Below, in pieces: positions 1 through 64,000 of a stretch of DNA of 64,000 nt (position 1 is its first letter; every line of letters starts with the position of its first letter). The notes below the pieces were generated by a model that was given only the letters and a program-made list of their open reading frames with translations, ran no database searches and was not told the DNA's origin. Position numbers and translations under genes: made by a program. The stretch lies in NCBI GenBank assembly GCA_003134435.1, contig PLBE01000136.1, positions 1 through 64,000 on the forward strand, given 5' to 3'. The stretch comes from Acidobacteriaceae bacterium (GTDB lineage: Bacteria > Acidobacteriota > Terriglobia > Terriglobales > Acidobacteriaceae).

Positions 1-1018
1 TCACAATCTCCGCGTACGAGCCCTGGAACTGGTCCGGATTCGCCCGCTCGGAGAGCTGCCCGCCCTTGGCGAAGTCGCTCATGCGCAGCATTTCTTTCTG
101 TAGCCCCTGCAACGCCACCGCGATGTTATTGATGCCCTGCTTCATCTTCTCGTGGTCGCCCTTATAATTTTGGGTAATCAGTTCGTCGATCTTGCCGTTC
201 GAGACCTGGGCGAGGACCCGCGTGCTTTCCGCCAGCGGCACCAGGATGGCATCCAGCATGCCGTTCACGCCGCGCACCATTTCCGCGTACGTGCCCCGAT
301 GCTTGCTGGCATCGGCCCGCGTCTCCAGTTTGCCGTCCGCCGCCGCCGCCGAGAGCATGAGTGCGTCCGCCACTATGGCATCGAGTGCGCACATCGTGTG
401 GGTCAAGGCGGGAATGACGGTATCGTTCTCCGAGCGCTTGCCTTCCTTCTGCAGTTCGAGCAGATCGTTCCTATAGTCTCCCTTGCCTAGGTTCTCGACG
501 ATCTTGACCACGTGCTTGACTCGATCCCCAGTAAGGTTGGTTGTCTTTGCGAGCTCGGCGAAGATCCCCTGGTACGAGCCTTCAACCCTCGCGGTGTAAT
601 CGTTCACCGCCATCCGCTGCAGGATCTTGTTCGCCTCGACCAACCCGCCGAGACCGTCCACGCAGCTGTTGAGATTGCTCTTGAGGGCGTTGAAATCGCC
701 CTTGTACGTATCCGTGATCTTGGCGGGAATGTCGCCCTTTGAGATCTGCTCCACGCACCTGGCGGCAAGAGTCAGGGGGCCGACGATGGCATCCAGCGTG
801 GCATTCATGCCCCGCACAATCTCCGCATACGCACCCTGGTGCTTGCTGGCATCGGCCCGGGTGTCGAGTTTGCCTTCCGCCGCCGCCGTCGACAGCATGA
901 TGGTATCCGCCAGCAGCGCATTCAGCTCCTGCTCCGTGGCCCCACCGTCGTTGTTATGGTCCTGCGAAAGTTTCTCGGTAATGTTGACGTTCTTCTTCTC
1001 GATCTGCGCGCTCTTCAT
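1..1018 (-). CDS. HAMP-array chemoreceptor-like protein, N-terminal part (cut by window edge)
   Basis: Reading frame open from ATG at 1018 to the window edge (339 residues visible), with AGGAG 8 nt before the ATG. The visible part is soluble, without signal peptide or membrane segment. It is built of repeated HAMP-like units: a block with AAAEGKLDTRAD at residues 45-56 returns as AAADGKLETRAD around residues 222-233, with intervening units such as KITDTYKGDFNALK. Such poly-HAMP arrays are known from cytoplasmic chemoreceptors and from some hybrid kinases. It follows cheA and cheW on the same strand, so a methyl-accepting signalling domain is expected beyond the edge, but that part is not visible. 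A hybrid histidine kinase is the alternative. Confidence 0.8.
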   Translation of the reverse strand, partial: MKSAQIEKKNVNITEKLSQDHNNDGGATEQELNALLADTIMLSTAAAEGKLDTRADASKHQGAYAEIVRGMNATLDAIVGPLTLAARCVEQISKGDIPAKITDTYKGDFNALKSNLNSCVDGLGGLVEANKILQRMAVNDYTARVEGSYQGIFAELAKTTNLTGDRVKHVVKIVENLGKGDYRNDLLELQKEGKRSENDTVIPALTHTMCALDAIVADALMLSAAAADGKLETRADASKHRGTYAEMVRGVNGMLDAILVPLAESTRVLAQVSNGKIDELITQNYKGDHEKMKQGINNIAVALQGLQKEMLRMSDFAKGGQLSERANPDQFQGSYAEIV

Positions 1019-1159
1019 TTTCCATTCTCCTGGTATTTATCTTGGTATCGGTGCCGGTATCGATGTCGGTGGCGGGGTTGCTTTGAAAGTAAGGTCACGA
1101 TCTGCGGGCCTTGGGATCACGACGGACGGCAATCAAATCGCGCCCGCCGATGCAGCCCT

Positions 1160-1621
1160 TCAGGGATCCCTCTCTCCCGCCCCCGTGACAGCTTCGGCCA
1201 CGTTCACCGCGCGTTCCGTGTCCAGCACCAGCAGCAGACGGCCGGGCAGTTTGTGGACGCCGTGAATCATCTCCCGCTTCACTCCCTTCAAGGTCTCCGG
1301 CGGCGCCTCGAAGGTCTTCTCCTCAACCTCGATGACATCGCCGATTTCGTCCACCAGCAGGCTGAGCGCTCCGTCATCCGTGCGCACCACGACATTCATC
1401 GGCAACTGGTCCACTGGTCGCTCGCCCATGCCCAGACGCCGCCGCAGATCGATGGCCGTGACAATCTGCCCCCTGAGGTTGATCAGTCCCCGTACTACCT
1501 GCGGCACCAGCGGTACCCGCGTCATCTCTTGATACCGGATCACTTCCTGAACCTGCCGCACGGGCACGCCGAAAAAGTGCCCCTCGATAAAAAACGTGCA
1601 AAACTGCTCGCTCTGCGCCAT
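1160..1621 (-). CDS. cheW: CheW-type coupling protein
   Basis: 153 residues covering one CheW domain. Visible signatures are the N-terminal EQFCTFFIEGHFFGVPV strand, VQEVIRYQEMTRVPLVPQ, and GLINLRGQIVTAIDLR, the hallmark 'NLRG..V..IDLR' motif of CheW. CheW is a cytoplasmic adaptor joining the CheA kinase to receptors. It lies 73 nt downstream of cheA and upstream of the receptor-like gene, so the three probably form one operon and a dedicated signalling array. No cheY, cheB, cheR or flagellar gene is visible here, so the output (motility, pili or other) cannot be told. Confidence 0.93.
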   Translation of the reverse strand: MAQSEQFCTFFIEGHFFGVPVRQVQEVIRYQEMTRVPLVPQVVRGLINLRGQIVTAIDLRRRLGMGERPVDQLPMNVVVRTDDGALSLLVDEIGDVIEVEEKTFEAPPETLKGVKREMIHGVHKLPGRLLLVLDTERAVNVAEAVTGAGERDP

Positions 1622-1639
1622 GAAATCCTTTGCTCCTTA

Positions 1640-1663
1640 ATTCCGCTATTCCGCGATTCCGCT
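1640..1663. repeat. 8-bp tandem repeat, 3 copies (ATTCCGCN)
   Basis: ATTCCGCT, ATTCCGCG and ATTCCGCT stand head to tail in the cheA-cheW gap. A further ATTCCGCGATT lies at 1697 in the 3' end of cheA. One of several 7-8 bp microsatellites in this window. Confidence 0.8.
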
Positions 1664-1694
1664 GCAGCCCCTGGTCCCTGGTTTCCCGTTTCCC

Positions 1695-4121
1695 TTATTC
1701 CGCGATTGCGGCCTTGGAAAAGCCGGGATCGGCCGCCCGCACCACGCCCGGCACATCGAGCATGTCGGTCACCCTCTGCTGCACCACCGCCGAGCCCAGA
1801 ATCCCAGGGCGCTCGGCCATGCGATCCAGCACCACGTCCTCTTCCACAATGTCCAGAATGCGTTCGACCACCAGACCCACGCTCCGTCCCCGCTCGGCAT
1901 AGACCACCACCTGTAGCGGGCCTTCCCCATCGCCGGACTTTTCGCCGGCATCGCCTTCCGGCAGATCCACCGCCTCCGCGATCCGAATCAAGGGCATAAT
2001 CTGACCCCGGTACTGCACCACCTGGCGCCGCCCCGCGCTCTCCACCTTGCTGCGCGCAAACTCCTCCAGGCGCGCCACCAGCGCCAGTGGAATCGCCATG
2101 CGTCCGCGTTCCCCCGTCTGAAAAAGCAATAGTGTTTGCCGATTGCCCCCGGTTTTTCCCGCCGCCGACGGCTCCTTGGCGGCCACGGCGCGGTCCTGCA
2201 GTTCGCTGATGACATTGGCCTTCTGCGCCAGTCCCAGCGCGTCCAGGATCAGCGCGACTTTCCCGTCGCCCATGATGGTAGCCCCGGCAAACGCATTCAC
2301 CCCTTTGAGTTGCTTGCCGAGCGGCTTGACCACGATTTCTTCGGTATCGTTGATCTCGTCCACCACCAGGCCGAACGGCCGCCCCTCCGCCTGCAACACC
2401 ACGATGTTCACCGCATTCCCCTCATCCGAGCCCGCTTCCGCCACCCCGGCCAGCTCCAGAACCCGGCTCAGATAAACCAGAGGCAGCAGGCGGCCGCGCA
2501 ACCGGTGCACGGGAGCGCCCTGCACCATTTCAATGCCGGTACGCGCCTGGTCATGCGCCAGCCGTACCAGTTCGAGCAGGCTCACCTGGGGAATGGCGTA
2601 ACGATCGCCGCTGCAGGTCACTACCAGCGCCGGGATGATGGCCAGTGTCAGGGGAATCTTGACGCGAACCGTCGTGCCCCGGCCCGCTGTGGATTGAACG
2701 TCCACGGTGCCGCCAATTTTTTCGACGTTCGTCTTCACCACGTCCATGCCAACGCCGCGCCCCGACACATTTGTCACTCTCTCCGCAGTGGAGAATCCCG
2801 GCAGAAAGATCAAATTGAAAATTTCCCGCTCCGTCATGCGAATCGCCTGTTCGGCGGTGATCACGCCGCGCTCCACCGCTTTCTTGCGCAGGCGCTCCGT
2901 GTTCAAGCCCGCGCCGTCGTCGCTGATCTCGATGTTGACCTGCCCGCCCTCATGAAAGGCCCGCAGCGTCAGTCGGCCCACTCGAGCCTTACCCGCCTTT
3001 ACCCGGTCCTCGGGGAGCTCGATGCCATGGTCGACGGAATTGCGCACCAGATGGGTCAGCGGGTCCTTGATCGCCTCGATAATGGTCTTGTCGAGTTCCG
3101 TTTCCTTGCCCTCCATCTCAATACTCACCTCTTTGCCGCAACCAAGGGCCACGTCCCGCACGGTGCGCGGAAACTGGCTCCAGATGTTCCCGATGGGCTG
3201 CATGCGGGTCTTCATCACTCCCTCTTGCAACTCCGTCGTGATCAGATTCAAGCGCTGCGACGCGGCTAGAAAGGCTGTGTCTTTCATGCGGTTGGCGAAT
3301 TGCAGCACCTGGTTGCGCGCCAGCACCAACTCCCCCACCAGGTTCATCACCTTGTCCAGCAAGCCGACATCGACCCGGATCGTGCTATCCGAGGCCGCCG
3401 TCGGCGGACGCGAGGACTGCTGCACCCGCAGGGCATCCACCACATCGGACGGCCCCGTCGCTCCATGTTCCACGAGAATCTCGCCGAGGTGGCGCGGATC
3501 GCCTTCATTCTGCCGCTTGACCGCGAGCAGAATTTCCGTCGAGGTTACCCCGGCCTGCTGCATCAAAATTTCGCCGATATTCCGCGGCAATCCAACCGCG
3601 CTGCTCGCCTTCGCGGGCGCCGGCGCAGACACGCTCACCTTCTTCTCCTCCGCCTCGACTCGCTCTACTGACTCCACTGGCATTGCGGAAGCTATGGGCC
3701 CCGCGAACTCGGTCGGCGCTTCACCTGGCGCTGCGGGCGCCTGCTGCAGCCGGGTGAGGGTCGCGATCAGCGCGGAATCGTCGCGCTCGCCTTCCTCGCC
3801 AGCCGTCTCGATCTGGCTCAGCATCTGGCGCACTGCATCGACCATGCACAGCAGCGCCGTGGTGACCTCCGGGTCCAGCGTCACCTGCCGGTCGCGCAAC
3901 CGGCTCAACAGGTTCTCCCCTACATGCGCTACCGCTTCCAGTTTGTTGAAACCCAGAAATCCACAGGTTCCCTTGATGGTGTGGATGGTGCGAAACACGC
4001 TGCCAAGCGCATCGCGGTCTTCAGGGTTTTTCTCCAGACCGACCAGTTCCCGGTCCAAACGGTCGAGGTTCTCGTAACTCTCGACCAGAAACTCTTTGAC
4101 AATGCCGTCCGAATCATTCAT
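1695..4121 (-). CDS. cheA: chemotaxis histidine kinase CheA with two CheW-like domains
   Basis: 808 residues from ATG 4121, preceded by GGAGA; an upstream in-frame start would add 28 low-complexity residues and is less likely. Order: HPt domain (1-105) with phosphoacceptor His47 in RTIHTIKGTCGFLG; a linker; a small helical unit around 180-235 (IGEILMQQAGVTSTEILLA, HLGEILVEHG) not part of textbook CheA; dimerisation region (245-310); HATPase with N box NSVDHGIE (361-368), DDGAGL (401-406) and GRGVGMD (454-460); then a CheW-like domain (about 495-630) and a second one (about 670-800). CheA autophosphorylates under receptor control and phosphorylates response regulators. The double CheW tail and the extra linker domain suggest an alternative signalling pathway rather than plain flagellar taxis. 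First gene of a cheA-cheW-receptor set. Confidence 0.95.
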   Translation of the reverse strand: MNDSDGIVKEFLVESYENLDRLDRELVGLEKNPEDRDALGSVFRTIHTIKGTCGFLGFNKLEAVAHVGENLLSRLRDRQVTLDPEVTTALLCMVDAVRQMLSQIETAGEEGERDDSALIATLTRLQQAPAAPGEAPTEFAGPIASAMPVESVERVEAEEKKVSVSAPAPAKASSAVGLPRNIGEILMQQAGVTSTEILLAVKRQNEGDPRHLGEILVEHGATGPSDVVDALRVQQSSRPPTAASDSTIRVDVGLLDKVMNLVGELVLARNQVLQFANRMKDTAFLAASQRLNLITTELQEGVMKTRMQPIGNIWSQFPRTVRDVALGCGKEVSIEMEGKETELDKTIIEAIKDPLTHLVRNSVDHGIELPEDRVKAGKARVGRLTLRAFHEGGQVNIEISDDGAGLNTERLRKKAVERGVITAEQAIRMTEREIFNLIFLPGFSTAERVTNVSGRGVGMDVVKTNVEKIGGTVDVQSTAGRGTTVRVKIPLTLAIIPALVVTCSGDRYAIPQVSLLELVRLAHDQARTGIEMVQGAPVHRLRGRLLPLVYLSRVLELAGVAEAGSDEGNAVNIVVLQAEGRPFGLVVDEINDTEEIVVKPLGKQLKGVNAFAGATIMGDGKVALILDALGLAQKANVISELQDRAVAAKEPSAAGKTGGNRQTLLLFQTGERGRMAIPLALVARLEEFARSKVESAGRRQVVQYRGQIMPLIRIAEAVDLPEGDAGEKSGDGEGPLQVVVYAERGRSVGLVVERILDIVEEDVVLDRMAERPGILGSAVVQQRVTDMLDVPGVVRAADPGFSKAAIAE

Positions 4122-4578
4122 AGGAATACCGTCTCCATCGGCTTCGCCTGACTCGCGCTTGAGTGCGAAGGTGCCGGGCGGTCTCGATCTTCCATTTCCA
4201 CGCACAAACCCTCGACGGGCATCCCGACTCCATTAAGAAGCCTTCACAATGCAGCTCAATCATTGCTGAGGAGAGCAGTCGCAGGGCCGAAACAACGCGC
4301 GCCTGTCCCCTTCGGCAGTTTCCAAGGGATGTGCCAGCTCTCCCGCGGCTGGACTGCTTTGCGGGCCTTATACCCTATTCTGTTTTGTGGTTGGCGCTAC
4401 GACTTTAGGACCGGCAAGGAGCCGCAGGCCGGGTGCTCCTTCGCGGGTTGCCGAAAACTCGGCCTTGGAGTTGGCTTCGGGTGGCGCAACGCTTCATCAC
4501 TGCACCGGTTAGTAGGGCTTCAGCCCTGAGGCGGAAACGATACGCTCCAAACAATCATCTTCGGATGAATTGGCCTCT
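4122..4578. other. intergenic region upstream of cheA
   Basis: 457 nt between cheA (leaving leftwards) and the end of ilvN. No convincing gene. It should hold the cheA promoter, which I could not pick out. It contains a small palindrome at 4512-4526. Confidence 0.6.
4509..4530. repeat. small extragenic palindrome AGGGCTTCAGCCCT
   Basis: AGGGCT-TC-AGCCCT is a perfect 6-bp inverted repeat without a T run, so not a terminator. A neighbouring stretch near 4541 (GATACGCTCCAAACAATCA) resembles one near 10990 (CATACGCTCCACACAATCA), suggesting a dispersed intergenic element. Confidence 0.4.
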
Positions 4579-5124
4579 TTATACCGAATACGCAACCCCG
4601 TCAGGCGCGTCATCCATTGTATTTTCCGTCCTGGTGGAGGCGGCAGACTTGCTCCCGCGTCGCATCGCCACAATGCCGGTCCGCACCATCTCCAATACAC
4701 CATAAGGACGCAACAATTCGAGCAGTCCGTCGATCTTCTCTTCCGCACCCGTGATTTCCAGAGTCAATGATTCCGGAGCGACATCCACAACTCGCGCCCG
4801 AAACACGTTCGCCAGTTCCAGCACGTGCGAGCGCGCCTCATGCGTCGCCGCCACCCGGATCATGGCCAAGTCGCGAATGATCGCCGGTTGGTTGGTAATG
4901 TTCTCGACCAGCAACACGTTCACCAGTTTGTAGAGATTCGCCTCAATCCGGCGCGCCTGATCGCGATCGGCATCGACCGTAATGGTCATGCGCGACACCT
5001 CCGGTTTCTCCGTTCGCCCGACCGTCAACGAGTCGATATTGAAGGCGCGGCGGCGAAACAATGATGCCACGCGGGTGAGAACACCCGGCTTATTCTCGAC
5101 GTAGACCATGAATGTATTCAGCAT
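4579..5124 (-). CDS. ilvN: acetolactate synthase regulatory (small) subunit
   Basis: 181 residues. Begins MLNTFMVYVENKPGVLTRVASLFRRRAFNIDSL, the ACT domain that binds valine in IlvN/IlvH, followed by the conserved VGRTEKPEVSRMTI segment and a C-terminal domain ending the usual length. It activates the large subunit and confers valine feedback inhibition in isoleucine, valine and leucine synthesis. It lies 107 nt downstream of ilvB on the same strand, so it is cotranscribed. The last 25 residues (SAASTRTENTMDDAPDG) are a low-complexity extension beyond the family core. Confidence 0.93.
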   Translation of the reverse strand: MLNTFMVYVENKPGVLTRVASLFRRRAFNIDSLTVGRTEKPEVSRMTITVDADRDQARRIEANLYKLVNVLLVENITNQPAIIRDLAMIRVAATHEARSHVLELANVFRARVVDVAPESLTLEITGAEEKIDGLLELLRPYGVLEMVRTGIVAMRRGSKSAASTRTENTMDDAPDGVAYSV

Positions 5125-5204
5125 GTTTTGTTGTTCGCCTTTCTCAGTTGCGAACTGGCGTGAGTCATTGCTGTACTTAGGTATTGAATCATTAGGTTGA
5201 ATGT

Positions 5205-5228
5205 CTCAATGACTCAATGCCTCAATAA
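5205..5228. repeat. 8-bp tandem repeat CTCAATGN, 3 copies, between ilvB and ilvN
   Basis: CTCAATGA, CTCAATGC and CTCAATAA lie head to tail in the ilvB-ilvN gap, with related TGAATCATT and TTGAATG stretches just before them. Confidence 0.75.
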
Positions 5229-5231
5229 AAT

Positions 5232-6998
5232 TCACTCGTCCTCCGCCGTCTCCACAATCGGACTGGGCCGCCGAATCATATCGTGTAGTGCCGCCCCTGC
5301 CGCTACCATCGGATACACGGTGTCTTCCTGTTCCACCTTGAAATTGATCAGCACCGGCCCCTCGTACTGGCGCGCCGAACGCACCGCAGGTACAACCTCG
5401 GAACGCTCCGAAACCGTCATGCTGCGGATGCCGTAAGCCTCCGCTAACTTTACGAAATCAGGATTCAGTAAGGGCGTGGCCGCGTAGTTGCGGTCATAGA
5501 AAAACTCCTGCCACTGCCGCACCATGCCCAGAAATCCGTTGTTGATGATGGCGATGTGGACCTTCAGATTTTCCTGCACCAGCGTCGCCAGTTCACACAT
5601 CGTCATCTGAAAACCGCCATCGCCGACAATCACCCAAACCTCAGCCTCAGGACAAGCAACCTTGGCTCCAATGGCGGCAGGCAGCGCGAATCCCATCGTC
5701 CCCAGTCCGCCGGAAGTAATCAGCGAGCGCGGATGCTCATGCTTGTAATACTGCGCTTCCCACATCTGGTGTTGCCCGACGTCGGTCACGACAATGGCGT
5801 TGCCGTCTCGCGTCTGCCGCCACAAATCATTAATCACATGCGCTGCATAAAGGTGGCCGCTGTCGGGCAGGTTCTGAATGTCGCGCACCGCCGAATCCCC
5901 CTTCAGTTTGTCGATATGATCCAGCCACTCGCTGCGATCAATCGATTCCACCCTCGGCATCAATGCCAGCAGGACTTCCTTCAGATCGCCGACCAGGGGC
6001 ACATCGACCTTCACATTCTTATTGATCTCCGCCGGATCAATCTCAATGTGGATCTTCTTCGCGTTGGGCGCGTAATTCTTCAGGTTCCCGGTAACCCGGT
6101 CGTCAAACCGCATCCCGAAAGCCAGCAACAGATCGGCCTCCTGAATCATGTGATTCACCCACGCCTCCCCGTGCATGCCCATCATGCCCAGATTCAGCGG
6201 ATGCGACGCCGGAAACGCCCCCAGTCCAAGCAGCGTCAGCGCCACCGGAATTCCCGCGCGCTCGGCAAAATCGCGCACCTCGCGCATGGCTCCGGAAATC
6301 ATGATGCCGTGCCCGGCAAGAATCACGGGGCGCTTTGAATTGTGGATCAACTCCAGGGCTCGCGCATACTCCGCCGGAGCCGGCGACAGGTCGGGGCGGT
6401 ACCCCGGCAGTTGCGGCTTGGCCGCTTCCCAGTCGAACTCCCACGTGCCCTGCTGCGCGTCTTTCGTGATGTCGACCAGAACTGGACCGGGACGTCCCGA
6501 CTTCGCCACGTAGAAAGCTTCGCGAATCGTGCGCGCCACTTCGCTCGCATGCGTCACCAGATAATTGTGCTTGGTGATCGGAAGCGTCACGCCCGTGATG
6601 TCGGTCTCCTGAAACGCGTCCGATCCGATCAACTTGCTCCCTACTTGCCCGGTTATACACACGATCGGCGAGGAATCAAGCATGGCCGTTGCGATTCCGG
6701 TAACCATGTTGGTCGCGCCCGGCCCCGAGGTCGCAATCGCAACTCCCACTTCCCCACTGGCGCGTGCATATCCGTCTGCCATGTGGGTCGCGCCCTGTTC
6801 GTGGCGCACCAGCACGTGATGAATCTTGCTGTGCTTCAAAGCGTCATAAGCCGGTAAAATGGCGCCGCCCGGGTAACCAAAAACGACCCGCACACCTTCA
6901 CGTTCCAGACATTCCCAGAGAATACTGGCCCCGGTCATCGTCGTCTTATCCTTGCTCGCATTGTTCGAGCTCGTGGTTGTTATGGTTTGATCCGTCAT
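5232..6998 (-). CDS. ilvB: acetolactate synthase catalytic (large) subunit
   Basis: 588 residues, normal for the family. Thiamine-diphosphate enzyme making 2-acetolactate or 2-aceto-2-hydroxybutyrate from pyruvate, the first common step to branched-chain amino acids. Seen: GASILWECLEREGVRVVFGYPGG at the N-terminus, the catalytic Glu in VRHEQGATHMADGYAR, the FAD/middle domain, and the ThDP motif GDGGFQMTMCELATLV...NNG near the C-terminus. The first 20 residues (Thr/Ser/Asn/Lys-rich) are a disordered extension. Upstream lies a 369-nt leader with a terminator-like hairpin. Operon with ilvN. Confidence 0.96.
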   Translation of the reverse strand: MTDQTITTTSSNNASKDKTTMTGASILWECLEREGVRVVFGYPGGAILPAYDALKHSKIHHVLVRHEQGATHMADGYARASGEVGVAIATSGPGATNMVTGIATAMLDSSPIVCITGQVGSKLIGSDAFQETDITGVTLPITKHNYLVTHASEVARTIREAFYVAKSGRPGPVLVDITKDAQQGTWEFDWEAAKPQLPGYRPDLSPAPAEYARALELIHNSKRPVILAGHGIMISGAMREVRDFAERAGIPVALTLLGLGAFPASHPLNLGMMGMHGEAWVNHMIQEADLLLAFGMRFDDRVTGNLKNYAPNAKKIHIEIDPAEINKNVKVDVPLVGDLKEVLLALMPRVESIDRSEWLDHIDKLKGDSAVRDIQNLPDSGHLYAAHVINDLWRQTRDGNAIVVTDVGQHQMWEAQYYKHEHPRSLITSGGLGTMGFALPAAIGAKVACPEAEVWVIVGDGGFQMTMCELATLVQENLKVHIAIINNGFLGMVRQWQEFFYDRNYAATPLLNPDFVKLAEAYGIRSMTVSERSEVVPAVRSARQYEGPVLINFKVEQEDTVYPMVAAGAALHDMIRRPSPIVETAEDE

Positions 6999-7367
6999 GC
7001 GACCTCCCGACCGCGTCTACCAGCGTTTCGCATCAAGGCATCGCTTCGGCGATACCACCAGTGCGAGAAATCAACCCGCCCCTTGAAGGGCAGAACCTCG
7101 GAAACTGCGCCAAAAAACAAAGCCCACCTAGCCACTTCTCTGGCGGGTGGGATTCGCGAGCACTTATCTTTTCCGCGTTCTATCCGCTCACTTTCTCCCC
7201 CGCACCTGGACCGACAGCCATACCGGTAGCTCGGGTATCTTGCAGGTAAGTCGCCGGAAACTCCGTCTCTTTGTCACATTTACACCCAGTGAAGGATTGA
7301 AGTGATACTACCGAACCGACCGTCCGGTTGGCAAGTGGAAACTCCAAAGTCGTCTCCCCTAGGGCTT
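6999..7367. other. intergenic leader between the Ser/Thr kinase and ilvB
   Basis: 369 nt, no credible gene. Holds the terminator-like hairpin at 7111-7151. A 63-codon frame here has no run of Ile, Leu or Val codons, so it does not look like a classic attenuator leader peptide. Confidence 0.6.
7111..7151 (-). terminator. intrinsic terminator or attenuator upstream of ilvB
   Basis: On the minus strand CCCACC pairs with GGTGGG (with an inner CCA/TGG pairing), followed directly by CTTTGTTTTTT. It sits 217 nt beyond the stop of the kinase gene and 113 nt before the ilvB start. It may end the kinase transcript or act as an ilvB attenuator; the sequence does not decide. Confidence 0.65.
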
Positions 7368-9785
7368 TCACTGGCCCTGCCTCTCACCCGACGCTCGCAC
7401 CACCTCCTGGCATTTGCCGGCAGCCGTCAACACTTTGTCAAAAGCTGGATCGGTGCGAAGCTTGGCCAGCAGCGGATCGTAAAGCAGATTGTCGTGCGCG
7501 CAGTAGTTCTGCTCGACTGCGCTCTGCAGCAGGTGAAGAGCGGCTTGCTTCTTGCCACAGTAAGCGAGGAGCGACCCCTGGTAGTACCATGTCTCGGCGT
7601 CAGGTTCGGTGGGCAGGCTTGTTTCCGCGTCGTGCGCCATCCGGTCCAGATCCGCCGCCGGCCGTAACTGCAGGCAGGACTCCAGCAAATCGCGGTGGTA
7701 GCGAGCCGTCCTCGGCATACGCTGCACGGCTTCGCGCGCTTCCGCGACCTTCCCCTCTCGCAGCAGGATCGACGGCATCACATACGCAGCCCACTCCGAA
7801 CCAGCGTCCAGTCGGACAAAGTCCGCGGCCCGTTCCGTCTTGCCCAATTCCATAAACGCCCAGGCGCACGAGCGAAAAGAATAGTTACCCGGGTCGAGCT
7901 TCAGGGCGCGGTCGCATTCATCGGTCGATTGCTCCAGCATCCCAGCATACCGATAAACATAGCCCATCGCGAAGTGGGCTTCGGCGCTCTCGGGACGCCG
8001 CGTGACCATGGCCTGCGCCGCCTGGTAGGCCTTGCCCAGTTCCCCTCGCTCCACCCGGTTGGCGATCAACTGTCGCGCGGCTACTACCCGGTTCGGATCA
8101 AGCTCCACGGCACGTTCGCAGGCCTGATTGGAGCGCTGGAACATCGCCTCGCCGCCATCGGAATAGTCCGCGTCATAGTAGCAGCGCAAGCCGAGCTGTT
8201 CCCAGGCAGGCGCGTAGTTTGGGTCCATTTGTACTACATGCTCCAGCACCGAAATAGCATCCTTATTGGGTCCGGGATCGTGGGCCAGCGCCAGACTATG
8301 GAGATAGAGATCGTAGGCCTCGGGGTCTTTCGGACGCGTGCCGGTATCCAGGAAACCGCCGGATGCGCCGATCGCCGGCAGCAGTCCCTGTCGGATCTGG
8401 GCATCCACTTTGTCTTGCATCGCGATCAGATCCTGAGCCGGCGCGGTGACGCTGGTCTGCCACAAAAGCCGGTTGCCCTCCACCTGGATCGCCTCCAGCG
8501 TAATCCGCAGGTTTTCGCCCTGCTTCAGAACGTGCCCGGCGAGAACGGTAGCAACGTGCAGTTCGTGACCCGCCTGTTGCGGATCGATGTCATTGCCTGT
8601 AAATTTTCGCGTGGCCGCCGAGGGACGAACGTCCAGCGTCCGAGTATAGGTGAGCGTGTTAGCGATTTCATCGGCCAGCGCGGAGCGCAGAAACTCGACA
8701 CTCACGTCGCCGTTGATATTTTGCAGCGGCAGCACAGCAATCGTGTTCTTCGCCGCGCCCGCACCCGCAATTTGGCGCTGTTTAAACCACCACGCTCCGA
8801 TCGCAACCAACACCGTCAGCAATACCGCGCTTAGTCCAAGCAGCAGATAAGTGGAGAACTTACTCGACGTCTGAAACGTACTCGTGGCGATGCGATAGGG
8901 CAACACCGGCCGCCGCCGCGCTCCAGTTCTGGTCAACCCCGATTCGGTTTCTTTCCGCAACGACTGCAGATCGGCCTTCATGGCCAACGCGTTCGGGTAG
9001 CGATGCCCGCGGTCCTTCTCCATCGCGCGCCCAATGATGCCTTCCAGATCCTGCGGAAGCGCGGGATTGAGACTGCGCGGTGACACCGGTTTCTGATTCA
9101 GCACCGCATCCAGCGTAGTGATCACGTTGCCCGTCGCAAAAGGCTTCTTGCCCGTGGCCATTTCATACAGCACCACGCCGAGCGAGAACAGATCGCTCCG
9201 CGGATCCAGTACTTCTCCCCGCGCCTGCTCCGGAGACATATAAACCGCCGTACCCGGAATCACGCCCACCGCCGTCAGGGAGTCTTCCAGCACCGCGTCG
9301 CTCGAATTCGTGTCGCGCGCCGATTTGGCCAATCCGAAATCGAGAATCTTAGTCTGCCCCGTCTGCGCCACAAATATATTGGCCGGCTTAATGTCGCGAT
9401 GAATAATCCCCTTGGCATGAGAAGCCGCCAATGCATCCGCCACCTGAATGCCGATGTCCAGAATCTCATCCACTTCCATCGGCTTCCCCCGCATCCGCTC
9501 CTTCAGGCTGATGCCGTCCAGTTTCTCCATCACAATGAAGGGATGGCCCCCATTGTCGTCGATATCGTGAATGGTACAGATGCCGGGATGGTTCAACTGC
9601 GATGCCGCGCGGGCTTCACGCACGAAGCGGTCCAGCGACTTGCGGTCGTGGGCCATGTCCTCCGGAATAAACTTTAGGGCAACATGACGGGACAGGCGCG
9701 TGTCTTCCGCTTCGTAGACCACGCCCATTCCGCCACCACCGAGCTTTCCCACAATGTGGTAGTGGGAAACTGTCTGGCCAATCAT
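7368..9785 (-). CDS. membrane-anchored Ser/Thr protein kinase with C-terminal TPR sensor
   Basis: 805 residues. Hanks-type kinase domain 10-280: glycine loop [16 protein letters not shown] (13-28), ATP-binding Lys38 (VALKFI), catalytic HRDIKPAN with Asp131, DFG Asp149, MSPEQARG activation segment end. A single membrane segment (about 313-333, [18 protein letters not shown]) follows. Then a domain starting [14 protein letters not shown] that resembles the CadC/TolB-N-like module often found between kinase and TPRs, and several TPR repeats to the end. Cytoplasmic kinase with extracytoplasmic sensing part. Substrate unknown. Such kinase-TPR proteins are expanded in Acidobacteria. Convergent with nothing; its start lies back to back with the REC-GGDEF gene. 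Confidence 0.93.
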
Positions 9786-9988
9786 TCCGGGAGCCTCAGT
9801 GCCGTCGGCGGTAATGTTAGGCTGCGGCCTCAGTCCGGGTCAACTCTCCCATCCTGTCTTCGCCGCCAGCTCAACTCGTTTCGCACTGTCTTTGGCTGCG
9901 TTGAACCCGCCAGGACAGGCTGAGCTTGCCTCGACACGCCTGCCGGAGTACGCTTTTCTTGCCCGAGGCCACTTCCGGACCAACCGTC

Positions 9989-10942
9989 ATGCAGACCCTG
10001 GTAGTCGATGATTCCGCCGTCTTCCGCAAATTGATTAGCCATCATTTGCGCAGCTGGAATTTTGGCGTCACCCTGGCTGAAACCGGCTCCGAAGCCTGGC
10101 GAATTCTGCAGCAGCCCGATGCTCCTAAGCTCGTGCTGCTCGACTGGGTGTTGCCCGATCTCGAAGGCACCGAGCTCTGCCGGCGCATCCGTCAAGCGGG
10201 ATCCTCTGGCCCCTACGTCTACGTCATTTTGCTGACCGGCAAAGAAGGCCACCAGAACATGCTCGACGCCATGCAGGCTGGCGCCGACGACTACCTGGCC
10301 AAGCCCTTTGATGAACTCGAACTTAAGGCCCGCCTGCTCGTCGGCAAACGCATTCTCGAACTGCAGGAGGAACTCGTCGCCGCTCGCGAATCCATGCGCC
10401 ACGCTGCCACGCACGATAGCCTCACCGGATTGATGAATCGAGGCGAGATCGTCGCCTTGCTGCGGCGCGAACTAGAACGCTCCCGCCGTGAACACAGACC
10501 GGTAGGTATAATCCTCGGCGACATCGATCATTTCAAGAATGTAAACGACACCCTCGGCCACCTCTTTGGCGACGAGGCCCTCCGCGAGATCGGCCTTCGC
10601 CTGCGCTCCCAACTCCGCATCTACGACGGCGTTGGCCGCTATGGCGGTGAAGAATTTCTCATGGTGCTGCCCAATTGTGATTTGCCCAATATTCTGCTGC
10701 GCGCCGATGAGCTGCGCAAGAGCATTGCCCAGACCCCGGTAGTCTATTCAGGCCAGGAGAGTAATATCACCATGAGCATGGGCGTCACCGTCTCCTATAG
10801 CGAGGACAAGAACGAACTGGAAGCGTTGTTGAATCAGGCCGACGCCGCCCTTTATGCCGCCAAGGAAAACGGCCGCAACCGTATTGAGCACTTCACCGCC
10901 GACAAGAAAGCCGCGGCCAGCCGCAACCGCCAAGCTACATAA
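9989..10942 (+). CDS. response regulator diguanylate cyclase (REC-GGDEF)
   Basis: 317 residues from ATG 9989 (MQTLVVDDSAVFRK); an earlier in-frame ATG at 9926 would add 21 residues not belonging to the receiver fold. Receiver domain 1-120 with acidic pocket DD7-8 and phosphoacceptor Asp52 in LVLLDWVLPD, and Lys105 in AKPF. GGDEF domain 140-310 with active site GGEEF (219-223) and an allosteric c-di-GMP inhibitory site RxxD (RIYD, 210-213) at the canonical five-residue distance. It should make c-di-GMP when phosphorylated and be product-inhibited. No adjacent partner histidine kinase except the Ser/Thr kinase transcribed divergently. Confidence 0.93.
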   Translation: MQTLVVDDSAVFRKLISHHLRSWNFGVTLAETGSEAWRILQQPDAPKLVLLDWVLPDLEGTELCRRIRQAGSSGPYVYVILLTGKEGHQNMLDAMQAGADDYLAKPFDELELKARLLVGKRILELQEELVAARESMRHAATHDSLTGLMNRGEIVALLRRELERSRREHRPVGIILGDIDHFKNVNDTLGHLFGDEALREIGLRLRSQLRIYDGVGRYGGEEFLMVLPNCDLPNILLRADELRKSIAQTPVVYSGQESNITMSMGVTVSYSEDKNELEALLNQADAALYAAKENGRNRIEHFTADKKAAASRNRQAT

Positions 10943-11086
10943 TCGAGTGGCGCCACACTCTTGTCCGCGAAGTACGCTTTCGCCGACAAGAGCATACGCT
11001 CCACACAATCAGTCCAGTGAAGGTGTTAGGCTTTTTCTGGAGGTCATTGGCCTTCCCAACCGCCGAAACTAACACCGGACGTCCAT

Positions 11087-12190
11087 TTGTCTCCCGACCT
11101 TCAAACCCGCATCAGGCAATGCGCCCATGACGCCGGATTCGATCTCTGCGGCGTCGCTCCCGTCCGCGACTTTGCCGAACTTCGCGTTTTTCCCACATGG
11201 ATCGCCGACGGAAAGCACGGCGATATGAAGTACCTGGAAGCGCGCGACGTGGCTGGAGAACTCAAGCGCGCGTCCCTCGCCCGAGTCGCTCCCTGGGCGC
11301 GCAGCCTGGTAGTCTGCGCCCTCAACTACAACACCCGGCATCCCTGTTCCACTGACTTGCACAATGAAGCTGCCAGCAGCGGCTGGATCTCGCGCTACGC
11401 CTGGTCGCGCGCGGATTACCACGACGCCGTCCTACGCCGCCTCAAGCAGGCAGAAAAAGGTTTGCGGGACCTGTTGGAAGAAACTGGGCACTGGATACCC
11501 GGTACCAGGCAATTGCGTTCCTACGTGGATACCGGCCCGCTCATCGAGCGCGTGTACGCCAAATACGCCGGGATCGGATGGATCGGTAAGAATACTTGCA
11601 TCATCAACCAGCAGCTGGGATCGTGGCTGTTTCTGGGCGTTATCCTGACGTCGCTTGATCTTGCGGAACATGACATAACCGCCAGTCTCCCCGCGCCCGA
11701 CCGCTGCGGGACCTGCACCCGATGCATCACTGCCTGCCCCACCCAGGCCATCGTTGCCCCCGGCGAATTGGACGCCCGCCTGTGCATCTCTTATCTGACC
11801 ATCGAAAAGCGAGGCGAGATTCCAAACCAACTGCGCCCGGCCATGGGACGCCATGTCTTCGGTTGCGACATCTGCCAGGACGTTTGCCCGTGGAACCGCA
11901 AGGCCCCAGTGACAACCGCTCACGAGTTCGAACCGCGACCAGGTCTGGTCAATCCAGATCTCGACTGGCTGGCCGAAATGCAACCCGAGGAATTTCGTGA
12001 AACGTTTCGCGGTTCTCCAGTAAAGCGCGCCAAGCTTTCCGGCCTCCGTCGAAATGCCGTAGTAGCGATGGGAAACAGCGGCAACAAGAAGTTCGTGCCG
12101 GCGCTAAACCAGCTTTGCGAAGACCCTGATCCGCTGGTCGCCGAACACGCCCGCTGGGCGCTGGCAACCCTCAACGTAGACATGGGGTAG
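11087..12190 (+). CDS. queG: epoxyqueuosine reductase
   Basis: 367 residues, TTG start. Cobalamin-dependent iron-sulfur enzyme performing the last step of queuosine tRNA modification (oQ to Q). Seen: GFDLCGVAPV at the N-terminus, YVDTGPLIERVYAKYAGIGWIGKNTC in the middle, and two 4Fe-4S ligand sets CGTCTRCITACPTQAI and CDICQDVCPWNRKAP, followed by a HEAT-like C-terminal repeat (RRNAVVAMGNSGN, LVAEHARWAL) typical of QueG. The start codon is weakly supported since no strong ribosome binding site precedes it. No other queuosine gene nearby. Confidence 0.95.
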   Translation: MSPDLQTRIRQCAHDAGFDLCGVAPVRDFAELRVFPTWIADGKHGDMKYLEARDVAGELKRASLARVAPWARSLVVCALNYNTRHPCSTDLHNEAASSGWISRYAWSRADYHDAVLRRLKQAEKGLRDLLEETGHWIPGTRQLRSYVDTGPLIERVYAKYAGIGWIGKNTCIINQQLGSWLFLGVILTSLDLAEHDITASLPAPDRCGTCTRCITACPTQAIVAPGELDARLCISYLTIEKRGEIPNQLRPAMGRHVFGCDICQDVCPWNRKAPVTTAHEFEPRPGLVNPDLDWLAEMQPEEFRETFRGSPVKRAKLSGLRRNAVVAMGNSGNKKFVPALNQLCEDPDPLVAEHARWALATLNVDMG

Positions 12191-12286
12191 CGCGTCCGGC
12201 GCCAGAGCGGGATTCCGAGAGCCCCCACCGCAACCATCATCGATACGTTTACAATCGTCGGTTCCATCCAGCGGAGGAATTCATCC

Positions 12287-13132
12287 ATGTTCCAGAAGGA
12301 CCTGCTGCAAAACAAGCGCATCCTCATCACCGGAGGAGGCACTGGCTTAGGTAAGGCCTCCGCCCAGAGGTTTCTCGAGCTCGGGGCCGAAGTCTACATC
12401 TGCGGACGCCGTCAGGAAGTCCTCGCCGCAACCGAGCGCGAACTGCGCGCCCGCACCGGAGCCAAAATCCACTCCCTGCCGTGCGACGTTCGCGATGCGG
12501 CGGCGGTCGAGAAGATGATCGAGAACATCTGGGTCGAAGGCCAACTCCATGTCCTCATGAACAACGCCGCCGGAAACTTCCTCGCCCGCACCGAAGACCT
12601 TTCGCTGGGAGCGTTTCAATCGGTGATTGGCATCGTCCTGATGGGTACATTGCACACTACCTTATCTTGCGGACGCCGCTGGCTCGCGGCCAAGCAGTCA
12701 GGAGTGGTCCTGAACATCACCACTACCTACACCACAACCGGCTCCGCCTATGTGGTGCCCTCAGCCGCGGCCAAGGCCGGCGTCCAGGCGCTGACTCGCA
12801 GTCTGGCCGTCGAATGGGGAAATCGTGGCATACGCATGAACGCCATCGCTCCCGGACCTATCCCCACCGAAGGCGCCTTCTCCCGCCTGCTGCCGCGTCC
12901 GGACCTAGAGGTCGAGGCGAAGAAACGCAATCCGCTGGGACGCTTTGGCACCACCGAGGAGTTTGCTAACCTGGCCGCATTCCTGGTCAGCGACGGATCC
13001 GGCTATATCAATGGAGAAGTCGTGACCATGGATGGCGGCGAGTGGCTCCAAGGGGCAGGCGAATTCACCGCGTTAGGCCGGGAATTGACAGAAAAAGAAT
13101 GGGCGATGATGAAACCAAAGCCGAAAGCTTGA
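12287..13132 (+). CDS. short-chain dehydrogenase, 2,4-dienoyl-CoA reductase-like
   Basis: 281 residues, preceded by GGAGG (AGCGGAGGAATTCATCC before the ATG). Rossmann NADP(H) loop ITGGGTGLGKA (residues 10-20), NNAAGNFLA, then NITTTYTTTGSAYVVPSAAAKAGV. In the DECR family the catalytic Tyr sits in 'ITTIY.ETGS' rather than in a YxxxK motif, and this protein fits that arrangement, including the following VVPSAAAKAGV and MNAIAPGPIPTEGAFSRL. Predicted to reduce 2,4-dienoyl-CoA or similar enoyl-CoA intermediates in unsaturated fatty-acid breakdown. No beta-oxidation neighbours, so substrate is inferred from motif only. Confidence 0.85.
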   Translation: MFQKDLLQNKRILITGGGTGLGKASAQRFLELGAEVYICGRRQEVLAATERELRARTGAKIHSLPCDVRDAAAVEKMIENIWVEGQLHVLMNNAAGNFLARTEDLSLGAFQSVIGIVLMGTLHTTLSCGRRWLAAKQSGVVLNITTTYTTTGSAYVVPSAAAKAGVQALTRSLAVEWGNRGIRMNAIAPGPIPTEGAFSRLLPRPDLEVEAKKRNPLGRFGTTEEFANLAAFLVSDGSGYINGEVVTMDGGEWLQGAGEFTALGRELTEKEWAMMKPKPKA

Positions 13133-13297
13133 AACGCTCCGCTCCGTTTCGCCCCAAAAACGAAAGCGCCCGGACTCACTTAAGAGTCAGCGGACGCCCG
13201 TTTGAACAGCCCTCCCCCGAAGTCTGCTCACCACCTACCTTACGTTCTAATGGCCAAACCGGGAATGGCACGAATGGGGGATTCGTCTACAACTTTC

Positions 13298-13374
13298 TGG
13301 TAGGCCCGGCAGGAATCGAACCTGCAACCCTCGGATTAGAAATCCGATGCTCTATCCGCTTGAGCTACGGGCCC
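13298..13374 (-). tRNA. tRNA-Arg (anticodon TCT), CCA encoded
   Basis: Minus-strand cloverleaf: acceptor GGGCCCG/CGGGCCT, D arm GCTC/GAGC, anticodon stem TCGGA/TCCGA around loop TTTCTAA giving anticodon TCT, T arm GCAGG-TTCGATT-CCTGC, discriminator A at 13301 followed by encoded CCA (13300-13298). Reads AGA codons. Confidence 0.96.
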
Positions 13375-13494
13375 CCCTTCAACAAACACTCCAACCAAAG
13401 ATTATAGGGGAACTGAACCCGGCTTCGGGGATGGCTGTCCCGTGTACTCCTAAGATCCTACACGGTTTGCTCCACATGCCCGCTCCCTGGCAGA

Positions 13495-13526
13495 GAAAAA
13501 GCCCGCTCCCACCGGGAACGGGCTTC
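13495..13526 (-). terminator. intrinsic terminator of the first HExGEW gene
   Basis: Minus strand AGCCCG...CGGGCT stem followed by TTTTT, just downstream of the stop at 13554. Confidence 0.85.
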
Positions 13527-13553
13527 TCAACCAGCACAATGATCAACCCAGCC

Positions 13554-14675
13554 CTATTGCCCCGGGCAAACGTGCGTCTCGTCGTCCTGAAACGCCAGCC
13601 AGCTGTGCACCGAGGTACTCTTCGGCGCGCCGAAGTAGCCCAGGAATACCAGTGACTGCAGGTTGTACGTGAATCCGCCCAGCGTGTACGGATAGCCTCC
13701 GTAATTGGAGGTGCCTTCCAGCGGGTCGCCCACTTCCAGAATGCTGTTATCGTTGCAGTTAACGTTGTTGTCGACAAACGGGTCGTCCAACCACTCGCCC
13801 AGTTCGTGCGACAGCGCGGAGACGTCTTGCGAGAACGCGCCTACGCTGTCCACATACGTCGCATAAGAGTAGGTCTGCCCGCCGGGTTGTGCTCCGTTGG
13901 CGTTGTGATAGCCCCCTATGCAGCATCCACCCGAAGTCAGATAAATGTCATAGGTGATGAAGAGAGGGAGCACGCCCGGATTGATCTGCGAGAATGCCTT
14001 AATGTACGTCTGCAGATTGTTATCAAAGTCGTTGATGTCGTACGTGCCAACCACCCCGCTCGCGAAGGGGTTGTTCACGACGCTGCCCTGAGAAGAAGTA
14101 ACCGTAATGGTCTGCTCCGCCAGCACCGTCGGTGTGCCCAGCAGAACGTGATAGTTGGCGTTCGCTTTCTTCTTAACCGACTTCCAGAAGTTGCCACGCT
14201 GAAAAGCATCAATGTATTGAGTCGTGCCAAGGTTGGTGCCGCCCTGCGTGAAGTTGACACCCGGGTTGAACAGGGGCGATGCAATCACATTGTTGACCAC
14301 GGTCAGTCCATTGGAAACTTTCGTGGTGACTGGATCAAAAGTCTTGTTGCCATTGGTTTTGCCGTACACCATCTTGATCGGAATGATGTAGACGGGCACG
14401 GTCGTGGTTACGCTTCCCTTCGAGGGATCCGTGCCCACCATCGTAAAAGTAATCGGCTTCTTTGTGAGATCCGTAAAGCCGCCATTCCACTGCGTCAGAG
14501 TGGCACCCGGCTTAACCGGAGCCAACTCCATATGGTTTGGCCCAGCTACAAACATCGGCTTGGCATCGAGGACGTCAGGGTACTTGGTGTCTTGGGCAAA
14601 CGCGACGCTGGCGGACGCCAGCACGAGGAACCCAGCGAGCAAACTGGCTAGGGCAATACGAGTCATATTTTCCAC
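13554..14675 (-). CDS. secreted HExGEW-motif protein, putative metallopeptidase (copy 1)
   Basis: 373 residues with a signal peptide (SLLAGFLVLASASVAFAQ). The conserved ALSHELGEWLDDPFVDN motif contains HExxEWxxDP; a similar HEhxExxxDP arrangement occurs in plant EXORDIUM/phi-1-like proteins and some secreted zinc peptidases, so zinc binding by the two His/Glu residues is plausible but unproven. Other landmarks shared with copy 2: LTQWNG.FTDLTK, TQGGTNLGTTQYIDAFQRGNFW, a Cys pair in GGCCIGGYHNANG, and the C-terminal SWLAFQDDETHVCPGQ. About 65% identical by eye to the protein at 15019-16128. Has its own terminator and a leader hairpin at 14695-14710. Exact function unknown. Confidence 0.85.
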   Translation of the reverse strand: MENMTRIALASLLAGFLVLASASVAFAQDTKYPDVLDAKPMFVAGPNHMELAPVKPGATLTQWNGGFTDLTKKPITFTMVGTDPSKGSVTTTVPVYIIPIKMVYGKTNGNKTFDPVTTKVSNGLTVVNNVIASPLFNPGVNFTQGGTNLGTTQYIDAFQRGNFWKSVKKKANANYHVLLGTPTVLAEQTITVTSSQGSVVNNPFASGVVGTYDINDFDNNLQTYIKAFSQINPGVLPLFITYDIYLTSGGCCIGGYHNANGAQPGGQTYSYATYVDSVGAFSQDVSALSHELGEWLDDPFVDNNVNCNDNSILEVGDPLEGTSNYGGYPYTLGGFTYNLQSLVFLGYFGAPKSTSVHSWLAFQDDETHVCPGQ

Positions 14676-14694
14676 TCCTGAGAAATTTGGAAGA

Positions 14695-14710
14695 CCCTGA
14701 CGCCGCAGGG
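14695..14710 (-). promoter_or_regulatory. 5' leader hairpin of HExGEW copy 1
   Basis: Minus strand CCCTG-CGGCGT-CAGGG, 20 nt upstream of the ATG and just before the ribosome binding site region CAGGAGT. A matching hairpin with a different loop stands before copy 2. Confidence 0.45.
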
Positions 14711-14950
14711 AGTCGGGGAGAAACTAGCGGGACTTTGCTGTGCAGCATTTTGGCTGGGAATAGGCAACCTGTCAAGCAAGTTTATTGTAAAATTTTTGGG
14801 ATTTGGGTCGCTTGGCCGTCGATGGCGCATCCCAACTTAGCCAGCCCTCATGGTGCTGGGAGCCAGCCTAGCCTGCGACTGCGAGTTCCGCTGCGCGTCC
14901 GACGACAAGGTGGGGCGCCTGTCGCTCCTAAGATCAAGAAACCACCGAGC

Positions 14951-14987
14951 AAAAAAAGAGAGCCCGCCTCCAGCGGAAGCGGGCTCC
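14951..14987 (-). terminator. intrinsic terminator of the second HExGEW gene
   Basis: Minus strand GAGCCCGC...GCGGGCTC stem followed by TCTTTTTTT, 30 nt past the stop at 15019. Confidence 0.88.
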
Positions 14988-15018
14988 CGAGAACGACCCC
15001 AAAACTGTAAATCTAACC

Positions 15019-16128
15019 TTATTGGCCCGGGCAGACGTGGGATTCGTCGTTCTGGAAAGCCAGCCAACTGTGAACCGAGGTCGACGGTGGTGCGCCGAAG
15101 TAGCCAAGGAATACCAGCGATTGCAGGTTGTAGGTGAATCCGCCGAGCGTGTACGGATAGCCTCCATAGTTGGGGTCGCCTTCAATCGGATCGCCAACTT
15201 CAAGAATGTTGTTGTCCTGGCAGTTGACGACGTTGTCCACAAACGGGTCGTCCGTCCACTCGCCGATTTCGTGCGAAAGAGCGGAAACGTCTTGCGAAAA
15301 CGCGCCCACCGAATCCACATAGCTGGCGACCGAATACGTTTGGCCAGAGGGTTGGGGACCATTCGCGCTATGGTAACCGCCGATGCAGCACCCGCCACCT
15401 TCGGTCAGATAGACGTCATAAACGATAAAAATCGGCAGAACGCCCGGTGTGATCTTCTTTTGCGCCGCCATCCAGGTCTGCACATAATTGTCGAAAGCGT
15501 TGATATCGTACAGGCCGACGACCCCACTCCCGAACGGGTTGTTAATAACATATCCGAGGTTCGAGGGAACCGAAATCGTCTTTTCCGGCAGTACCGTCGG
15601 ATTGCCCAGCAGAACGTGATAGTTGCTGTTGCTGGAGACGCTCGACCAGAAGTTGCCTCGCTGGAAAGCATCGATGTACTGCGTCGTCCCAAGGTCCGTG
15701 CCGCCCTGGGTGAAATCGACACCCGGGTTAAAGATGGGCGAAGCGATGATGTTGTTGATCACCGTCTTGCCATTACTGAGCACCTTGAGTTTCGGATCAA
15801 AGCTGGTGTTTCCGTTTTTCTTGCCGTACTTCAGCTTAACCGGAATGATGTACACCGGAGTCGTCGTGGTCACATTGGTTTTCGTGGGATCAGTGCCCAC
15901 CATGGTGAACGTGATGTTGTTCTTGGTTAGATCAGTGAAGCTGCCATTCCACTGCGTCAGACTGGCGGTCGGAGCCTTCGGGGCCAACTCCCGGTGGTTT
16001 GGTAATACTTTATACATGGGCTTGGCATTAAGAATGTCGGGATACTTGGCTTCCTGAGCGAAAGCAACGCTGGCGCACGCCAGCACTAGGAACACTGCCA
16101 CCACATTGACCGCAAAGCGCCTCTTCAT
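15019..16128 (-). CDS. secreted HExGEW-motif protein, putative metallopeptidase (copy 2)
   Basis: 369 residues with signal peptide (NVVAVFLVLACASVAFAQ) and preceded by CAGGAGT. Same architecture as the neighbouring copy 1: LTQWNGSFTDLTK, TQGGTDLGTTQYIDAFQRGNFW, GGGCCIGGYHSANG, ALSHEIGEWTDDPFVDN and C-terminal SWLAFQNDESHVCPGQ. The HEIGEW motif keeps both His and Glu, so both copies could be active. Tandem duplication with separate terminators and leader hairpins, hence separate transcription units. The conserved CC pair and the C-terminal Cys could form disulfides after export. Function inferred from motif only. Confidence 0.85.
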   Translation of the reverse strand: MKRRFAVNVVAVFLVLACASVAFAQEAKYPDILNAKPMYKVLPNHRELAPKAPTASLTQWNGSFTDLTKNNITFTMVGTDPTKTNVTTTTPVYIIPVKLKYGKKNGNTSFDPKLKVLSNGKTVINNIIASPIFNPGVDFTQGGTDLGTTQYIDAFQRGNFWSSVSSNSNYHVLLGNPTVLPEKTISVPSNLGYVINNPFGSGVVGLYDINAFDNYVQTWMAAQKKITPGVLPIFIVYDVYLTEGGGCCIGGYHSANGPQPSGQTYSVASYVDSVGAFSQDVSALSHEIGEWTDDPFVDNVVNCQDNNILEVGDPIEGDPNYGGYPYTLGGFTYNLQSLVFLGYFGAPPSTSVHSWLAFQNDESHVCPGQ

Positions 16129-16162
16129 AATTTTGTTCTGACTCCTGAAGAATTTACCGAAA

Positions 16163-16179
16163 CCCTGTTGCCGACAGGG
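16163..16179 (-). promoter_or_regulatory. 5' leader hairpin of HExGEW copy 2
   Basis: Minus strand CCCTGT-CGGCA-ACAGGG, 35 nt upstream of the ATG. The stem keeps pairing while its inner base pair differs from copy 1. Confidence 0.45.
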
Positions 16180-16293
16180 AAAGCGGGGGGGTACGAGGTA
16201 CGATTAGACAACTCGCTGTTGTCGAACAGTCTGGTGAAATCCCGGTGCAAAGTCAAGGGGCTTGTGCAAATAAGTCTTGTTCAGCTTTTCTGG

Positions 16294-16542
16294 TCAGTCC
16301 TTCAATGGCACCATGGTTTGATCGCCACGACAGAAAGTTGCAACCTTCAAGAGAACTCCTGGCGACTGTGGCACCGTCATCACCGGCCCATAGCAATACA
16401 CGGCGTGCCCGGTGGCAGCGAAATACCATTGCCCTCCGTGCCGCTTTGCCGGCAACTGGCTGTGCGTCGGCGAGAGCGGAGCCGGTGGCGTCAATCTGGG
16501 GACGGGAAGAGACAAGACTAGAGCTAGGGCCAGGGTCTTCAT
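16294..16542 (-). CDS. small exported protein of unknown function
   Basis: 82 residues from MKTLALALVLSLPVP, which looks like a short signal peptide; the mature part has two Cys (AVYCYGPVM, VATFCRGDQ) and the segment GGQWYFAATGHAVYC. An upstream in-frame ATG at 16575 would add 11 residues. No family recognised. Isolated between the HExGEW pair and a coiled-coil membrane protein. Could be spurious. Confidence 0.5.
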   Translation of the reverse strand: MKTLALALVLSLPVPRLTPPAPLSPTHSQLPAKRHGGQWYFAATGHAVYCYGPVMTVPQSPGVLLKVATFCRGDQTMVPLKD

Positions 16543-16652
16543 AATTTGGTTCTCGCGTTCCATCGCGGCCCCCACATAAGGCCGCCTTACACATGACTAC
16601 TTTCTTAACTCTTCGCCTGCCTGCTCTACGCCGGATGGCGCAAATCGGGGCG

Positions 16653-17111
16653 CTAAATAACTCGCGTCGACCGCCGCACATCTTCCAAATCCGCCGCCGG
16701 CTTCTCTGGGGCTTCCTTGGTCGCGTGCGCTGATTTACCCGGTCGTTTGCCTTCCTTTTCCGATCTTTTTGCTCCCGCCGCCGGATTACCCGAAGTGGAA
16801 GTATCGGGAGCCGCATCTTTCTCGTCGTCCCGAGCCGCAGCTTTATCGTGCGTCCGCTTGCTGTCATCCCGCGCCAGCTTGCCCTTGAGCGTCGCCAGTT
16901 GCGTGCTGTCCTTCAACATCTCCCGGATCAAACTACGCTGGGACTCGATCGTCTGCCCCTGTTCAAACACCAGCATGGTTAGAATTCCGTACGACACAAC
17001 AAACAGAATCACCAGCAGTGGCAGCATAGCTACCGGTCGCACCTTGCTTCGAGGAGCTGGACTCTCAGTGCTGTAAACGACGCTCACAATTTCGCCCCCA
17101 GCTCGCCCCAT
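16653..17111 (-). CDS. single-pass membrane protein with charged cytoplasmic or periplasmic tail
   Basis: 152 residues: short N-terminal part, one hydrophobic helix (residues about 27-48, VAMLPLLVILFVVSYGILTMLVF), then a short coiled-coil-like stretch (QTIESQRSLIREMLKDSTQLATLKGKL region) and a long Lys/Glu/Ala-rich tail. The layout recalls FtsL-like or regulator-of-length proteins but no family motif is seen. A GTG at 17087 preceded by GGGGG is an alternative start. Confidence 0.65.
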   Translation of the reverse strand: MGRAGGEIVSVVYSTESPAPRSKVRPVAMLPLLVILFVVSYGILTMLVFEQGQTIESQRSLIREMLKDSTQLATLKGKLARDDSKRTHDKAAARDDEKDAAPDTSTSGNPAAGAKRSEKEGKRPGKSAHATKEAPEKPAADLEDVRRSTRVI

Positions 17112-17449
17112 ACGCTCCGGGCTGCACTCATGGAACAGTGCATCCGTGGAACCATATGAGCCGGCAAGGCTAAGTGTTTGTTGTAAAGGGATTTAGTAAC
17201 AAGAAACCGGAGCCGAACCAGCCCTGGCATGCAAGCATCTGCACTTTATGAGTAACGAACCAAGCGTCTGCCATCGTCCGAAGGCAGCCATGGACAAGGC
17301 TTTTGGAGCCAAAGCTAATAGCGCCGGGCGTATCCGCCCGGCCGCCAACGCCGCATCACCTGCGAAGCGATTCTTTGGGCTCAGGGTAGCGAAACACCTC
17401 GCACCATCCAAAATGCCTGGCTCCCTCGCTCAAACCCACACGATGCCCC
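17112..17449. other. intergenic region with a GC-rich hairpin
   Basis: 338 nt with no gene. Contains a perfect 8-bp inverted repeat GCCGGGCG-TATC-CGCCCGGC at 17323-17342 that lacks a T run on either side. Confidence 0.6.
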
Positions 17450-17950
17450 CTAGTCCGCCTTCACCACTACGTACTTGCGCCCGTCATACAACCGGTACAC
17501 CGCGCCATCCTTCTCAAATTTCAGCGGAACCGGATGCTTGAGTTGTTCGTCGTTCTGGCTGGCGATCGAGAACAAGTCCGTAGACGCCACGTTCATCACG
17601 ATAAACTTGCCCTCCTTAAATCCAAATCCATACTCTCCTGGCTCGAGCGTCGCTCCATCAAAAGTGAGCCTGGTTTCAGTGATCAGGAAGCCCTGATACT
17701 TCTCTTGAACCGCGGTTGAATACCCCGACGTATCCACCAGTCCCGCCAGCACGATCTTTCCGGCGCCGTTCTTTACGCCAGTCGTATTCCGCACCTGCAC
17801 CGACGCGCTCTGACCGGCAAAGAAATAAGAAGCGGGAGCAATCTTGGTAATTTGCTCACTTGTAAGAATCTGCGCCCCGGCCTGCGCCACCAGCGCCCCT
17901 ACTACACACAGCCACATCAGGTTGCGATTGCATTTCAGAATGCGATTCAT
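17450..17950 (-). CDS. small secreted protein of unknown function
   Basis: 166 residues from ATG 17950, preceded by GAGGAGG. Signal peptide (LMWLCVVGALVAQAGAQ), then a beta-rich mature part: SEQITKIAPASYFFAGQSASVQVRNTTGVK, GAGKIVLAGLVDTSGYS, EPGEYGFGFKEGKF, ending YDGRKYVVVKAD. No cysteines in the mature part and no known motif. Similar small exported proteins with a 'pASYfFaGQsAsvQ.RN' start are frequent in acidobacterial genomes (recollection, unverified). Confidence 0.75.
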   Translation of the reverse strand: MNRILKCNRNLMWLCVVGALVAQAGAQILTSEQITKIAPASYFFAGQSASVQVRNTTGVKNGAGKIVLAGLVDTSGYSTAVQEKYQGFLITETRLTFDGATLEPGEYGFGFKEGKFIVMNVASTDLFSIASQNDEQLKHPVPLKFEKDGAVYRLYDGRKYVVVKAD

Positions 17951-18161
17951 CAAGAATCCTCCTCAGATGATTGATTTGCCCGCCATCCTACACTATTTAC
18001 GCACCTTCCAGCAGTGACGTGCTCCGCGATTTCCCGCCCCTGACCGTACTCGCGTCCCCCGGTGAATTTCGTTTGACCGCAACATTCGGATAGCCCGCGT
18101 AGCACAACTGCCCTAACGTACCCGCATGGCCGCCCATGCGATACTTTCCGAAGAGCAAGCG

Positions 18162-19226
18162 ATGAAGCGAAATCCCGAACCAACCAACGACCGCCGCTGG
18201 CAATCCGTCCTCGACCGCGATCCCGCGCTCGATGGAGCCTTCGTGTTTGGCGTGAAGAGCACCGGTATCTTCTGCCGTCCCTCCTGTCCCGCAAAACGCC
18301 CGCGCCGCGAAAACGTCAGCTTTTTCGATAATGCTGTGCAAGCCGAGCAGGCTGGCTATCGCGCCTGCCTCCGTTGCCGTCCTAAAGCAGATGACGGCGA
18401 CCCGCAATCCGCGCTGGTTCGCGCCATTTGCCGCTTTATCGAACAGCACTTGGACGACCGCCTCACCCTGCCCCGACTGGCCCACGAATTCCACCGCAGT
18501 CCCTTCCACCTGCAACGCACTTTCAAATCTGTGCTCGGCGTTTCTCCCAAGGCTTACATCGATGCCTGCCGGCTTCGCCAGGTGAAACAAAACTTGCAGG
18601 CTGGCCACAACGTAACCACCGCCCTCTATGCCGCCGGATACAGCTCCAGCAGTCGCCTTTACGAACGCACTGCCACACAACTCGGCATGACCCCGGAGAA
18701 ATATCGCCGCGGCGCCGTGGCCGCCATCGTCCGCTTTACCATCGCCAAATCGCCAATCGGACGCATGCTCATCGCTGCCACCGACAAAGGCATCTGCGCC
18801 ATTCAATTCGCAAACTCAGAGCAGGAGTTGCTCCAGGGACTGATGCGCGAGTTCCCCTTCGCGACCCGCCGTCGCGACGACCAAGCCTTGGAGCAATGGC
18901 GAGTGAGCCTGGCGCGTCTGTTGCAGGGGCGCAACCCCAATCCCTCTCTTCCCATCGACATCCAAGCCACTGCCTTTCAACGCCGAGTCTGGGAAGCATT
19001 GCAGGAGATTCCCCGCGGAGAAACGCGCTCCTACAGCGCCGTAGCCAAGACCATCGGCATGCCAAAAGCCGTTCGGGCCGTAGCTCGAGCCTGTGCCACC
19101 AACCCCATTGCCCTGGCTATCCCGTGTCACCGTGTCATCCGCCAAGATGGCGACCTCGGAGGCTACCGCTGGGGCATCGGGCGCAAGCAGCAGTTGCTGG
19201 CGATAGAGAAGGTGGCGGGCGCTTAA
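18162..19226 (+). CDS. ada: Ada: methylated-DNA repair protein and adaptive-response activator
   Basis: 354 residues from ATG 18162; the upstream ATG at 18126 adds 12 residues. N-terminal zinc domain with Cys38 and Cys42 in GIFCRPSCPAKRPR and ACLRCRP (same numbering as the methyl-accepting Cys38 of E. coli Ada), an AraC-type DNA-binding domain (LTLPRLAHEFHRSPFHLQR, SPKAYIDACRLRQVK), and the C-terminal O6-methylguanine methyltransferase domain with active site IPCHRVI. Repairs methylphosphotriesters and O6-methylguanine and, when methylated, activates the alkylation response. No alkA or alkB next to it. Divergent from the small secreted gene at 17450. Confidence 0.95.
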   Translation: MKRNPEPTNDRRWQSVLDRDPALDGAFVFGVKSTGIFCRPSCPAKRPRRENVSFFDNAVQAEQAGYRACLRCRPKADDGDPQSALVRAICRFIEQHLDDRLTLPRLAHEFHRSPFHLQRTFKSVLGVSPKAYIDACRLRQVKQNLQAGHNVTTALYAAGYSSSSRLYERTATQLGMTPEKYRRGAVAAIVRFTIAKSPIGRMLIAATDKGICAIQFANSEQELLQGLMREFPFATRRRDDQALEQWRVSLARLLQGRNPNPSLPIDIQATAFQRRVWEALQEIPRGETRSYSAVAKTIGMPKAVRAVARACATNPIALAIPCHRVIRQDGDLGGYRWGIGRKQQLLAIEKVAGA

Positions 19227-19311
19227 AGAGTAGCGTGCATTGCTTCGATGAAGCGCATAGAAAACTGAAAGACACACTTCTCGTGCGATGAATCAGCCGC
19301 CTCTTCCGTTC

Positions 19312-21420
19312 TCAACCCATTGGCTTCCAATCCAACGAGTAGGCTGAGACATCACCAGGTCTAAGCACGTCAAATCTGACGCGTACCGGAGTGATTGATT
19401 CCGCAAACGGCAGTTCGATCCGGACTTCTGCGCCAGGGCCGATTTCCGGGAGATTGGCGTCTTGTTTCTCCACCGGAATATCGCCTTGTCCATAGAGAAC
19501 TCCGCGCAATTTGTAGTGACGGAGCGTATACCGAGGTGTCTCGTGCCGGGTTCGAACCAGAAGACTGAAAGCGTTTCGCCGATTCTCAACCGTTACTAAT
19601 TCGATTGGACTCGACTCGACCCTCAGAACTTCATAGGATCGCTTCGGCCGGCCATAAAGATCGACCACCCCGTGAACACGTTGCTTAAGCGCTCCGACGC
19701 CGCGATCCCCCACATGGGTGCGGTAGTCGTTATAGCAGAAGAAAATTGCCCCACCCATGTAGTCCTTGGAGCGGATGACCCCGTCGTGCGCTCGAAGGAT
19801 TTCGGTTCTTCGTTCGTCGCCTTCGGGCCTGTCCTCTGTGCACGCGCAATATCCGTACTCTGAAATCACCAGGGGTTTGCCGGGAAATGCAGCGTGCAGG
19901 TCCTCCAAGTGCCGGGCCAAATCCTCCGGCGAGCCCGGTTCCCAGCTCCCGAAATATTCGTTGGTTTCGATGAAATCCATCAGTCCCGCCACATCGCGTT
20001 CCGGCGTCTGGAACAGCGAATTCGATGCATACGAGCATAGCCGGTCATCCAATCGTTTCGCCTCCTCCAACATGCGCTTGGCGAATTGATAGGCAGCAGG
20101 ATTTTGGCCGTCGATTTCGTTGCACAGGCCCCAGACCACAATGCAAGGGTGGTTCCGGTCACGGGCAATTACCTCCTGCAGTTGTTCAAGACCGTTTTGC
20201 ATGATATCGGCGTCGGGGGAGTCCCCCATTCCCTGGAAGGTGTCTGGGCCCCAGGCTGGCACTTCAATCTGCATCAGAATGCCATGACGATCGCAGTACT
20301 CAAGCACTCGCTTATCCTGTGGCCAATGGACACGCGTGAAGATGCAATTCAAATGCCTCATGTCGGCATGGTCGCGCTGGATCCAATCCTCAGGTTCCGC
20401 CATGCCAAATTCCGGGTTGCTGCCCGCCATCCGCTCCACACCTATCAGCCGTACGTGCTCTCCGTTGAGGTGAAATTGCCCGTCCTTGACTTCCAGTGTC
20501 CGCACTCCGAACATCGTCGTGAACTGGTGCGACTCGCGCTCGTCCGCGATCGAGAACTTCAGCCGATACAGATTAGGCTGGTCAAAATGCCACAGCTTGA
20601 CGTCACGCAAGAGCCCATGAAATAGCACCGTCTCCACTCCTCCGGCCGGGATGGAGAAACCAGAATTGCCTGAGTGACTCGACGCCAACACTCCGTTCCC
20701 CTCATCGACAATCCGGTAAGAAGCATGCCCTTCCCAGCGCTTTGAACCGGCATTCCGAATCCTCGCGCTAATCGTGACCCTGGCCTCGCTGTTGGTAAGA
20801 TCGGGAACCGCCTTCACGTCAACCCGCTCCACGAAGGTCTTCGGCGTGATGATTAGTTGGACCGGCCGATAGATACCGCCATCATGCGCCCAATCGCTGG
20901 AACGTCCCCGCGGCAACATGTGCTCATTGAAAGCACTGTCCACGCGCACTGCGACTGTATTCTCGCGGCCCCACTCGAGGAGTTGCGTGATGTCCAAGGT
21001 AAAAGCCGTGTAACCCTTGCGATTGTGTTCTCCCGCCAGCCGGCCATTGACCCAGACCGTCGCCGTATGGAAGACAGCCTCAAATTCGACGCGCACTGCA
21101 GAAAGCTGCCAGGTGGCAGGAACATCGAAACTTTTTCTGTACCAGGCGATGCCGCGATAGTCAGCATATGCCGGATCGATTTGCCAGGTGTGAGGCACGT
21201 CGACACTCTGCCAGTCCATCGCAGCCTGCTCTGCCTCATACCAGCGCTGCTCTGCGCCGCTATCCAGGGGGTCGGTTCGAAATTGCCACCTTCCAGATAG
21301 GCTGAATGTTTCCGTAAGAGCCGACTCCAGCCTCTCGTCGACGGCAGACAACGCTGTCGGGCTTAAAGTTCCTGCCGTCACGGCCCCAGTAAGAGTCAGA
21401 AATCTGCGCCGAGAATACAT
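19312..21420 (-). CDS. Tat-exported glycoside hydrolase family 2 enzyme (beta-glucuronidase/galactosidase type)
   Basis: 702 residues from ATG 21420. N-terminus MYSRRRFLTLTGAV is a twin-arginine signal. Then the GH2 sugar-binding domain (WQSVDVPHTWQIDP, YRGIAWYRKSFDVP, TVWVNGRLAGEHNRKGYT), immunoglobulin-like domain, and the TIM barrel beginning GVERMAGSNPEFG. Acid/base Glu435 in VVWGLCNEIDG, nucleophile Glu521 in LVISEYGYCA. A C-terminal accessory domain follows the barrel. Exported and folded before export. Substrate (beta-glucuronide, galactoside or other) cannot be read from the motif. Stands alone, without sugar-transport neighbours. Confidence 0.92.
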   Translation of the reverse strand: MYSRRRFLTLTGAVTAGTLSPTALSAVDERLESALTETFSLSGRWQFRTDPLDSGAEQRWYEAEQAAMDWQSVDVPHTWQIDPAYADYRGIAWYRKSFDVPATWQLSAVRVEFEAVFHTATVWVNGRLAGEHNRKGYTAFTLDITQLLEWGRENTVAVRVDSAFNEHMLPRGRSSDWAHDGGIYRPVQLIITPKTFVERVDVKAVPDLTNSEARVTISARIRNAGSKRWEGHASYRIVDEGNGVLASSHSGNSGFSIPAGGVETVLFHGLLRDVKLWHFDQPNLYRLKFSIADERESHQFTTMFGVRTLEVKDGQFHLNGEHVRLIGVERMAGSNPEFGMAEPEDWIQRDHADMRHLNCIFTRVHWPQDKRVLEYCDRHGILMQIEVPAWGPDTFQGMGDSPDADIMQNGLEQLQEVIARDRNHPCIVVWGLCNEIDGQNPAAYQFAKRMLEEAKRLDDRLCSYASNSLFQTPERDVAGLMDFIETNEYFGSWEPGSPEDLARHLEDLHAAFPGKPLVISEYGYCACTEDRPEGDERRTEILRAHDGVIRSKDYMGGAIFFCYNDYRTHVGDRGVGALKQRVHGVVDLYGRPKRSYEVLRVESSPIELVTVENRRNAFSLLVRTRHETPRYTLRHYKLRGVLYGQGDIPVEKQDANLPEIGPGAEVRIELPFAESITPVRVRFDVLRPGDVSAYSLDWKPMG

Positions 21421-21677
21421 AGCAAACTCTTGTCCTGCCACAACGGTAAATCAAAGTTCTGGAAACTTGAAGAAAACCTAGCAGGCTCGCAATCAGGAGA
21501 CTATATTCGGACTGCCTTTGCTGGTGGTTTGCGACTTAGGAATTCACAAACAGCCATTACGCGAATTCACCCGACCTGGTGCTGACATGCGGCGCTCAGA
21601 GCGCACTCACCCTGTACGGCAGACCCTGGACGGAGCCATTCTTTGAAAATCCGAACTGGCGCAACGCCAGAGCTGTG

Positions 21678-22040
21678 TCAATGGGAAATCTGCGAGCGCA
21701 ACTGCTTGGCCAGCTTTTCGATTCTCTTAAGTCGCTGGTCCAGATCCTTGGGCAGTATTCCCTTGGTTGTCTGATCCACGTCCGACGGGATCAATTGTGC
21801 CAGCGTGGCTAATTGATCGGCATCCTGTTTGAGCTTCACCAGATCCGCGCCCTGCAGCGCGCGGATAGGCGAGGGTGCGCCGGCCTGGACTTGCGCCTTG
21901 GCGACCTCAAACTCCGACACGCCGTCGGTCCGGCTGCTTTGCTGGTGCGCTTGTATAACCTGAGGATTGTAGCCGGCGTGCTGTGCCCCGACTGAGAATC
22001 CGGAGAGCAAAAGAGCCGAGAGGAGAATGGGAGTCTTCAC
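21678..22040 (-). CDS. small secreted helical protein of unknown function
   Basis: 120 residues, GTG start with AGGAGG 5 nt before it. Signal peptide LLSALLLSGFSVGAQ, then a mostly helical Gln/Leu/Lys-rich part: LKQDADQLATLAQLIPSDVDQTTKGILPKDLDQRLKRIEKLAKQLRSQ. The ending 'KLIPKDLDxxLKxIEKLAKxLRxxi' pattern recurs in acidobacterial small exported proteins (recollection). Function unknown. Confidence 0.75.
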   Translation of the reverse strand: MKTPILLSALLLSGFSVGAQHAGYNPQVIQAHQQSSRTDGVSEFEVAKAQVQAGAPSPIRALQGADLVKLKQDADQLATLAQLIPSDVDQTTKGILPKDLDQRLKRIEKLAKQLRSQISH

Positions 22041-22217
22041 AGAAACCTCCTGAGCGGACGACCCCGCAACTTGCTAAGTTGTTCGTATTTTACACTCGCC
22101 AGAAAAACTTCGCCTAATGGCAGCGAGGGCGAACCGAGATTCGTTGCCGCAACCAGCAGCTGAGAATTCTGAGCTTTCCTCGCAGTCGAGCAGGGCGCAA
22201 TACTTCTCTCTTAGCCT

Positions 22218-23309
22218 CTACTCCGCGTGCTTCGTAATATTCAGCAACACCCCAACACACATCAAATTCACAAACAGCGACGACCCGCCGTAGGAAACAA
22301 ACGGCAACGGAATGCCTTTCGTCGGCATCAGTCCCAGCACCACGCTGATGTTGATGAAAGCCTGTAACACGATCATGCTGGTAATCCCAACCGCCAGAAA
22401 GCGCCCAAAGTTATCCTGCGTTCGCAGCGCCGCACGCGTTCCCCGCCACAGGAAGATCGCGAAAAGAATGACCACAGCCAGTGCTCCAACCAATCCCATT
22501 TCTTCTGCCGTGACCGCGAAAATAAAATCCGTCTGCGGTTCGGGGAGATAAAACAGCTTTTGCTTCCCTTCCATGAACCCGAGTCCTGTCAAACCGCCTG
22601 TCCCCACCGCAATCAGCGACTGAATAATGTGAAAGCCAAATCCCTTCGGGTCGGCATAGGGATTCATAAACGCCAGAATACGGTCCCTGCGGTACGACAC
22701 GTGAAAGATCAGAAAGTAAAGCGGCAGGAGCGCAGCCGCGAAGGCATACCCAAAATAGCGCAACCGGATGCCGGCGACGAACAGCACGCAAGCGGTAATG
22801 CTCACACAGGCGATGGCTGTGCCCAGGTCGGGCTGAAAAACAATCAGTGCAATAAAAACGAGAGTGGGCAGAACCGCAGGAACCAGTGTGTTGCGCCAGT
22901 CGTCCATGTCCCTCGTTCTGTTTTCCAGATACCACGCCAGGAACAGGATGAGTGCGGGCTTAGCGAGTTCCGAAGGCTGCAACGAAAACGGACCGACGTG
23001 AAACCAGCGATGGGTCCCATGCGCTCGATCCAAAAAAAATACGCCGATCAGCAGGAGCGTGGTAATCCCCAGCAGCGAGAAAACCGACGCCGGATGTCGA
23101 AGCCGCTTGTAGTCCACCTTCATGGCCGCAACCATCACGGCAAGTCCCGCGACCGCCCATACCAGTTGCTTTAGGAGGAACTCGTAAGCCGACCCAAACC
23201 GCTCCCTGGCCATCACCGCCGAGGCACTGAAAATCATGACCAGTCCGACAAAAACCAGGATCGTGGTAACCGTGAACATCCAGCGATCCACACTCACTCG
23301 CTTAGCCAT
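22218..23309 (-). CDS. ftsW: peptidoglycan polymerase FtsW (SEDS family)
   Basis: 363 residues with about ten membrane helices. Seen: VGLVMIFSASAVMARERFGSAYEFLLKQ at the N-terminus, FSLQPSELAKPALILFLAWYL (SEDS core with the catalytic region), QPDLGTA, GFGFHIIQSLIAVGTGGLTGLG, LPEPQTDFIFAVTAEEMGL and C-terminal GIPLPFVSYGGSSL. SEDS glycosyltransferase that extends glycan strands with FtsI at the septum. Last gene of the dcw run. Normally murG, murC, ftsQ, ftsA and ftsZ follow; here the next gene downstream is a secreted protein, so the cluster ends with ftsW. Confidence 0.95.
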   Translation of the reverse strand: MAKRVSVDRWMFTVTTILVFVGLVMIFSASAVMARERFGSAYEFLLKQLVWAVAGLAVMVAAMKVDYKRLRHPASVFSLLGITTLLLIGVFFLDRAHGTHRWFHVGPFSLQPSELAKPALILFLAWYLENRTRDMDDWRNTLVPAVLPTLVFIALIVFQPDLGTAIACVSITACVLFVAGIRLRYFGYAFAAALLPLYFLIFHVSYRRDRILAFMNPYADPKGFGFHIIQSLIAVGTGGLTGLGFMEGKQKLFYLPEPQTDFIFAVTAEEMGLVGALAVVILFAIFLWRGTRAALRTQDNFGRFLAVGITSMIVLQAFINISVVLGLMPTKGIPLPFVSYGGSSLFVNLMCVGVLLNITKHAE

Positions 23310-23478
23310 ACAAATTACATTTCACCACGGAGGCGCAGCCACATGCAGGAGTTTCGACTGGGAATCTTTCCCCGGGGATAACTGAGTTGGTTCCAGTGGC
23401 GGCCGCTTCGTAAAGACTCGCGCGCGGTCGCTAGACTCTGAAGGGCTGGAAACCCGTCCCGGCACTGAGTGACAATGA

Positions 23479-24843
23479 CTACGTCGACTGCGCCATCGCT
23501 AACGAGTGCACCACCTCCTTGAACACGCGCCCGCGATGCTCGTAGCTCTGGAACTGATCGAAACTGGCGCACGCCGGGGCCAGCAGGATGACATCGCCCG
23601 CCACCGCCGCTTCGCTGGCACGCCTGACCGCGCTCTCCAGGGTCTCGGCATGGTCGATTTCCGCCGCCCCCTCAATCTGCGCTTCGATCTTCGCCGCTGC
23701 TGCCCCGATCGTATAAACCCGCTTCACGCGTCCTCGCAACAACTCGGACAGCACCGTGTAGTCGCTGCCCTTGTCCTTGCCCCCGAGGATCAAGTGAATG
23801 TTCGCCGGGAAGGATTCCAGCGCTTTTATCGTGGCGTCGACGTTGGTCGCCTTCGAGTCGTTGTAGTAATCCACACCCGCAACCTTGGCCACAAACTCCA
23901 GTCGGTGCTCGACTGCTTTGAAATTCCGTACCGCTTCCCGAATCTGTTCCGCCTCGCAGCCCACCAGAATGCCAATCGAAACTGCGGCCAGCGCATTCTC
24001 CAGATTGTGCATTCCTTTCAGCGGAACTTCGTCCACCGCCATGATTTTTCGCTCCCTGGAACCATCGCGAAAGTAAATTTGCCTGCCGCTGACAAACGCT
24101 CCCTTTTCGACCTCCTTCGTTCGGCTGAACCAGAACAACCGCCCGCGCGTGCGACGCGACAATCCCGCCGTGGTCGCATCATCAGCGTTGAGAATCGTGA
24201 AATCGTCCGCAGTCTGATTTTCACAGACCCGCGCTTTCGCGTTCACGTAGTTGTCAAAAGTCTTGTGCCGATCGAGATGGTCAGGCGTGATATTCAGTAT
24301 CACCGCGATCCGAGGATGAAATTCAACAATGGTCTCCAACTGGAAACTCGACACTTCAAGCACCGTCCAGGTTTCGGCCCCCGCCTCATCCACGAAACTA
24401 ATGGCCGGAGTACCGATATTGCCGCCCACCAGCGTGGGGAAGTTCCCCGCGGCAATAATCTCCCCCGCCAATGAGGTGGTCGTGGTCTTGCCGTTGGCTC
24501 CCGTAATCGCTACGATCTGACCGGCGAGAAATTGTGCCGCCAGTTCGATTTCGCCGATCACTGGCTCTCCCAGATGGCGCGCCTGAGCCAGTTGCGGCGC
24601 GTCCACCGGCACCCCGGGGCTGACTACAATCAAGTCTTGTCCCCGAAACGTGCGGTCGCCGTGCCCGCCGGTTTCCACCGTAATCCCATGCTCCAGCAAC
24701 AGCAGGATTTCATCCCGAAGCTCCGCTTCCGGTTTGGAATCCGACACCGTAACTCGCGCCCCACGCGATTTAAGAAAAAGGGCAGAGGCTACGCCCGACT
24801 TGCCTAGTCCAACGACCAGCACGCGTTTGTTCTTCAGATCCAT
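23479..24843 (-). CDS. murD: UDP-N-acetylmuramoyl-L-alanine:D-glutamate ligase
   Basis: 454 residues. Adds D-glutamate to UDP-MurNAc-L-Ala in the cytoplasm. N-terminal RVLVVGLGKSGVASALFLKSRG nucleotide-binding fold, ATP loop VAITGANGKTTTTSL, central ITPDHLDRH, and C-terminal YNDSKATNVDATIKALES and ACASFDQFQSYEHRGRVFKE motifs, all characteristic of MurD. Between mraY (143 nt upstream) and ftsW on the same strand. Confidence 0.96.
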   Translation of the reverse strand: MDLKNKRVLVVGLGKSGVASALFLKSRGARVTVSDSKPEAELRDEILLLLEHGITVETGGHGDRTFRGQDLIVVSPGVPVDAPQLAQARHLGEPVIGEIELAAQFLAGQIVAITGANGKTTTTSLAGEIIAAGNFPTLVGGNIGTPAISFVDEAGAETWTVLEVSSFQLETIVEFHPRIAVILNITPDHLDRHKTFDNYVNAKARVCENQTADDFTILNADDATTAGLSRRTRGRLFWFSRTKEVEKGAFVSGRQIYFRDGSRERKIMAVDEVPLKGMHNLENALAAVSIGILVGCEAEQIREAVRNFKAVEHRLEFVAKVAGVDYYNDSKATNVDATIKALESFPANIHLILGGKDKGSDYTVLSELLRGRVKRVYTIGAAAAKIEAQIEGAAEIDHAETLESAVRRASEAAVAGDVILLAPACASFDQFQSYEHRGRVFKEVVHSLAMAQST

Positions 24844-24985
24844 CAGGGTCCATCAGTATTACGTAATTTGGCAATTTTCTGTAATTTCAAACCCCTATCA
24901 CAAACTGCCAAAACACCGCTTTTAAGTCATCAAAATTGCCTGATTACAACAACTGTTTCAAAATCCTCGCCGCTGTTCAATTCCC

Positions 24986-26119
24986 TCATCGCAACTTCAG
25001 CGTCGTCAGCGCAAAGAGCGCGAACACAAGAGATGCGATCCAGAAGCGCACGATCACCTTCGACTCCGACCAGCCCAGCAATTCAAAGTGATGGTGAATC
25101 GGCGCCATCTTGAAAATGCGCTTCTTGCGTAATTTGTACGAACCCACCTGCAAAATCACCGACAGCGCCTCGATTACGAAGATTCCGCCAATAAACGGAA
25201 GCAGCAGTTCCTGCTTGATCATAACCGCCACCGTGCCAATCGCGCCGCCCAGCGCCAGCGAGCCCACATCCCCCATAAATACTTCCGCCGGGTGTGCGTT
25301 GTACCACAGAAATCCGATGGCGGACCCCACCATGGCTCCGCAAAAAATTGTCAGTTCGCCGATCTGCGGCATGCGCTGCAATTCGAGATACGCTGCAAAA
25401 GTGGCATGCCCGCTGAGGTAAGTGAGAACCGCCAGCGCTCCCGCCGCAATCACCGTGCAGCCGATCGCCAGTCCGTCCAGGCCGTCCGTGAGATTTACGG
25501 CGTTGCTCGATGCCACAATCACAAACACAACAAATACCACGAACGGCAGGAAAGCCAGCGGCCAGAGGTGGGGATACGCCAGCCATCTCTGCACCACCAA
25601 GTCTGGATGAACCTGTTTAAAGAACGGGACCACTAATCTGGTGGAGTATTCACCTCGGTGCTGCAAAGCGATCAACGCGACTGCAATCACAATGCTGGCC
25701 GCGATCTGATAGCCCATCTTGGCGCGGGCGGTCAGGCCCAGGTTACGTCGATGAACAACCTTCAGGTAGTCGTCCGCAAAACCAACGGCACCAAACGCAA
25801 CCGTGGAAAATACTGCGATCCAGACGAACGGATTACTCAGATCTGCCCAAAGCAGAGTCGGCACTAGGATGGCGATAGCAATCAACAAACCGCCCATCGT
25901 TGGTGTGCCCGCTTTTTTCTGATGAGCCTGCGGACCTTCTTCGCGGATATACTGCCCGATCTGAAAATCGCGCAGTCGCCGGATCACAATGGGCCCCACG
26001 ATGAGCCCGGTGAATAGCGCGGTGAGACTGGCAAACGCGGTGCGGAAAGTCAGGTAACGGAAAATACGAAAGGGCGGGAAGTAATGAAAGAGCTTCAGGT
26101 AGAGCAGCCAGTAGAGCAA
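24986..26119 (-). CDS. mraY: phospho-N-acetylmuramoyl-pentapeptide transferase
   Basis: 377 residues, TTG start with GGAGG just upstream. Integral membrane enzyme moving phospho-MurNAc-pentapeptide to undecaprenyl phosphate (lipid I). Seen: EEGPQAHQKKAGTPTMGGLL, the aspartate-rich FADDYLKV, NAVNLTDGLDGLAIG, and the C-terminal FKMAPIHHHFELLGWSE triple-His motif. About ten membrane helices. Between murF and murD. A heptad microsatellite lies just upstream at the murF junction. Confidence 0.96.
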   Translation of the reverse strand: MLYWLLYLKLFHYFPPFRIFRYLTFRTAFASLTALFTGLIVGPIVIRRLRDFQIGQYIREEGPQAHQKKAGTPTMGGLLIAIAILVPTLLWADLSNPFVWIAVFSTVAFGAVGFADDYLKVVHRRNLGLTARAKMGYQIAASIVIAVALIALQHRGEYSTRLVVPFFKQVHPDLVVQRWLAYPHLWPLAFLPFVVFVVFVIVASSNAVNLTDGLDGLAIGCTVIAAGALAVLTYLSGHATFAAYLELQRMPQIGELTIFCGAMVGSAIGFLWYNAHPAEVFMGDVGSLALGGAIGTVAVMIKQELLLPFIGGIFVIEALSVILQVGSYKLRKKRIFKMAPIHHHFELLGWSESKVIVRFWIASLVFALFALTTLKLR

Positions 26120-26136
26120 TCCGCCTCCGACAACCG

Positions 26137-26171
26137 CTGTCAGCTCTCAGCTGTCAGCTCTCAGTGATCAG
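26137..26171. repeat. 7-bp tandem repeat (GCTSTCA), about 5 copies, at the murF-mraY junction
   Basis: GCTGTCA, GCTCTCA, GCTGTCA, GCTCTCA, GTGATCA lie head to tail and overlap the last codons of murF. Confidence 0.85.
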
Positions 26172-27577
26172 TTTCCCGCGCCCGAGGCTTCTGGAATTCC
26201 GATCTTTTGTCTCCATGTCTCTAACGCTTTTTCCAGCTTCACGCCTCGCGACCCTTTCAGCAATACCGCATCGCCGGCACGGGTTTCGCGCGCCAGCCAC
26301 TCGCCCGCGTCTTCTGGCGTCGCGACAAATTCCGCCTTCATGCCTGCTTCTCGAGCCGATTCCACCAACCCCTTCGCCAAGCCGCGCACCCCGAGCAGAA
26401 AATCAAGTTCGAGTTCCGCCATCTGACGCCCACACTCACGATGCAGTTGTTCACCGGTCGCTCCCAGTTCCAGCATCTCGCCAGCCACCACAATTCTTCG
26501 CCCGGCCGGCATCGCAACCAGAGTATCAACCGCAGCCTTGAGCGCCTTCGGACTTGAATTGTAGCAATCGTAGAGCACGGTGATATTACCCAGTTGGACG
26601 ACTTGCCCGCGCTTATCGGCGGGCTGCAGGCCGGGCAGGGCTGCCGCGATCTCTGACGGTGGGATGCCGTGCTCAATCGCAACGGCAGCCGCAGCCAGCA
26701 CGTTGTACACGTTGTGCATCCCCAGCAATGGACTCTGCACCGGCTGACGCATTTCGCGGCTGATGAGATCAAAGCGCGTGCCTTCTGCACCAAGCAACTC
26801 GATATTTTCCGCCCGCACATCTGGCGGCACACACACCGTCCCCCTGCATCCGAACATCACCACCTTGCCTTTGAAGTCGCGCCCAAACTGGCTCACGTAT
26901 TCATCATCGGCATTCAACACAGCCGTGCCGCCGTGCGGCACAGCTTCAATCAGTTCGTACTTCGCGCGCGCGATGCCGGCTATGGAATCGAAGTTCTCCA
27001 GATGCACCGGCGCAACGTTGGTCACCACCGCCTGATTTGGCACCGCGATGCGGGCTAGCGCGGCAATTTCGCCGGGGTGCGACATCCCCATCTCGACTAC
27101 GGCAAGATCGTATTCGGGCTCGAGCGTTAGCAGCCCGAGCGGCAAACCGAAGTGATTGTTGAAGTTTCCCTTGGTACGGTGCACGCGGTACTTAACAGCG
27201 AGCAAATGCGCCATCGCTTCTTTGGTGGTGGTCTTGCCCATGGAGCCGGTGATCCCGATGGCCGTCTTGCCCCAAATCTTTCGAACCGCCGTCGCCAGCG
27301 TCTGGAGAGCAGTCAGAGTCCCGTCAACGGCCAGCAGGCTGGCAGAGCGGGAATATCGTGCCAATCGCGTTCTCTCGACTACCGCGGCAATGGCCCCCCG
27401 GTCCAGTGCCTGCTCCACGAAGTCGTGCCCGTCGAGGCGTTCGCCCTTGACCGCAAAAAAAAGCTCGCCGGGTTGCACCGTCCGAGAATCGATGGAATAA
27501 CCCTGCGCGGTATCCCGGCCGTCGTATTGGCCCGTGGCACCGATAAACTCTGCGATACGGGAGACAAGAAGTTTCAT
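26168..27577 (-). CDS. murF: UDP-MurNAc-tripeptide:D-Ala-D-Ala ligase
   Basis: 469 residues. Adds D-Ala-D-Ala to complete the peptidoglycan precursor. N-terminal SIDSRTVQPGELFFAVKGERLDGHDFV, ATP loop GITGSMGKTTTKE, NNHFGLPLGLL, VEMGMSHPGEI, NADDEYV and C-terminal YDCYNSSPKALKAAVDTL are all MurF hallmarks. Its ATG overlaps the murE stop (ATGA), so translation is coupled. Confidence 0.95.
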   Translation of the reverse strand: MKLLVSRIAEFIGATGQYDGRDTAQGYSIDSRTVQPGELFFAVKGERLDGHDFVEQALDRGAIAAVVERTRLARYSRSASLLAVDGTLTALQTLATAVRKIWGKTAIGITGSMGKTTTKEAMAHLLAVKYRVHRTKGNFNNHFGLPLGLLTLEPEYDLAVVEMGMSHPGEIAALARIAVPNQAVVTNVAPVHLENFDSIAGIARAKYELIEAVPHGGTAVLNADDEYVSQFGRDFKGKVVMFGCRGTVCVPPDVRAENIELLGAEGTRFDLISREMRQPVQSPLLGMHNVYNVLAAAAVAIEHGIPPSEIAAALPGLQPADKRGQVVQLGNITVLYDCYNSSPKALKAAVDTLVAMPAGRRIVVAGEMLELGATGEQLHRECGRQMAELELDFLLGVRGLAKGLVESAREAGMKAEFVATPEDAGEWLARETRAGDAVLLKGSRGVKLEKALETWRQKIGIPEASGAGN

Positions 27578-29103
27578 GCCAGCGTCCCCGCTCTTCCTGA
27601 TTTTGCACTGCCTTCGCAGTCGTAACCTAAGGCCGCCAGATTTTCGCGAGCAACCTCCACATCGTCGAACGGAATCGTTCCCTGTTTGGCGGCTTGCACC
27701 TTTTCATGCCCCTTGCCCGCGAGCAACACGATGTCGCCCGGGGTTGCCTGCTGCAGAGCGAACGCAATGGCCTTGCGCCGGTCAGGTTCCATGGAATACC
27801 TTGCGCCGGCCTTCTGTAGTCCAACCACCGCATCGTTCATGATGGCCAGCGGATCCTCGGAGCGCGGATTGTCGGAGGTGAGCACGACCAAGTCGCTGCC
27901 CTTGCCCGCGGCCTCGCCCATCAGGGGTCGCTTGGCGCGATCGCGATCGCCGCCGCATCCGAAAAGCGTGATCACCCTGCCGTTGAGCCCCGCCCGAATG
28001 ACAAAATCGCGAGCCAGCGCAGTAAGGTTCCGAAGCGCATCGTCGGTGTGCGCGTAATCCACAACTACCGTGAACGGCTGGCCGCAATCCACACGCTCAA
28101 AGCGGCCGGGAACACTCGCGAGATCGAAGATTCCTTTGGCGATCGCCTCGGCGGAACAATCGCGGGCATATCCGGCGGCACAAGCGGCGAGCACGTTGTA
28201 AACATTTACGTTGCCGATCAGGGGCGACCACATCGCGAGCTTTCCCGAAGGCGTCACCATCTGGAAGCGGGTTCCGCGCGGCGTGATTTCGACGGCCTCA
28301 GCATGGAAGTCGCCCGCGGTCAGACCGTAAGAGAGCACGACTGCGCTCCTCTTTTTGCACAAGGTCAGCAATTGGCGGCCGTGTTCATCTTCGAGGTTAA
28401 GGACGGCGGCGCGCGGCGGTTCGGTGCCGCAACCTTCGAAAAGCACCTGCTTGGCCTTGAAGTAGTTCTCCATCGTACCGTGGTAATCGAGATGGTCGCG
28501 CGTGATATTTGTGAAGACGGCTACATCAAAAGGAATTCCGAAAACACGCTGTTGCTCCAGCGCATGCGATGACACCTCCATCACTGCTTCGGCCACGCCC
28601 TGGCCCAAGCCCTCGGATAAAAGCCGGTTCAACTCCAGCGCTTCGGGGGTGGTGTGGGGAGCGGGGAGGATCTTTCCCGCAACGTGATATTCGATGGTAC
28701 CGACCAGCACTGTCTTGCGTCCCGCCGCCTGCATTATGGATTCGATCAGAAAGGCGGTCGTGCTTTTTCCGTTGGTGCCGGTGATTCCAGTATTCGCAAT
28801 GCGCTCAGCAGGGCGCTTGTAGAAGTTCGCGCTGAGGCGGGCCAGCGCGCGGCGTCCATGCACGACTTGCGCCCAGGCCACCCCGGGGCGCGGCCCTTCA
28901 CCTGCCGAGTCGGTGACAATGGCAACCGCTCCCGCGGCAATGGCTGGATCGATGAACCGATTACCGTCGCTGGTCTCACCTTTCATCGCGACAAAAACCG
29001 TCCCGGGGCGTACCCGTCGCGAATCGTATTCCACGCCAGCAATCGCCGGGTTTCCGCTCTGCGAGAGAACCTCGGCGCCTTGCAGGAGTTGTTGGAAGGT
29101 CAT
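27574..29103 (-). CDS. murE: UDP-MurNAc-tripeptide synthetase (meso-diaminopimelate-adding)
   Basis: 509 residues. N-terminal EYDSRRVRPGTVFVAMKGETSDGNRF, ATP loop GITGTNGKSTTAF, SSHALEQQRV, FTNITRDHLDYHGTMENYF, VVDYAHTDDALRN. The specificity motif SDNPRSEDP (DNPR) indicates that meso-diaminopimelate, not lysine, is added, so the peptidoglycan is of the m-DAP type. The last 25 residues (YDCEGSAKSGRAGTLA) form a short extension. Between ftsI and murF. Confidence 0.95.
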   Translation of the reverse strand: MTFQQLLQGAEVLSQSGNPAIAGVEYDSRRVRPGTVFVAMKGETSDGNRFIDPAIAAGAVAIVTDSAGEGPRPGVAWAQVVHGRRALARLSANFYKRPAERIANTGITGTNGKSTTAFLIESIMQAAGRKTVLVGTIEYHVAGKILPAPHTTPEALELNRLLSEGLGQGVAEAVMEVSSHALEQQRVFGIPFDVAVFTNITRDHLDYHGTMENYFKAKQVLFEGCGTEPPRAAVLNLEDEHGRQLLTLCKKRSAVVLSYGLTAGDFHAEAVEITPRGTRFQMVTPSGKLAMWSPLIGNVNVYNVLAACAAGYARDCSAEAIAKGIFDLASVPGRFERVDCGQPFTVVVDYAHTDDALRNLTALARDFVIRAGLNGRVITLFGCGGDRDRAKRPLMGEAAGKGSDLVVLTSDNPRSEDPLAIMNDAVVGLQKAGARYSMEPDRRKAIAFALQQATPGDIVLLAGKGHEKVQAAKQGTIPFDDVEVARENLAALGYDCEGSAKSGRAGTLA

Positions 29104-29215
29104 TGCAGTGATTATAAATACCCCATCTTAAGTTGCCTGCGCGCCGCTGTGCTGTGGTTCAGATCTTCTTCTGCACTATCGGGAATAGCGACGTTTCCAG
29201 AGGAAAACTCATTTC

Positions 29216-31408
29216 TTACCTGCCGAAGCGCACTCGAATGTGCGATCCCAACGCAACATGTGCACCGGGCAGAGGTGCCTGTTCACGCGCTATGCCGCTG
29301 CCGTTGGCGTCGAGGTCGAGTCCGGCATCTTGCGCGGCTTCCATTGCACCCCGCAGATTCTTGCCGAGGAAGGACGGCACCTCGATCCCTCCCTCTTCCA
29401 CGTCCAGAACCATCGTGCCGCTTGTCGCCGATTTCTGCGTTGATGAATTCTCCGAGAGCGTACCCGGCGGACTTGCGGCCGATGCGCTCGCCGCCGTTGT
29501 CGATCTGCTCTGCCCCGGAGCATCGTGTTCTTTAGCAATCAGCGCAGCCGGAATGACTTGGTCGGCAGTCGTACCGGGCCTGGCACCTGATGGAATGATT
29601 GTCATCTCGTTGGTTTCCGCCAAGTCCAGGCTCGCCCCCAGGTGATCGGGCGAACTTTCGTCCAGGCTTGCATCAGGAACATCGCGGCGCGCCAGCAAAA
29701 CCTGCCGGCTCGGCGGAAGCTGAACATCATGCGGAACGTGCAAATACTCGAGTACCTGCTGTGCGATGCGCTGAAAAACGGGCGCCGACACCTGACCACC
29801 CTGGTGCAATCCCACCGCCGAATCGAGAATCACGACCACTGCGATTTGCGGGTCATTGATCGGAGCGAACCCGGCGAAAGACGCGACATACTTCGTCTTC
29901 GAGTACGCACCGGTCGCCGGATCGACCTTCTGAGCCGTGCCAGTCTTGCCCGCCGAACTGTAGCCTTCCAGAAGAGCCTTGCGTCCGGTCCCATGGAGCA
30001 CCACTCCCTGCAGCATTTGCCGCATCTGCGCCGCCGTGAGAGATGAAACCACGCGGGTCCCTTCGGCGGGCTGGAAGGCGATGGTTTGCGGAGTATTCCG
30101 CGGCGCGATTGTCCCAGCGACGATCCGCGGCGGAACGTGCACACCGTCATTGGCAATGGTCGAAATCAGCGACGCCAGTTGCAGCGGCGAAATGCCGATC
30201 TCCTGGCCCATGGAGATCGCCCCGATAGAAACTTTCGACCAGCGCTCCACCGGCTTCGTCAAGCCCCGCGTTTCACCGGGAAGCTCGATTCCGGTTTGCT
30301 GGCCGAATCCGAAGGCGCGAATATACTTGTAGAGGCGCTCGTCGCCCAGTCGTAGCGCGACTTTAATCGCGCCGACATCGCTCGATTCCGCAATGATGTC
30401 CGCCACCGACAGCATGCCGTGCGGCCTGCTGTCTCGGATCCTCATGCCATTGATGACAATGGATCCCATCTGGCAATCAAACATCTCGTCTGGCCGCGTG
30501 ATCTTTTCTTCCAGCCCGGCCGAGATCGTCACCATCTTGAAGGTTGAGCCCGGTTCGTAGACGTCACTGACCGCGCGGTCTTTCAGCGCCTCATTGCGAA
30601 TTTCTTTTCGAACATTGGGATTGAAGGTTGGTCGGTTCGTTAGCGCCAGAATCTCTCCGGTGTGGGGATTTTCCACGATCACCGTGCCCGCAATCGCGTG
30701 CGTCTCTTCCATCCCGCGCTCCAGTTCCCGCTCCGCTATGTACTGGATGTTCTGATCGATGGTGAGGACGACGCTATTGCCGGCTTCAGGCTCCTTTTCA
30801 ACACTGGCAAACCAGCGCTTACGCGCGTCGACCGAAATCATCAGCTTGCCCGGCTTGCCCTGCATCTGCTGGTTGAATTGCCGCTCCAGGCCGCTCAGAC
30901 CCTGATCGTCCGTGCCCACATAGCCCAGAACCTGCGCCGCCAGTTCGCGCTTCGGATAAAAGCGCTTGGCCTCCTTCTGGAAGTGAATACCCTGCAGATT
31001 TAGCGCCCGGATGCGCTCGATCACTTCCGCGTCGGCCTTGCGCGCCACCCAGCAGAACTTGTGGGCACTGCAGTCCGCCAGCAGCGCACGCGGATCGTCT
31101 CTGGTGATGCGCGCAATCAGGCTCACCGTGTTCGCCAGATCGGGAGCTTCCGAAGGAACCACGAAAGCCGAGTCCACCTGAATCGACATTGCCAACTCGC
31201 GCCCGGCGCGATCGTAGATGACCCCTCGCTTCGACGAGAGGTCAATGCTGCGCTGCTGCTGGTGCTGGGCGCGACGCACAAACTCGCCGTAACAGAACAC
31301 TTGTAGATAGACTAGCCGCAGACAGATCGTTAGCAGCCACAGACAGAGGAGTCCAGCTAGGACGTAGAGCCTGAATCGTGAGCCATTCGCAGAACCACTC
31401 GCCGCCAT
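29216..31408 (-). CDS. ftsI: division transpeptidase FtsI/PBP3 with C-terminal PASTA domain
   Basis: 730 residues. One N-terminal membrane helix (YVLAGLLCLWLLTICLRLVYLQ), dimerisation domain starting SIDLSSKRGVIYDRAGRELA, then the transpeptidase with active-site Ser in EPGSTFKMVT, second motif AESSDVGA (SxD instead of the more common SxN), and KTG in SAGKTGTAQKVD. After a long Ser/Thr/Ala-rich linker a PASTA domain ends the protein (EVPSFLGKNLRGAMEAAQDAGLDL). Crosslinks septal peptidoglycan with FtsW. The SxD variant is known from some class B PBPs such as PBP2. Its ribosome binding region is formed by a heptad microsatellite. Confidence 0.95.
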   Translation of the reverse strand: MAASGSANGSRFRLYVLAGLLCLWLLTICLRLVYLQVFCYGEFVRRAQHQQQRSIDLSSKRGVIYDRAGRELAMSIQVDSAFVVPSEAPDLANTVSLIARITRDDPRALLADCSAHKFCWVARKADAEVIERIRALNLQGIHFQKEAKRFYPKRELAAQVLGYVGTDDQGLSGLERQFNQQMQGKPGKLMISVDARKRWFASVEKEPEAGNSVVLTIDQNIQYIAERELERGMEETHAIAGTVIVENPHTGEILALTNRPTFNPNVRKEIRNEALKDRAVSDVYEPGSTFKMVTISAGLEEKITRPDEMFDCQMGSIVINGMRIRDSRPHGMLSVADIIAESSDVGAIKVALRLGDERLYKYIRAFGFGQQTGIELPGETRGLTKPVERWSKVSIGAISMGQEIGISPLQLASLISTIANDGVHVPPRIVAGTIAPRNTPQTIAFQPAEGTRVVSSLTAAQMRQMLQGVVLHGTGRKALLEGYSSAGKTGTAQKVDPATGAYSKTKYVASFAGFAPINDPQIAVVVILDSAVGLHQGGQVSAPVFQRIAQQVLEYLHVPHDVQLPPSRQVLLARRDVPDASLDESSPDHLGASLDLAETNEMTIIPSGARPGTTADQVIPAALIAKEHDAPGQSRSTTAASASAASPPGTLSENSSTQKSATSGTMVLDVEEGGIEVPSFLGKNLRGAMEAAQDAGLDLDANGSGIAREQAPLPGAHVALGSHIRVRFGR

Positions 31409-31410
31409 CT

Positions 31411-31445
31411 CAGTTCCCAGTTCTCAGCTCTCAGTTCTCAGTGAG
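31411..31445. repeat. 7-bp tandem repeat (CAGTTCT), about 5 copies, between ftsL and ftsI
   Basis: CAGTTCC, CAGTTCT, CAGCTCT, CAGTTCT, CAGTGAG head to tail; the array begins 3 nt upstream of the ftsI ATG (minus strand), so it replaces the usual ribosome binding site. A related GAACTGAGAACC lies at 31484-31495. Confidence 0.85.
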
Positions 31446-31498
31446 CTCAGGGGCGTCAAGTAGGAATGAGGACTGAGGCCTCGGAACTGAGAACCGCA

Positions 31499-31957
31499 CT
31501 ACCGCGCCGACGCTACCGCCACCGGCGTAACGCGGGCCATCACCGGCATTCCGACATCGCTACTGGCGTCCATCCGAAGCACTTGCCCAGGCAGCGGCGG
31601 TTGCAAACCCAGCCGCCTCGCCTTCCAATCAATTTGTCCCGGATCGCGCAGCGATGCCTCTTCCAGGCGCAGGACCTGATTCATTTCCTGAAGACTATCG
31701 CGCTGCGACCGCAGAGACTCGATCTTGTATCCGTATTCAATCGCCCGAAAATGCTGCAGCCCATATCCCATGACCAGCAGAAATAGGCAACACATGGCAA
31801 ACGCAAAGTACTTCATCTCGCGCGCGCGGCGCGGGTCTTCGACCTTCACCAGGCGCGAGTTATCGATGGTTTTGCGGAAGTATATTTCCGGCGTCCCCAG
31901 CCAGCAGGACTTGCGCCGGCTGGAATCAACTGCGGTCTGCATGGCGACGGCGCTCAT
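31499..31957 (-). CDS. ftsL: FtsL-like division protein
   Basis: 152 residues from ATG 31957, preceded by TTGGAG. A longer frame to 32029 would overlap the gene before it and is unlikely. Short cytoplasmic part, one membrane helix (about residues 46-66, YFAFAMCCLFLLVMGYGLQ) and a coiled-coil periplasmic part (YKIESLRSQRDSLQEMNQVLRLEEASLRDPGQID) followed by a basic WKARRLGLQPPLPGQ stretch that matches FtsL/DivIC topology. Position between rsmH and ftsI is the canonical place of ftsL. Sequence itself is little conserved, so the call rests on topology and position. Confidence 0.85.
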   Translation of the reverse strand: MSAVAMQTAVDSSRRKSCWLGTPEIYFRKTIDNSRLVKVEDPRRAREMKYFAFAMCCLFLLVMGYGLQHFRAIEYGYKIESLRSQRDSLQEMNQVLRLEEASLRDPGQIDWKARRLGLQPPLPGQVLRMDASSDVGMPVMARVTPVAVASAR

Positions 31958-31961
31958 AAAT

Positions 31962-32192
31962 TTATGCCACTCCAAGAAATTTCGAATCGAATTCTGAGTT
32001 TTTCTGAACGGAAGCGAACCAAGGTTCAACCAGCGCGGCTTCCGTGAGCGGCGTTCGGACGAACCTGGTGCCGTCCGCCGAAGCCTTCAGCGTCGCGCCT
32101 TCCGCCCGCGATCCGTCGTCCGCTTGCGCTCTCTGTTCCGCGCGCTCGACCGTCGCCATCAATTCGTCGATCAGAGTACCGGTAAACGTCAT
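31962..32192 (-). CDS. small dcw-cluster protein of unknown function
   Basis: 76 residues, MTFTGTLIDELMATVERAEQ at the start, stop 4 nt before the ftsL ATG. Acidic N-terminal helix followed by a polar segment; no membrane helix or known motif. Its tight spacing to ftsL and lack of overlap once ftsL starts at 31957 support it as a real gene. Could be an adaptor for the division complex, but this is a guess from position. Confidence 0.6.
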   Translation of the reverse strand: MTFTGTLIDELMATVERAEQRAQADDGSRAEGATLKASADGTRFVRTPLTEAALVEPWFASVQKNSEFDSKFLGVA

Positions 32193-32376
32193 TTCGAGGG
32201 TTTCCAGTTTTCTTCTCCGGACACGGCCTTGTTCTATTTTTTTTCTTGGCCGCTCCGGAAATATTCCACCACAGAGTCGTTTCCAAAATCTTTACCCGGC
32301 ACGCCAAACCGTCGCCGCACCGGGAGCCCGGCAGTTTCTCCGAGCCAACCTGAATTTCGACCAAGTCTGCAAAAAC

Positions 32377-33354
32377 TCAAACTCTTTCGGCGGCGCGCAT
32401 CTTGGCGCTGCGCGACCGCGGATTGCGATCCTTCTCTTCCTCGCTGGCCATCAGCGGCTTTTTCGTCAGCAGCCCGTACCAACCCTGCTTCGCGCCTTCT
32501 CGAAATGCGTCCTTGACAATCCTGTCCTCGAGCGAATGAAAGCTGATCACCACCAGCCTTCCACCCGGCTTTAGCACGCCGGGGGCCGATTCCAGCAGCG
32601 CTTTCAGATCGTCCAGTTCATGGTTTACGAAGATTCGGAGAGCCTGAAAGGTTCGGGTCGCCGGATGAATCCGCTCATGTTTCTGATTCATTGACCGGGC
32701 CGCGGCTGATACGACTTCGACCAGCTGCTTCGTCGTGCGTATCGGCCGCGACCGGACAATGGCTCTGGCGATTCTCCGCGACCTCCTTTCCTCACCGAAT
32801 TCGTAAATCACATCGGCAAGCTCACGCTCGTCAATGTGGTTTACCACCTGTTCGGCGGTCTCGCCGGACATCGGGTTCATCCGCATGTCCAGCGGTCCTT
32901 CCGCCTGAAAACTAAATCCCCGCGCCGGATCGCTGAGCTGCAAACTGCTCATGCCCAGGTCCGCCAGGATGCCGTCATACGCGGTTCGCGGTTCGCGGTT
33001 CGCTAGTTCCGCAAACGACCCGTGAATCAGCGTTACCACCGGCCAATCCAAACCCGCCCGCTGCCCCCCGCCCGCTGCCAGTTCATCGGTGCTTTCACTG
33101 AAGGCTGAAGACTGAAGGCTGAAGGCTGCTCTTCCCAGCGCCGCCGGATCCTTATCGAAGCCAATCAGATGTCCCTCTGCGCCGAGGCGTCTTGCGATTT
33201 CGTAACTGTGCCCGCCCAGCCCCACCGTCGCATCCACATAGATTCCGCCACGCTTGACAGCCAGAAAATCGATCGCTTCTTTTAAAAGAACCGGGACATG
33301 GCCACCCGCTCCATGCCCACCCCACTCGGGGGTGTCTGTTAAGTCCGTGCCCAC
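32377..33354 (-). CDS. rsmH: 16S rRNA (cytosine-1402-N4)-methyltransferase
   Basis: 325 residues, GTG start overlapping the mraZ stop (TAGTG). SAM-dependent enzyme methylating C1402 in the 30S decoding site. Seen: HVPVLLKEAIDFL, DATVGLGGHSYEIA, GILADLGMSSLQLS (substrate loop), GFSFQAEGPLDMRMNP, and C-terminal VISFHSLEDRIVKDAF and NPRSRSAKMRAAER. An insertion of about 25 residues (AAFSLQSSAFSESTDEL and AAGGGQRAG) after DPAALGRA has no counterpart in the family and corresponds to the heptad repeat at 33098-33125; a second repeat (32981-33001) encodes NREPRTA. Confidence 0.95.
   Translation of the reverse strand: MGTDLTDTPEWGGHGAGGHVPVLLKEAIDFLAVKRGGIYVDATVGLGGHSYEIARRLGAEGHLIGFDKDPAALGRAAFSLQSSAFSESTDELAAGGGQRAGLDWPVVTLIHGSFAELANREPRTAYDGILADLGMSSLQLSDPARGFSFQAEGPLDMRMNPMSGETAEQVVNHIDERELADVIYEFGEERRSRRIARAIVRSRPIRTTKQLVEVVSAAARSMNQKHERIHPATRTFQALRIFVNHELDDLKALLESAPGVLKPGGRLVVISFHSLEDRIVKDAFREGAKQGWYGLLTKKPLMASEEEKDRNPRSRSAKMRAAERV
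32981..33001. repeat. 7-bp tandem repeat GCGGTTC, 3 perfect copies, inside rsmH
   Basis: Three identical heptads; 21 bp keep the reading frame and encode NREPRT in RsmH. Confidence 0.9.
33098..33125. repeat. 7-bp tandem repeat CTGAAGG, 4 copies, inside rsmH
   Basis: CTGAAGG, CTGAAGA, CTGAAGG, CTGAAGG head to tail within a stretch of rsmH that encodes a family-atypical insertion. Confidence 0.9.
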
Positions 33355-33794
33355 TAGATGCCCAATTCGTCGAGCGTCTTGAAGTCTTCATCCGAGAAAG
33401 CTTGCTCTTTCATCTCCTTGTCGAGCGCTTCCAGGTTCCGAACTTCCAGGTAGGTCAGATTGCCGAGCACTGCTACTTCGCCGCGAATCTGCGCCGACTC
33501 ACGCAGGATCTGCGGGATCAGCAGGCGCCCCTGCCCGTCCATCTCCACGACCTGCCCGTAATAATTTGTGCGATTCAAGAACTTCTTCCTGGTCGGGTTG
33601 TAGGTCGACAACGCCGCCAGTTTCTGCTCGATCCGTTCCCATTCCTCGAAGGGATACACTTGAGCAATATTTCCATCCACGCTCGTGATGTAGAATTTCT
33701 GCGCATATTTCTCGTCGATCACGCGCTTGAACTCCGCCGGGACTTTTAGCCGTCCCTTTTCGTCGACGCGCGTTGGATGATTTCCGCGAAACAT
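33354..33794 (-). CDS. mraZ: MraZ transcriptional regulator of the dcw cluster
   Basis: 146 residues, two AbrB-like DNA-binding halves each with the D-x-x-GR signature: THPTRVDEKGRLKVP (N-terminal) and VVEMDGQGRLLIPQIL. Full-length for MraZ. Known MraZ proteins form ring oligomers and repress their own operon by binding closely spaced direct repeats; here three such repeats overlap the transcription start. Overlaps rsmH by one base. First gene of the division and cell-wall run. Confidence 0.96.
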   Translation of the reverse strand: MFRGNHPTRVDEKGRLKVPAEFKRVIDEKYAQKFYITSVDGNIAQVYPFEEWERIEQKLAALSTYNPTRKKFLNRTNYYGQVVEMDGQGRLLIPQILRESAQIRGEVAVLGNLTYLEVRNLEALDKEMKEQAFSDEDFKTLDELGI

Positions 33795-33983
33795 GCGCCC
33801 TGCTTGTTCCTGGGCTCCGTCTATTTCTGTTGACGGCTGCTACCACAGCCAAAACTACGAGGGAGGTAGAAGCGGCCACAAATGCAGTGGACCCGGGTTG
33901 CTTGGGTTCGTCCCTGTCGGTGTCAGTCTCAGAAACCACTGGCGCCTCGAAACTTAGGTCTTTACCCACAACCTCTAATGTTT

Positions 33984-34013
33984 ATTCCACTTTCAACCAC
34001 TTTTGTCCACATC
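33984..34013 (-). promoter_or_regulatory. MraZ operator: three GTGG boxes at 10-bp spacing
   Basis: On the minus strand GTGGACAAAA-GTGGTTGAAA-GTGG repeats every 10 bp, with two exact copies of AAAGTGG-N3. This is the pattern described for MraZ binding sites (direct repeats around TGGG/AAAGTGK with 10-bp period). The boxes begin right after the -10 element and so cover the transcription start. Confidence 0.8.
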
Positions 34014-34038
34014 CTACGCCTAAATCGTTTGTTGTCAA
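34011..34038 (-). promoter_or_regulatory. promoter of the dcw cluster
   Basis: Minus strand: -35 TTGACA (34038-34033), 16-nt spacer, -10 TAGGAT (34016-34011). Transcription would start near 34004, inside the MraZ boxes. Confidence 0.75.
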
Positions 34039-34304
34039 TAAGAAAGTTTTAGGTTGAGACCTTCGTTATCGACTCAAAGTGAAGAACGCGAAATGTGGGG
34101 GTTTACCAGTAAGGTGACCACTAGGGATTGGGTTTATTCTTTGGATGCCTTCGCTATTTATTCGCTTGCATTTTCTTGCACTCCCCGCGACCGCTGAATT
34201 TGCCAAAAGAAATTCCAGCGTGTGGGGTGGAAACCTCCGAGCCGCAGTGCTTGATTTTGGTCCTGGTCTTGATTGTCCCTCTTGAGTTCACTTTGTTCCT
34301 GGCG

Positions 34305-34325
34305 GCGTGCCGAAAACCGGCACGC
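34305..34325 (-). terminator. hairpin downstream of ybjQ (possible terminator)
   Basis: Perfect 8-bp stem GCGTGCCG/CGGCACGC with a 5-nt loop, 23 nt past the ybjQ stop. No T run follows, so termination is only suggested. Confidence 0.35.
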
Positions 34326-34347
34326 GATATCACGGATTTCGCGACAA

Positions 34348-34746
34348 CTACCTCGCCGGTTCCACCACCACGGCGGTGCCGTAGGCAAGAACTTCCGTGA
34401 CGCCCTGCATCACCTCCGTCGCGTCGTAGCGGGCTCCGACGACGGCGTTGCCTCCGATTTCCGCAGCGTGCTGCAACATCAGGTCAAATGCTTCCGCCCG
34501 AGTTCTCTCGCATAGATTGGTCAGCAGAGTGATGTTGCCGCCGACCAGCGTCTGCAGTCCCGCTCCGATAGTTCCGAAGATCGACCGCGAACGCACCGTG
34601 ATTCCACGCACCACGCCCAGCGTGCGCACCACTCGATAGCCATCGAGTTCGAACTGCGTCGTCACCATGTTGTGCGCCACCATCCGCCCTGCAGTCACTG
34701 CATAATTGCCCATCATGCCTCCAACGGATCGCGATACAACACTCAC
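34348..34746 (-). CDS. YbjQ/UPF0145-family protein
   Basis: 132 residues, GTG start overlapping the stop of the upstream CPXCG gene (GTGA). Contains [53 protein letters not shown] and [15 protein letters not shown], the conserved core of the YbjQ family, a pentameric dodecin-like fold called 'heavy-metal-binding domain' on thin evidence. ATG at 34716 is an alternative start. Translational coupling to a zinc-ribbon-like gene is notable. Confidence 0.88.
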
Positions 34747-34922
34747 TCCAGTTCAGCGTCAATCACAAACTGTTCAGCTCGTGCGTCCCAGCTGATGCGC
34801 AGCTCATTTGGCTTGCAGCAGACTTGGCAGTCTTCCACATAGCGCTGTCGGATGCCGGCGGATTCATCCACCGTGGTCTCATTCCATTCCCCGCAACCGC
34901 CGCAAACGTATCCGCTCACCAT
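34743..34922 (-). CDS. CPXCG-type cysteine-rich small protein
   Basis: 59 residues: [20 protein letters not shown] at the start, then [20 protein letters not shown]. The CxxC...CQVCC cysteines form a probable zinc ribbon and match the 'cysteine-rich CPXCG' family, in which [11 protein letters not shown] is the signature. Too short for many gene callers. Lies between hflX and ybjQ and overlaps the latter's start. Function of the family is unknown. Confidence 0.85.
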
Positions 34923-34946
34923 GAAACCATCGACCCAGTTGCCAGA

Positions 34947-36392
34947 TCACTCCACTACCCATTGGCGCATCCGCCGTAGGAGCGAAGCCGGCGCTTCCGC
35001 CTCCAGCAGCACGGATCCCTCCTGATACTCGCGTGAAAAAATGCGGGCGCGAGCCTCCAGCAGCGCCAGCATCTTGCCCTCTTTTTGCGGGATGCGCAGA
35101 CGAACGCGTTGGGGACGGTCCCCCTCGAGCACAGCATCGACGCGATCCAGCAGCGTGCTTAAACCGATTCCTTTCGCCGCCGATACGTGTATGGTCTGAG
35201 CGTTGTCCTGCAAATCGCTGTCGCGCAGCGACTCGCGCTGCTTCGGCAGCAACAAGTCAATCTTGTTCATCACCCGCAACCGTGGCTTCTTGTCGGCGTC
35301 AAGTTCTTTGAGAACGCTTTCCACCTGCGCGTCCTGTTCCGCCGAGACGGGACTGCTGGCATCCGAAACCTGCATGATCAGCGTGGCCCGTTGTACTTCT
35401 TCCAGCGTGGCCCGAAATGCCGACACCAGCGTATGCGGAAGATGACGGATGAAACCGACGGTATCGGAAAACAGAATCTTCCGTTTCGATGGGAGTTCAG
35501 CGCCTCGAATCGTTGGATCGAGCGTGGCAAACATGCGCGATGACGCGACCACGTTCGCCTTGGTGAGGGCGTTAAACAACGTCGATTTCCCCGCGTTCGT
35601 ATAACCGACCAGCGCCACTAGGGGCACCGGAACCGATTCGCGACGCTGCCGCTGCTGCGCTCGGATACGGCGCACATTCTCGATTTGCTGTTTTACGTGT
35701 CGCACTCGCCGGAAAATCTTCCGCCGGTCGGTCTCCAGTTGCGTTTCGCCCGGTCCGCGCGTGCCAATGCCGCCGCCAAGTTGCGACATTTCCACGCCGC
35801 GCCCCGCCAGTCGCGGCAGCATGTACTCAAGCTGCGCCAGTTCCACCTGCAACTGACCTTCTCGGGTTCGCGCATGACGGGCGAAAATATCAAGAATAAG
35901 CTGAGTGCGATCGATGACCCGCGTGTGCACCACGCGCTCAATGTTGCGCTGTTGCGAAGGCGACAGATCGTGATCGAACAGAATCAAATCCGCGGAAACC
36001 GAAGCGGCCGCGCCCGCAATCTCCTCCAGCTTGCCTTTGCCGATGAGGGTGGCAGGATCCGGCCGGTCCTTGCGCTGGGTAAACTCGCCAGCTATCTTCG
36101 CGCCCGCGCTGGTTGCCAGAGTCCTTAGTTCGTCGAGTGATTCTTCGGAACTGAAGTCCGGCGAATCCGCCTTCAAGGTCGCAGCGGAAGCCGCTACGCT
36201 GGTGGCATGATCTCGAGCCGCCTGCGCGCCCGGAGTGATCGTGGGAGAACCAGCTTTTCGCGCGCGCCCTCGGCTGCGAAACTCCACCCCCACCAGGAAC
36301 GCTCGCTCCTGCTGCTCTGATGGATTCAGCACGGCCTTGGTCTCATTCCGCGAACTGCCGGAGCCGCTCAATCTGGAGTCATCTCGGCGCAA
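34947..36392 (-). CDS. hflX: GTPase HflX
   Basis: 481 residues with TTG start (start uncertain; the first 60 residues are not conserved). HflX N-terminal domain ([40 protein letters not shown]), the glycine-rich linker [19 protein letters not shown], then the G domain: P-loop [18 protein letters not shown] switch [16 protein letters not shown] switch II, NKIDLL G4, and SAAKGIG G5. Ribosome-binding GTPase that splits stalled or stress-inactivated 70S ribosomes. Directly after hfq as in many bacteria. Confidence 0.95.
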
Positions 36393-36403
36393 GCCAACTC
36401 ACT

Positions 36404-36715
36404 TCATCCTTCACTACCGGAGGCCGCAGTGGAGATAGCTGTCTCCCCTGGGGAAGCCTGCCCCAGCCCCGTCGATTTCGCCTCCGCGTGTATATGCCCG
36501 CTTCCCCGCGAGATTACGACCGTCGAAATCGCATGTTTAAAAATGAGCTGCTCCTGGTTGCTGGTTTCTAAAACCACTGAGTACTTATCGAAGGATCGGA
36601 TACGTCCGGTCAGCTTTACCCCACTGACCAGATAAATCGTAATGTTGTGCCGTTCCTTTCGAGCGGTGTTGAGGAAGGAATCCTGAATGTTCTGTTGTGC
36701 CGGCTTGGCTTCCAT
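36404..36715 (-). CDS. hfq: RNA chaperone Hfq
   Basis: 103 residues, preceded by AAGGAG. Sm1 motif [42 protein letters not shown] with the conserved Q8 and D9-like positions and Sm2 FKHAISTVV (KH motif). C-terminal 30 residues are a Gly/Ser/Ala-rich tail. Hexameric RNA-binding protein mediating sRNA-mRNA pairing. hfq-hflX gap is 11 nt: one operon; miaA, the usual upstream partner, is absent here. Confidence 0.97.
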
Positions 36716-36960
36716 TTGCCGATCTCCTTATTTTTCGGATTCGATGCTGCAGCTTCATGGAGCGCACCACCGACTGCGCCTCTCATGTCGGCTCCTACAA
36801 TACGGCCTTGCCTCGCGCTTTTCAACTTGTCACCGAATATTTTCTCAAGTCGGTGTCTGGATTCCATACACTTCAAAGAGCTCGCTTGTTTTCATTTCCC
36901 TCGCCCGCCATCTACAATCGTCAGTTCCAGAAACAGTTGCTTTGAACAGGAGGGTTCCTC

Positions 36961-37689
36961 TTGCCCTACATCAGTATTCCCGCCGATTTCAACACTAACC
37001 TTCTGATGCTGTTTCGTTGGCTGCACTTTGTCGGAGGCGTGACCTGGCTCGGCCTGTTGTATTTCTTTAATCTGGTCAACGTACCCTTCATGAACCAACT
37101 GGATGCCTCCACCAAAAGCAAAATTCTGCCCAGCCTGATGTCGCGCGCGCTTTGGTGGTTTCGCTGGGGATCCGTGCTGACCGTCTTGATGGGCCTCGCC
37201 TACTGGGGTAGTGTCGTAGCCGCCGACGCCAGAAACGGCAGCGCAACATCCGGTGGACCGATGGGAACCTTCTTTGGCATCTGGACGGTGGCTTGGGCGC
37301 TAATGTATGCCTGCACCATTCCCGGCCGGGGCGTTCTCGACAAAGGCCCGGTGCTCGCCGTCATATACACCGTCATCGTGGTCGCAGCTTCGTCGTTGTT
37401 TCTTCGCTTCAACAATCATGGCTGGGAGAGCAATCGTCTGCTCGCAATCGGCGTGGGCGGAGGCATGGGCTGGGTAATGATGCTCAACGTCTGGGGCGTA
37501 ATTTGGCGCGCGCAGAAGAAGATCATCCAGTGGACTTCCGACAACGCGACCAATGGCACGGCCATTCCCGACAAGGCAAGATATCTGACCCGACAGGCTT
37601 TACTAACATCGCGCGCAAACTTCGTCCTGTCGTTCCCCATGCTGTTTCTGATGGGGGCGGCGAGTCACTATCCCATGTTTGGAAGATAG
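36961..37689 (+). CDS. PuuD-like integral membrane protein (urate hydroxylase N-terminal type, without cytochrome c part)
   Basis: 242 residues, TTG start with GGAGG 7 nt upstream. Six or more membrane helices: LLMLFRWLHFVGGVTWLGLLYFFNLVNVPFM, LWWFRWGSVLTVLMGLAYW, GTFFGIWTVAWALMYACT, LLAIGVGGGMGWVMMLNVWGVIWRAQKKII. The segments RWLHFVGGVTWLGLLYFFN and ML.NVWGVIWRAQK match the membrane part of PuuD/urate oxidase N-terminal family, in which a C-terminal cytochrome c domain usually follows; none is present. Urate oxidation is therefore doubtful. 23 nt before the HEGGH gene. Confidence 0.65.
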   Translation: MPYISIPADFNTNLLMLFRWLHFVGGVTWLGLLYFFNLVNVPFMNQLDASTKSKILPSLMSRALWWFRWGSVLTVLMGLAYWGSVVAADARNGSATSGGPMGTFFGIWTVAWALMYACTIPGRGVLDKGPVLAVIYTVIVVAASSLFLRFNNHGWESNRLLAIGVGGGMGWVMMLNVWGVIWRAQKKIIQWTSDNATNGTAIPDKARYLTRQALLTSRANFVLSFPMLFLMGAASHYPMFGR

Positions 37690-37712
37690 GGTTTGGAAGA
37701 TAGCATCCCCGA

Positions 37713-38285
37713 ATGCGCGACTACCTGGACTCGATCGTGGTATGGTCCCGCACGCGAGAAGACTGGCGTCCGCTTTCACGCTGGGCCGTCCTCGCGTGGC
37801 TCGCCTTGTATGTTCTCTTCCTCATCTACGCATTTAGCATGCATGGCGGATATCTTTTTATCGACTCCGCCAACCTCGTCGTCCACGAAGGCGGCCACCT
37901 GCTCTTCGGGTGGTTTGGAGGATGGTTCGGCCCAGCCCTAGGACTCTGGGGAGGAACTATTCTGCAGTGGTTGGTCCCACTGTTGCTGGCAGCTTATTTC
38001 TTCCGCGAACGCCAGGCCGCGGCCTTCGTCTTCTGCATGTTTTTCTTCTTCGAGAACTGGCTCTACACCGCAACTTACATGGCCGACGCCCGCGCCATGG
38101 TTTTGCCCCTCGTGACCGCCGGAGATCCCGATTACGTCGAGCACGACTGGAACACGATTTTCTCGAGTCTCGGCGTTCTGCCCTACGACACCAGGATTGC
38201 CGCCATCGTCCGCCTCATGGGATGGTGCGGGATGCTGGCCTGCGCGGCATGGCTAGCCGCGCGTCTGAGAACACCGAAGACGTAG
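37713..38285 (+). CDS. membrane protein with HEGGH motif, putative intramembrane metalloprotease
   Basis: 190 residues, about five membrane helices (LAWLALYVLFLIYAFSM, LLFGWFGGWFGPALGLWGGTILQWLVPLLLAAYF, FVFCMFFFFENWLYTATYM, and a C-terminal one). NLVVHEGGHLLFGWFG contains HExxH, the zinc-binding motif of M50-type membrane proteases, here at a helix end as in that family. The usual second motif (NxxPxPxLDG) is not present, so assignment is tentative. Probably cotranscribed with the upstream membrane gene. Confidence 0.6.
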   Translation: MRDYLDSIVVWSRTREDWRPLSRWAVLAWLALYVLFLIYAFSMHGGYLFIDSANLVVHEGGHLLFGWFGGWFGPALGLWGGTILQWLVPLLLAAYFFRERQAAAFVFCMFFFFENWLYTATYMADARAMVLPLVTAGDPDYVEHDWNTIFSSLGVLPYDTRIAAIVRLMGWCGMLACAAWLAARLRTPKT

Positions 38286-38586
38286 GTGGAGACACGAGCG
38301 CCCGTGCAAGCCTGCCCTGAGCGAAGCCGAAGGGTCCGCCGCAATCTGCCGGCGCCATCGGTTCGCCCTCTTAGAAGTGAATGCCTGGAATCGTCGTATT
38401 TTCAGCTTGGCTGAAGCTGCGGTAAGCGGCACGCTCTTAATCATGGGGAATCGACTGGGCACCCTCGACAATTCGGAAGAATCGCCCAGTCTGTCCCTAC
38501 GTTCGCTCCGCTCCACCGACCCGAACCTCCTCCGCCATAGTAAAGTAGTGGTAAGCCCCAATTTGCAGTCCTGAGGAGTTTTCGAT
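38286..38586. other. intergenic region upstream of typA
   Basis: 301 nt. Contains a CCTGAGCGAAGCCGAAGGG element at 38317-38335, a motif that recurs as an extragenic repeat in many environmental bacteria (recollection). No other feature except the typA ribosome binding site at its end. Confidence 0.55.
38317..38335. repeat. extragenic repeat of the CCTGAGCGNAGCCGAAGG type
   Basis: CCCTGAGCGAAGCCGAAGGG is an imperfect palindrome; a related AGGACAGGCTGAGCTTGCC is at 9910-9928. Confidence 0.4.
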
Positions 38587-40410
<1,824 letters not shown>

Positions 40411-40506
40411 ACGCGGAAGCGCGCCGATGTCCCTTCGGGACTCTCCCAGTGGGGCTCTCCCATTGAGCAGCGCCGCGCCTACAATGTACACTTGCTGTAC
40501 CGCAGT

Positions 40507-40584
40507 GCGCCCGTAGCTCAGTCTGGATAGAGCGGCAGCCTCCGGAGCTGTAGGTCGGGAGTTCGAATCTCTCCGGGCGCACCA
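40507..40584 (+). tRNA. tRNA-Arg (anticodon CCG), CCA encoded
   Basis: Acceptor GCGCCCG/CGGGCGC, D arm GCTC/GAGC, anticodon stem GCAGC/GCTGT around loop CTCCGGA with anticodon CCG, T arm GGGAG-TTCGAAT-CTCTC (G-C/G-T pairs), discriminator A at 40581 and encoded CCA at 40582-40584. Reads CGG. Confidence 0.95.
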
Positions 40585-40608
40585 GTTTCCTTACTTTCTC
40601 CTCCGTGC

Positions 40609-41775
40609 TCAGCGGCCTCCCAGCAGGATAGTCGTTTCCGTGGCAAAGTCGCCGCGCTGGATGCTGATGCGTACCTTGCCGACTTTGTCGGAAAGTTCAG
40701 CGGCCAGTTCCATCGGAGTTCGCACGACCTTGTCATCGACCGCCTTGATAAGATCGCCAACCTTCAACGACGCCATCTCGGCGACGCTTCCCGGTTCGAT
40801 CTGGAGCACTTTCGCTCCGTCGAATTCCTGGGGACCAACCACAATGCCAAGCGGACGAATCGATAAGCCTCTGGGAGCGCTCGGAGCCGCACTGGCCGAG
40901 GGTTGAGCCGTTCGCGGCGCGGGTGCCGGAGCCGGTTGAGTCTCGGAAGGTTGAGTCTCGGCCGGAACCGTGGTCTTATGCCACGGCCGAATCCAGGAGC
41001 GATGCGTCTTAGGCTTCGATGCCGATGCGGGAGCAGGCTGGGCCTCGGACGGTTGCCCCTCGGCAGGCTGCCCTTCGCAGTCCGGAGGCTTGGACTTATG
41101 CCACGGCCGAATTAAGGACCGATGCGCCTTGCACTTCGCCGGGACCGGTTTAGCCTTGGGCTGGGGCTCGGGCTCCTTCTCCGGACCGCCAAAGCGAAAC
41201 GCGATACCGGCCGAGACGCGATAGCTGTATTGCGTGGGAACGTCGACGTTGTTCAGGTGATGGGTGTAGAGGAAATCGGCCGGCCCCAACTGGAGTCCGA
41301 GATGGCGGAAAGCCCAGATATCAAGACCTCCTCCCACCCCCGCAACCACTGACGCGTCCCGGATGGACACTCCGGAAGAGAGGGGGAAATCCATGCGGTC
41401 TTGGCCGAATAAGCCGTGAACAAAACCCGTAGTCCGAGCGGTGCGCGCGCCGAAATTGTAGCGAGGCCCAAACAAGTATGAAAAATTGTCGCAGTCGAAA
41501 GGAGAATCGCCGCAATTGGTCCGGTGATGTCCGCTGAAGTCCGCCTCCGCCGAAAGATGCCGCAGCAAGCCGACCGCTCCCGAGAATTCCCAGCCGTGCA
41601 GAGCCACCCGCTGCGAGGAAAAGGCAGTCACGGAGTTGGCCGGAAAATCAAACCTAAGGTAGGAGTAGCCGCCGAATAAGTCGACGGCCGGGATGTTTTG
41701 AGAGGAAGCCCGGGGCGAGAGAGCGATGCATGAAAGGAAAAGAGCGGCCAGAGCGATTCGAACGTATTTTCCCAT
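40609..41775 (-). CDS. outer-membrane beta-barrel protein fused to a C-terminal PDZ domain
   Basis: 388 residues from ATG 41775. Signal peptide (IALAALFLSCIALSPRASSQ), then an OmpA/OmpW-like small barrel (VDLFGGYSYLRFDF, GWEFSGAVGLLRHLSAEADFSGHH, YLFGPRYNFGARTARTTGFVHGLFG, GGGLDIWAFRHLGLQLGPADFLYT, YSYRVSAGIAFRFGG). A Pro/Glu/Gln/Ala-rich linker with duplicated RPWHK units (RSLIRPWHK and RSWIRPWHK) leads to a PDZ domain (LGIVVGPQEFDGAKVLQIEPGSVAEMASLKVGDLIKAVD...ISIQRGD). The barrel would sit in the outer membrane with the PDZ in the periplasm. I know no named family with this order. Confidence 0.8.
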   Translation of the reverse strand: MGKYVRIALAALFLSCIALSPRASSQNIPAVDLFGGYSYLRFDFPANSVTAFSSQRVALHGWEFSGAVGLLRHLSAEADFSGHHRTNCGDSPFDCDNFSYLFGPRYNFGARTARTTGFVHGLFGQDRMDFPLSSGVSIRDASVVAGVGGGLDIWAFRHLGLQLGPADFLYTHHLNNVDVPTQYSYRVSAGIAFRFGGPEKEPEPQPKAKPVPAKCKAHRSLIRPWHKSKPPDCEGQPAEGQPSEAQPAPASASKPKTHRSWIRPWHKTTVPAETQPSETQPAPAPAPRTAQPSASAAPSAPRGLSIRPLGIVVGPQEFDGAKVLQIEPGSVAEMASLKVGDLIKAVDDKVVRTPMELAAELSDKVGKVRISIQRGDFATETTILLGGR

Positions 41776-41969
41776 GTTCCTCACTGCCAAGAAATCTGAA
41801 GGAGATTGCGGCGCACTATTACGCAAAACTATCACGCAAACTATGGATTATCATTGCCGACGGCAGAAAAGGCAAATCGGCCGGACGTAGGATCGTCCGG
41901 ACTCATGATTCGGGCGCTTGCCGCATTCATGGCCCGGGAGATCCAGCCCGACTATCCTGCCCAGACTCC

Positions 41970-42746
41970 CTACATTGGTTCGTGATTGACGCGCGCACCT
42001 GGGACCATGACGCCCTCGGCCGCCAGAAAACTCTTGGCCTGCTCAATACTGACACCAAAAGAGAGACCGCGGAACTTGCCGTTCCCCGCCAGAGTAAGAA
42101 TCCCCAGAACCTCTCCCTCGCTGGAGATGACCGGGCTGCCGCTCATACCCTCCACGGCGACAATGTCGGTGGCAAAGTCGCAGCGGCACCCATCCTGCCG
42201 CAGGTAGTTCTGGCGTCCCGCAATATGTCCGCTGCGGGTCAGCGGAACCAGGCCCCAACCGGTGAAGGCCGTAACCCACACCGATTCGCCGGCCACCGCC
42301 GAACGCACCCGCAGCCGGGCCGCACGGAGATAACCCCAGTCCCGGCCATTCTCCGCCGGATGAATGCGGCATACTGCCAGATCCAAGGGCTGGTTGAGGT
42401 GGCAATCGCCGAGCAGGAAGGGCCGAAATCGCCCGGCTCGGGTCCATTCTTCATCGGGAACCATCACGCTCAGGGTGCAGTCGGAGCGGGAGTCGGATCG
42501 AGCCTGGAGAATCACGTGCGCGGCCGTAAGCAATGTGCCGCCTGAATCGGCGATCACGCCGCTGCCGCGAACACTGGTGTGCGCCGCGCGATTGTTCTGC
42601 GTGCACAGCAGCGGAACGGCGGCGCGCAGCGCGGGCGGAGTCGCGGGCCGATTGAGAGTTGTCTGCGCGAATGCCGCATGGCTTAGCAGTCCGCCTAGGA
42701 GCGTCGTCCCGAAAAACCATGCGAATATGCTTCGCCGCCACGCCAC
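41970..42746 (-). CDS. secreted trypsin-like serine protease
   Basis: 258 residues, GTG start, signal peptide (FFGTTLLGGLLSHAAFAQ). Chymotrypsin-fold peptidase: catalytic His in GGTLLTAAHVI, Asp in NQPLDLAVCRI, Ser in VEGMSGSPVIS, and a C-terminal GVSIEQAKSFL. Short and without PDZ, so not a DegP-type protease. It lies back to back with a plus-strand membrane protein and next to the barrel-PDZ gene on the same strand; a regulated-proteolysis pair with that PDZ protein is possible but only a guess. Confidence 0.85.
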   Translation of the reverse strand: MAWRRSIFAWFFGTTLLGGLLSHAAFAQTTLNRPATPPALRAAVPLLCTQNNRAAHTSVRGSGVIADSGGTLLTAAHVILQARSDSRSDCTLSVMVPDEEWTRAGRFRPFLLGDCHLNQPLDLAVCRIHPAENGRDWGYLRAARLRVRSAVAGESVWVTAFTGWGLVPLTRSGHIAGRQNYLRQDGCRCDFATDIVAVEGMSGSPVISSEGEVLGILTLAGNGKFRGLSFGVSIEQAKSFLAAEGVMVPGARVNHEPM

Positions 42747-42816
42747 GACTCAGAATACGCCTGAAAAAACGGAGGAGTGTTGTAATATATCCGGATTCCG
42801 CAGGGAGGCACCCCGC

Positions 42817-43332
42817 ATGATTTTCGGCATGACTACACTCACTTTCGTGCACGTCCTCATCAGCCTGGCAGGAATTCTCTCGGGCCTGGTGGTCGTGTTT
42901 GGAATGCGCTCCGGAAAAAGGCTCGAGAGTTGGACCGCGCTCTTTTTGGTCACCACAATACTGACCAGCGTCACCGGGTTCTTTTTCCCGTTCAACGGAA
43001 TCACTCCCGGGATTGTGGTCGGAATTCTCTCGCTTGTGGTGCTGGCGGCGGCGATGTTCGCGCGCTATCGCCGTGACCTCTTGGGCGGATGGCGGAGGAC
43101 TTATGTGATCAGCGCCGTACTGGCCCTCTACTTTAATGTCTTTGTGCTGGTGGTGCAGCTGTTCGAGAAGGTTCCCGCCCTGCACGCCTTAGCGCCCAAG
43201 GGATCGGAGCCACCGTTCGCAATCACTCAGGTGATAGTGTTGGCCATTTTCGTGGCGCTTGGGATTGCCGCGGTCAAGGGGTTTCGCGGCAAGGTGGAAC
43301 TGGTTCGCGACCAAAAGGCCCGCGCGGCCTGA
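42817..43332 (+). CDS. four-helix membrane protein of unknown function
   Basis: 171 residues from ATG 42817 with AGGGAGG upstream; longer frames overlap the divergent protease gene. Four membrane helices: LTFVHVLISLAGILSGLVVVFGM, WTALFLVTTILTSVTGFFF, GIVVGILSLVVLAAAMFA, and VISAVLALYFNVFVLVVQLFEK, with a fifth at the C-terminus (ITQVIVLAIFVALGIAAVKG). Short DUF-like membrane protein; no catalytic motif. Confidence 0.8.
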   Translation: MIFGMTTLTFVHVLISLAGILSGLVVVFGMRSGKRLESWTALFLVTTILTSVTGFFFPFNGITPGIVVGILSLVVLAAAMFARYRRDLLGGWRRTYVISAVLALYFNVFVLVVQLFEKVPALHALAPKGSEPPFAITQVIVLAIFVALGIAAVKGFRGKVELVRDQKARAA

Positions 43333-43464
43333 ATCAGGCCGCGTTTGCCGTATTACGCGGGTAACTCCTGCTTTCTCTCTAAAGTCATTCTCCAGGCAGC
43401 CGATGAAGTTTACAGGGCGGAATTGAGCCTGCGCTTCAACGCGAACGCCATCGGGAGAATATCT

Positions 43465-44733
43465 ATGTTAACTGCGGCAGTTTCCAGCTCATCGATTTTT
43501 CAGGAACTCCAGAGCTTCTACCAGACGCGCCAAGCCGACGTGCAGCAACTGGGCAGCTCACTTAAAAGTGGGGACCTGACCGGCGCTCAGAAAGCTTACA
43601 CGGCCCTGGCCGTGCTTGGGGAAAACGGCCCCTTCGGAAACTCCGAACCGTTTTCCAAGTCCAGTCGCGCCCAAGCCTTTAATGCCGTCGGCGAGGCCCT
43701 GCAAGCGGGCGACCTGACGCGGGCGCAGACAGCCTTTGCCACGCTAACCGGCAACCAGAGCAACGCCAGTGCTGAAGCACAGGCGACCCCGGCCGCGATC
43801 GTGACCCTCTCCAACCAGAGCGCTCAGGCGAGCACGGCGACCGCGACTAGCGGCGCTTCTTCGATTTACCAGCAACTGCAAGCCTTCCGGCAACAGCGGC
43901 AAGCCGATGTCGCGCAACTTGGACAGGATCTGCAAGCCGGCAACGCGACCGCGGCCCAGCAGGATTTCAATACTTTGACCGCACTCGGCCAGACTGGGCC
44001 CAACCGGGATGCGGGACCCTTCCAGCAAGCGGCTCGCGCCCAGGATTTCCAGACCATCGGCACGGCGCTGCAATCCGGCAATCTGGCGGCCGCGCAGACG
44101 GCGTTCGCCAATCTTGAAGCAGCGAATGGCACCAATTCCGTGGTCCCGGAGCCCGTCGTACCACCTGTCGTGCCGGCTGTCGTGCCTGCTATCGTGCCGC
44201 AGCCAGCCACGCAGACGCCGCCGGTCGAGGAAATCGTCATCAACCTGGGAGCGCCATCCAGCGCTAACGCGTCGAGCCCATCGTCGAGCCCCTCAACGAG
44301 CCCCCCCAACGGATCGACCGTGCCGGAGATCGTCATCAACCTGAACCAGGGGAGCAGTTCCGCCTCCGGAACCGCCGGCTCCGGAACTACCGGCATTTCC
44401 GAAATCGATATCAATTTTGGCGGACCCTCGGCCAATAGCGCTTCGAGCACATCGACAGCCGCCACCACTCCGGAACTCGTGATCAATCTCGGCCAGGCGA
44501 ACGGATCTTCGTCCGCGAATCCCGAGGAGCTCACCATCAATCTCGGTTCCGGCGGCTCCGGAGCGCAGGTCACGATTGGCGCGAATCCGGCGCAGAACGG
44601 CAGCACTGCCGCGCAAGTCACCCTAAACCTCCAGCCCCAGACCAACTATGAACTCTTGATTAACCTGCTCAATTCAACAGCCACGAACCAGACTCAAAGC
44701 ACCTCGAGCAACGCCCTGAGTGTGAGCGCATAG
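43465..44733 (+). CDS. repeat protein: two helical repeats plus a low-complexity tail with EIVINLG motifs
   Basis: 422 residues from ATG 43465 (ribosome binding site GGGAG); the frame upstream adds 40 residues without support. Two related 86-residue helical repeats (9-94 and 132-217) share FQ.LQ.F.Q.RQADV.QLG, SGDL..AQ.A and GPF. Then a Pro/Val-rich bridge and a Ser/Ala/Gly-rich tail carrying EEIVINLG (255-262), PEIVINLN (287-294), SEIDINFG (312-319), PELVINLG (336-343), EELTINLG (354-361) and YELLINLL (395-402). No signal peptide. The helical repeats occur in other soil bacteria as uncharacterised proteins (recollection); the INL tail I do not recognise. Confidence 0.75.
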   Translation: MLTAAVSSSSIFQELQSFYQTRQADVQQLGSSLKSGDLTGAQKAYTALAVLGENGPFGNSEPFSKSSRAQAFNAVGEALQAGDLTRAQTAFATLTGNQSNASAEAQATPAAIVTLSNQSAQASTATATSGASSIYQQLQAFRQQRQADVAQLGQDLQAGNATAAQQDFNTLTALGQTGPNRDAGPFQQAARAQDFQTIGTALQSGNLAAAQTAFANLEAANGTNSVVPEPVVPPVVPAVVPAIVPQPATQTPPVEEIVINLGAPSSANASSPSSSPSTSPPNGSTVPEIVINLNQGSSSASGTAGSGTTGISEIDINFGGPSANSASSTSTAATTPELVINLGQANGSSSANPEELTINLGSGGSGAQVTIGANPAQNGSTAAQVTLNLQPQTNYELLINLLNSTATNQTQSTSSNALSVSA

Positions 44734-44749
44734 GCCTGGTGCCTGGTGC

Positions 44750-44788
44750 CCCAGGTTCGCGTCCGTTCTTTGGACGCTAACCTGGGGA
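44750..44788. repeat. long inverted repeat (CCCCAGGTT.GCGTCC/GGACGC.AACCTGGGG)
   Basis: Fifteen of sixteen stem positions pair, around a loop GTTCTTT. Not followed by a T run. Confidence 0.8.
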
Positions 44789-44814
44789 CGCTAACCTGGG
44801 GACGCTAACCTGGG
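44773..44814. repeat. 14-bp tandem repeat GACGCTAACCTGGG, 3 perfect copies
   Basis: Three identical head-to-tail units; the first shares its bases with the right arm of the inverted repeat at 44750-44788. Confidence 0.92.
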
Positions 44815-44890
44815 TCGACGCAACACCCGGCATGGTCCCCTCGCAGGGTCTTGCTTCCCGATTCTTTCCAAATCGGGCAGCCGTTCGTTT

Positions 44891-45458
44891 TTGCCGACCT
44901 ACTCGCCGTCCACCAACCAATTCACGATTTCCGGCGCGAACGTGAGTTATGACGGCAATGGGAACCTCCTCACCGACAATCTGAACAGCTATACCTGGGA
45001 CCCGAACTGGGGCAACCCCGCCAGCGTCAACACCACGAACTTGATTTATGATGCTCTGGGCCGCATGGTCGAGCAGCAGAATGGATCGGCCACCACCGAG
45101 ATCCTCTACAGCCCAGCGGGTAAAACGGCGCTCATGAACGGACAGACGTTGACCAAGGCGTTCCTGCCGCTGCCCGGCGGCGCGACCGCCATCTACAACT
45201 CGACCGGGCTGGCGTATTATCGGCATTCGGATTGGATCGGCAGTTCGCGCCTGACTTCGACCCAGGCGCGAGGCTTGTATTCCAGTTCCGCCTACGCTCC
45301 GTTTGGCGAGCAGTATGCTGTCTCTGGCGCATCGGACCCATCCTTCACCGGCCAGAATTCGGATACCGCCAGTACCCTGTACGATTTCACCTTCCGCGAG
45401 CACAGCCCCAGCCAGGGCCGCTGGATTTCTCCCGACCCGGCCGGGGTGGCCGCCGTTC
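44891..45458 (+). pseudogene. 3' fragment of an rhs gene (YD-repeat core end), 5' part missing, frame broken at 45458
   Basis: Codes for the C-terminal end of an RHS/YD-repeat shell: ANVSYDGNGNLLTDN, YTWDPNWGNP, NLIYDALGRMVEQQNG, TEILYSPAGKTALM, GLAYYRHSDWIGSSRLTS, SSAYAPFGEQYAVSG and GRWISPDPAGVAAV. The expected continuation DPTNPQTWNRYAYVGNNPVALIDPLGLD is in the next frame, so one extra base stands at about 45457-45458 (GTTCGATCCC for GTTGATCCC). There is no start codon with a ribosome binding site, and the hundreds of upstream YD repeats of a complete RHS protein are absent. A remnant or donor fragment rather than a complete effector. Confidence 0.85.
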
Positions 45459-46241
45459 GATCCCACCAATCCCCAGACCTGGAACAGATATGCCTACGTG
45501 GGCAACAACCCGGTCGCGCTGATCGACCCGCTCGGCTTGGATGATTGCGCCTGCGATTGGTGGTGGGACGGCGGCGGCGATGGAGGTGGGGGTGACGGCA
45601 GCGGAGGCGGAGGATATTCAGGTTTTTGGGGCGGGATAGGAGAAGGTCCCAATGACCCACCGCTGCCGCTCCCGTGTCAAGAAGCTGACTTTTGTATGTC
45701 TGTGTGGGTTCCCGCGGATCCCGCGTCTTCGGGAACGGGGTACGCGAGCCCCGGACCGGATCAATCCTACAACTGTGGCATCTTCTGTTTGTGGCAGCCA
45801 AATATCGGAATTCCGGAGCAGGGCTCGGGCGGAGGCGGCGGAGGTGGAGCCGCAAACAACGGGCAACAGCAGAAACGTACTGCAGCGCAGTGTGCAGGCC
45901 AAGCGCTAAAGGCGAAGGGGTTATCCATTGCGCTTGACTTTGCTGGTTCAATTCCGTTCGTTGGCAACTTGGTTTCGGGAACTGCGGCGACTATTAAAGC
46001 TGTTGACGGAGTCGTCTTATTGGGTGGTGGAGTTGTGGCGGCTGGTAATGCCTTGTTAAATTCTGACGCCGCTGGCGGAGCTGCTGCAGGTACAAGCATT
46101 GTCCTTGGAGTTACAAATATGGCTATTGGGGGCACAGAGGCGATACCTCTCCTAGGCAACGCCGTCTCTTTTGGCGTGGGAATATACGATGCTGCTGGTG
46201 CGTATAGCACGTATCAACGATGCATGGCGGGGACTAACTGA
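45459..46241 (+). CDS. RHS C-terminal tail 1 (after DPLGLD), hydrophobic effector-like domain
   Basis: Same reading frame as DPTNPQTWNRYAYV and DPLGLD, then a Gly/Asp/Trp-rich linker, the in-frame junction AANNG (45849-45863), QQQKRTAAQCAGQALKAKG and a Gly/Ala-rich tail with likely membrane helices: LDFAGSIPFVGNLVSG, IKAVDGVVLLGGGVVAAGN, GTSIVLGVTNMAIGG. RHS proteins carry variable toxins behind DPxGL. This tail has no known nuclease or ADP-ribosylase motif; a membrane-active toxin is a possibility. Followed after 17 nt by a membrane-protein gene that could be its immunity factor. Confidence 0.7.
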   Translation, partial: DPTNPQTWNRYAYVGNNPVALIDPLGLDDCACDWWWDGGGDGGGGDGSGGGGYSGFWGGIGEGPNDPPLPLPCQEADFCMSVWVPADPASSGTGYASPGPDQSYNCGIFCLWQPNIGIPEQGSGGGGGGGAANNGQQQKRTAAQCAGQALKAKGLSIALDFAGSIPFVGNLVSGTAATIKAVDGVVLLGGGVVAAGNALLNSDAAGGAAAGTSIVLGVTNMAIGGTEAIPLLGNAVSFGVGIYDAAGAYSTYQRCMAGTN

Positions 46242-46258
46242 TCAGGGAGGAGAAAAGC

Positions 46259-46654
46259 ATGTCTGAGTATGATCCGCCCAAGGCAAAAAAACGTGTAGAC
46301 TACACGGGCCTCAAAATTGGGGCCATTCTGGCGCCCGTGGAACTGGTCTTCATTTACTTGGGCAAGGCAGATATGGGACTGACAGTTTTCATTGTCCTAG
46401 CAGCGATAACGCTTGCCATCAAACTCCGCTGGAATTCGAGGAAGCATGGGTGGTTCTGGGCGATTATCATTTTCCTTTTAGCGCTCCATGTCCCATTGTT
46501 TTTTGTCCCTGTTCGATGGTCGCATGGAAAAGTGCCCACGCTTTTCTATGCGATGCCATTCGCAATCGCGGATTTTGCGATCATCTCGGGGGCTCTGGGG
46601 CTGGGAGAAAAGCTTCTCTCGAAAGATTCTTTTCATGCTGATGGACAGAGATGA
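46259..46654 (+). CDS. membrane protein, candidate immunity factor for tail 1
   Basis: 131 residues, GGGAGGAG ribosome binding site. Four membrane helices (IGAILAPVELVFIYLGK, LTVFIVLAAITLAIKL, GWFWAIIIFLLALHVPLFF, AMPFAIADFAIISGALGLGE). No family recognised. Position directly behind the RHS tail is the usual place of an immunity gene; membrane topology would fit protection against a membrane-acting tail. Function inferred from position only. AT-richer than its surroundings. Confidence 0.65.
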   Translation: MSEYDPPKAKKRVDYTGLKIGAILAPVELVFIYLGKADMGLTVFIVLAAITLAIKLRWNSRKHGWFWAIIIFLLALHVPLFFVPVRWSHGKVPTLFYAMPFAIADFAIISGALGLGEKLLSKDSFHADGQR

Positions 46655-46658
46655 TTAG

Positions 46659-47078
46659 ATTCGGGCGACGTTCGGATGGCTATTTGCCTCGCTGGAACCT
46701 GTTGTAGCCGCAAACAACCGTACGCCGCAAACGCCGCAGCAGACGCCGAAGCAGCAGTGCGTATCTCAGGCCCAGCAAACTTTCAACAACACAATGACCC
46801 AGATCAATAGTCAATCGATCTGGCCGAGCGTGATCTTTGGAGCATCTTTCGGAACGTTGACCGGTGCAGCCTGGGGCTGTGTCAACTCCACCTTCGCCTG
46901 GGCTATGTGTCAAGAAACATGGGGAGGGTCCGCACTGATCCCCGCAATCAACGGCGGGATATCGGGAGGCGGAGCTGGAGCTACTAAATGGTTCTTACAA
47001 CAGGCGGGGGCTATGTCCAACGCTCAGAACGCATTTACACAACAGGTAAACAACGTTTGCAGCAAATTGCCCGGCTAG
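46659..47078 (+). pseudogene. orphan RHS tail 2 without its own start
   Basis: Frame opens just after a TAG at 46656 and runs to TAG 47078. EPVVAANNRTPQTPQQTPKQQCVSQAQQ carries the same in-frame AANN junction (GCCGCAAACAAC, 46707-46718) as tail 1, then a hydrophobic Trp/Ala/Gly-rich tail: IWPSVIFGASFGTLTGAAWGCVN, SALIPAINGGISGGGAGATKWF, ending VNNVCSKLPG. An ATG at 46794 exists but without a good ribosome binding site. Reads as a displaced C-terminal tail that could be swapped onto an rhs gene by recombination at the junction. Confidence 0.7.
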
Positions 47079-47096
47079 GGGGAGGTTTCTCGCAAA

Positions 47097-47627
47097 ATGA
47101 CCATTGCCATGCTCTTGGTTGTCTATCTTGCTTTGGTCGGCCTGGCGACTGTGCGAGCCAGACAGAGTAGCACGAAGGTATTTTATCTGTTGGCATTCGC
47201 GGTCAACGCCGCGGCGACCTGCTGGTTATTTTTATTGTTTAGATTCCTGACATCCGACGAAGACATTGCACGAGGAATCGCTGGATCAGGCAACTCGTGG
47301 CTGCCGTGGGGATGCTTGGCGCTTGCGATCCTGCTAATCCCGGTTTCAATCGTGAGTCTCGCGCGTGGTGAACGCGCAGGCCAGCACGAAATGACACCAG
47401 AGGAGCGAGAGGAAGCGCTGGAACAGGTAAGAAGGCGGGCTCCGGCAAACACCGCAATCCTGATAATCGCCGTCTTTTGGATGGTTTTTATCGGAGAGGG
47501 GACGTTCGGGTACCTTCGATCCCACTTTTGGATGATAGTGCTGGGTATCGGAGCATCAGCGGTGGTTGGATGGATCGCTGTGACGCTAATTAACCATCGA
47601 CGGCTGTCCCACAAGGGCGCTTCGTGA
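47097..47627 (+). CDS. membrane protein, candidate immunity factor for tail 2
   Basis: 176 residues with a strong ribosome binding site (GGGGGAGG), 18 nt after tail 2. Five membrane helices: MLLVVYLALVGLATV, VFYLLAFAVNAAATCWLFLLF, WGCLALAILLIPVSIVSLA, AILIIAVFWMVFIGEG, FWMIVLGIGASAVVGWIAV. Not related by eye to the gene at 46259. Position again matches an immunity gene. No known family. Confidence 0.65.
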   Translation: MTIAMLLVVYLALVGLATVRARQSSTKVFYLLAFAVNAAATCWLFLLFRFLTSDEDIARGIAGSGNSWLPWGCLALAILLIPVSIVSLARGERAGQHEMTPEEREEALEQVRRRAPANTAILIIAVFWMVFIGEGTFGYLRSHFWMIVLGIGASAVVGWIAVTLINHRRLSHKGAS

Positions 47628-47661
47628 CGCGCTTTACCTACGATGCAGTCCGAATCTGTTC

Positions 47662-48036
47662 GCCGCAAACAACGGGCCTCTTTCCTGGCTCCAAAGTGGA
47701 TTGAATTACCTCAAGAATCACCCGGTTTTCATCTCAGTCAACGAGATACTGGCGGCGCAAATTACCTACCAAGCGTCGACGGGTACAATTTGCGCTAACG
47801 TGGGAGCTGGAGCTTCTGTCCCGCCAACAAAGGCGGTTACCGTGGGTGTTCTGAACGGCGGCGATATGGGGAATTGGACGGCTGTACAGAGCAGCTGGGG
47901 CTACTCTTTTGGTGCGAATCTGTTCTTGGGATACCAGGGGTCGTTCAACTCGTCTGGAAAGATCGGTGGGCCAACAGTCTCTGGCGTCGGGCTTTCTGGT
48001 TCGTATACCTACGGCGGCTGCACGACTATCCCCTAG
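47662..48036 (+). pseudogene. orphan RHS tail 3
   Basis: In-frame junction AANNG (GCCGCAAACAACGGG, identical to tail 1 for 16 bases) followed by PLSWLQSGLNYLKNHPVFISVNEILAAQ and a beta-rich Gly/Ser tail (GTICANVGAGASVPPTKAVTVGVLNGGDMGN, SWGYSFGANLFLGYQGSFNSSGKIGGPTVSGVGLSGSYTYGGC). TTG at 47701 could start a shorter product. This tail differs from tails 1 and 2. No immunity-like gene follows; only a GGGAGG site with an ATG at 48069 and an early stop. Confidence 0.65.
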
Positions 48037-48102
48037 GAGAAGAGACGGAGAGCGTTGGGAGGACATCCATGGCGGGTGGGCCACATTTTTAGGAGGGATA
48101 AA

Positions 48103-48439
48103 AGGGGGTGCGCCACTTCTCGCGCTTTTCGAGACGGGGCATGCCGCGACCCTTGTATGCACCAACTACGTCATGGCCAACTGTGGTGCTGCACGTCCAC
48201 AACAACCACAACCGCCAAAACCCAAGCCAACATTGAAGCAGCAGGCCTGCAATGCACTATGGTCGTATGCTAAGCAAGATATGGTCGTCGCCGGCGTCGA
48301 CAGGGGCATAGCTTTTACGATATCAAAGGCCTCATGGGGATTGAATCCATTTGCCGATGGCACGCGACGGTGTTCGGCGCGACTGCTGCAGTCTACCTCA
48401 CGGCAGGGCTTGTTGAAGGTACAACTGCCACAGCTATTG
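48103..48439 (+). pseudogene. orphan RHS tail 4, frame-broken
   Basis: Starts in one frame with ANCGAARPQQPQPPKPKPTLKQQACNALW, whose Pro/Gln linker followed by QQ.C matches tails 1 and 2, then continues YAKQDMVVAGVDRGIAFT. The sensible continuation (MGIESICRWHATVFGATAAVYLTAGLVEGTTATAIGCKP, to the TAG ending at 48454) lies in another frame, so a frameshift is likely near 48310-48330. Lacks the AANN junction. A decayed cassette. Confidence 0.45.
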
Positions 48440-48491
48440 GTTGTAAGCCGTAGGAAAACTCGGCGGGTCAACTGTACGGGAGGGAATTTCC

Positions 48492-48671
48492 ATGCAGAGT
48501 GATGTGTTTCCGTATAGGGCGAACAGAGTGGTATTCGTCCTGGCAAACTTGGCGTTCGTTGCTTCATGGCTATCCCTTTGTGTCCATTTGATCAGGCGCT
48601 GCTTTAACGATGAAATGGGGCGCCCAAGCGAAGCTTGGACGGGGAGCCCTTGTGAGTTCGGTAACCGGTAA
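48492..48671 (+). CDS. small membrane protein behind tail 4
   Basis: 59 residues, ribosome binding site GGGAGGG. One membrane helix (VVFVLANLAFVASWLSLCVHL) and a short polar tail. Too short for many gene callers. Placed like the candidate immunity genes of tails 1 and 2, but may be the truncated start of such a gene. Confidence 0.5.
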   Translation: MQSDVFPYRANRVVFVLANLAFVASWLSLCVHLIRRCFNDEMGRPSEAWTGSPCEFGNR

Positions 48672-48689
48672 GGTGGGCCGCCCGGTTCC

Positions 48690-50735
48690 TCATTCCTGGG
48701 AGCTTGGGCCCAGGCGCTGGGCGGCAACTTTTTCCCTTGCGGCCTCGGCCTTCCGGCCGAGCTGGCGATAGGCATCCGACAAGATTATGTGCGGCTGGGG
48801 CGCCTTGGGTACGAGCGCCGCCGCGTGCTCCAGCTTATCCAGCGCGGCTTCGGGATGTTTTGATGCTACCAGGATTCGGCCTTCGAGCAGCAGGGCAGCG
48901 TAATGGTTGGGCATGACTTCCAAGACTTTTTCGCATTCCGTAACTGCCTCCCGGGCGCGGTCGGTCTGGACATAGGCGGTTGCCAGCATGAGGTGCGCTT
49001 GATCCGAACGCGGAGCTTTCTCCACGACGATTTCCAACTCGGGAACCGCCGCCGTCACGTCTCCATTCGCAAGCAAGGCCACGGCCAATTGAAAATGGGC
49101 ATCCGAAGAATCCGGGTTTAGCTGGACGAGTTTGCGCAGAACGGGCAGCGCTTTCCCGTACGCTTTCAGCGACAGGTAGCTTCTGCCAAGCTGCGTGTAA
49201 GGAAGCGGCGCTTCCGGATCCTTCTCAAGCAGTTGTTGCAGCAAAGGGATTGCTTCACGATAGTGCTCTTCCTCCACCAGAAAGTTGGCCCGATTCGACA
49301 GGTTGGCAATCTCGATTTTGTCTTTCGGATCCGGGCCTGTATCCTGCGCATCGAGGTTGGAGCCGCGGGCATCTGTGGCCACGTAGCCTAATGCCGCCAG
49401 TTTTTGCTGCGCCTCGGGATCAACGGCCGACTTAGGCGCTTCTTTGTCGCTCCTCGTCCTCTGGCGGAACGCGGACAATTCCCCGGCCAACGTGGTCGCG
49501 ACGGCCGTCGAGGCGGACGAGAGGTCATGCTTGGAGTTCGGGTCCGCGGTTTGGTCGTAGAGTTCCGGCCGCTGGGCTCCAATGTAGAGGTATTTACCGG
49601 TGCGGAGGGCGCGCAGCGAACTCCAATGATAAGCGCGGTGCGGATAGTCGGTCTCGGAATAGGCTGGCCGGTCGGGGGCTGCGAACGCAGTCGTCTCCAG
49701 CGCCGCCGGCTTCCTGAGACCTAAAAGCGACTCCCCTTGCACTTCCGGTGGAACGCCGATTCCGGCCGCCTCCAGAATGGTTGGCAGCACGTCGACCAGA
49801 CCCACGCGAGTGTCAATTCGCTTTCCCGCCCATGACTTTTCAGATAGTGACTTTGCAGAGTATGACTTGTCAGATAATGATCTTTCCGACGATCGTTTTT
49901 CTGTCGAATCCTCCGCCGGCAGCTTGATCAACAGCGGCACGTGGATAGTTTCGTCGTAGAGAAACACTCCGTGAGTGTCTTCTCCATGCTCTCCGAGCGC
50001 TTCGCCATGATCGGCCATGACTGCGATGATGGCGCCATCGTAGAGCCCTCGAGCCCGCAACTGGGTCAGAAACTTTCCGACTGCCGAATCCGCGTAGGCA
50101 ATCTCTCCATCGTAGGGCGCGGCAGGATATCTGGTTTTGTAAGGCTCCGGCGGATCGTACGGATGATGGGCATCGTATAAATGCACCCACATGAAAAACG
50201 GGCCTTTCGGATGCTGGTTCAGCCAGGTCAGGGCATGTGCGACCACTTCGCCGCCGCGGCGCTCCGTCGTGTGGTATCGATCTTCTCCCGGACCGCGCTG
50301 GCGAAAACCCGCGTCGTAGAGATCAAATCCGCGGTCGAACCCGGGAGCAAACTGTGAACTGGGGTCGAGCACCATCGCGCCCACAAAGGCCGCGGTGACA
50401 TACCCGTGCGCTCGCAGGATGGCTGGAGCATAGGGCAGATCCGGCGCCAGCGGCACTTGAAAATCGCTTACGTGATGAAACTGCGGGTAGGTTCCGGTGA
50501 GAATGGTGGCATGGGACGGGGCGGTCAGCGGAACTTGCGAATAAGCGCGAGTGAAGATCGCGGACTGGCGCGCCAGTGTGTCGAGATTCGGCGTCAAGCC
50601 TCGTTTCGAGCCGAGGAATCCCATACGATCGGCTCGAACCGTATCGAGGGTGATCAAAATGATATTGGGCGGCGAGGCCGCCAGCGCGCCGGCCGCCAAA
50701 CACACCAGGCAGAGCAACTGACGAATTGCAGACAT
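48690..50735 (-). CDS. sulfatase-fold (alkaline phosphatase superfamily) protein with TPR tail, copy 1
   Basis: 681 residues, signal peptide (LLCLVCLAAGALAA). Sulfatase-like domain starts PPNIILITLDTVRADRMGFLG with the first metal-binding Asp; the catalytic segment is LTAPSHATILTGTYPQFH, in which the formylglycine Cys of true sulfatases (CxPSR) is Thr, so a different nucleophile must act. Further: VHLYDAHHPYDPPEPYKT, ADHGEALGEHGEDTHG and LRALRTGKYLYIGAQ. An insertion at about 49834-49908 codes RSLSD, KSYSA, KSLSE, KSWAG pentads. C-terminal TPR repeats (IPLLQQLLEKDPEAPLPYTQLGRSYL and others). Exported; substrate unknown. Confidence 0.88.
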   Translation of the reverse strand: MSAIRQLLCLVCLAAGALAASPPNIILITLDTVRADRMGFLGSKRGLTPNLDTLARQSAIFTRAYSQVPLTAPSHATILTGTYPQFHHVSDFQVPLAPDLPYAPAILRAHGYVTAAFVGAMVLDPSSQFAPGFDRGFDLYDAGFRQRGPGEDRYHTTERRGGEVVAHALTWLNQHPKGPFFMWVHLYDAHHPYDPPEPYKTRYPAAPYDGEIAYADSAVGKFLTQLRARGLYDGAIIAVMADHGEALGEHGEDTHGVFLYDETIHVPLLIKLPAEDSTEKRSSERSLSDKSYSAKSLSEKSWAGKRIDTRVGLVDVLPTILEAAGIGVPPEVQGESLLGLRKPAALETTAFAAPDRPAYSETDYPHRAYHWSSLRALRTGKYLYIGAQRPELYDQTADPNSKHDLSSASTAVATTLAGELSAFRQRTRSDKEAPKSAVDPEAQQKLAALGYVATDARGSNLDAQDTGPDPKDKIEIANLSNRANFLVEEEHYREAIPLLQQLLEKDPEAPLPYTQLGRSYLSLKAYGKALPVLRKLVQLNPDSSDAHFQLAVALLANGDVTAAVPELEIVVEKAPRSDQAHLMLATAYVQTDRAREAVTECEKVLEVMPNHYAALLLEGRILVASKHPEAALDKLEHAAALVPKAPQPHIILSDAYRQLGRKAEAAREKVAAQRLGPSSQE
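49834..49908. repeat. 15-bp degenerate tandem repeat in the copy 1 sulfatase gene
   Basis: GACTTTTCAGATAGT, GACTTTGCAGAGTAT, GACTTGTCAGATAAT, GATCTTTCCGACGAT and a fifth weaker unit; on the coding strand pentapeptides of the K-S-x-S-E/D type. Confidence 0.8.
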
Positions 50736-50753
50736 CGTGGCAAGTTTCAGGTG

Positions 50754-52856
50754 TCACTTCCCTCCCAGTCGTTGTGCCTCGAATTGCTCCCGCGCGGCAT
50801 CGTCAAATCTCCCCATCTTCAAATACGCCTGGCTCAGCAGGAGGTGCGGCTCCGCCTCTTTCGGTTGCAGCGCCGTCGCTTTCTTGAGTTTCGGTAGCGC
50901 GGCTGTCGCGTCGCCCGAAAGCAGGAGAGTTCGCCCGAGAAGCAGGTTGGCTACATAATCGTCGGGGGCAACTTCGAGAACCTGGTCGTACTGTTTGATG
51001 GCTTCCGGAACCCGGGCGGTCCGGGTATAGGCGTTGGCCAGCATCAGGCGGGCGCGCTCCCATCGCGGTATCTTGGCAACGGCCAACTCGAGCTCGGGTA
51101 CGGCCGCCGCGAAATCCTGGCTCGCCACCAGCGCTCCGCCCAGCTCATAATGTGCGTCTGCCGACTCGGGATCCAATTGCGCGTACTTGCGCATCACCGG
51201 AACCGCTTGGGTATAGTCGTTCATCAACATGAAGCACTGGCCCAATTTCATGTACAGAGGGGCCATGCCAGGTTCTTTCTCGGTCAGTTGCCGCAGGACC
51301 GGGACAGCTTGATCACAGTGTCCTTCTTCGCGAAGCATATTGGCGCGATGCAGCAGGTTGCCCACCTCGATCTTATCCTTGGGATCCGCGCCCAGATCGT
51401 CTTTCCCGGGTCCCGCGGCATTGGGATCGGTGGCGACATAGCCGAGCGCCGCCAATTTCTGCCGCGCTTCTGGACTAAACGATGCCTTGGGAGTTTCCCG
51501 GCTGCTGCTCGTCTGCTGGCGGAACGCATCGAGCCGCCCAGCCAGCGTGCTGGTTACGGCTGTGGAGGTGATAGACAGGTCATGCTCGGCTTTCGGGTCA
51601 GCCGACTGATCATAAAGTTCCTGCCGCGGAGCCTTAATGTATAGGTACTTTCCCGTGCGCAGGGCGCGCAGCGGACTCCATCCGTAAGCATCATGACCAT
51701 AATCGGTCTCCGCGTAGGCTTGGCGATCAGGCGCGGCCGTCCGGCTCTCCACTTGAGCCTTGTCTTCCGCGGACTCTGGCTTCGGCTCCATTAAGGCCAG
51801 CAGCGATTCGCCCTGCACCTCCTGCGGAACCGCAATCCCCGCCGCCTGCAGAATTGTCGGCAGCACATCCACCAGTCCAACCCGCGCGTCCACTCGCCTT
51901 CCTGCCGCAAGCGCTTGCGCACGGTCTCTTTCTGACAAGTGCATTCCCGCCGAGGCCGCTCCGGGCAACTTGATCACCAGCGGCACGTGGATGGTCTCGT
52001 CATAGAGAAAAAACCCGTGCGTCTCTTCTCCATGATCCCCCAGCGACTCACCGTGATCCGCCATCAGCGCAATGACCGCGCCATTGTAGAGGCCGCGTCG
52101 CCGCAACCCGCTCAAGAGCTTTCCCAATGCCGAATCCGCATAAGCAATCTCCCCGTCGTAGGGCGCGGACGCGTACTTCGTCTTGTAGGGCTCGGGAGGG
52201 TCGTAGGGATCGTGCGCATCGTAGAGATGCACCCACATGAAGAATGGGCCACGCGGATGCTTCGTCTCGGCTTGGTTCAATCGCGTCTGGTTTAACCCAG
52301 TCTGCCGCGATGCAGTCTGGTTCAACCCCACTTTGTTCAACCAGGCCAGAGCATGCGCCACTACTTCTCCGCCCCGGCGCTCAAAAGAGTGGTAGCGGTC
52401 CGCTCCCGGGGACGACTGGGCAAAGCCCGCGTCGTAAGTGTCGAATCCGCGTCCAAAACCGGGAACCAGCACTTCGGGGTCTAGGGCCAGCGCACCGACA
52501 AACGCCGCCGTGCGATATCCCTGGGCCTTCAGGATCGCAGGCGCAAAAGGAAGACTCTCCGCCAGCGGCACGCCAAAGTCGTTAACCTGGTGGAACTGCG
52601 GATAGGTGCCGGTAAGAATCGTCGCGTGCGACGGCGCCGTCAGCGGCGCCTGAGAATAAGCTCGAGTAAACACGACGGAAGCGCGGGCCAGCGCGTCGAG
52701 ATTCGGCGTCAGCCCGCGCTTTGATCCCAGAAACCCCATACGGTCGGCGCGCGTCGTGTCTATTGTGATCAGAATAATGTTCGGAGGCGGAGCCGTCCCC
52801 GCCAGCGCGCTCGCCGCCAGGCACAGTACGCAGGCCCATTGCCGAATCACCGACAT
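50754..52856 (-). CDS. sulfatase-fold protein with TPR tail, copy 2
   Basis: 700 residues, signal peptide (VLCLAASALAG). Tandem paralogue of the gene at 48690: NIILITIDTTRADRMGFLG, LTAPSHATILTGTYPQFH (again Thr for the formylglycine Cys), MADHGESLGDHGEETHG, LRALRTGKYLYIKAP and C-terminal TPRs. Where copy 1 has LNQHPKGPFFM, copy 2 has an insertion of about 25 residues made of GLNQT-like units (LNKVGLNQTASRQTGLNQTRLNQ) at 52268-52345. The pentad insertion of copy 1 is missing here. The 18-nt gap suggests the pair is cotranscribed, copy 2 first. Confidence 0.88.
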   Translation of the reverse strand: MSVIRQWACVLCLAASALAGTAPPPNIILITIDTTRADRMGFLGSKRGLTPNLDALARASVVFTRAYSQAPLTAPSHATILTGTYPQFHQVNDFGVPLAESLPFAPAILKAQGYRTAAFVGALALDPEVLVPGFGRGFDTYDAGFAQSSPGADRYHSFERRGGEVVAHALAWLNKVGLNQTASRQTGLNQTRLNQAETKHPRGPFFMWVHLYDAHDPYDPPEPYKTKYASAPYDGEIAYADSALGKLLSGLRRRGLYNGAVIALMADHGESLGDHGEETHGFFLYDETIHVPLVIKLPGAASAGMHLSERDRAQALAAGRRVDARVGLVDVLPTILQAAGIAVPQEVQGESLLALMEPKPESAEDKAQVESRTAAPDRQAYAETDYGHDAYGWSPLRALRTGKYLYIKAPRQELYDQSADPKAEHDLSITSTAVTSTLAGRLDAFRQQTSSSRETPKASFSPEARQKLAALGYVATDPNAAGPGKDDLGADPKDKIEVGNLLHRANMLREEGHCDQAVPVLRQLTEKEPGMAPLYMKLGQCFMLMNDYTQAVPVMRKYAQLDPESADAHYELGGALVASQDFAAAVPELELAVAKIPRWERARLMLANAYTRTARVPEAIKQYDQVLEVAPDDYVANLLLGRTLLLSGDATAALPKLKKATALQPKEAEPHLLLSQAYLKMGRFDDAAREQFEAQRLGGK
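52268..52345. repeat. short repeat insertion in the copy 2 sulfatase gene (GLNQT units)
   Basis: Three related units with GGTT.AACC.AGAC on the coding strand produce GLNQT, GLNQT and RLNQA. Absent from copy 1. Confidence 0.7.
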
Positions 52857-52958
52857 GGGCAGAGTTTATCACTGGCATGAAGTGAGGCAGTATCGAGTCT
52901 CAAGAAACTCGTCCTGATCTTCTCCTGCGATCTGACGCCTGAACCCCGGAACAGTCTG

Positions 52959-53663
52959 TCATTTGGCTGCAGGAGTCGCCTTCGCGGGCGCCTTCTTAGG
53001 GTGCTCTGGCAGGGCTTCGCAGGACTTCGGATGGATAAAAAGGGTCGGATCCTGGGGACCCAAGACCACATTCTTATATCGAATCGTCGCGCCGTGCCCG
53101 TCGGGCCGCAAAAATTCGACCTTGATCGGAAATCCCTGCAGATCCTCCGCCTCCCAAAGTCGCATTTTTACTGTGGAGGGCACCGGCTTCGCGGAAGATA
53201 TCGTAACCTCCTCAATCTGGCAGGAATGCCCGTTCAGCGTCTCCTTTCCGGTGGCGGTACGCTCCACCGTGGAGCCGGGCTTGAGCGCGGAAAAGGGAGA
53301 CGCGCGAATGAACGGGTGGGAGTCGTGCACGCAGGGCGCAGTCGAGAGGCCGAACGTCTCGCGCGTGCTCAAGTCGGTGATGAAGTAGCCGTGTCCCTCC
53401 GGGCCTTCCATCCTCATCAGCTTACCGGAACGGTAAATGTGCCCTTCTGCAGTGCCTTCGCCCGGCTCCATGATGCTTCCCACCATCACGGCGGAAAATT
53501 CCGTGAACGCATCCAGCGGGAACTGGGGTTTAGCGGCCGATGCCGCGGCCTGTCCGGTCGCGTCCCTTTCCTTTTCTTTCTGTGCAACTTCGGGCGGTGC
53601 CTGAGCCTGCAACGACGCTACGACACAAACCGCCAATAGGATCGCGCTGATCAACCGAAGCAT
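52959..53663 (-). CDS. secreted protein of unknown function (DUF4412-like)
   Basis: 234 residues from ATG 53663 with GGAGGG upstream. Signal peptide (LISAILLAVCVVASLQA), then a beta-rich domain: EFSAVMVGSIMEPGEGTAEGHIYRSGKLMRMEGPEGHGYFITDLSTRETFGLST, RTATGKETLNGHSCQIEEVTISSA, MRLWEAEDLQGFPIKVEF, and a Pro/Lys/Ala-rich end. The layout (metal-free lipoprotein-carrier-like sheet with 'GK.MRME') resembles DUF4412-type periplasmic proteins. Exact role unknown. Confidence 0.75.
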   Translation of the reverse strand: MLRLISAILLAVCVVASLQAQAPPEVAQKEKERDATGQAAASAAKPQFPLDAFTEFSAVMVGSIMEPGEGTAEGHIYRSGKLMRMEGPEGHGYFITDLSTRETFGLSTAPCVHDSHPFIRASPFSALKPGSTVERTATGKETLNGHSCQIEEVTISSAKPVPSTVKMRLWEAEDLQGFPIKVEFLRPDGHGATIRYKNVVLGPQDPTLFIHPKSCEALPEHPKKAPAKATPAAK

Positions 53664-53712
53664 CCTTAATCCCTCCGAGGCAAATAAAGTCGACATGCCT
53701 TCAACACTACAG

Positions 53713-53745
53713 AAAAAAAGCCACGCCGTAAATCGACGTGGCTTT
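53713..53745 (-). terminator. intrinsic terminator of the gene at 53765
   Basis: Minus strand AAGCCACG...CGTGGCTT stem followed by TTTTT, 20 nt past the stop. Confidence 0.88.
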
Positions 53746-53764
53746 CACGAAACGAGAGCCGAAC

Positions 53765-54280
53765 CTACTTCTTGTTGATGACTGCCTGATTATGCGCAGC
53801 GCCGAACGAGGTCGTCGTCCCGCCATGGACCTTGTCGCCCAGGGTGGTGGTGAGGTACCCGTAGTTGCCGAGGTAGTCGCTGCCGCCGCCGAAGGTGAAG
53901 TAGAAGGACCATCCCCACTTCGGGTGATTGCCCGACGCGGCCTTCAACTTAGTCACCCAATCAATTTGCTCGCCGCTGACGCCGATGTATTGCGCGTCGA
54001 ACGTGCTGTCGGCGAGGGCATACACCGTGCCTACTACCGGTTGCTGGGTGCTATAGGGAATCGAGGTCTTGAGTCCGACCATTACTGCGTCGAGCGGAAG
54101 ACCGCAGCTCTTGAGAACGTGAGCCCCCGCAGCATATGGCGCACTTACGAGAAGGGATTCGTAATCGCAATATTGCGTGGATCCGTCATAACTCAGAAAT
54201 CCGAAGCTATAGCTCTGCCCGAAAGCAGCGCTGCAGCCGAGCACGAGAAGCGTGATTACCGCCAAGCTTTTCAGTTTCAA
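53765..54280 (-). CDS. small secreted protein of unknown function
   Basis: 171 residues from TTG 54280, preceded by GGAGG (8 nt before). Signal peptide LAVITLLVLGCSAAFGQ, then SYSFGFLSYDGSTQYCDYESLLVSAPYAAGAHVLKSCGLPLDAVMVGLK, with three Cys, and a Gly/Tyr-rich end (WGWSFYFTFGGGSDYLGNYGYLTTTLGDKVHGG). Not recognised. Own terminator, so monocistronic. The longer frame to 54316 lacks a ribosome binding site. Confidence 0.75.
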   Translation of the reverse strand: MKLKSLAVITLLVLGCSAAFGQSYSFGFLSYDGSTQYCDYESLLVSAPYAAGAHVLKSCGLPLDAVMVGLKTSIPYSTQQPVVGTVYALADSTFDAQYIGVSGEQIDWVTKLKAASGNHPKWGWSFYFTFGGGSDYLGNYGYLTTTLGDKVHGGTTTSFGAAHNQAVINKK

Positions 54281-54555
54281 GGTGTTTCCTCCTGGAAGTT
54301 TTGTTCGCGAACCCAAAAGTTAAGCAACCCAGCTAAGTGACGCTTGGCTGAGCGAGCGTAACAACATGTACTGCCGGAGAAGCTTAGCGCATTTTCAACC
54401 TAAGTCAAGCCAATTAAACCGATCCTGCCAAAAAAGTAAACCGATGCGGCGGAGGCAACCAGGAAAGCAATAGACGAGATAAAAACTTTGCGCACTTGCC
54501 GCAAAATATAGCGCTGACCAGGCAGCCCGACTCCGCCCGCAAGCGGTTCAGCGGG

Positions 54556-57500
54556 CTAGAAAGTAATTCGCACTCCAAATTCCATCTGCCGCGGAGCGCC
54601 ATTCTCATACGTGCCTGAACCGGGGAGGACCCGGTCCAGCCGCGAGGTGCAGTAAGCCGTCGCACTGCCGCAGTATCCCGCCGAACTTGCGTTGTTCAGC
54701 GCCGTGCCCGGCGCTGCGTTCAACACGCCGCTCAACTGGTTGCCCGCGCTGCCGAAGTTGGCCCAGTTGAATACGTTAAATACCGCCAGGCTGGGCTCGA
54801 TCCTTACCCGCTCCCCCACCTGGAATGGCCGGCTCAAGCGCAGATCCATGGTCTTCAGCCAGGTCGCCTGCGCAAAATGGTTTGGCAGCCCCTGCCCGCC
54901 TTGAATCGTAGGCGCGTAGGCCCCTAGCGAACTCAATTGATCCTGGCGGAACAACCCGCTCGCCAGCAGCGAACTACCCGCCGGCGTCACCTGCCCGGCA
55001 TACGTGCTGTCGTAATGCTGAATGACCTGGGTCAACTTGCCGGTGGAATACTTTCCCGTGCTCCCGATAAAAGTCTGCGGCAGAAGATCGCCCACCGTGC
55101 CATCGCCAGTGAGATCGCTGCGGAAGATTTCCCCTGCGACTCCGCCGCCATCCTGCTCCGGAACGCGAACACTCAGCGGCAGCGGCGAAGCCAGATGCGC
55201 GATCAGCGCCAGTCTCAACCCCTGCGGCAAGTCCGCCGTCGGCGTGAAGGTGAGCTGGTGCGTCCGGTCCAGCCCCGATGCGCCGAAATGCTTCAGGTGG
55301 GGCCTAATGTAGTCTTCCGCCACACTCATCACTGAATAGTCTCCGCCGCGGCCCTCGGGCGCGGCGATGTTGCTGCGATACCGCGAGAACGAATACGCGA
55401 GCGACACCTCCAGCCGACGCAGGTTTCGCAGTGGATTCTCCGCCGTCATTCCGTGGTACGCCAGGTGCACGCCTTCATACCTCGATCGGCCGCTCGGAAA
55501 ATACATGATGTTCGGTCCCACCGCCGGATTGACGCCGCCGAACGCCGCCGGTTGTTTATTCAACACGGAGCACGGAAACGGGCCGCAGAAGGCGCTCCCC
55601 GAATCCAGCCCCTGCCGCGCAAAGTCGGTGATGCTCGCTCCCGGCACTCTGGTCAAATAGCAATCCACCGCTGCCTGCGAACTGGCGCCGGCGTAGAGTG
55701 CCGGACCGCATCCCACCGCTCCCACCGTCGTCGTGATCGCCGATAAACCCGCATCGATGTTGAGGAATGGATTGTTGTTCGTACCCACCAGCGGCGTTCC
55801 CGCATCACCCACCAGATTGGTGTCAATCCCCAGCGGAAACTGCGTCCCAATCTCGCGCACATAATCGAAAGAGAATGTCCCGCGCTCCCCGATCTGATGC
55901 TGAATGCCCCCGCTCATGTGAACCACGCGCGGCGTCCTGAAGCCGGGCGCGAGCAGGCCGCCAAAATCCGCCAAGCTGTTGGCCAGCGAATACACGTTCT
56001 TGCCGCCCGTCATCAGCGCCTGCGTCGATTGAAACTGTGACTGCAAGTCCTGAATCAACGACGAAACCGCATTGATCGGCTGCCCGCAAATCCCGGTCCC
56101 GATGTCCACGCCGTCCACCGAATTCACCACCGATCCGTCTGGAAACAACACCGCCCCCGTCGGACACAACGTCAGGCTGCGATTGTATTGGCCATTCGAC
56201 AAGCGGTTGACCCGATCCTGATAAATGTTCTGCAGCAGGAAATTGTCATAGAACATTCCCCCGCCTATCCGTACGACCGTCCGGCCATTGTGTCCCGGAT
56301 CCCACGCCAAGCCCGCTTGTGGAGCAAAATCGAAGTTCGGCTGGTTGACACTCTCGCCCAGACTCTGGTGCGCGCTCAAGTCGTTGGGCAGAATCCCGAA
56401 TTGATCCAGAATCAACCCCGTCGTGCACGGCGGACTCTTCACGATGGTGGTATTGATCGCCGAACAGGGCAGAGCCCCCAGGTCGCTGTCGGTGCGCCCG
56501 CTGTCGCGCACATAATTCAGGCCAATACTAATGTTGAGGTTCGGAAGCGCCTTGAACGTATCCCCTACATAACCTTCGAGACGGGTGTCGAAGTGTCCTC
56601 CGTTGGGCCGGTTGAAGGCCGAATTCTCGCTGAAACTCCCCAGGCCGTTGAAAATCGTGACCGTGCCCACCGGATAGTTCAGCGGATTGCCGGCCGCTCC
56701 CCGAGGATCGCCCGGGTAAAGCGGCAACAGGTTGGGATCGCTGTTGATCGCATTGATCACATCCAGCCCGTCGGAACTGGTCACCGACGGCCCGTAGTTT
56801 CCCGGGGCAAAGAAATCTCCCTGCGCGATGCGATGAATCACTCCCCCAAAACGTACAGTGTGATACACGTTGTGAATCGTGCTGCTGTCGTAGCGCCCGA
56901 AAAGGTCGCGCTGAATGGTCTGCCGCGGGCCCGCCACGCTCGGCCCCAGCGCATACGATCCAAGCTGCATGTGGAAAGGCGCCGCAGCGAAGATCGCCGA
57001 ATCCTGCAGATCCGGAGTAATCGCGTTCACCATCTTCTGATAGCCGAAGCGCGCGCTGCTCTGGAATCGTCCATGATTCCAATCCAGCCCCAGCACCGCC
57101 CCCGGAACATTGAGCTGGTTGCGGAAAGTCGACTGGCTGTCCGGCGGCCCGATCTGGTTGGCGTTGTCATACGTAAGCCGCGCAAATCCCTTCATGTTTT
57201 CGTTGAAGTTGTAATCCAGCCGCGCCGACACCATGTTCTCGCGAAAATATGCGCTCCGGAGACCTGTCCCATTGAACGCCGGGAACCCAAGTTCAATCGG
57301 CAGAACTCCATCCTGCTTGCTGCGTTCCCCGCCAATGAACAAAAACGCCTTGTCCGCGATCACTGCGCCGCCCACGCCAAATCCATACTGCTGACGGCTG
57401 TACTTTGGACTGCCCGACGGAAAGCCCGCCATGCCGGCATCCCGGTCCTGCAGGTTGCCAAAAATATTGCCGTGCCATTCATCTCCGCCGGAACGTGTCG

Positions 57501-58245
57501 TCACCCGCACCGCGCCCGCCGCATTCAATGACTGAAACACTTCCGGAGTCACCCGCGATACAATCACCTCGCGCACGGCCTCGGCGGGCAGGGTCAGCGT
57601 GGCCCCGCCCTTCGTCTCATCCATCGCCTCGACTTCGTCGAAATCGTAGTGCGTCGTGCGTCCCAGTTGGCTCTCGATCGAGAGCGATTGCGTTCCGCCC
57701 TTTCCCGGATCGTAAACCCTGCCATCTACCACCTCGACCCCCGGCTCCAGGCCTCCTGCACTCAGAAGGTTCCGCCCGTCGATCGGCTGCACGTCGGGAA
57801 CGTCACCGCTGAACCTGCTCTCCAGCCGCGCCGGCCCCGGATTGATCCGTTCCAGCCTGAAATCCGCCGTGACCGCTGTACCCACCACCACCGTCACGCC
57901 GCGCTCGACCGGGAGCTTGTCCTTGCCTTCGATCCGCACCACGTAGGCGCCCGGCGGCAGCGGTTCGCTGACATACGTCCCGTCCTTGCCCGAGCGCGTC
58001 ACTCCTCGCGTGTCGGTGGCCGTGGAACTGTAGAAGACCCGCGCCCCTTCCACCGGGTTGCCCACGTCATCCAGCAGTTTGCCTTGAACCGTGCCGGTGG
58101 TCGGATTCTCCGAGGTCATTTCCTGCGCGCCCAGAGACGGCGTGAGCGCAAGGAACGCGATGACAACCAGCACCGCCAGAGTCAGCGACAGCGTCAGAAC
58201 TGGGGGCAGAGAACGACGAATATGCAAGCCTGAGCATTCCAACAA
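54556..58245 (-). CDS. TonB-dependent receptor, Oar-like, with N-terminal carboxypeptidase-regulatory domain
   Basis: 1229 residues from TTG 58245 (AGGAG 9 nt before); ATG 58353 is an upstream alternative adding 36 residues. Signal peptide LTLAVLVVIAFLALTPSLGAQ, carboxypeptidase-regulatory-like domain (GTVQGKLLDDVGNPVEGARVFYSSTATDTRGVTRSGKDGTYVSEPLPPGAYVVRIEG), plug region (VREVIVSRVTPEVFQSLNAAGAVRVTTRSGGDEWHG) and a large outer-membrane beta-barrel ending MEFGVRITF with C-terminal Phe. Expected to take up large organic substrates using TonB energy. No adjacent SusD-like gene, as typical of Oar-type receptors. Confidence 0.9.
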   Translation of the reverse strand: MLECSGLHIRRSLPPVLTLSLTLAVLVVIAFLALTPSLGAQEMTSENPTTGTVQGKLLDDVGNPVEGARVFYSSTATDTRGVTRSGKDGTYVSEPLPPGAYVVRIEGKDKLPVERGVTVVVGTAVTADFRLERINPGPARLESRFSGDVPDVQPIDGRNLLSAGGLEPGVEVVDGRVYDPGKGGTQSLSIESQLGRTTHYDFDEVEAMDETKGGATLTLPAEAVREVIVSRVTPEVFQSLNAAGAVRVTTRSGGDEWHGNIFGNLQDRDAGMAGFPSGSPKYSRQQYGFGVGGAVIADKAFLFIGGERSKQDGVLPIELGFPAFNGTGLRSAYFRENMVSARLDYNFNENMKGFARLTYDNANQIGPPDSQSTFRNQLNVPGAVLGLDWNHGRFQSSARFGYQKMVNAITPDLQDSAIFAAAPFHMQLGSYALGPSVAGPRQTIQRDLFGRYDSSTIHNVYHTVRFGGVIHRIAQGDFFAPGNYGPSVTSSDGLDVINAINSDPNLLPLYPGDPRGAAGNPLNYPVGTVTIFNGLGSFSENSAFNRPNGGHFDTRLEGYVGDTFKALPNLNISIGLNYVRDSGRTDSDLGALPCSAINTTIVKSPPCTTGLILDQFGILPNDLSAHQSLGESVNQPNFDFAPQAGLAWDPGHNGRTVVRIGGGMFYDNFLLQNIYQDRVNRLSNGQYNRSLTLCPTGAVLFPDGSVVNSVDGVDIGTGICGQPINAVSSLIQDLQSQFQSTQALMTGGKNVYSLANSLADFGGLLAPGFRTPRVVHMSGGIQHQIGERGTFSFDYVREIGTQFPLGIDTNLVGDAGTPLVGTNNNPFLNIDAGLSAITTTVGAVGCGPALYAGASSQAAVDCYLTRVPGASITDFARQGLDSGSAFCGPFPCSVLNKQPAAFGGVNPAVGPNIMYFPSGRSRYEGVHLAYHGMTAENPLRNLRRLEVSLAYSFSRYRSNIAAPEGRGGDYSVMSVAEDYIRPHLKHFGASGLDRTHQLTFTPTADLPQGLRLALIAHLASPLPLSVRVPEQDGGGVAGEIFRSDLTGDGTVGDLLPQTFIGSTGKYSTGKLTQVIQHYDSTYAGQVTPAGSSLLASGLFRQDQLSSLGAYAPTIQGGQGLPNHFAQATWLKTMDLRLSRPFQVGERVRIEPSLAVFNVFNWANFGSAGNQLSGVLNAAPGTALNNASSAGYCGSATAYCTSRLDRVLPGSGTYENGAPRQMEFGVRITF

Positions 58246-58345
58246 AGTGCCACTCTCCTGGGAGCGGAACCTCAAGTAGAACCGGGACGCGATTCCGCGT
58301 TTAAGGATCCTAGTTTGCTTCTGCAACAATCGCATGCAACTGTTT

Positions 58346-58375
58346 CGCTGCATTGCTTACCGCTGCATTGCTTTC
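58346..58375. repeat. 15-bp direct repeat CGCTGCATTGCTTNC, 2 copies
   Basis: CGCTGCATTGCTTAC followed by CGCTGCATTGCTTTC, at the alternative upstream start of the TonB receptor gene. Confidence 0.7.
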
Positions 58376-58524
58376 CACTGCGACGACCTTCGACTGAAAT
58401 GGAATAGAACAGTTTACTAGATGCGCCCACTTCACCGGGGCGATGTACGCGTTTTTCTGGCGGGGACAAACCCAAACCACGGTCCAAGCGATTCCCGTGG
58501 GCTGGTAAGGGGAAAAATGGGGGC

Positions 58525-58559
58525 AAAAAAAAAGGGGCCGGAAATTTCCGGCCCCTTCA
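58525..58559 (-). terminator. intrinsic terminator of the TonB receptor gene at 58579
   Basis: Minus strand GGGGCCGGAAA/TTTCCGGCCCC perfect hairpin followed by TTTTTTTTT. Confidence 0.93.
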
Positions 58560-58578
58560 GGTCTTGCGTGCAGCGCGT

Positions 58579-61500
58579 CTAGAAGGTGAACTTAACCCCC
58601 AGACGGATGTTGCGCGATGCCTGGAACAGATAAGGCTTTCCGTATTGGCTGTTGATCGTGTTGCCTTCGCCAAACAGATTTTGCTGGTTCAGCAGGCTCT
58701 GAACATTATAGGGGCGCTCGGAGTTTGCATAATATCCTTGGCTGGCAACGAACGAGCCATTCGGGGACATGAAGCTCTGCACGATGTTCGAGTCGATCTG
58801 CTGACCATATGCGGTTACCGAATGTTGGTTCAGCAGGTTGGTGAAGGTTACGGAGAAGCTTAAATCATTGCGCTCCGTGACTTTGTAGTTTTGCTGAATG
58901 TTGAAGTCGCTCTGAATATACCAGGGCGTGCGGAAGGTGCGCGGCGAACCCACAGTGACCGCGCCGCTGGTTGGATCCTCGGTAACGTCAACCCATTTCC
59001 CGCGGTTGACGATATCGACCGGCCACGCGCCCGGAGAGCTGTAGCCCACATCGGCGTAGCTGGTCTCCGGCGTGCCGCTGTAAAGCACCTGGAACAGCCC
59101 GAAGTCCGTATTCAGCTTGTTGTGGAATTTTCCCCACGGCAGCTCATAGTAGGCATAGCCCTTGAATGCGTTTGGACGATCCGTCGGCAACAACCCGCTT
59201 GAAGAACCACCGTTCGCATTGAACTGGAAGTAGGGCTCGTCAAACGAACGGCTGTTGTTCGGGGCGTTACGCCCGCCGCCGCCGTCCGCGATGTCGGTCG
59301 AGGTCAAGCCCGTGTAGTTTCCACGCAGCCTGCTATAGGTGTAGGATGCCATCGCGTACCAGTGATTGCTGGTCGTCTTGGTCAACCTCAGTTCCAGGCC
59401 GTCGTAGCTGCGGGCGCCCGGTATCAGGCCAGCCGGGGGGCACAGTCCCGAATTCGGATCGCAAATCTGGGGCACTCCGTTCTGCTGGTACGAAGCGCAG
59501 GCCGTCGGATTCGACGGAGAGCATCCATAGAGGAAGTTCCAGAATCCCGCGAACGTGCTGCCTACTCCCTGACCGGGGTTGTTGATAACAAAAGTTTCTC
59601 CGATGTTGGGATTGTAAAGGGCTGAGTCTTCGATCACGTGATCCAGCCGGCGGCGATCCCAGCGGGCTTCGAATGCCAGGTTCTTCTTGATCTGATAGTC
59701 GACGCCGAACACGGACTCATGCTGCTCGTACGGCTTCAGTCCGGGTGCGACACCTTCCTGGGTGGCGCTGCAAGTGGAACAGGTGGTTGGGAAAGCGCGG
59801 AAGTTCGTGTTCTCGATAAAGGTCAATCCAGCCGGCGTGGTCCCGCCCGCGAAATTGGCCTCGGTTGTGGAATCCGTCCCTGGGCCGCCGCAGAAACGCC
59901 CGGAGCTATTGAAGACGGGGTTGATCGTGCTTAGGTCCGACGTGTTCAAGGCGTATACGCAATTCTGCCAGTACTGGCCGCCGAACGAACTGATCGCCAG
60001 GTTCAGCTTCATGATGTCGTAGAACCGGCCGTAGCTGCCGAAGACCTTCATCCGGCCATCCTTAAAGACATCCCAAGCCGCGCCGATACGAGGAGCAATC
60101 TTGTCGCCCCAACCGAAGTTGATGGGACGGTTTTGCGCCCCGGGGGCTCCGCCTTCACCCGGCAGATACTCCTTATCGAACCGCACTCCGGCGTTGATGG
60201 TAACCCCATGACCGATCGTCCACGCATCCTGGGCAAAAATACCGTGATTGAAGCTGGTCGCCTTGCCGAGAGAACCGAAGTCCTCAATGGTGATATATCC
60301 ATACTGGCCGGTGCAGGAACCATAAATTTCGGCCAGGGCCGCGCAGGCAGCACCACCGTTAGGACTCGACGAAGAGTAAGTTGCCGAGGGGTTATAGTCG
60401 GCGTTCTCGGGATTCCCGTCGCCCACGTTGAAGAGGGTAGCCGGCTCATTCCAGTGTTGGGAAATATCGTTCGACAACCGGTTCAACTGGTAGCCGAACT
60501 TGAAGTTGTGCGTACCCCACCATCCGCTCTTAAACCAAGCGATATCCTGGTCAAACTGGATCGCTTTATCCGCATTGCGCTGCGTGTCGTTCTGGTTCTG
60601 GGCCGCGTTGAAATAACCGGTTGATTGCTGCAGGGAAGATGGTAGCGGGTTATCGAAGGCATCATTAGCCCCCTGGCCGCTGTCCTGCCACAAAGTCAGT
60701 TCGCCCGTCGTGGGGAAGCCGAAGTCGTGGTAGTTCTGGAAATAGTAACCAAAGCGGGTGGTGGCGACCAGACGCGGCGTAATCGTAATGTCCGCGCCGA
60801 AATTGGTGGTGATATTGGGCGCCGAATACCCCAGATTGTGGGCATAGGCGAACTGCGGCACTCCAGTGTTGAGACACGGCGTGCTCGAGTTCGCGAAGCA
60901 CCCGGTGGAGAAGTTGTACAAGCCGGTCGTCGAATCGGAAGCCGGAAGGTTTTCTCCGTTCTGGCGCTGATATTGATACAGCCACGAGCCAAACACACGA
61001 ATCTTCTGGGAGACGCTGGCGTCAATGCGGGCCGTGGAGAAGTAGGTTTGGGTGTTGCGGCCGAACTTCGTTTCCCCACCGTTGCTGGGACCGTAGTTTA
61101 CGGTCCTTTCCAGATCGTTCCACTCCGGATTGAAGCCGAGGAAGAAGAAGACGCGATCCTTCAGAATCGGACCGCCCAGGTTGAACCCCGGATAAACGTC
61201 GCTGGTCTTCGGTCGAATCGGCTGCAGCAACTGGTAGGGTACGTCGATGTTGTTAACGCCAGTCGTGGACGAAGCCGTTCCGTTTGGATCGTAACGTTGA
61301 AAAGCCACCGGTGAACCGTCCAGTGCCTGGTTCTCGAACTGGCCAAATACCGATCCGTGGATGTTGTTGCTGCCCTTCTTCATGATGACGTTGACCACGC
61401 CACCGAGCGAACCGCCATGCTCCGCTTCAACGCCGGAGGTCTTGACCTGCACTTCTTCAATGAAATCAAAAGGCACGTTGCTGTGCGAAAAACCACCCGC

Positions 61501-62160
61501 GAGGTCCGCCGTTTCCTGACCTTCAACCAAATAGGAGTTCTCCGAGTCGGAACCGCCGGCAACCATGAAGCCGACGTTATTTCCGTTGCTGCCGTTGCCC
61601 GGCGAGGTGCCGCCGTTGCCCGTGCCGCCGTTATAAGGGTTGCTGCCTGCCAATGGTTCATTGCGAGCCGACGGTGCGAACTGAATTACAGACTGAAACG
61701 ACCGTCCGTGGGGAACATCCTGCACCACGTCCTGGGTAATGTTGGTCTGCGTGGTCTCGGTGGTCACGTCGATAGTCGACGCCGCTGCGTTCACTTCCAC
61801 CACCGTCGAACCCGCGCCCACTTCGAGCTTGATATCGACCGAAGGAAGGTGGCCGACTTCGATAATCAGGCCATCGCGCTTCACCGTCGAGAAACCTTGC
61901 GCGGAGACAGTCAGCGTATAGTTGCCCGGCGGCAGGTTGGCAAAACGGTAGTATCCGGCGCTGTCGGTCTCCGATTCCTTCTTGCCGACCAGCGACACAC
62001 CCGTCAACTCGACCTTCGCGTGCGAGACGACCGCGCCTGTCGGATCCTTTACATTGCCCTGCAAGCCGCCCGTGGTTTCCTGGGCGAACGCGCCCGTCAC
62101 CACCAGCGCGAGAACAAACACAAAGGTCAAAATCCGGGGAAACATGCGAACCTTAGTCAT
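58579..62160 (-). CDS. TonB-dependent receptor, Oar-like, copy 2
   Basis: 1193 residues, ATG 62160 with GGAGGG 8 nt before. Signal peptide ILTFVFVLALVVTGAFAQ, carboxypeptidase-regulatory domain (GGLQGNVKDPTGAVVSHAKVELTG..GYYRFANLPPGNYTLTVSAQGF), plug (VDVTTETTQTNITQDVVQDVPHGRSFQSVIQFAPS; FDFIEEVQVKTSGVEAEHGGSLGGVVNVIMKKGSN), and a long barrel ending RNIRLGVKFTF. Different sequence from the copy at 54556 but same family; not tandem-identical. Own terminator, and a dyad at 62331 upstream. Ligand unknown; such receptors are expanded in Acidobacteria. Confidence 0.92.
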   Translation of the reverse strand: MTKVRMFPRILTFVFVLALVVTGAFAQETTGGLQGNVKDPTGAVVSHAKVELTGVSLVGKKESETDSAGYYRFANLPPGNYTLTVSAQGFSTVKRDGLIIEVGHLPSVDIKLEVGAGSTVVEVNAAASTIDVTTETTQTNITQDVVQDVPHGRSFQSVIQFAPSARNEPLAGSNPYNGGTGNGGTSPGNGSNGNNVGFMVAGGSDSENSYLVEGQETADLAGGFSHSNVPFDFIEEVQVKTSGVEAEHGGSLGGVVNVIMKKGSNNIHGSVFGQFENQALDGSPVAFQRYDPNGTASSTTGVNNIDVPYQLLQPIRPKTSDVYPGFNLGGPILKDRVFFFLGFNPEWNDLERTVNYGPSNGGETKFGRNTQTYFSTARIDASVSQKIRVFGSWLYQYQRQNGENLPASDSTTGLYNFSTGCFANSSTPCLNTGVPQFAYAHNLGYSAPNITTNFGADITITPRLVATTRFGYYFQNYHDFGFPTTGELTLWQDSGQGANDAFDNPLPSSLQQSTGYFNAAQNQNDTQRNADKAIQFDQDIAWFKSGWWGTHNFKFGYQLNRLSNDISQHWNEPATLFNVGDGNPENADYNPSATYSSSSPNGGAACAALAEIYGSCTGQYGYITIEDFGSLGKATSFNHGIFAQDAWTIGHGVTINAGVRFDKEYLPGEGGAPGAQNRPINFGWGDKIAPRIGAAWDVFKDGRMKVFGSYGRFYDIMKLNLAISSFGGQYWQNCVYALNTSDLSTINPVFNSSGRFCGGPGTDSTTEANFAGGTTPAGLTFIENTNFRAFPTTCSTCSATQEGVAPGLKPYEQHESVFGVDYQIKKNLAFEARWDRRRLDHVIEDSALYNPNIGETFVINNPGQGVGSTFAGFWNFLYGCSPSNPTACASYQQNGVPQICDPNSGLCPPAGLIPGARSYDGLELRLTKTTSNHWYAMASYTYSRLRGNYTGLTSTDIADGGGGRNAPNNSRSFDEPYFQFNANGGSSSGLLPTDRPNAFKGYAYYELPWGKFHNKLNTDFGLFQVLYSGTPETSYADVGYSSPGAWPVDIVNRGKWVDVTEDPTSGAVTVGSPRTFRTPWYIQSDFNIQQNYKVTERNDLSFSVTFTNLLNQHSVTAYGQQIDSNIVQSFMSPNGSFVASQGYYANSERPYNVQSLLNQQNLFGEGNTINSQYGKPYLFQASRNIRLGVKFTF

Positions 62161-62508
62161 TGAATCTTCCCTCCTTCAGGGAACGGAACTCTCAACTTGT
62201 CAACCTGATCTTTTCAAATAGCGGCACGAACAACATTTCGAACTAACGCTACGAGGACTGCACCTTCAATTTCTTCCTCAGCCGCAACAAGTACTGGGCA
62301 GAGGCTTCCAAGCAACTAAACCCGTGGTTGGGATTGTCATAGCAATTGACAATCCAAGACGGGTCTTATCGCAAGTATGCCGCGTATCCATTGCAAACAT
62401 TGTATTTACGAGAAATACCGAACCTCGACTTGGGTTCGACGACCGGGCGCATGTATGGTTTTTGGTATGGAACAAATCCCAAATTCCATATTCGGTAGGC
62501 GCCGCGCT
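62161..62508. other. intergenic region upstream of TonB receptor copy 2, with a perfect dyad
   Basis: 348 nt, no gene. Holds the inverted repeat at 62331-62355 and, on the minus strand, a TTGACA at 62210-62205 without a clear -10. Confidence 0.6.
62331..62355. promoter_or_regulatory. perfect 9-bp inverted repeat (GGATTGTCA-N7-TGACAATCC)
   Basis: Operator-like dyad between the TonB receptor gene and the VWFA gene, about 175 nt upstream of the receptor start. No T run, so not a terminator; a binding site for a dimeric regulator is plausible. Confidence 0.5.
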
Positions 62509-63462
62509 TCAGAAGGTCCCCTTGCGCGTGTAGTATCCGGCCCGATAGTGAGATTGATAGGGTCCTCCCGCAGGCGGGTTTGCCAGGTCTACCCGCAGTT
62601 GCCGGAATTCGGAATTCGAATCGCGGTTGGAGGGATAGTAGGCCAGCAGGTATTGGGTTCGCAGTTCGTCGCTGATTTTCTGAAAGGCGTCGTCCAGTTG
62701 GGCCAGCGAGTTGGCGTAATAGTACTTGCCGCCGGTGTCGGCCGAGATCTGAATCAGCGCATGTTCGCCGCCCGTGTCCCGTCCCGCGTCGGCTTCGATG
62801 GGCACGATCACGATGCTGTAGATAATCGCTTCCGCTTCCTGGGCCGTGCGCAGCGCTTCTTTGTAATCGACCTGGCTGACGGTGTCTCCGCCGTCGGTGA
62901 TCACCACCATCACTTTTCTTCCCTGGCGGCGGCTGAGCGCCTGCGCTCCCAGAAAAATCGCGTCGTAAAGCGCCGTCGCCGCGCCGTTGCGCACCTTGTC
63001 GATGCCGGCGTCGATCTTTTTCAGGTCGGCGGTGAACGGCACCATCTGACTGACTTCCTCACTAAATTTGTATAAGGCAAGCCCGTCTTGCGGCCGGACA
63101 ATGGCGTGCGCAAACTTGCGCGCCGAGATCAATTCCAGCGGCAGATCTTTCCTCGTGCTCAGGCTGGTGTCGATGGCCAGCACGATCGATAGCGGCAACG
63201 CCGACTCTTTGCTGAAGATCGCGATCTTCTGCTCTTTTCCGTCTTCCTTCAGCAGAAAATTTTCCTTCTGCAGATTCGTCACCGGAGCCCCGCGCGCATC
63301 GGTCACGGTCACAAAAACGTTGACCAGTTTGACGTCGACTTTGAGGGTGGTTTCGGGCTCCTCCGCCGGCAGGGAGGCGCAGGCGCCGATGACGACCGGG
63401 ACGACGAGCAGAACGAAAGTGAACGGGCGGATGCGCTTAGTCACGAGATTCCAAGGGCTCAA
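62509..63462 (-). CDS. VWFA-related lipoprotein-like secreted protein
   Basis: 317 residues (TTG 63462; GTG 63444 is an alternative start). Signal with lipobox-like VVIGAC, then TLKVDVKLVNVFVTVTDARGAPVTNLQKENFLLKEDGKEQKI, the signature beginning of acidobacterial VWFA-related domains, and a von Willebrand A domain with MIDAS VLAIDTSLSTRKD, KVMVVITDGGDT and a Ser/Thr site. C-terminal DAFQKISDELRTQYLLAYYPSNRDSNSEFRQLRV. Metal-dependent adhesion or sensing outside the cell. Twelve nt after moaE, same strand. Confidence 0.9.
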   Translation of the reverse strand: MSPWNLVTKRIRPFTFVLLVVPVVIGACASLPAEEPETTLKVDVKLVNVFVTVTDARGAPVTNLQKENFLLKEDGKEQKIAIFSKESALPLSIVLAIDTSLSTRKDLPLELISARKFAHAIVRPQDGLALYKFSEEVSQMVPFTADLKKIDAGIDKVRNGAATALYDAIFLGAQALSRRQGRKVMVVITDGGDTVSQVDYKEALRTAQEAEAIIYSIVIVPIEADAGRDTGGEHALIQISADTGGKYYYANSLAQLDDAFQKISDELRTQYLLAYYPSNRDSNSEFRQLRVDLANPPAGGPYQSHYRAGYYTRKGTF

Positions 63463-63474
63463 AAGACTCAGTGG

Positions 63475-64000
63475 TTATGATGCGGATTGCTCCTCCGCTG
63501 TGCCCGGCGGGCGTCGAATTTCTTCCGGAAACGGCTCTCCGTCGGCCCATACCGCGCCATCCTCAAAGTGTTCTTTCTTCCAGATGGGCACGGTTTTCTT
63601 GAGAGTGTCGATGATCCAGCGAGATGCCTCAAATGCGGGGGCCCGGTGCGCCGAAGCCACTACGATGAGCACGCTGGTCTCTCCGATCTGCAGTCGGCCC
63701 AAGCGGTGGACGATGGACACTGCTGGCACCGCGAAACGCGTCCGCGCCTCTGCCGCCAGAGATTCCATCTGCTGCAGCGCCATGGCTTCATAGGCTTCGT
63801 AGTCGAGGTAGAGGGTGCGCCGCCCTCGGGTATGGTCGCGCACGACGCCTTCGAAAATCACAAGCGCGCCGTCGGAAGGACGCTGCAAACGCGCCGCTAC
63901 GGCCTCGCCATCGATACGCTCACGGACAATCCGGACTTCGTTCAGGACCTTTTGCTCAACTCTCTGAACTTGATCATCTCCGTTTTCTGGCAGCCCGCCG
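63475..64000 (-). CDS. moaE: molybdopterin synthase catalytic subunit MoaE, partial; probable MoaD-MoaE fusion
   Basis: Frame open to the window edge (175 codons visible). MoaE part: VRIVRERIDGEAVAARLQ, GALVIFEGVVRDHTRGRRTLYLDYEAYEAMA, VHRLGRLQIGETSVLIVVASAHRAPAFEASRWIID, VPIWKKEHFEDG, with catalytic Lys in KKE and the substrate-binding RxxR-like region. It joins two sulfurs from MoaD-thiocarboxylate to precursor Z. Upstream, the last visible residues read GGLPENGDDQVQRVEQKVLNE: MoaD ends in a GG, and here the frame has no stop or start after it, so a MoaD-MoaE fusion as in MoaX is likely. If so, the GG would not be a free C-terminus unless cleaved. Confidence 0.88.
   Translation of the reverse strand, partial: GGLPENGDDQVQRVEQKVLNEVRIVRERIDGEAVAARLQRPSDGALVIFEGVVRDHTRGRRTLYLDYEAYEAMALQQMESLAAEARTRFAVPAVSIVHRLGRLQIGETSVLIVVASAHRAPAFEASRWIIDTLKKTVPIWKKEHFEDGAVWADGEPFPEEIRRPPGTAEEQSAS

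Follow-up and report, generated by a model that had tools for sequence, protein, structure and literature searches.

Two tandem genes in the 64,000-nucleotide stretch of Acidobacteriaceae DNA analysed here (the window) encode proteins with a sulfatase fold and C-terminal TPRs, in which threonine occupies the position that sulfatases use for their formylglycine-forming residue. The same position holds threonine or serine throughout the family, and because the rest of the metal-phosphotransfer active site is conserved as well, the threonine-type state marks an ancient kind of enzyme and not the remains of a sulfatase. The genes of the family cluster with outer-membrane porins, and each of the two copies carries a repeat insertion that is new relative to its nearest sampled relatives. 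Taken as a whole, the reading in which these proteins are active Thr-nucleophile enzymes that bind a partner through their TPRs, serve porins and carry near-neutral inserts is considered somewhat probable.

Gene pair and domain architecture

Copy 1 (48690..50735, minus strand) encodes 681 amino acids, with PF00884 at residues 23–326 and C-terminal TPRs from about residue 470, and copy 2 (50754..52856, minus strand), which lies upstream and is separated from copy 1 by 18 bases, encodes 700 amino acids, with PF00884 at residues 25–341 and the same architecture. The two proteins are 62% identical over 710 alignment columns. PF00884 scores 157.6 bits in copy 1 and 150.1 bits in copy 2 (cut-off 25), several TPR models lie above their cut-off in both copies, and a helical solenoid is present in the structure models; an earlier, sequence-only reading of this DNA had described the pair as tandem sulfatase-fold/TPR proteins, and this description holds. 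PF01663 (type I phosphodiesterase) also exceeds its Pfam gathering score in both, at 50.9 bits in copy 1 and 54.5 bits in copy 2 (cut-off 23), far below PF00884. By inspection, the N-termini of both copies are signal-peptide-like.

The source genome contains four full-length genes of the TPR/PF00884 type, namely the two in the window, one on contig C194 and one on contig C256, and a shorter relative of the enzyme genes is found on contig C61. At E <= 0.001, 45 stretches of this genome match the enzymes, many of them in the TPRs only. In the genus, a match to the enzyme protein at E 1e-77 or better occurs in 20 of 24 genomes. For the pairs formed by copy 1 and its G022 orthologue, copy 2 and its G001 orthologue, and copy 1 and copy 2, dN/dS is 0.14–0.16 with dS of 1.1–1.6, which is near saturation; across all branches compared, dN/dS is 0.14–0.21, again with dS near saturation.

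The nucleophile position across the family

In both copies, the motif TAPSH sits at the (C/S)xPxR position of sulfatases. In copy 1 it is encoded at 50511..50525 (minus strand), with Thr71 in the nucleophile slot and His75 in the Arg slot, and in copy 2 at 52626..52640 (minus strand), with Thr73 and His77 in the corresponding slots. In the family profile alignment, the T of TAPSH lies opposite a Ser in the AslA motif SSPTR and the H lies opposite the AslA Arg, and alignment with 7oz8 puts TAPSH at the same position, in agreement with the earlier statement that TAPSH replaces CxPSR in both proteins.

It was found that, in 135 aligned homologues, the nucleophile slot holds Thr in 129, Ser in 6 and Cys in none, and that the Arg slot is His in 134. 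After removal of near-identical rows (four pairs, some being one contig present twice), Thr is present in 125 and Ser in 6 of 131 sequences, and the picture is the same in 131 and in 124 rows. By record title, the homologues come mostly from Acidobacteria/Terriglobia, with some from Planctomycetota (including one Phycisphaerae record), one from Gemmatimonadetes and one from Aminicenantes. This 135-sequence alignment (A2) leaves out one homologue with a missing N-terminus (L031). The 109 wider homologues were collected with two peptide patterns containing HGE..G.HG and Ex[TSF]HG, frames being kept if they covered at least 370 profile positions (109 of 121 domain rows); for these 109, the conservation of E270, H275, E277 and H280 is therefore partly built in, and D33, T73, H77 and H215 lie outside the patterns. 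In the 27 genus sequences, for which the search query was the entire protein instead of a pattern, the same active-site residues are invariant or nearly so. One homologue, L028, reads TVVSS in place of TxxSH and is the sole one of the 135 without His at the Arg slot.

The sulfatase signatures PS00523 ([CS]-x-P-x-R) and PS00149 (G-K-x-[FYWMK]-[HL]) match none of the 135 homologues, and the AslA control matches both; the GK-H stretch of PS00149 reads VG[AS]-x-[VI]-type in the TPR/PF00884 family. It has been reported (PMC5066984) that Thr is unable to give formylglycine, that 30 of the 59 Pfam PF00884 seed members are threonine-type, and that threonine-type PF00884 proteins are not to be considered functional sulfatases without experimental evidence. 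As judged from their sequences, copies 1 and 2 are not formylglycine sulfatases and would obtain no formylglycine by the known route, as the sequence-only reading had also concluded. Its implication that these two proteins had themselves lost the cysteine did not hold, and decay of a sulfatase in this lineage was rejected, the nucleophile being Thr or Ser in all 135 homologues.

Gene cluster and association with porins

Six genes on the same strand occur in the window in the order OMP2, OMP1, 183-aa protein, 245-aa protein, copy 2 and copy 1. OMP2 (58581..62160, minus strand) and OMP1 (54556..58353, minus strand) are CarboxypepD_reg plus OMP_b-brl_4 outer-membrane proteins, OMP1 being Oar-like; plug and TonB_dep_Rec have no match in OMP1 or OMP2 of the window, and both match in the porin beside the C194 paralogue. 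The 183-aa protein (53765..54316, minus strand) has a TTG start, no Pfam family, and homologues of 34–41% identity in the clusters of three relatives. The 245-aa protein (52959..53696, minus strand) has a signal-peptide-like N-terminus and no Pfam family over cut-off, and Pfam and PDB sequence searches gave sub-threshold matches only (DUF4412, E 0.055; Ependymin, E 0.044).

The full six-gene order is kept in only some relatives. A counterpart of OMP1 at 69% or more adjoins the enzyme or sits a few genes off in four of ten genus stretches, namely in G001, in G003, in G008 and at one G018 locus out of three. The 245-aa protein is present at 45% or more in four of the stretches and the 183-aa protein in three. 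In G003 and at that G018 locus, OMP1 is followed by the two small proteins and by two enzymes, as in the window, with one extra ORF in G003, and two of the ten stretches (G022 and G006) have neither the porins nor the small proteins.

Across all loci, a CarboxypepD_reg/beta-barrel porin is present in 50 of 83. Of 107 family genes, 31 have a porin no more than 600 bp away, compared with 4 of 241 control genes from the source genome, each 300 aa or longer (Fisher p 8e-14); these counts exclude two of the 109 family genes, which have fewer than 400 codons, and take no control gene from the window. Within the genus, the corresponding numbers are 10 of 23 family genes and 6 of 179 control genes of G014 for porins within 4 kb (p 3e-7), and 4 of 23 and 3 of 179 for porins within 600 bp (p 0.004). 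Other genes in those genus loci have a porin within 4 kb in 17 of 61 cases, a neighbour rate that is expected if clusters form and also if porin-rich regions attract many genes. As for orientation, where porin and enzyme are no more than 1.5 kb apart, the porin lies upstream of the enzyme, on its strand, in 22 pairs and downstream in 4, and the two genes are on opposite strands in 14.

Some further features were seen near the enzyme genes. A protein with the repeat FxxxRQAD-QLGxxLxxGDLxxAQ is found, with similarity judged by eye, in the window (43345-44733), in G001 (L165:11584-12613) and in G003 (L172:7234-8506). By raw count, two other clusters recur near family genes (L119, L011 and others), a PF01663 phosphodiesterase-type one at 18 of 83 loci and an FG-GAP/UnbV_ASPIC one at 15 of 83. 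At 44891-46241 of the window, an RHS/YD-type core (YDALGRM, RYAYVGNNPVALIDPLGL; family assigned by eye) extends over two overlapping frames and is probably the end of a broken or frameshifted RHS gene, and a perfect 14-bp tandem repeat of 3.1 copies lies at 44772-44814, downstream of a 462-aa ORF.

Active site and proposed catalytic mechanism

The metal-ligand equivalents D33, D267 and H268 are conserved in 134, 131 and 133 of the 135 homologues, respectively, and the extra residues E270 and H280 in 134 each (both partly built in by the search patterns) and H215 in 123, this last residue being missing in 12. E. coli EptA aligns with the family through the Thr in GTATAVS, His385 of SHGP, and DHGESLGE...LHG. 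Through this alignment, D33/D267/H268 correspond to the Zn1 ligands of MCR-1 and E270/H280/H215 to its Glu468/His478/His395, with the residue-for-residue step from EptA to MCR-1 made by motif. The Zn1 site of MCR-1 is Glu246/Thr285/Asp465/His466, phospho-Thr285 is present in the crystal, and the extra His395, His478 and Glu468 vary in choline sulfatase, as described in the MCR-1 study (PMC5216409). Since the metal ligands and the His/His/Glu set of phosphoethanolamine transferases are largely conserved, we propose that these proteins are exported, metal-dependent phosphodiester hydrolases or transferases with a Thr nucleophile.

Under this proposal, both copies would be active, exported, metal-dependent enzymes of the alkaline-phosphatase superfamily, in which Thr71 or Thr73 acts directly as the nucleophile to form a phospho-threonine intermediate; the phospho group would then be handed to water, as in a phosphodiesterase, or to another molecule, as in a transferase of headgroups or phospho groups. 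A partner protein may be bound by the C-terminal TPR solenoid, and copies 1 and 2 may act in the service of the beta-barrel outer-membrane proteins encoded next to them in the cluster.

The structure model of copy 2 has a pLDDT of 91.3 and a pTM of 0.90, and Thr73 begins a helix in it. The structural matches listed for this model include 6hr5 (Z 38.8, 354 aligned, 2.6 A), 4uph (Z 33.6), 9gve (Z 33.5), 2vqr (Z 33.5) and the YejM periplasmic domain 6vat (Z 32.2, 313 aligned, 2.8 A); S1 sulfatases and phosphonate monoester hydrolases rank highest among those listed and YejM scores only slightly lower, and the absence of EptA, LtaS and MCR chains among them counts neither for nor against any reading. 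Over the whole domain, hhalign of single sequences gives E 3.5e-29 with AslA and E 2.9e-13 with EptA, which places the family nearer to S1 sulfatases. The family thus seems to work in the Thr-type phosphotransferase manner on a sulfatase-like body, and by the tests made it is a member of neither group.

It is quite possible that the proteins are plain nutrient-scavenging phosphodiesterases or phosphonate hydrolases that feed the porins, and not transferases acting on the cell's own envelope, which would be a branch of the main explanation and not its opposite. Adjacency to porins, the soluble exported form without the EptA transmembrane domain, the good fit to the phosphonate monoester hydrolases 9gve and 4uph, and the PF01663 score over cut-off in both copies are all consistent with scavenging, whereas phosphonate monoester hydrolases use formylglycine and the His/His/Glu set matches that of the transferases. 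The YejM match, together with the TPRs as binding modules, would also suit a YejM/PbgA-like pseudo-enzyme or sensor (YejM is not known to be a hydrolase), whose sulfatase fold binds a lipid or glycan and whose TPRs signal or scaffold without catalysis; this is unlikely, however, as the metal and nucleophile positions are conserved in 91–99% of the 135 homologues, which is unusual for a non-catalytic fold, and dN/dS is about 0.15. A sulfatase after all, with Thr or water replacing formylglycine, is highly improbable: the closest solved structures among the matches listed are S1 sulfatases, and a choline sulfatase with unmodified Cys still turns over many times according to PMC6189696, but 134 of the 135 homologues have His in the Arg slot, PS00149 is absent in all 135, and Thr cannot give formylglycine (PMC5066984). 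The Thr-nucleophile phosphodiester enzyme is the preferred reading.

Repeat insertions in exposed loops

The insertion of copy 1 (49833..49907, minus strand, about residues 277–301) consists of SxSEK-like pentads and that of copy 2 (52260..52334, minus strand, residues 175–199) of GLNQT-like pentads, both with a 15-bp period in the DNA. The inserted residues are the lowest-confidence part of both structure models, pLDDT being below 50 at residues 276–299 of copy 1 and at most of residues 189–199 of copy 2. By eye, the copy 1 insert (49833-49907) looks A+T-richer than the surrounding gene. Copy 1 has 25 extra residues in the loop after KLP; the 24 extra residues of copy 2 follow the helix that ends in WLN and precede the strand GPFF. 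Across the 135 sequences of alignment A2, copy 2 has 35 residues in the loop W172-F206, with a median of 11 and a next longest of 26 that is unrelated in sequence, and the loop P298-L328 has 41 residues in copy 1, with a median of 16 and a next longest of 31, which is copy 2 itself. Loop lengths and the 15-bp period thus bear out different repeat insertions at different places, as claimed earlier, with one detail to be corrected: copy 2 also has an extra stretch, non-repetitive and different, at the insertion site of copy 1.

At a lag of 15, the insert DNA matches itself at 48 of 78 positions in copy 1 and 37 of 69 in copy 2, values reached by none of 20,000 codon shuffles in each case, in a test that is somewhat favourable because the segment limits were chosen after the repeats had been seen. 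TRF reports the copy 1 array only (3.5 copies, 71% matches), the copy 2 array being too diverged for it. Native flanking codons resemble the repeat units, with TGGTTGAAC ahead of the copy 2 repeat and GCGGGAAAGCGA after the copy 1 repeat. The copy 1 repeat was also considered as a dispersed element, which was rejected, as a 27-base pattern with up to 3 mismatches matched only its own array (3 places).

A tree of 20 rows places copy 1 beside G022 (100/99) and copy 2 beside G001 (100/97), without settling how these pairs, G008 and G006 are related to one another. The G022 and G001 orthologues have no insert, nor has any other of the tree rows. The copy pair would therefore predate the species splits, provided that no transfer occurred, and the inserts would be younger; since both orthologues are without inserts, the repeats arose after the split of copy 1 and copy 2 and after divergence from the nearest sampled species. 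The earlier claim that the repeats grew after duplication is supported by these pairings, and the alignment of homologues at the insertions did not find the same inserts in the 135 sequences. Inheritance from the ancestor of the pair was rejected on the nearest orthologues, the tree and the loop lengths. In the preferred reading, the inserts would have grown recently and in frame within exposed loops, each seeded by the native codons around it; they are probably close to neutral in effect and would be unrelated to the missing cysteine. It is hardly credible that the inserts are errors of assembly or sequencing, or that they are ancestral and have been lost in other lineages: the assembly has 261 contigs and a contamination estimate of 4.42%, and the inserts occur in one genome only, but both are in frame, their units have diverged and they are sited where homologues vary in length, and loss would have to have happened many times in parallel, since neither the nearest orthologues nor any of the remaining rows of the 20-row tree have them.

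Local repeat growth, as proposed earlier, is not peculiar to the duplicated pair: the loop following KLP varies in length among homologues, and a comparable, variable insertion is found in an unrelated protein of the genus. This is a 552-aa membrane protein on contig C114 (L157:5624-7282 = G000:C114:25627-27282, minus strand) with the pentad-like units RWNEN-RGNED-RWNEI in one loop; of its 22 matched relatives, 11 from the same genus were aligned, and in these the site, next to a native RWKEILPP-type stretch, differs in length and in its units. The pattern suggests growth of exposed loops by short in-frame duplications in this genus. TRF finds 13 arrays of 15-bp period in 617,032 bases of the source genome, several of them outside convincing genes, 5 in 197,503 bases from stretches of the genus that were selected for their enzyme genes, 9 in 1,033,081 bases of wider relatives and 1 in 30,003 bases of E. 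coli, numbers that are suggestive of a genome-wide excess and too small to claim one.

Significance

Sulfatase-family models would count these multi-copy proteins as degraders of sulfur esters. If they are in truth phosphodiester enzymes tied to porins, sulfatase counts for acidobacterial genomes are too high, and a function in the envelope or in phosphorus use has gone unnoticed. The inserts, for their part, are a small, datable case of in-frame loop growth. PMC5066984 has already advised in print against calling threonine-type PF00884 proteins sulfatases. Less has been described of the TPR-fused, porin-linked group, and in open-licence PMC texts no paper on TPR-fused members or on the porin link was found, which does not show that none exists. 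A wider proposal is put forward tentatively and may well prove wrong, namely that these proteins constitute a family of their own, widespread and made up of soluble, exported phosphotransferases with a Thr nucleophile and a sulfatase body, TPR-tethered, labelled sulfatase by databases and working with Oar-like CarboxypepD_reg porins, for example by adding a phospho group to porin cargo or envelope glycolipids, and that exposed loops in the genus diversify by in-frame 15-bp repeat growth.

Comparison with known systems

With S1 sulfatases such as choline sulfatase and AslA, the present proteins share the fold, the overall sequence, the TPxLD, ILTG and VDVxPT landmarks and the Asp/His metal ligands. 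They differ from them in having Thr/Ser, His and no GK.H where sulfatases have a Cys/Ser that becomes formylglycine, an Arg and the GK.H signature, and the conserved THG His and the TPR tail are features of the present family. The type I phosphodiesterase/nucleotide pyrophosphatase family PF01663, which has a two-zinc ligand set, is similar in that both copies exceed its Pfam cut-off, and different in that PF00884 scores about 100 bits higher. Other threonine-type PF00884 proteins, such as LTA synthase and the phosphoglycerol transferase OpgB, have Thr at the nucleophile slot, as here, and OpgB aligns weakly over the domain; these are membrane proteins not known to carry TPRs, with a metal site whose first ligand is Glu. 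Phosphonate monoester hydrolase/PehA has the same fold (2vqr and 9gve, both Z 33.5), and the PehA model NF045661 matches weakly, at 87.7 bits in copy 1 and 99.8 bits in copy 2, below its cut-off of 900; according to PMC5066984, phosphonate monoester hydrolase uses formylglycine, whereas the present enzymes have Thr. The phosphoethanolamine transferase model NF028537 gives 24.0 and 21.7 bits, below its cut-off of 500. With EptA and MCR-1, the family shares the Thr nucleophile slot, the Zn1-type ligands (here with Asp for Glu), the SHGP-type His, the DHGE Glu and the HG His. In contrast to their N-terminal multi-pass membrane domain, the catalytic domain here begins at residues 23–25 after one hydrophobic helix, and the present enzymes carry a TPR tail and are nearer to sulfatases over the whole domain.
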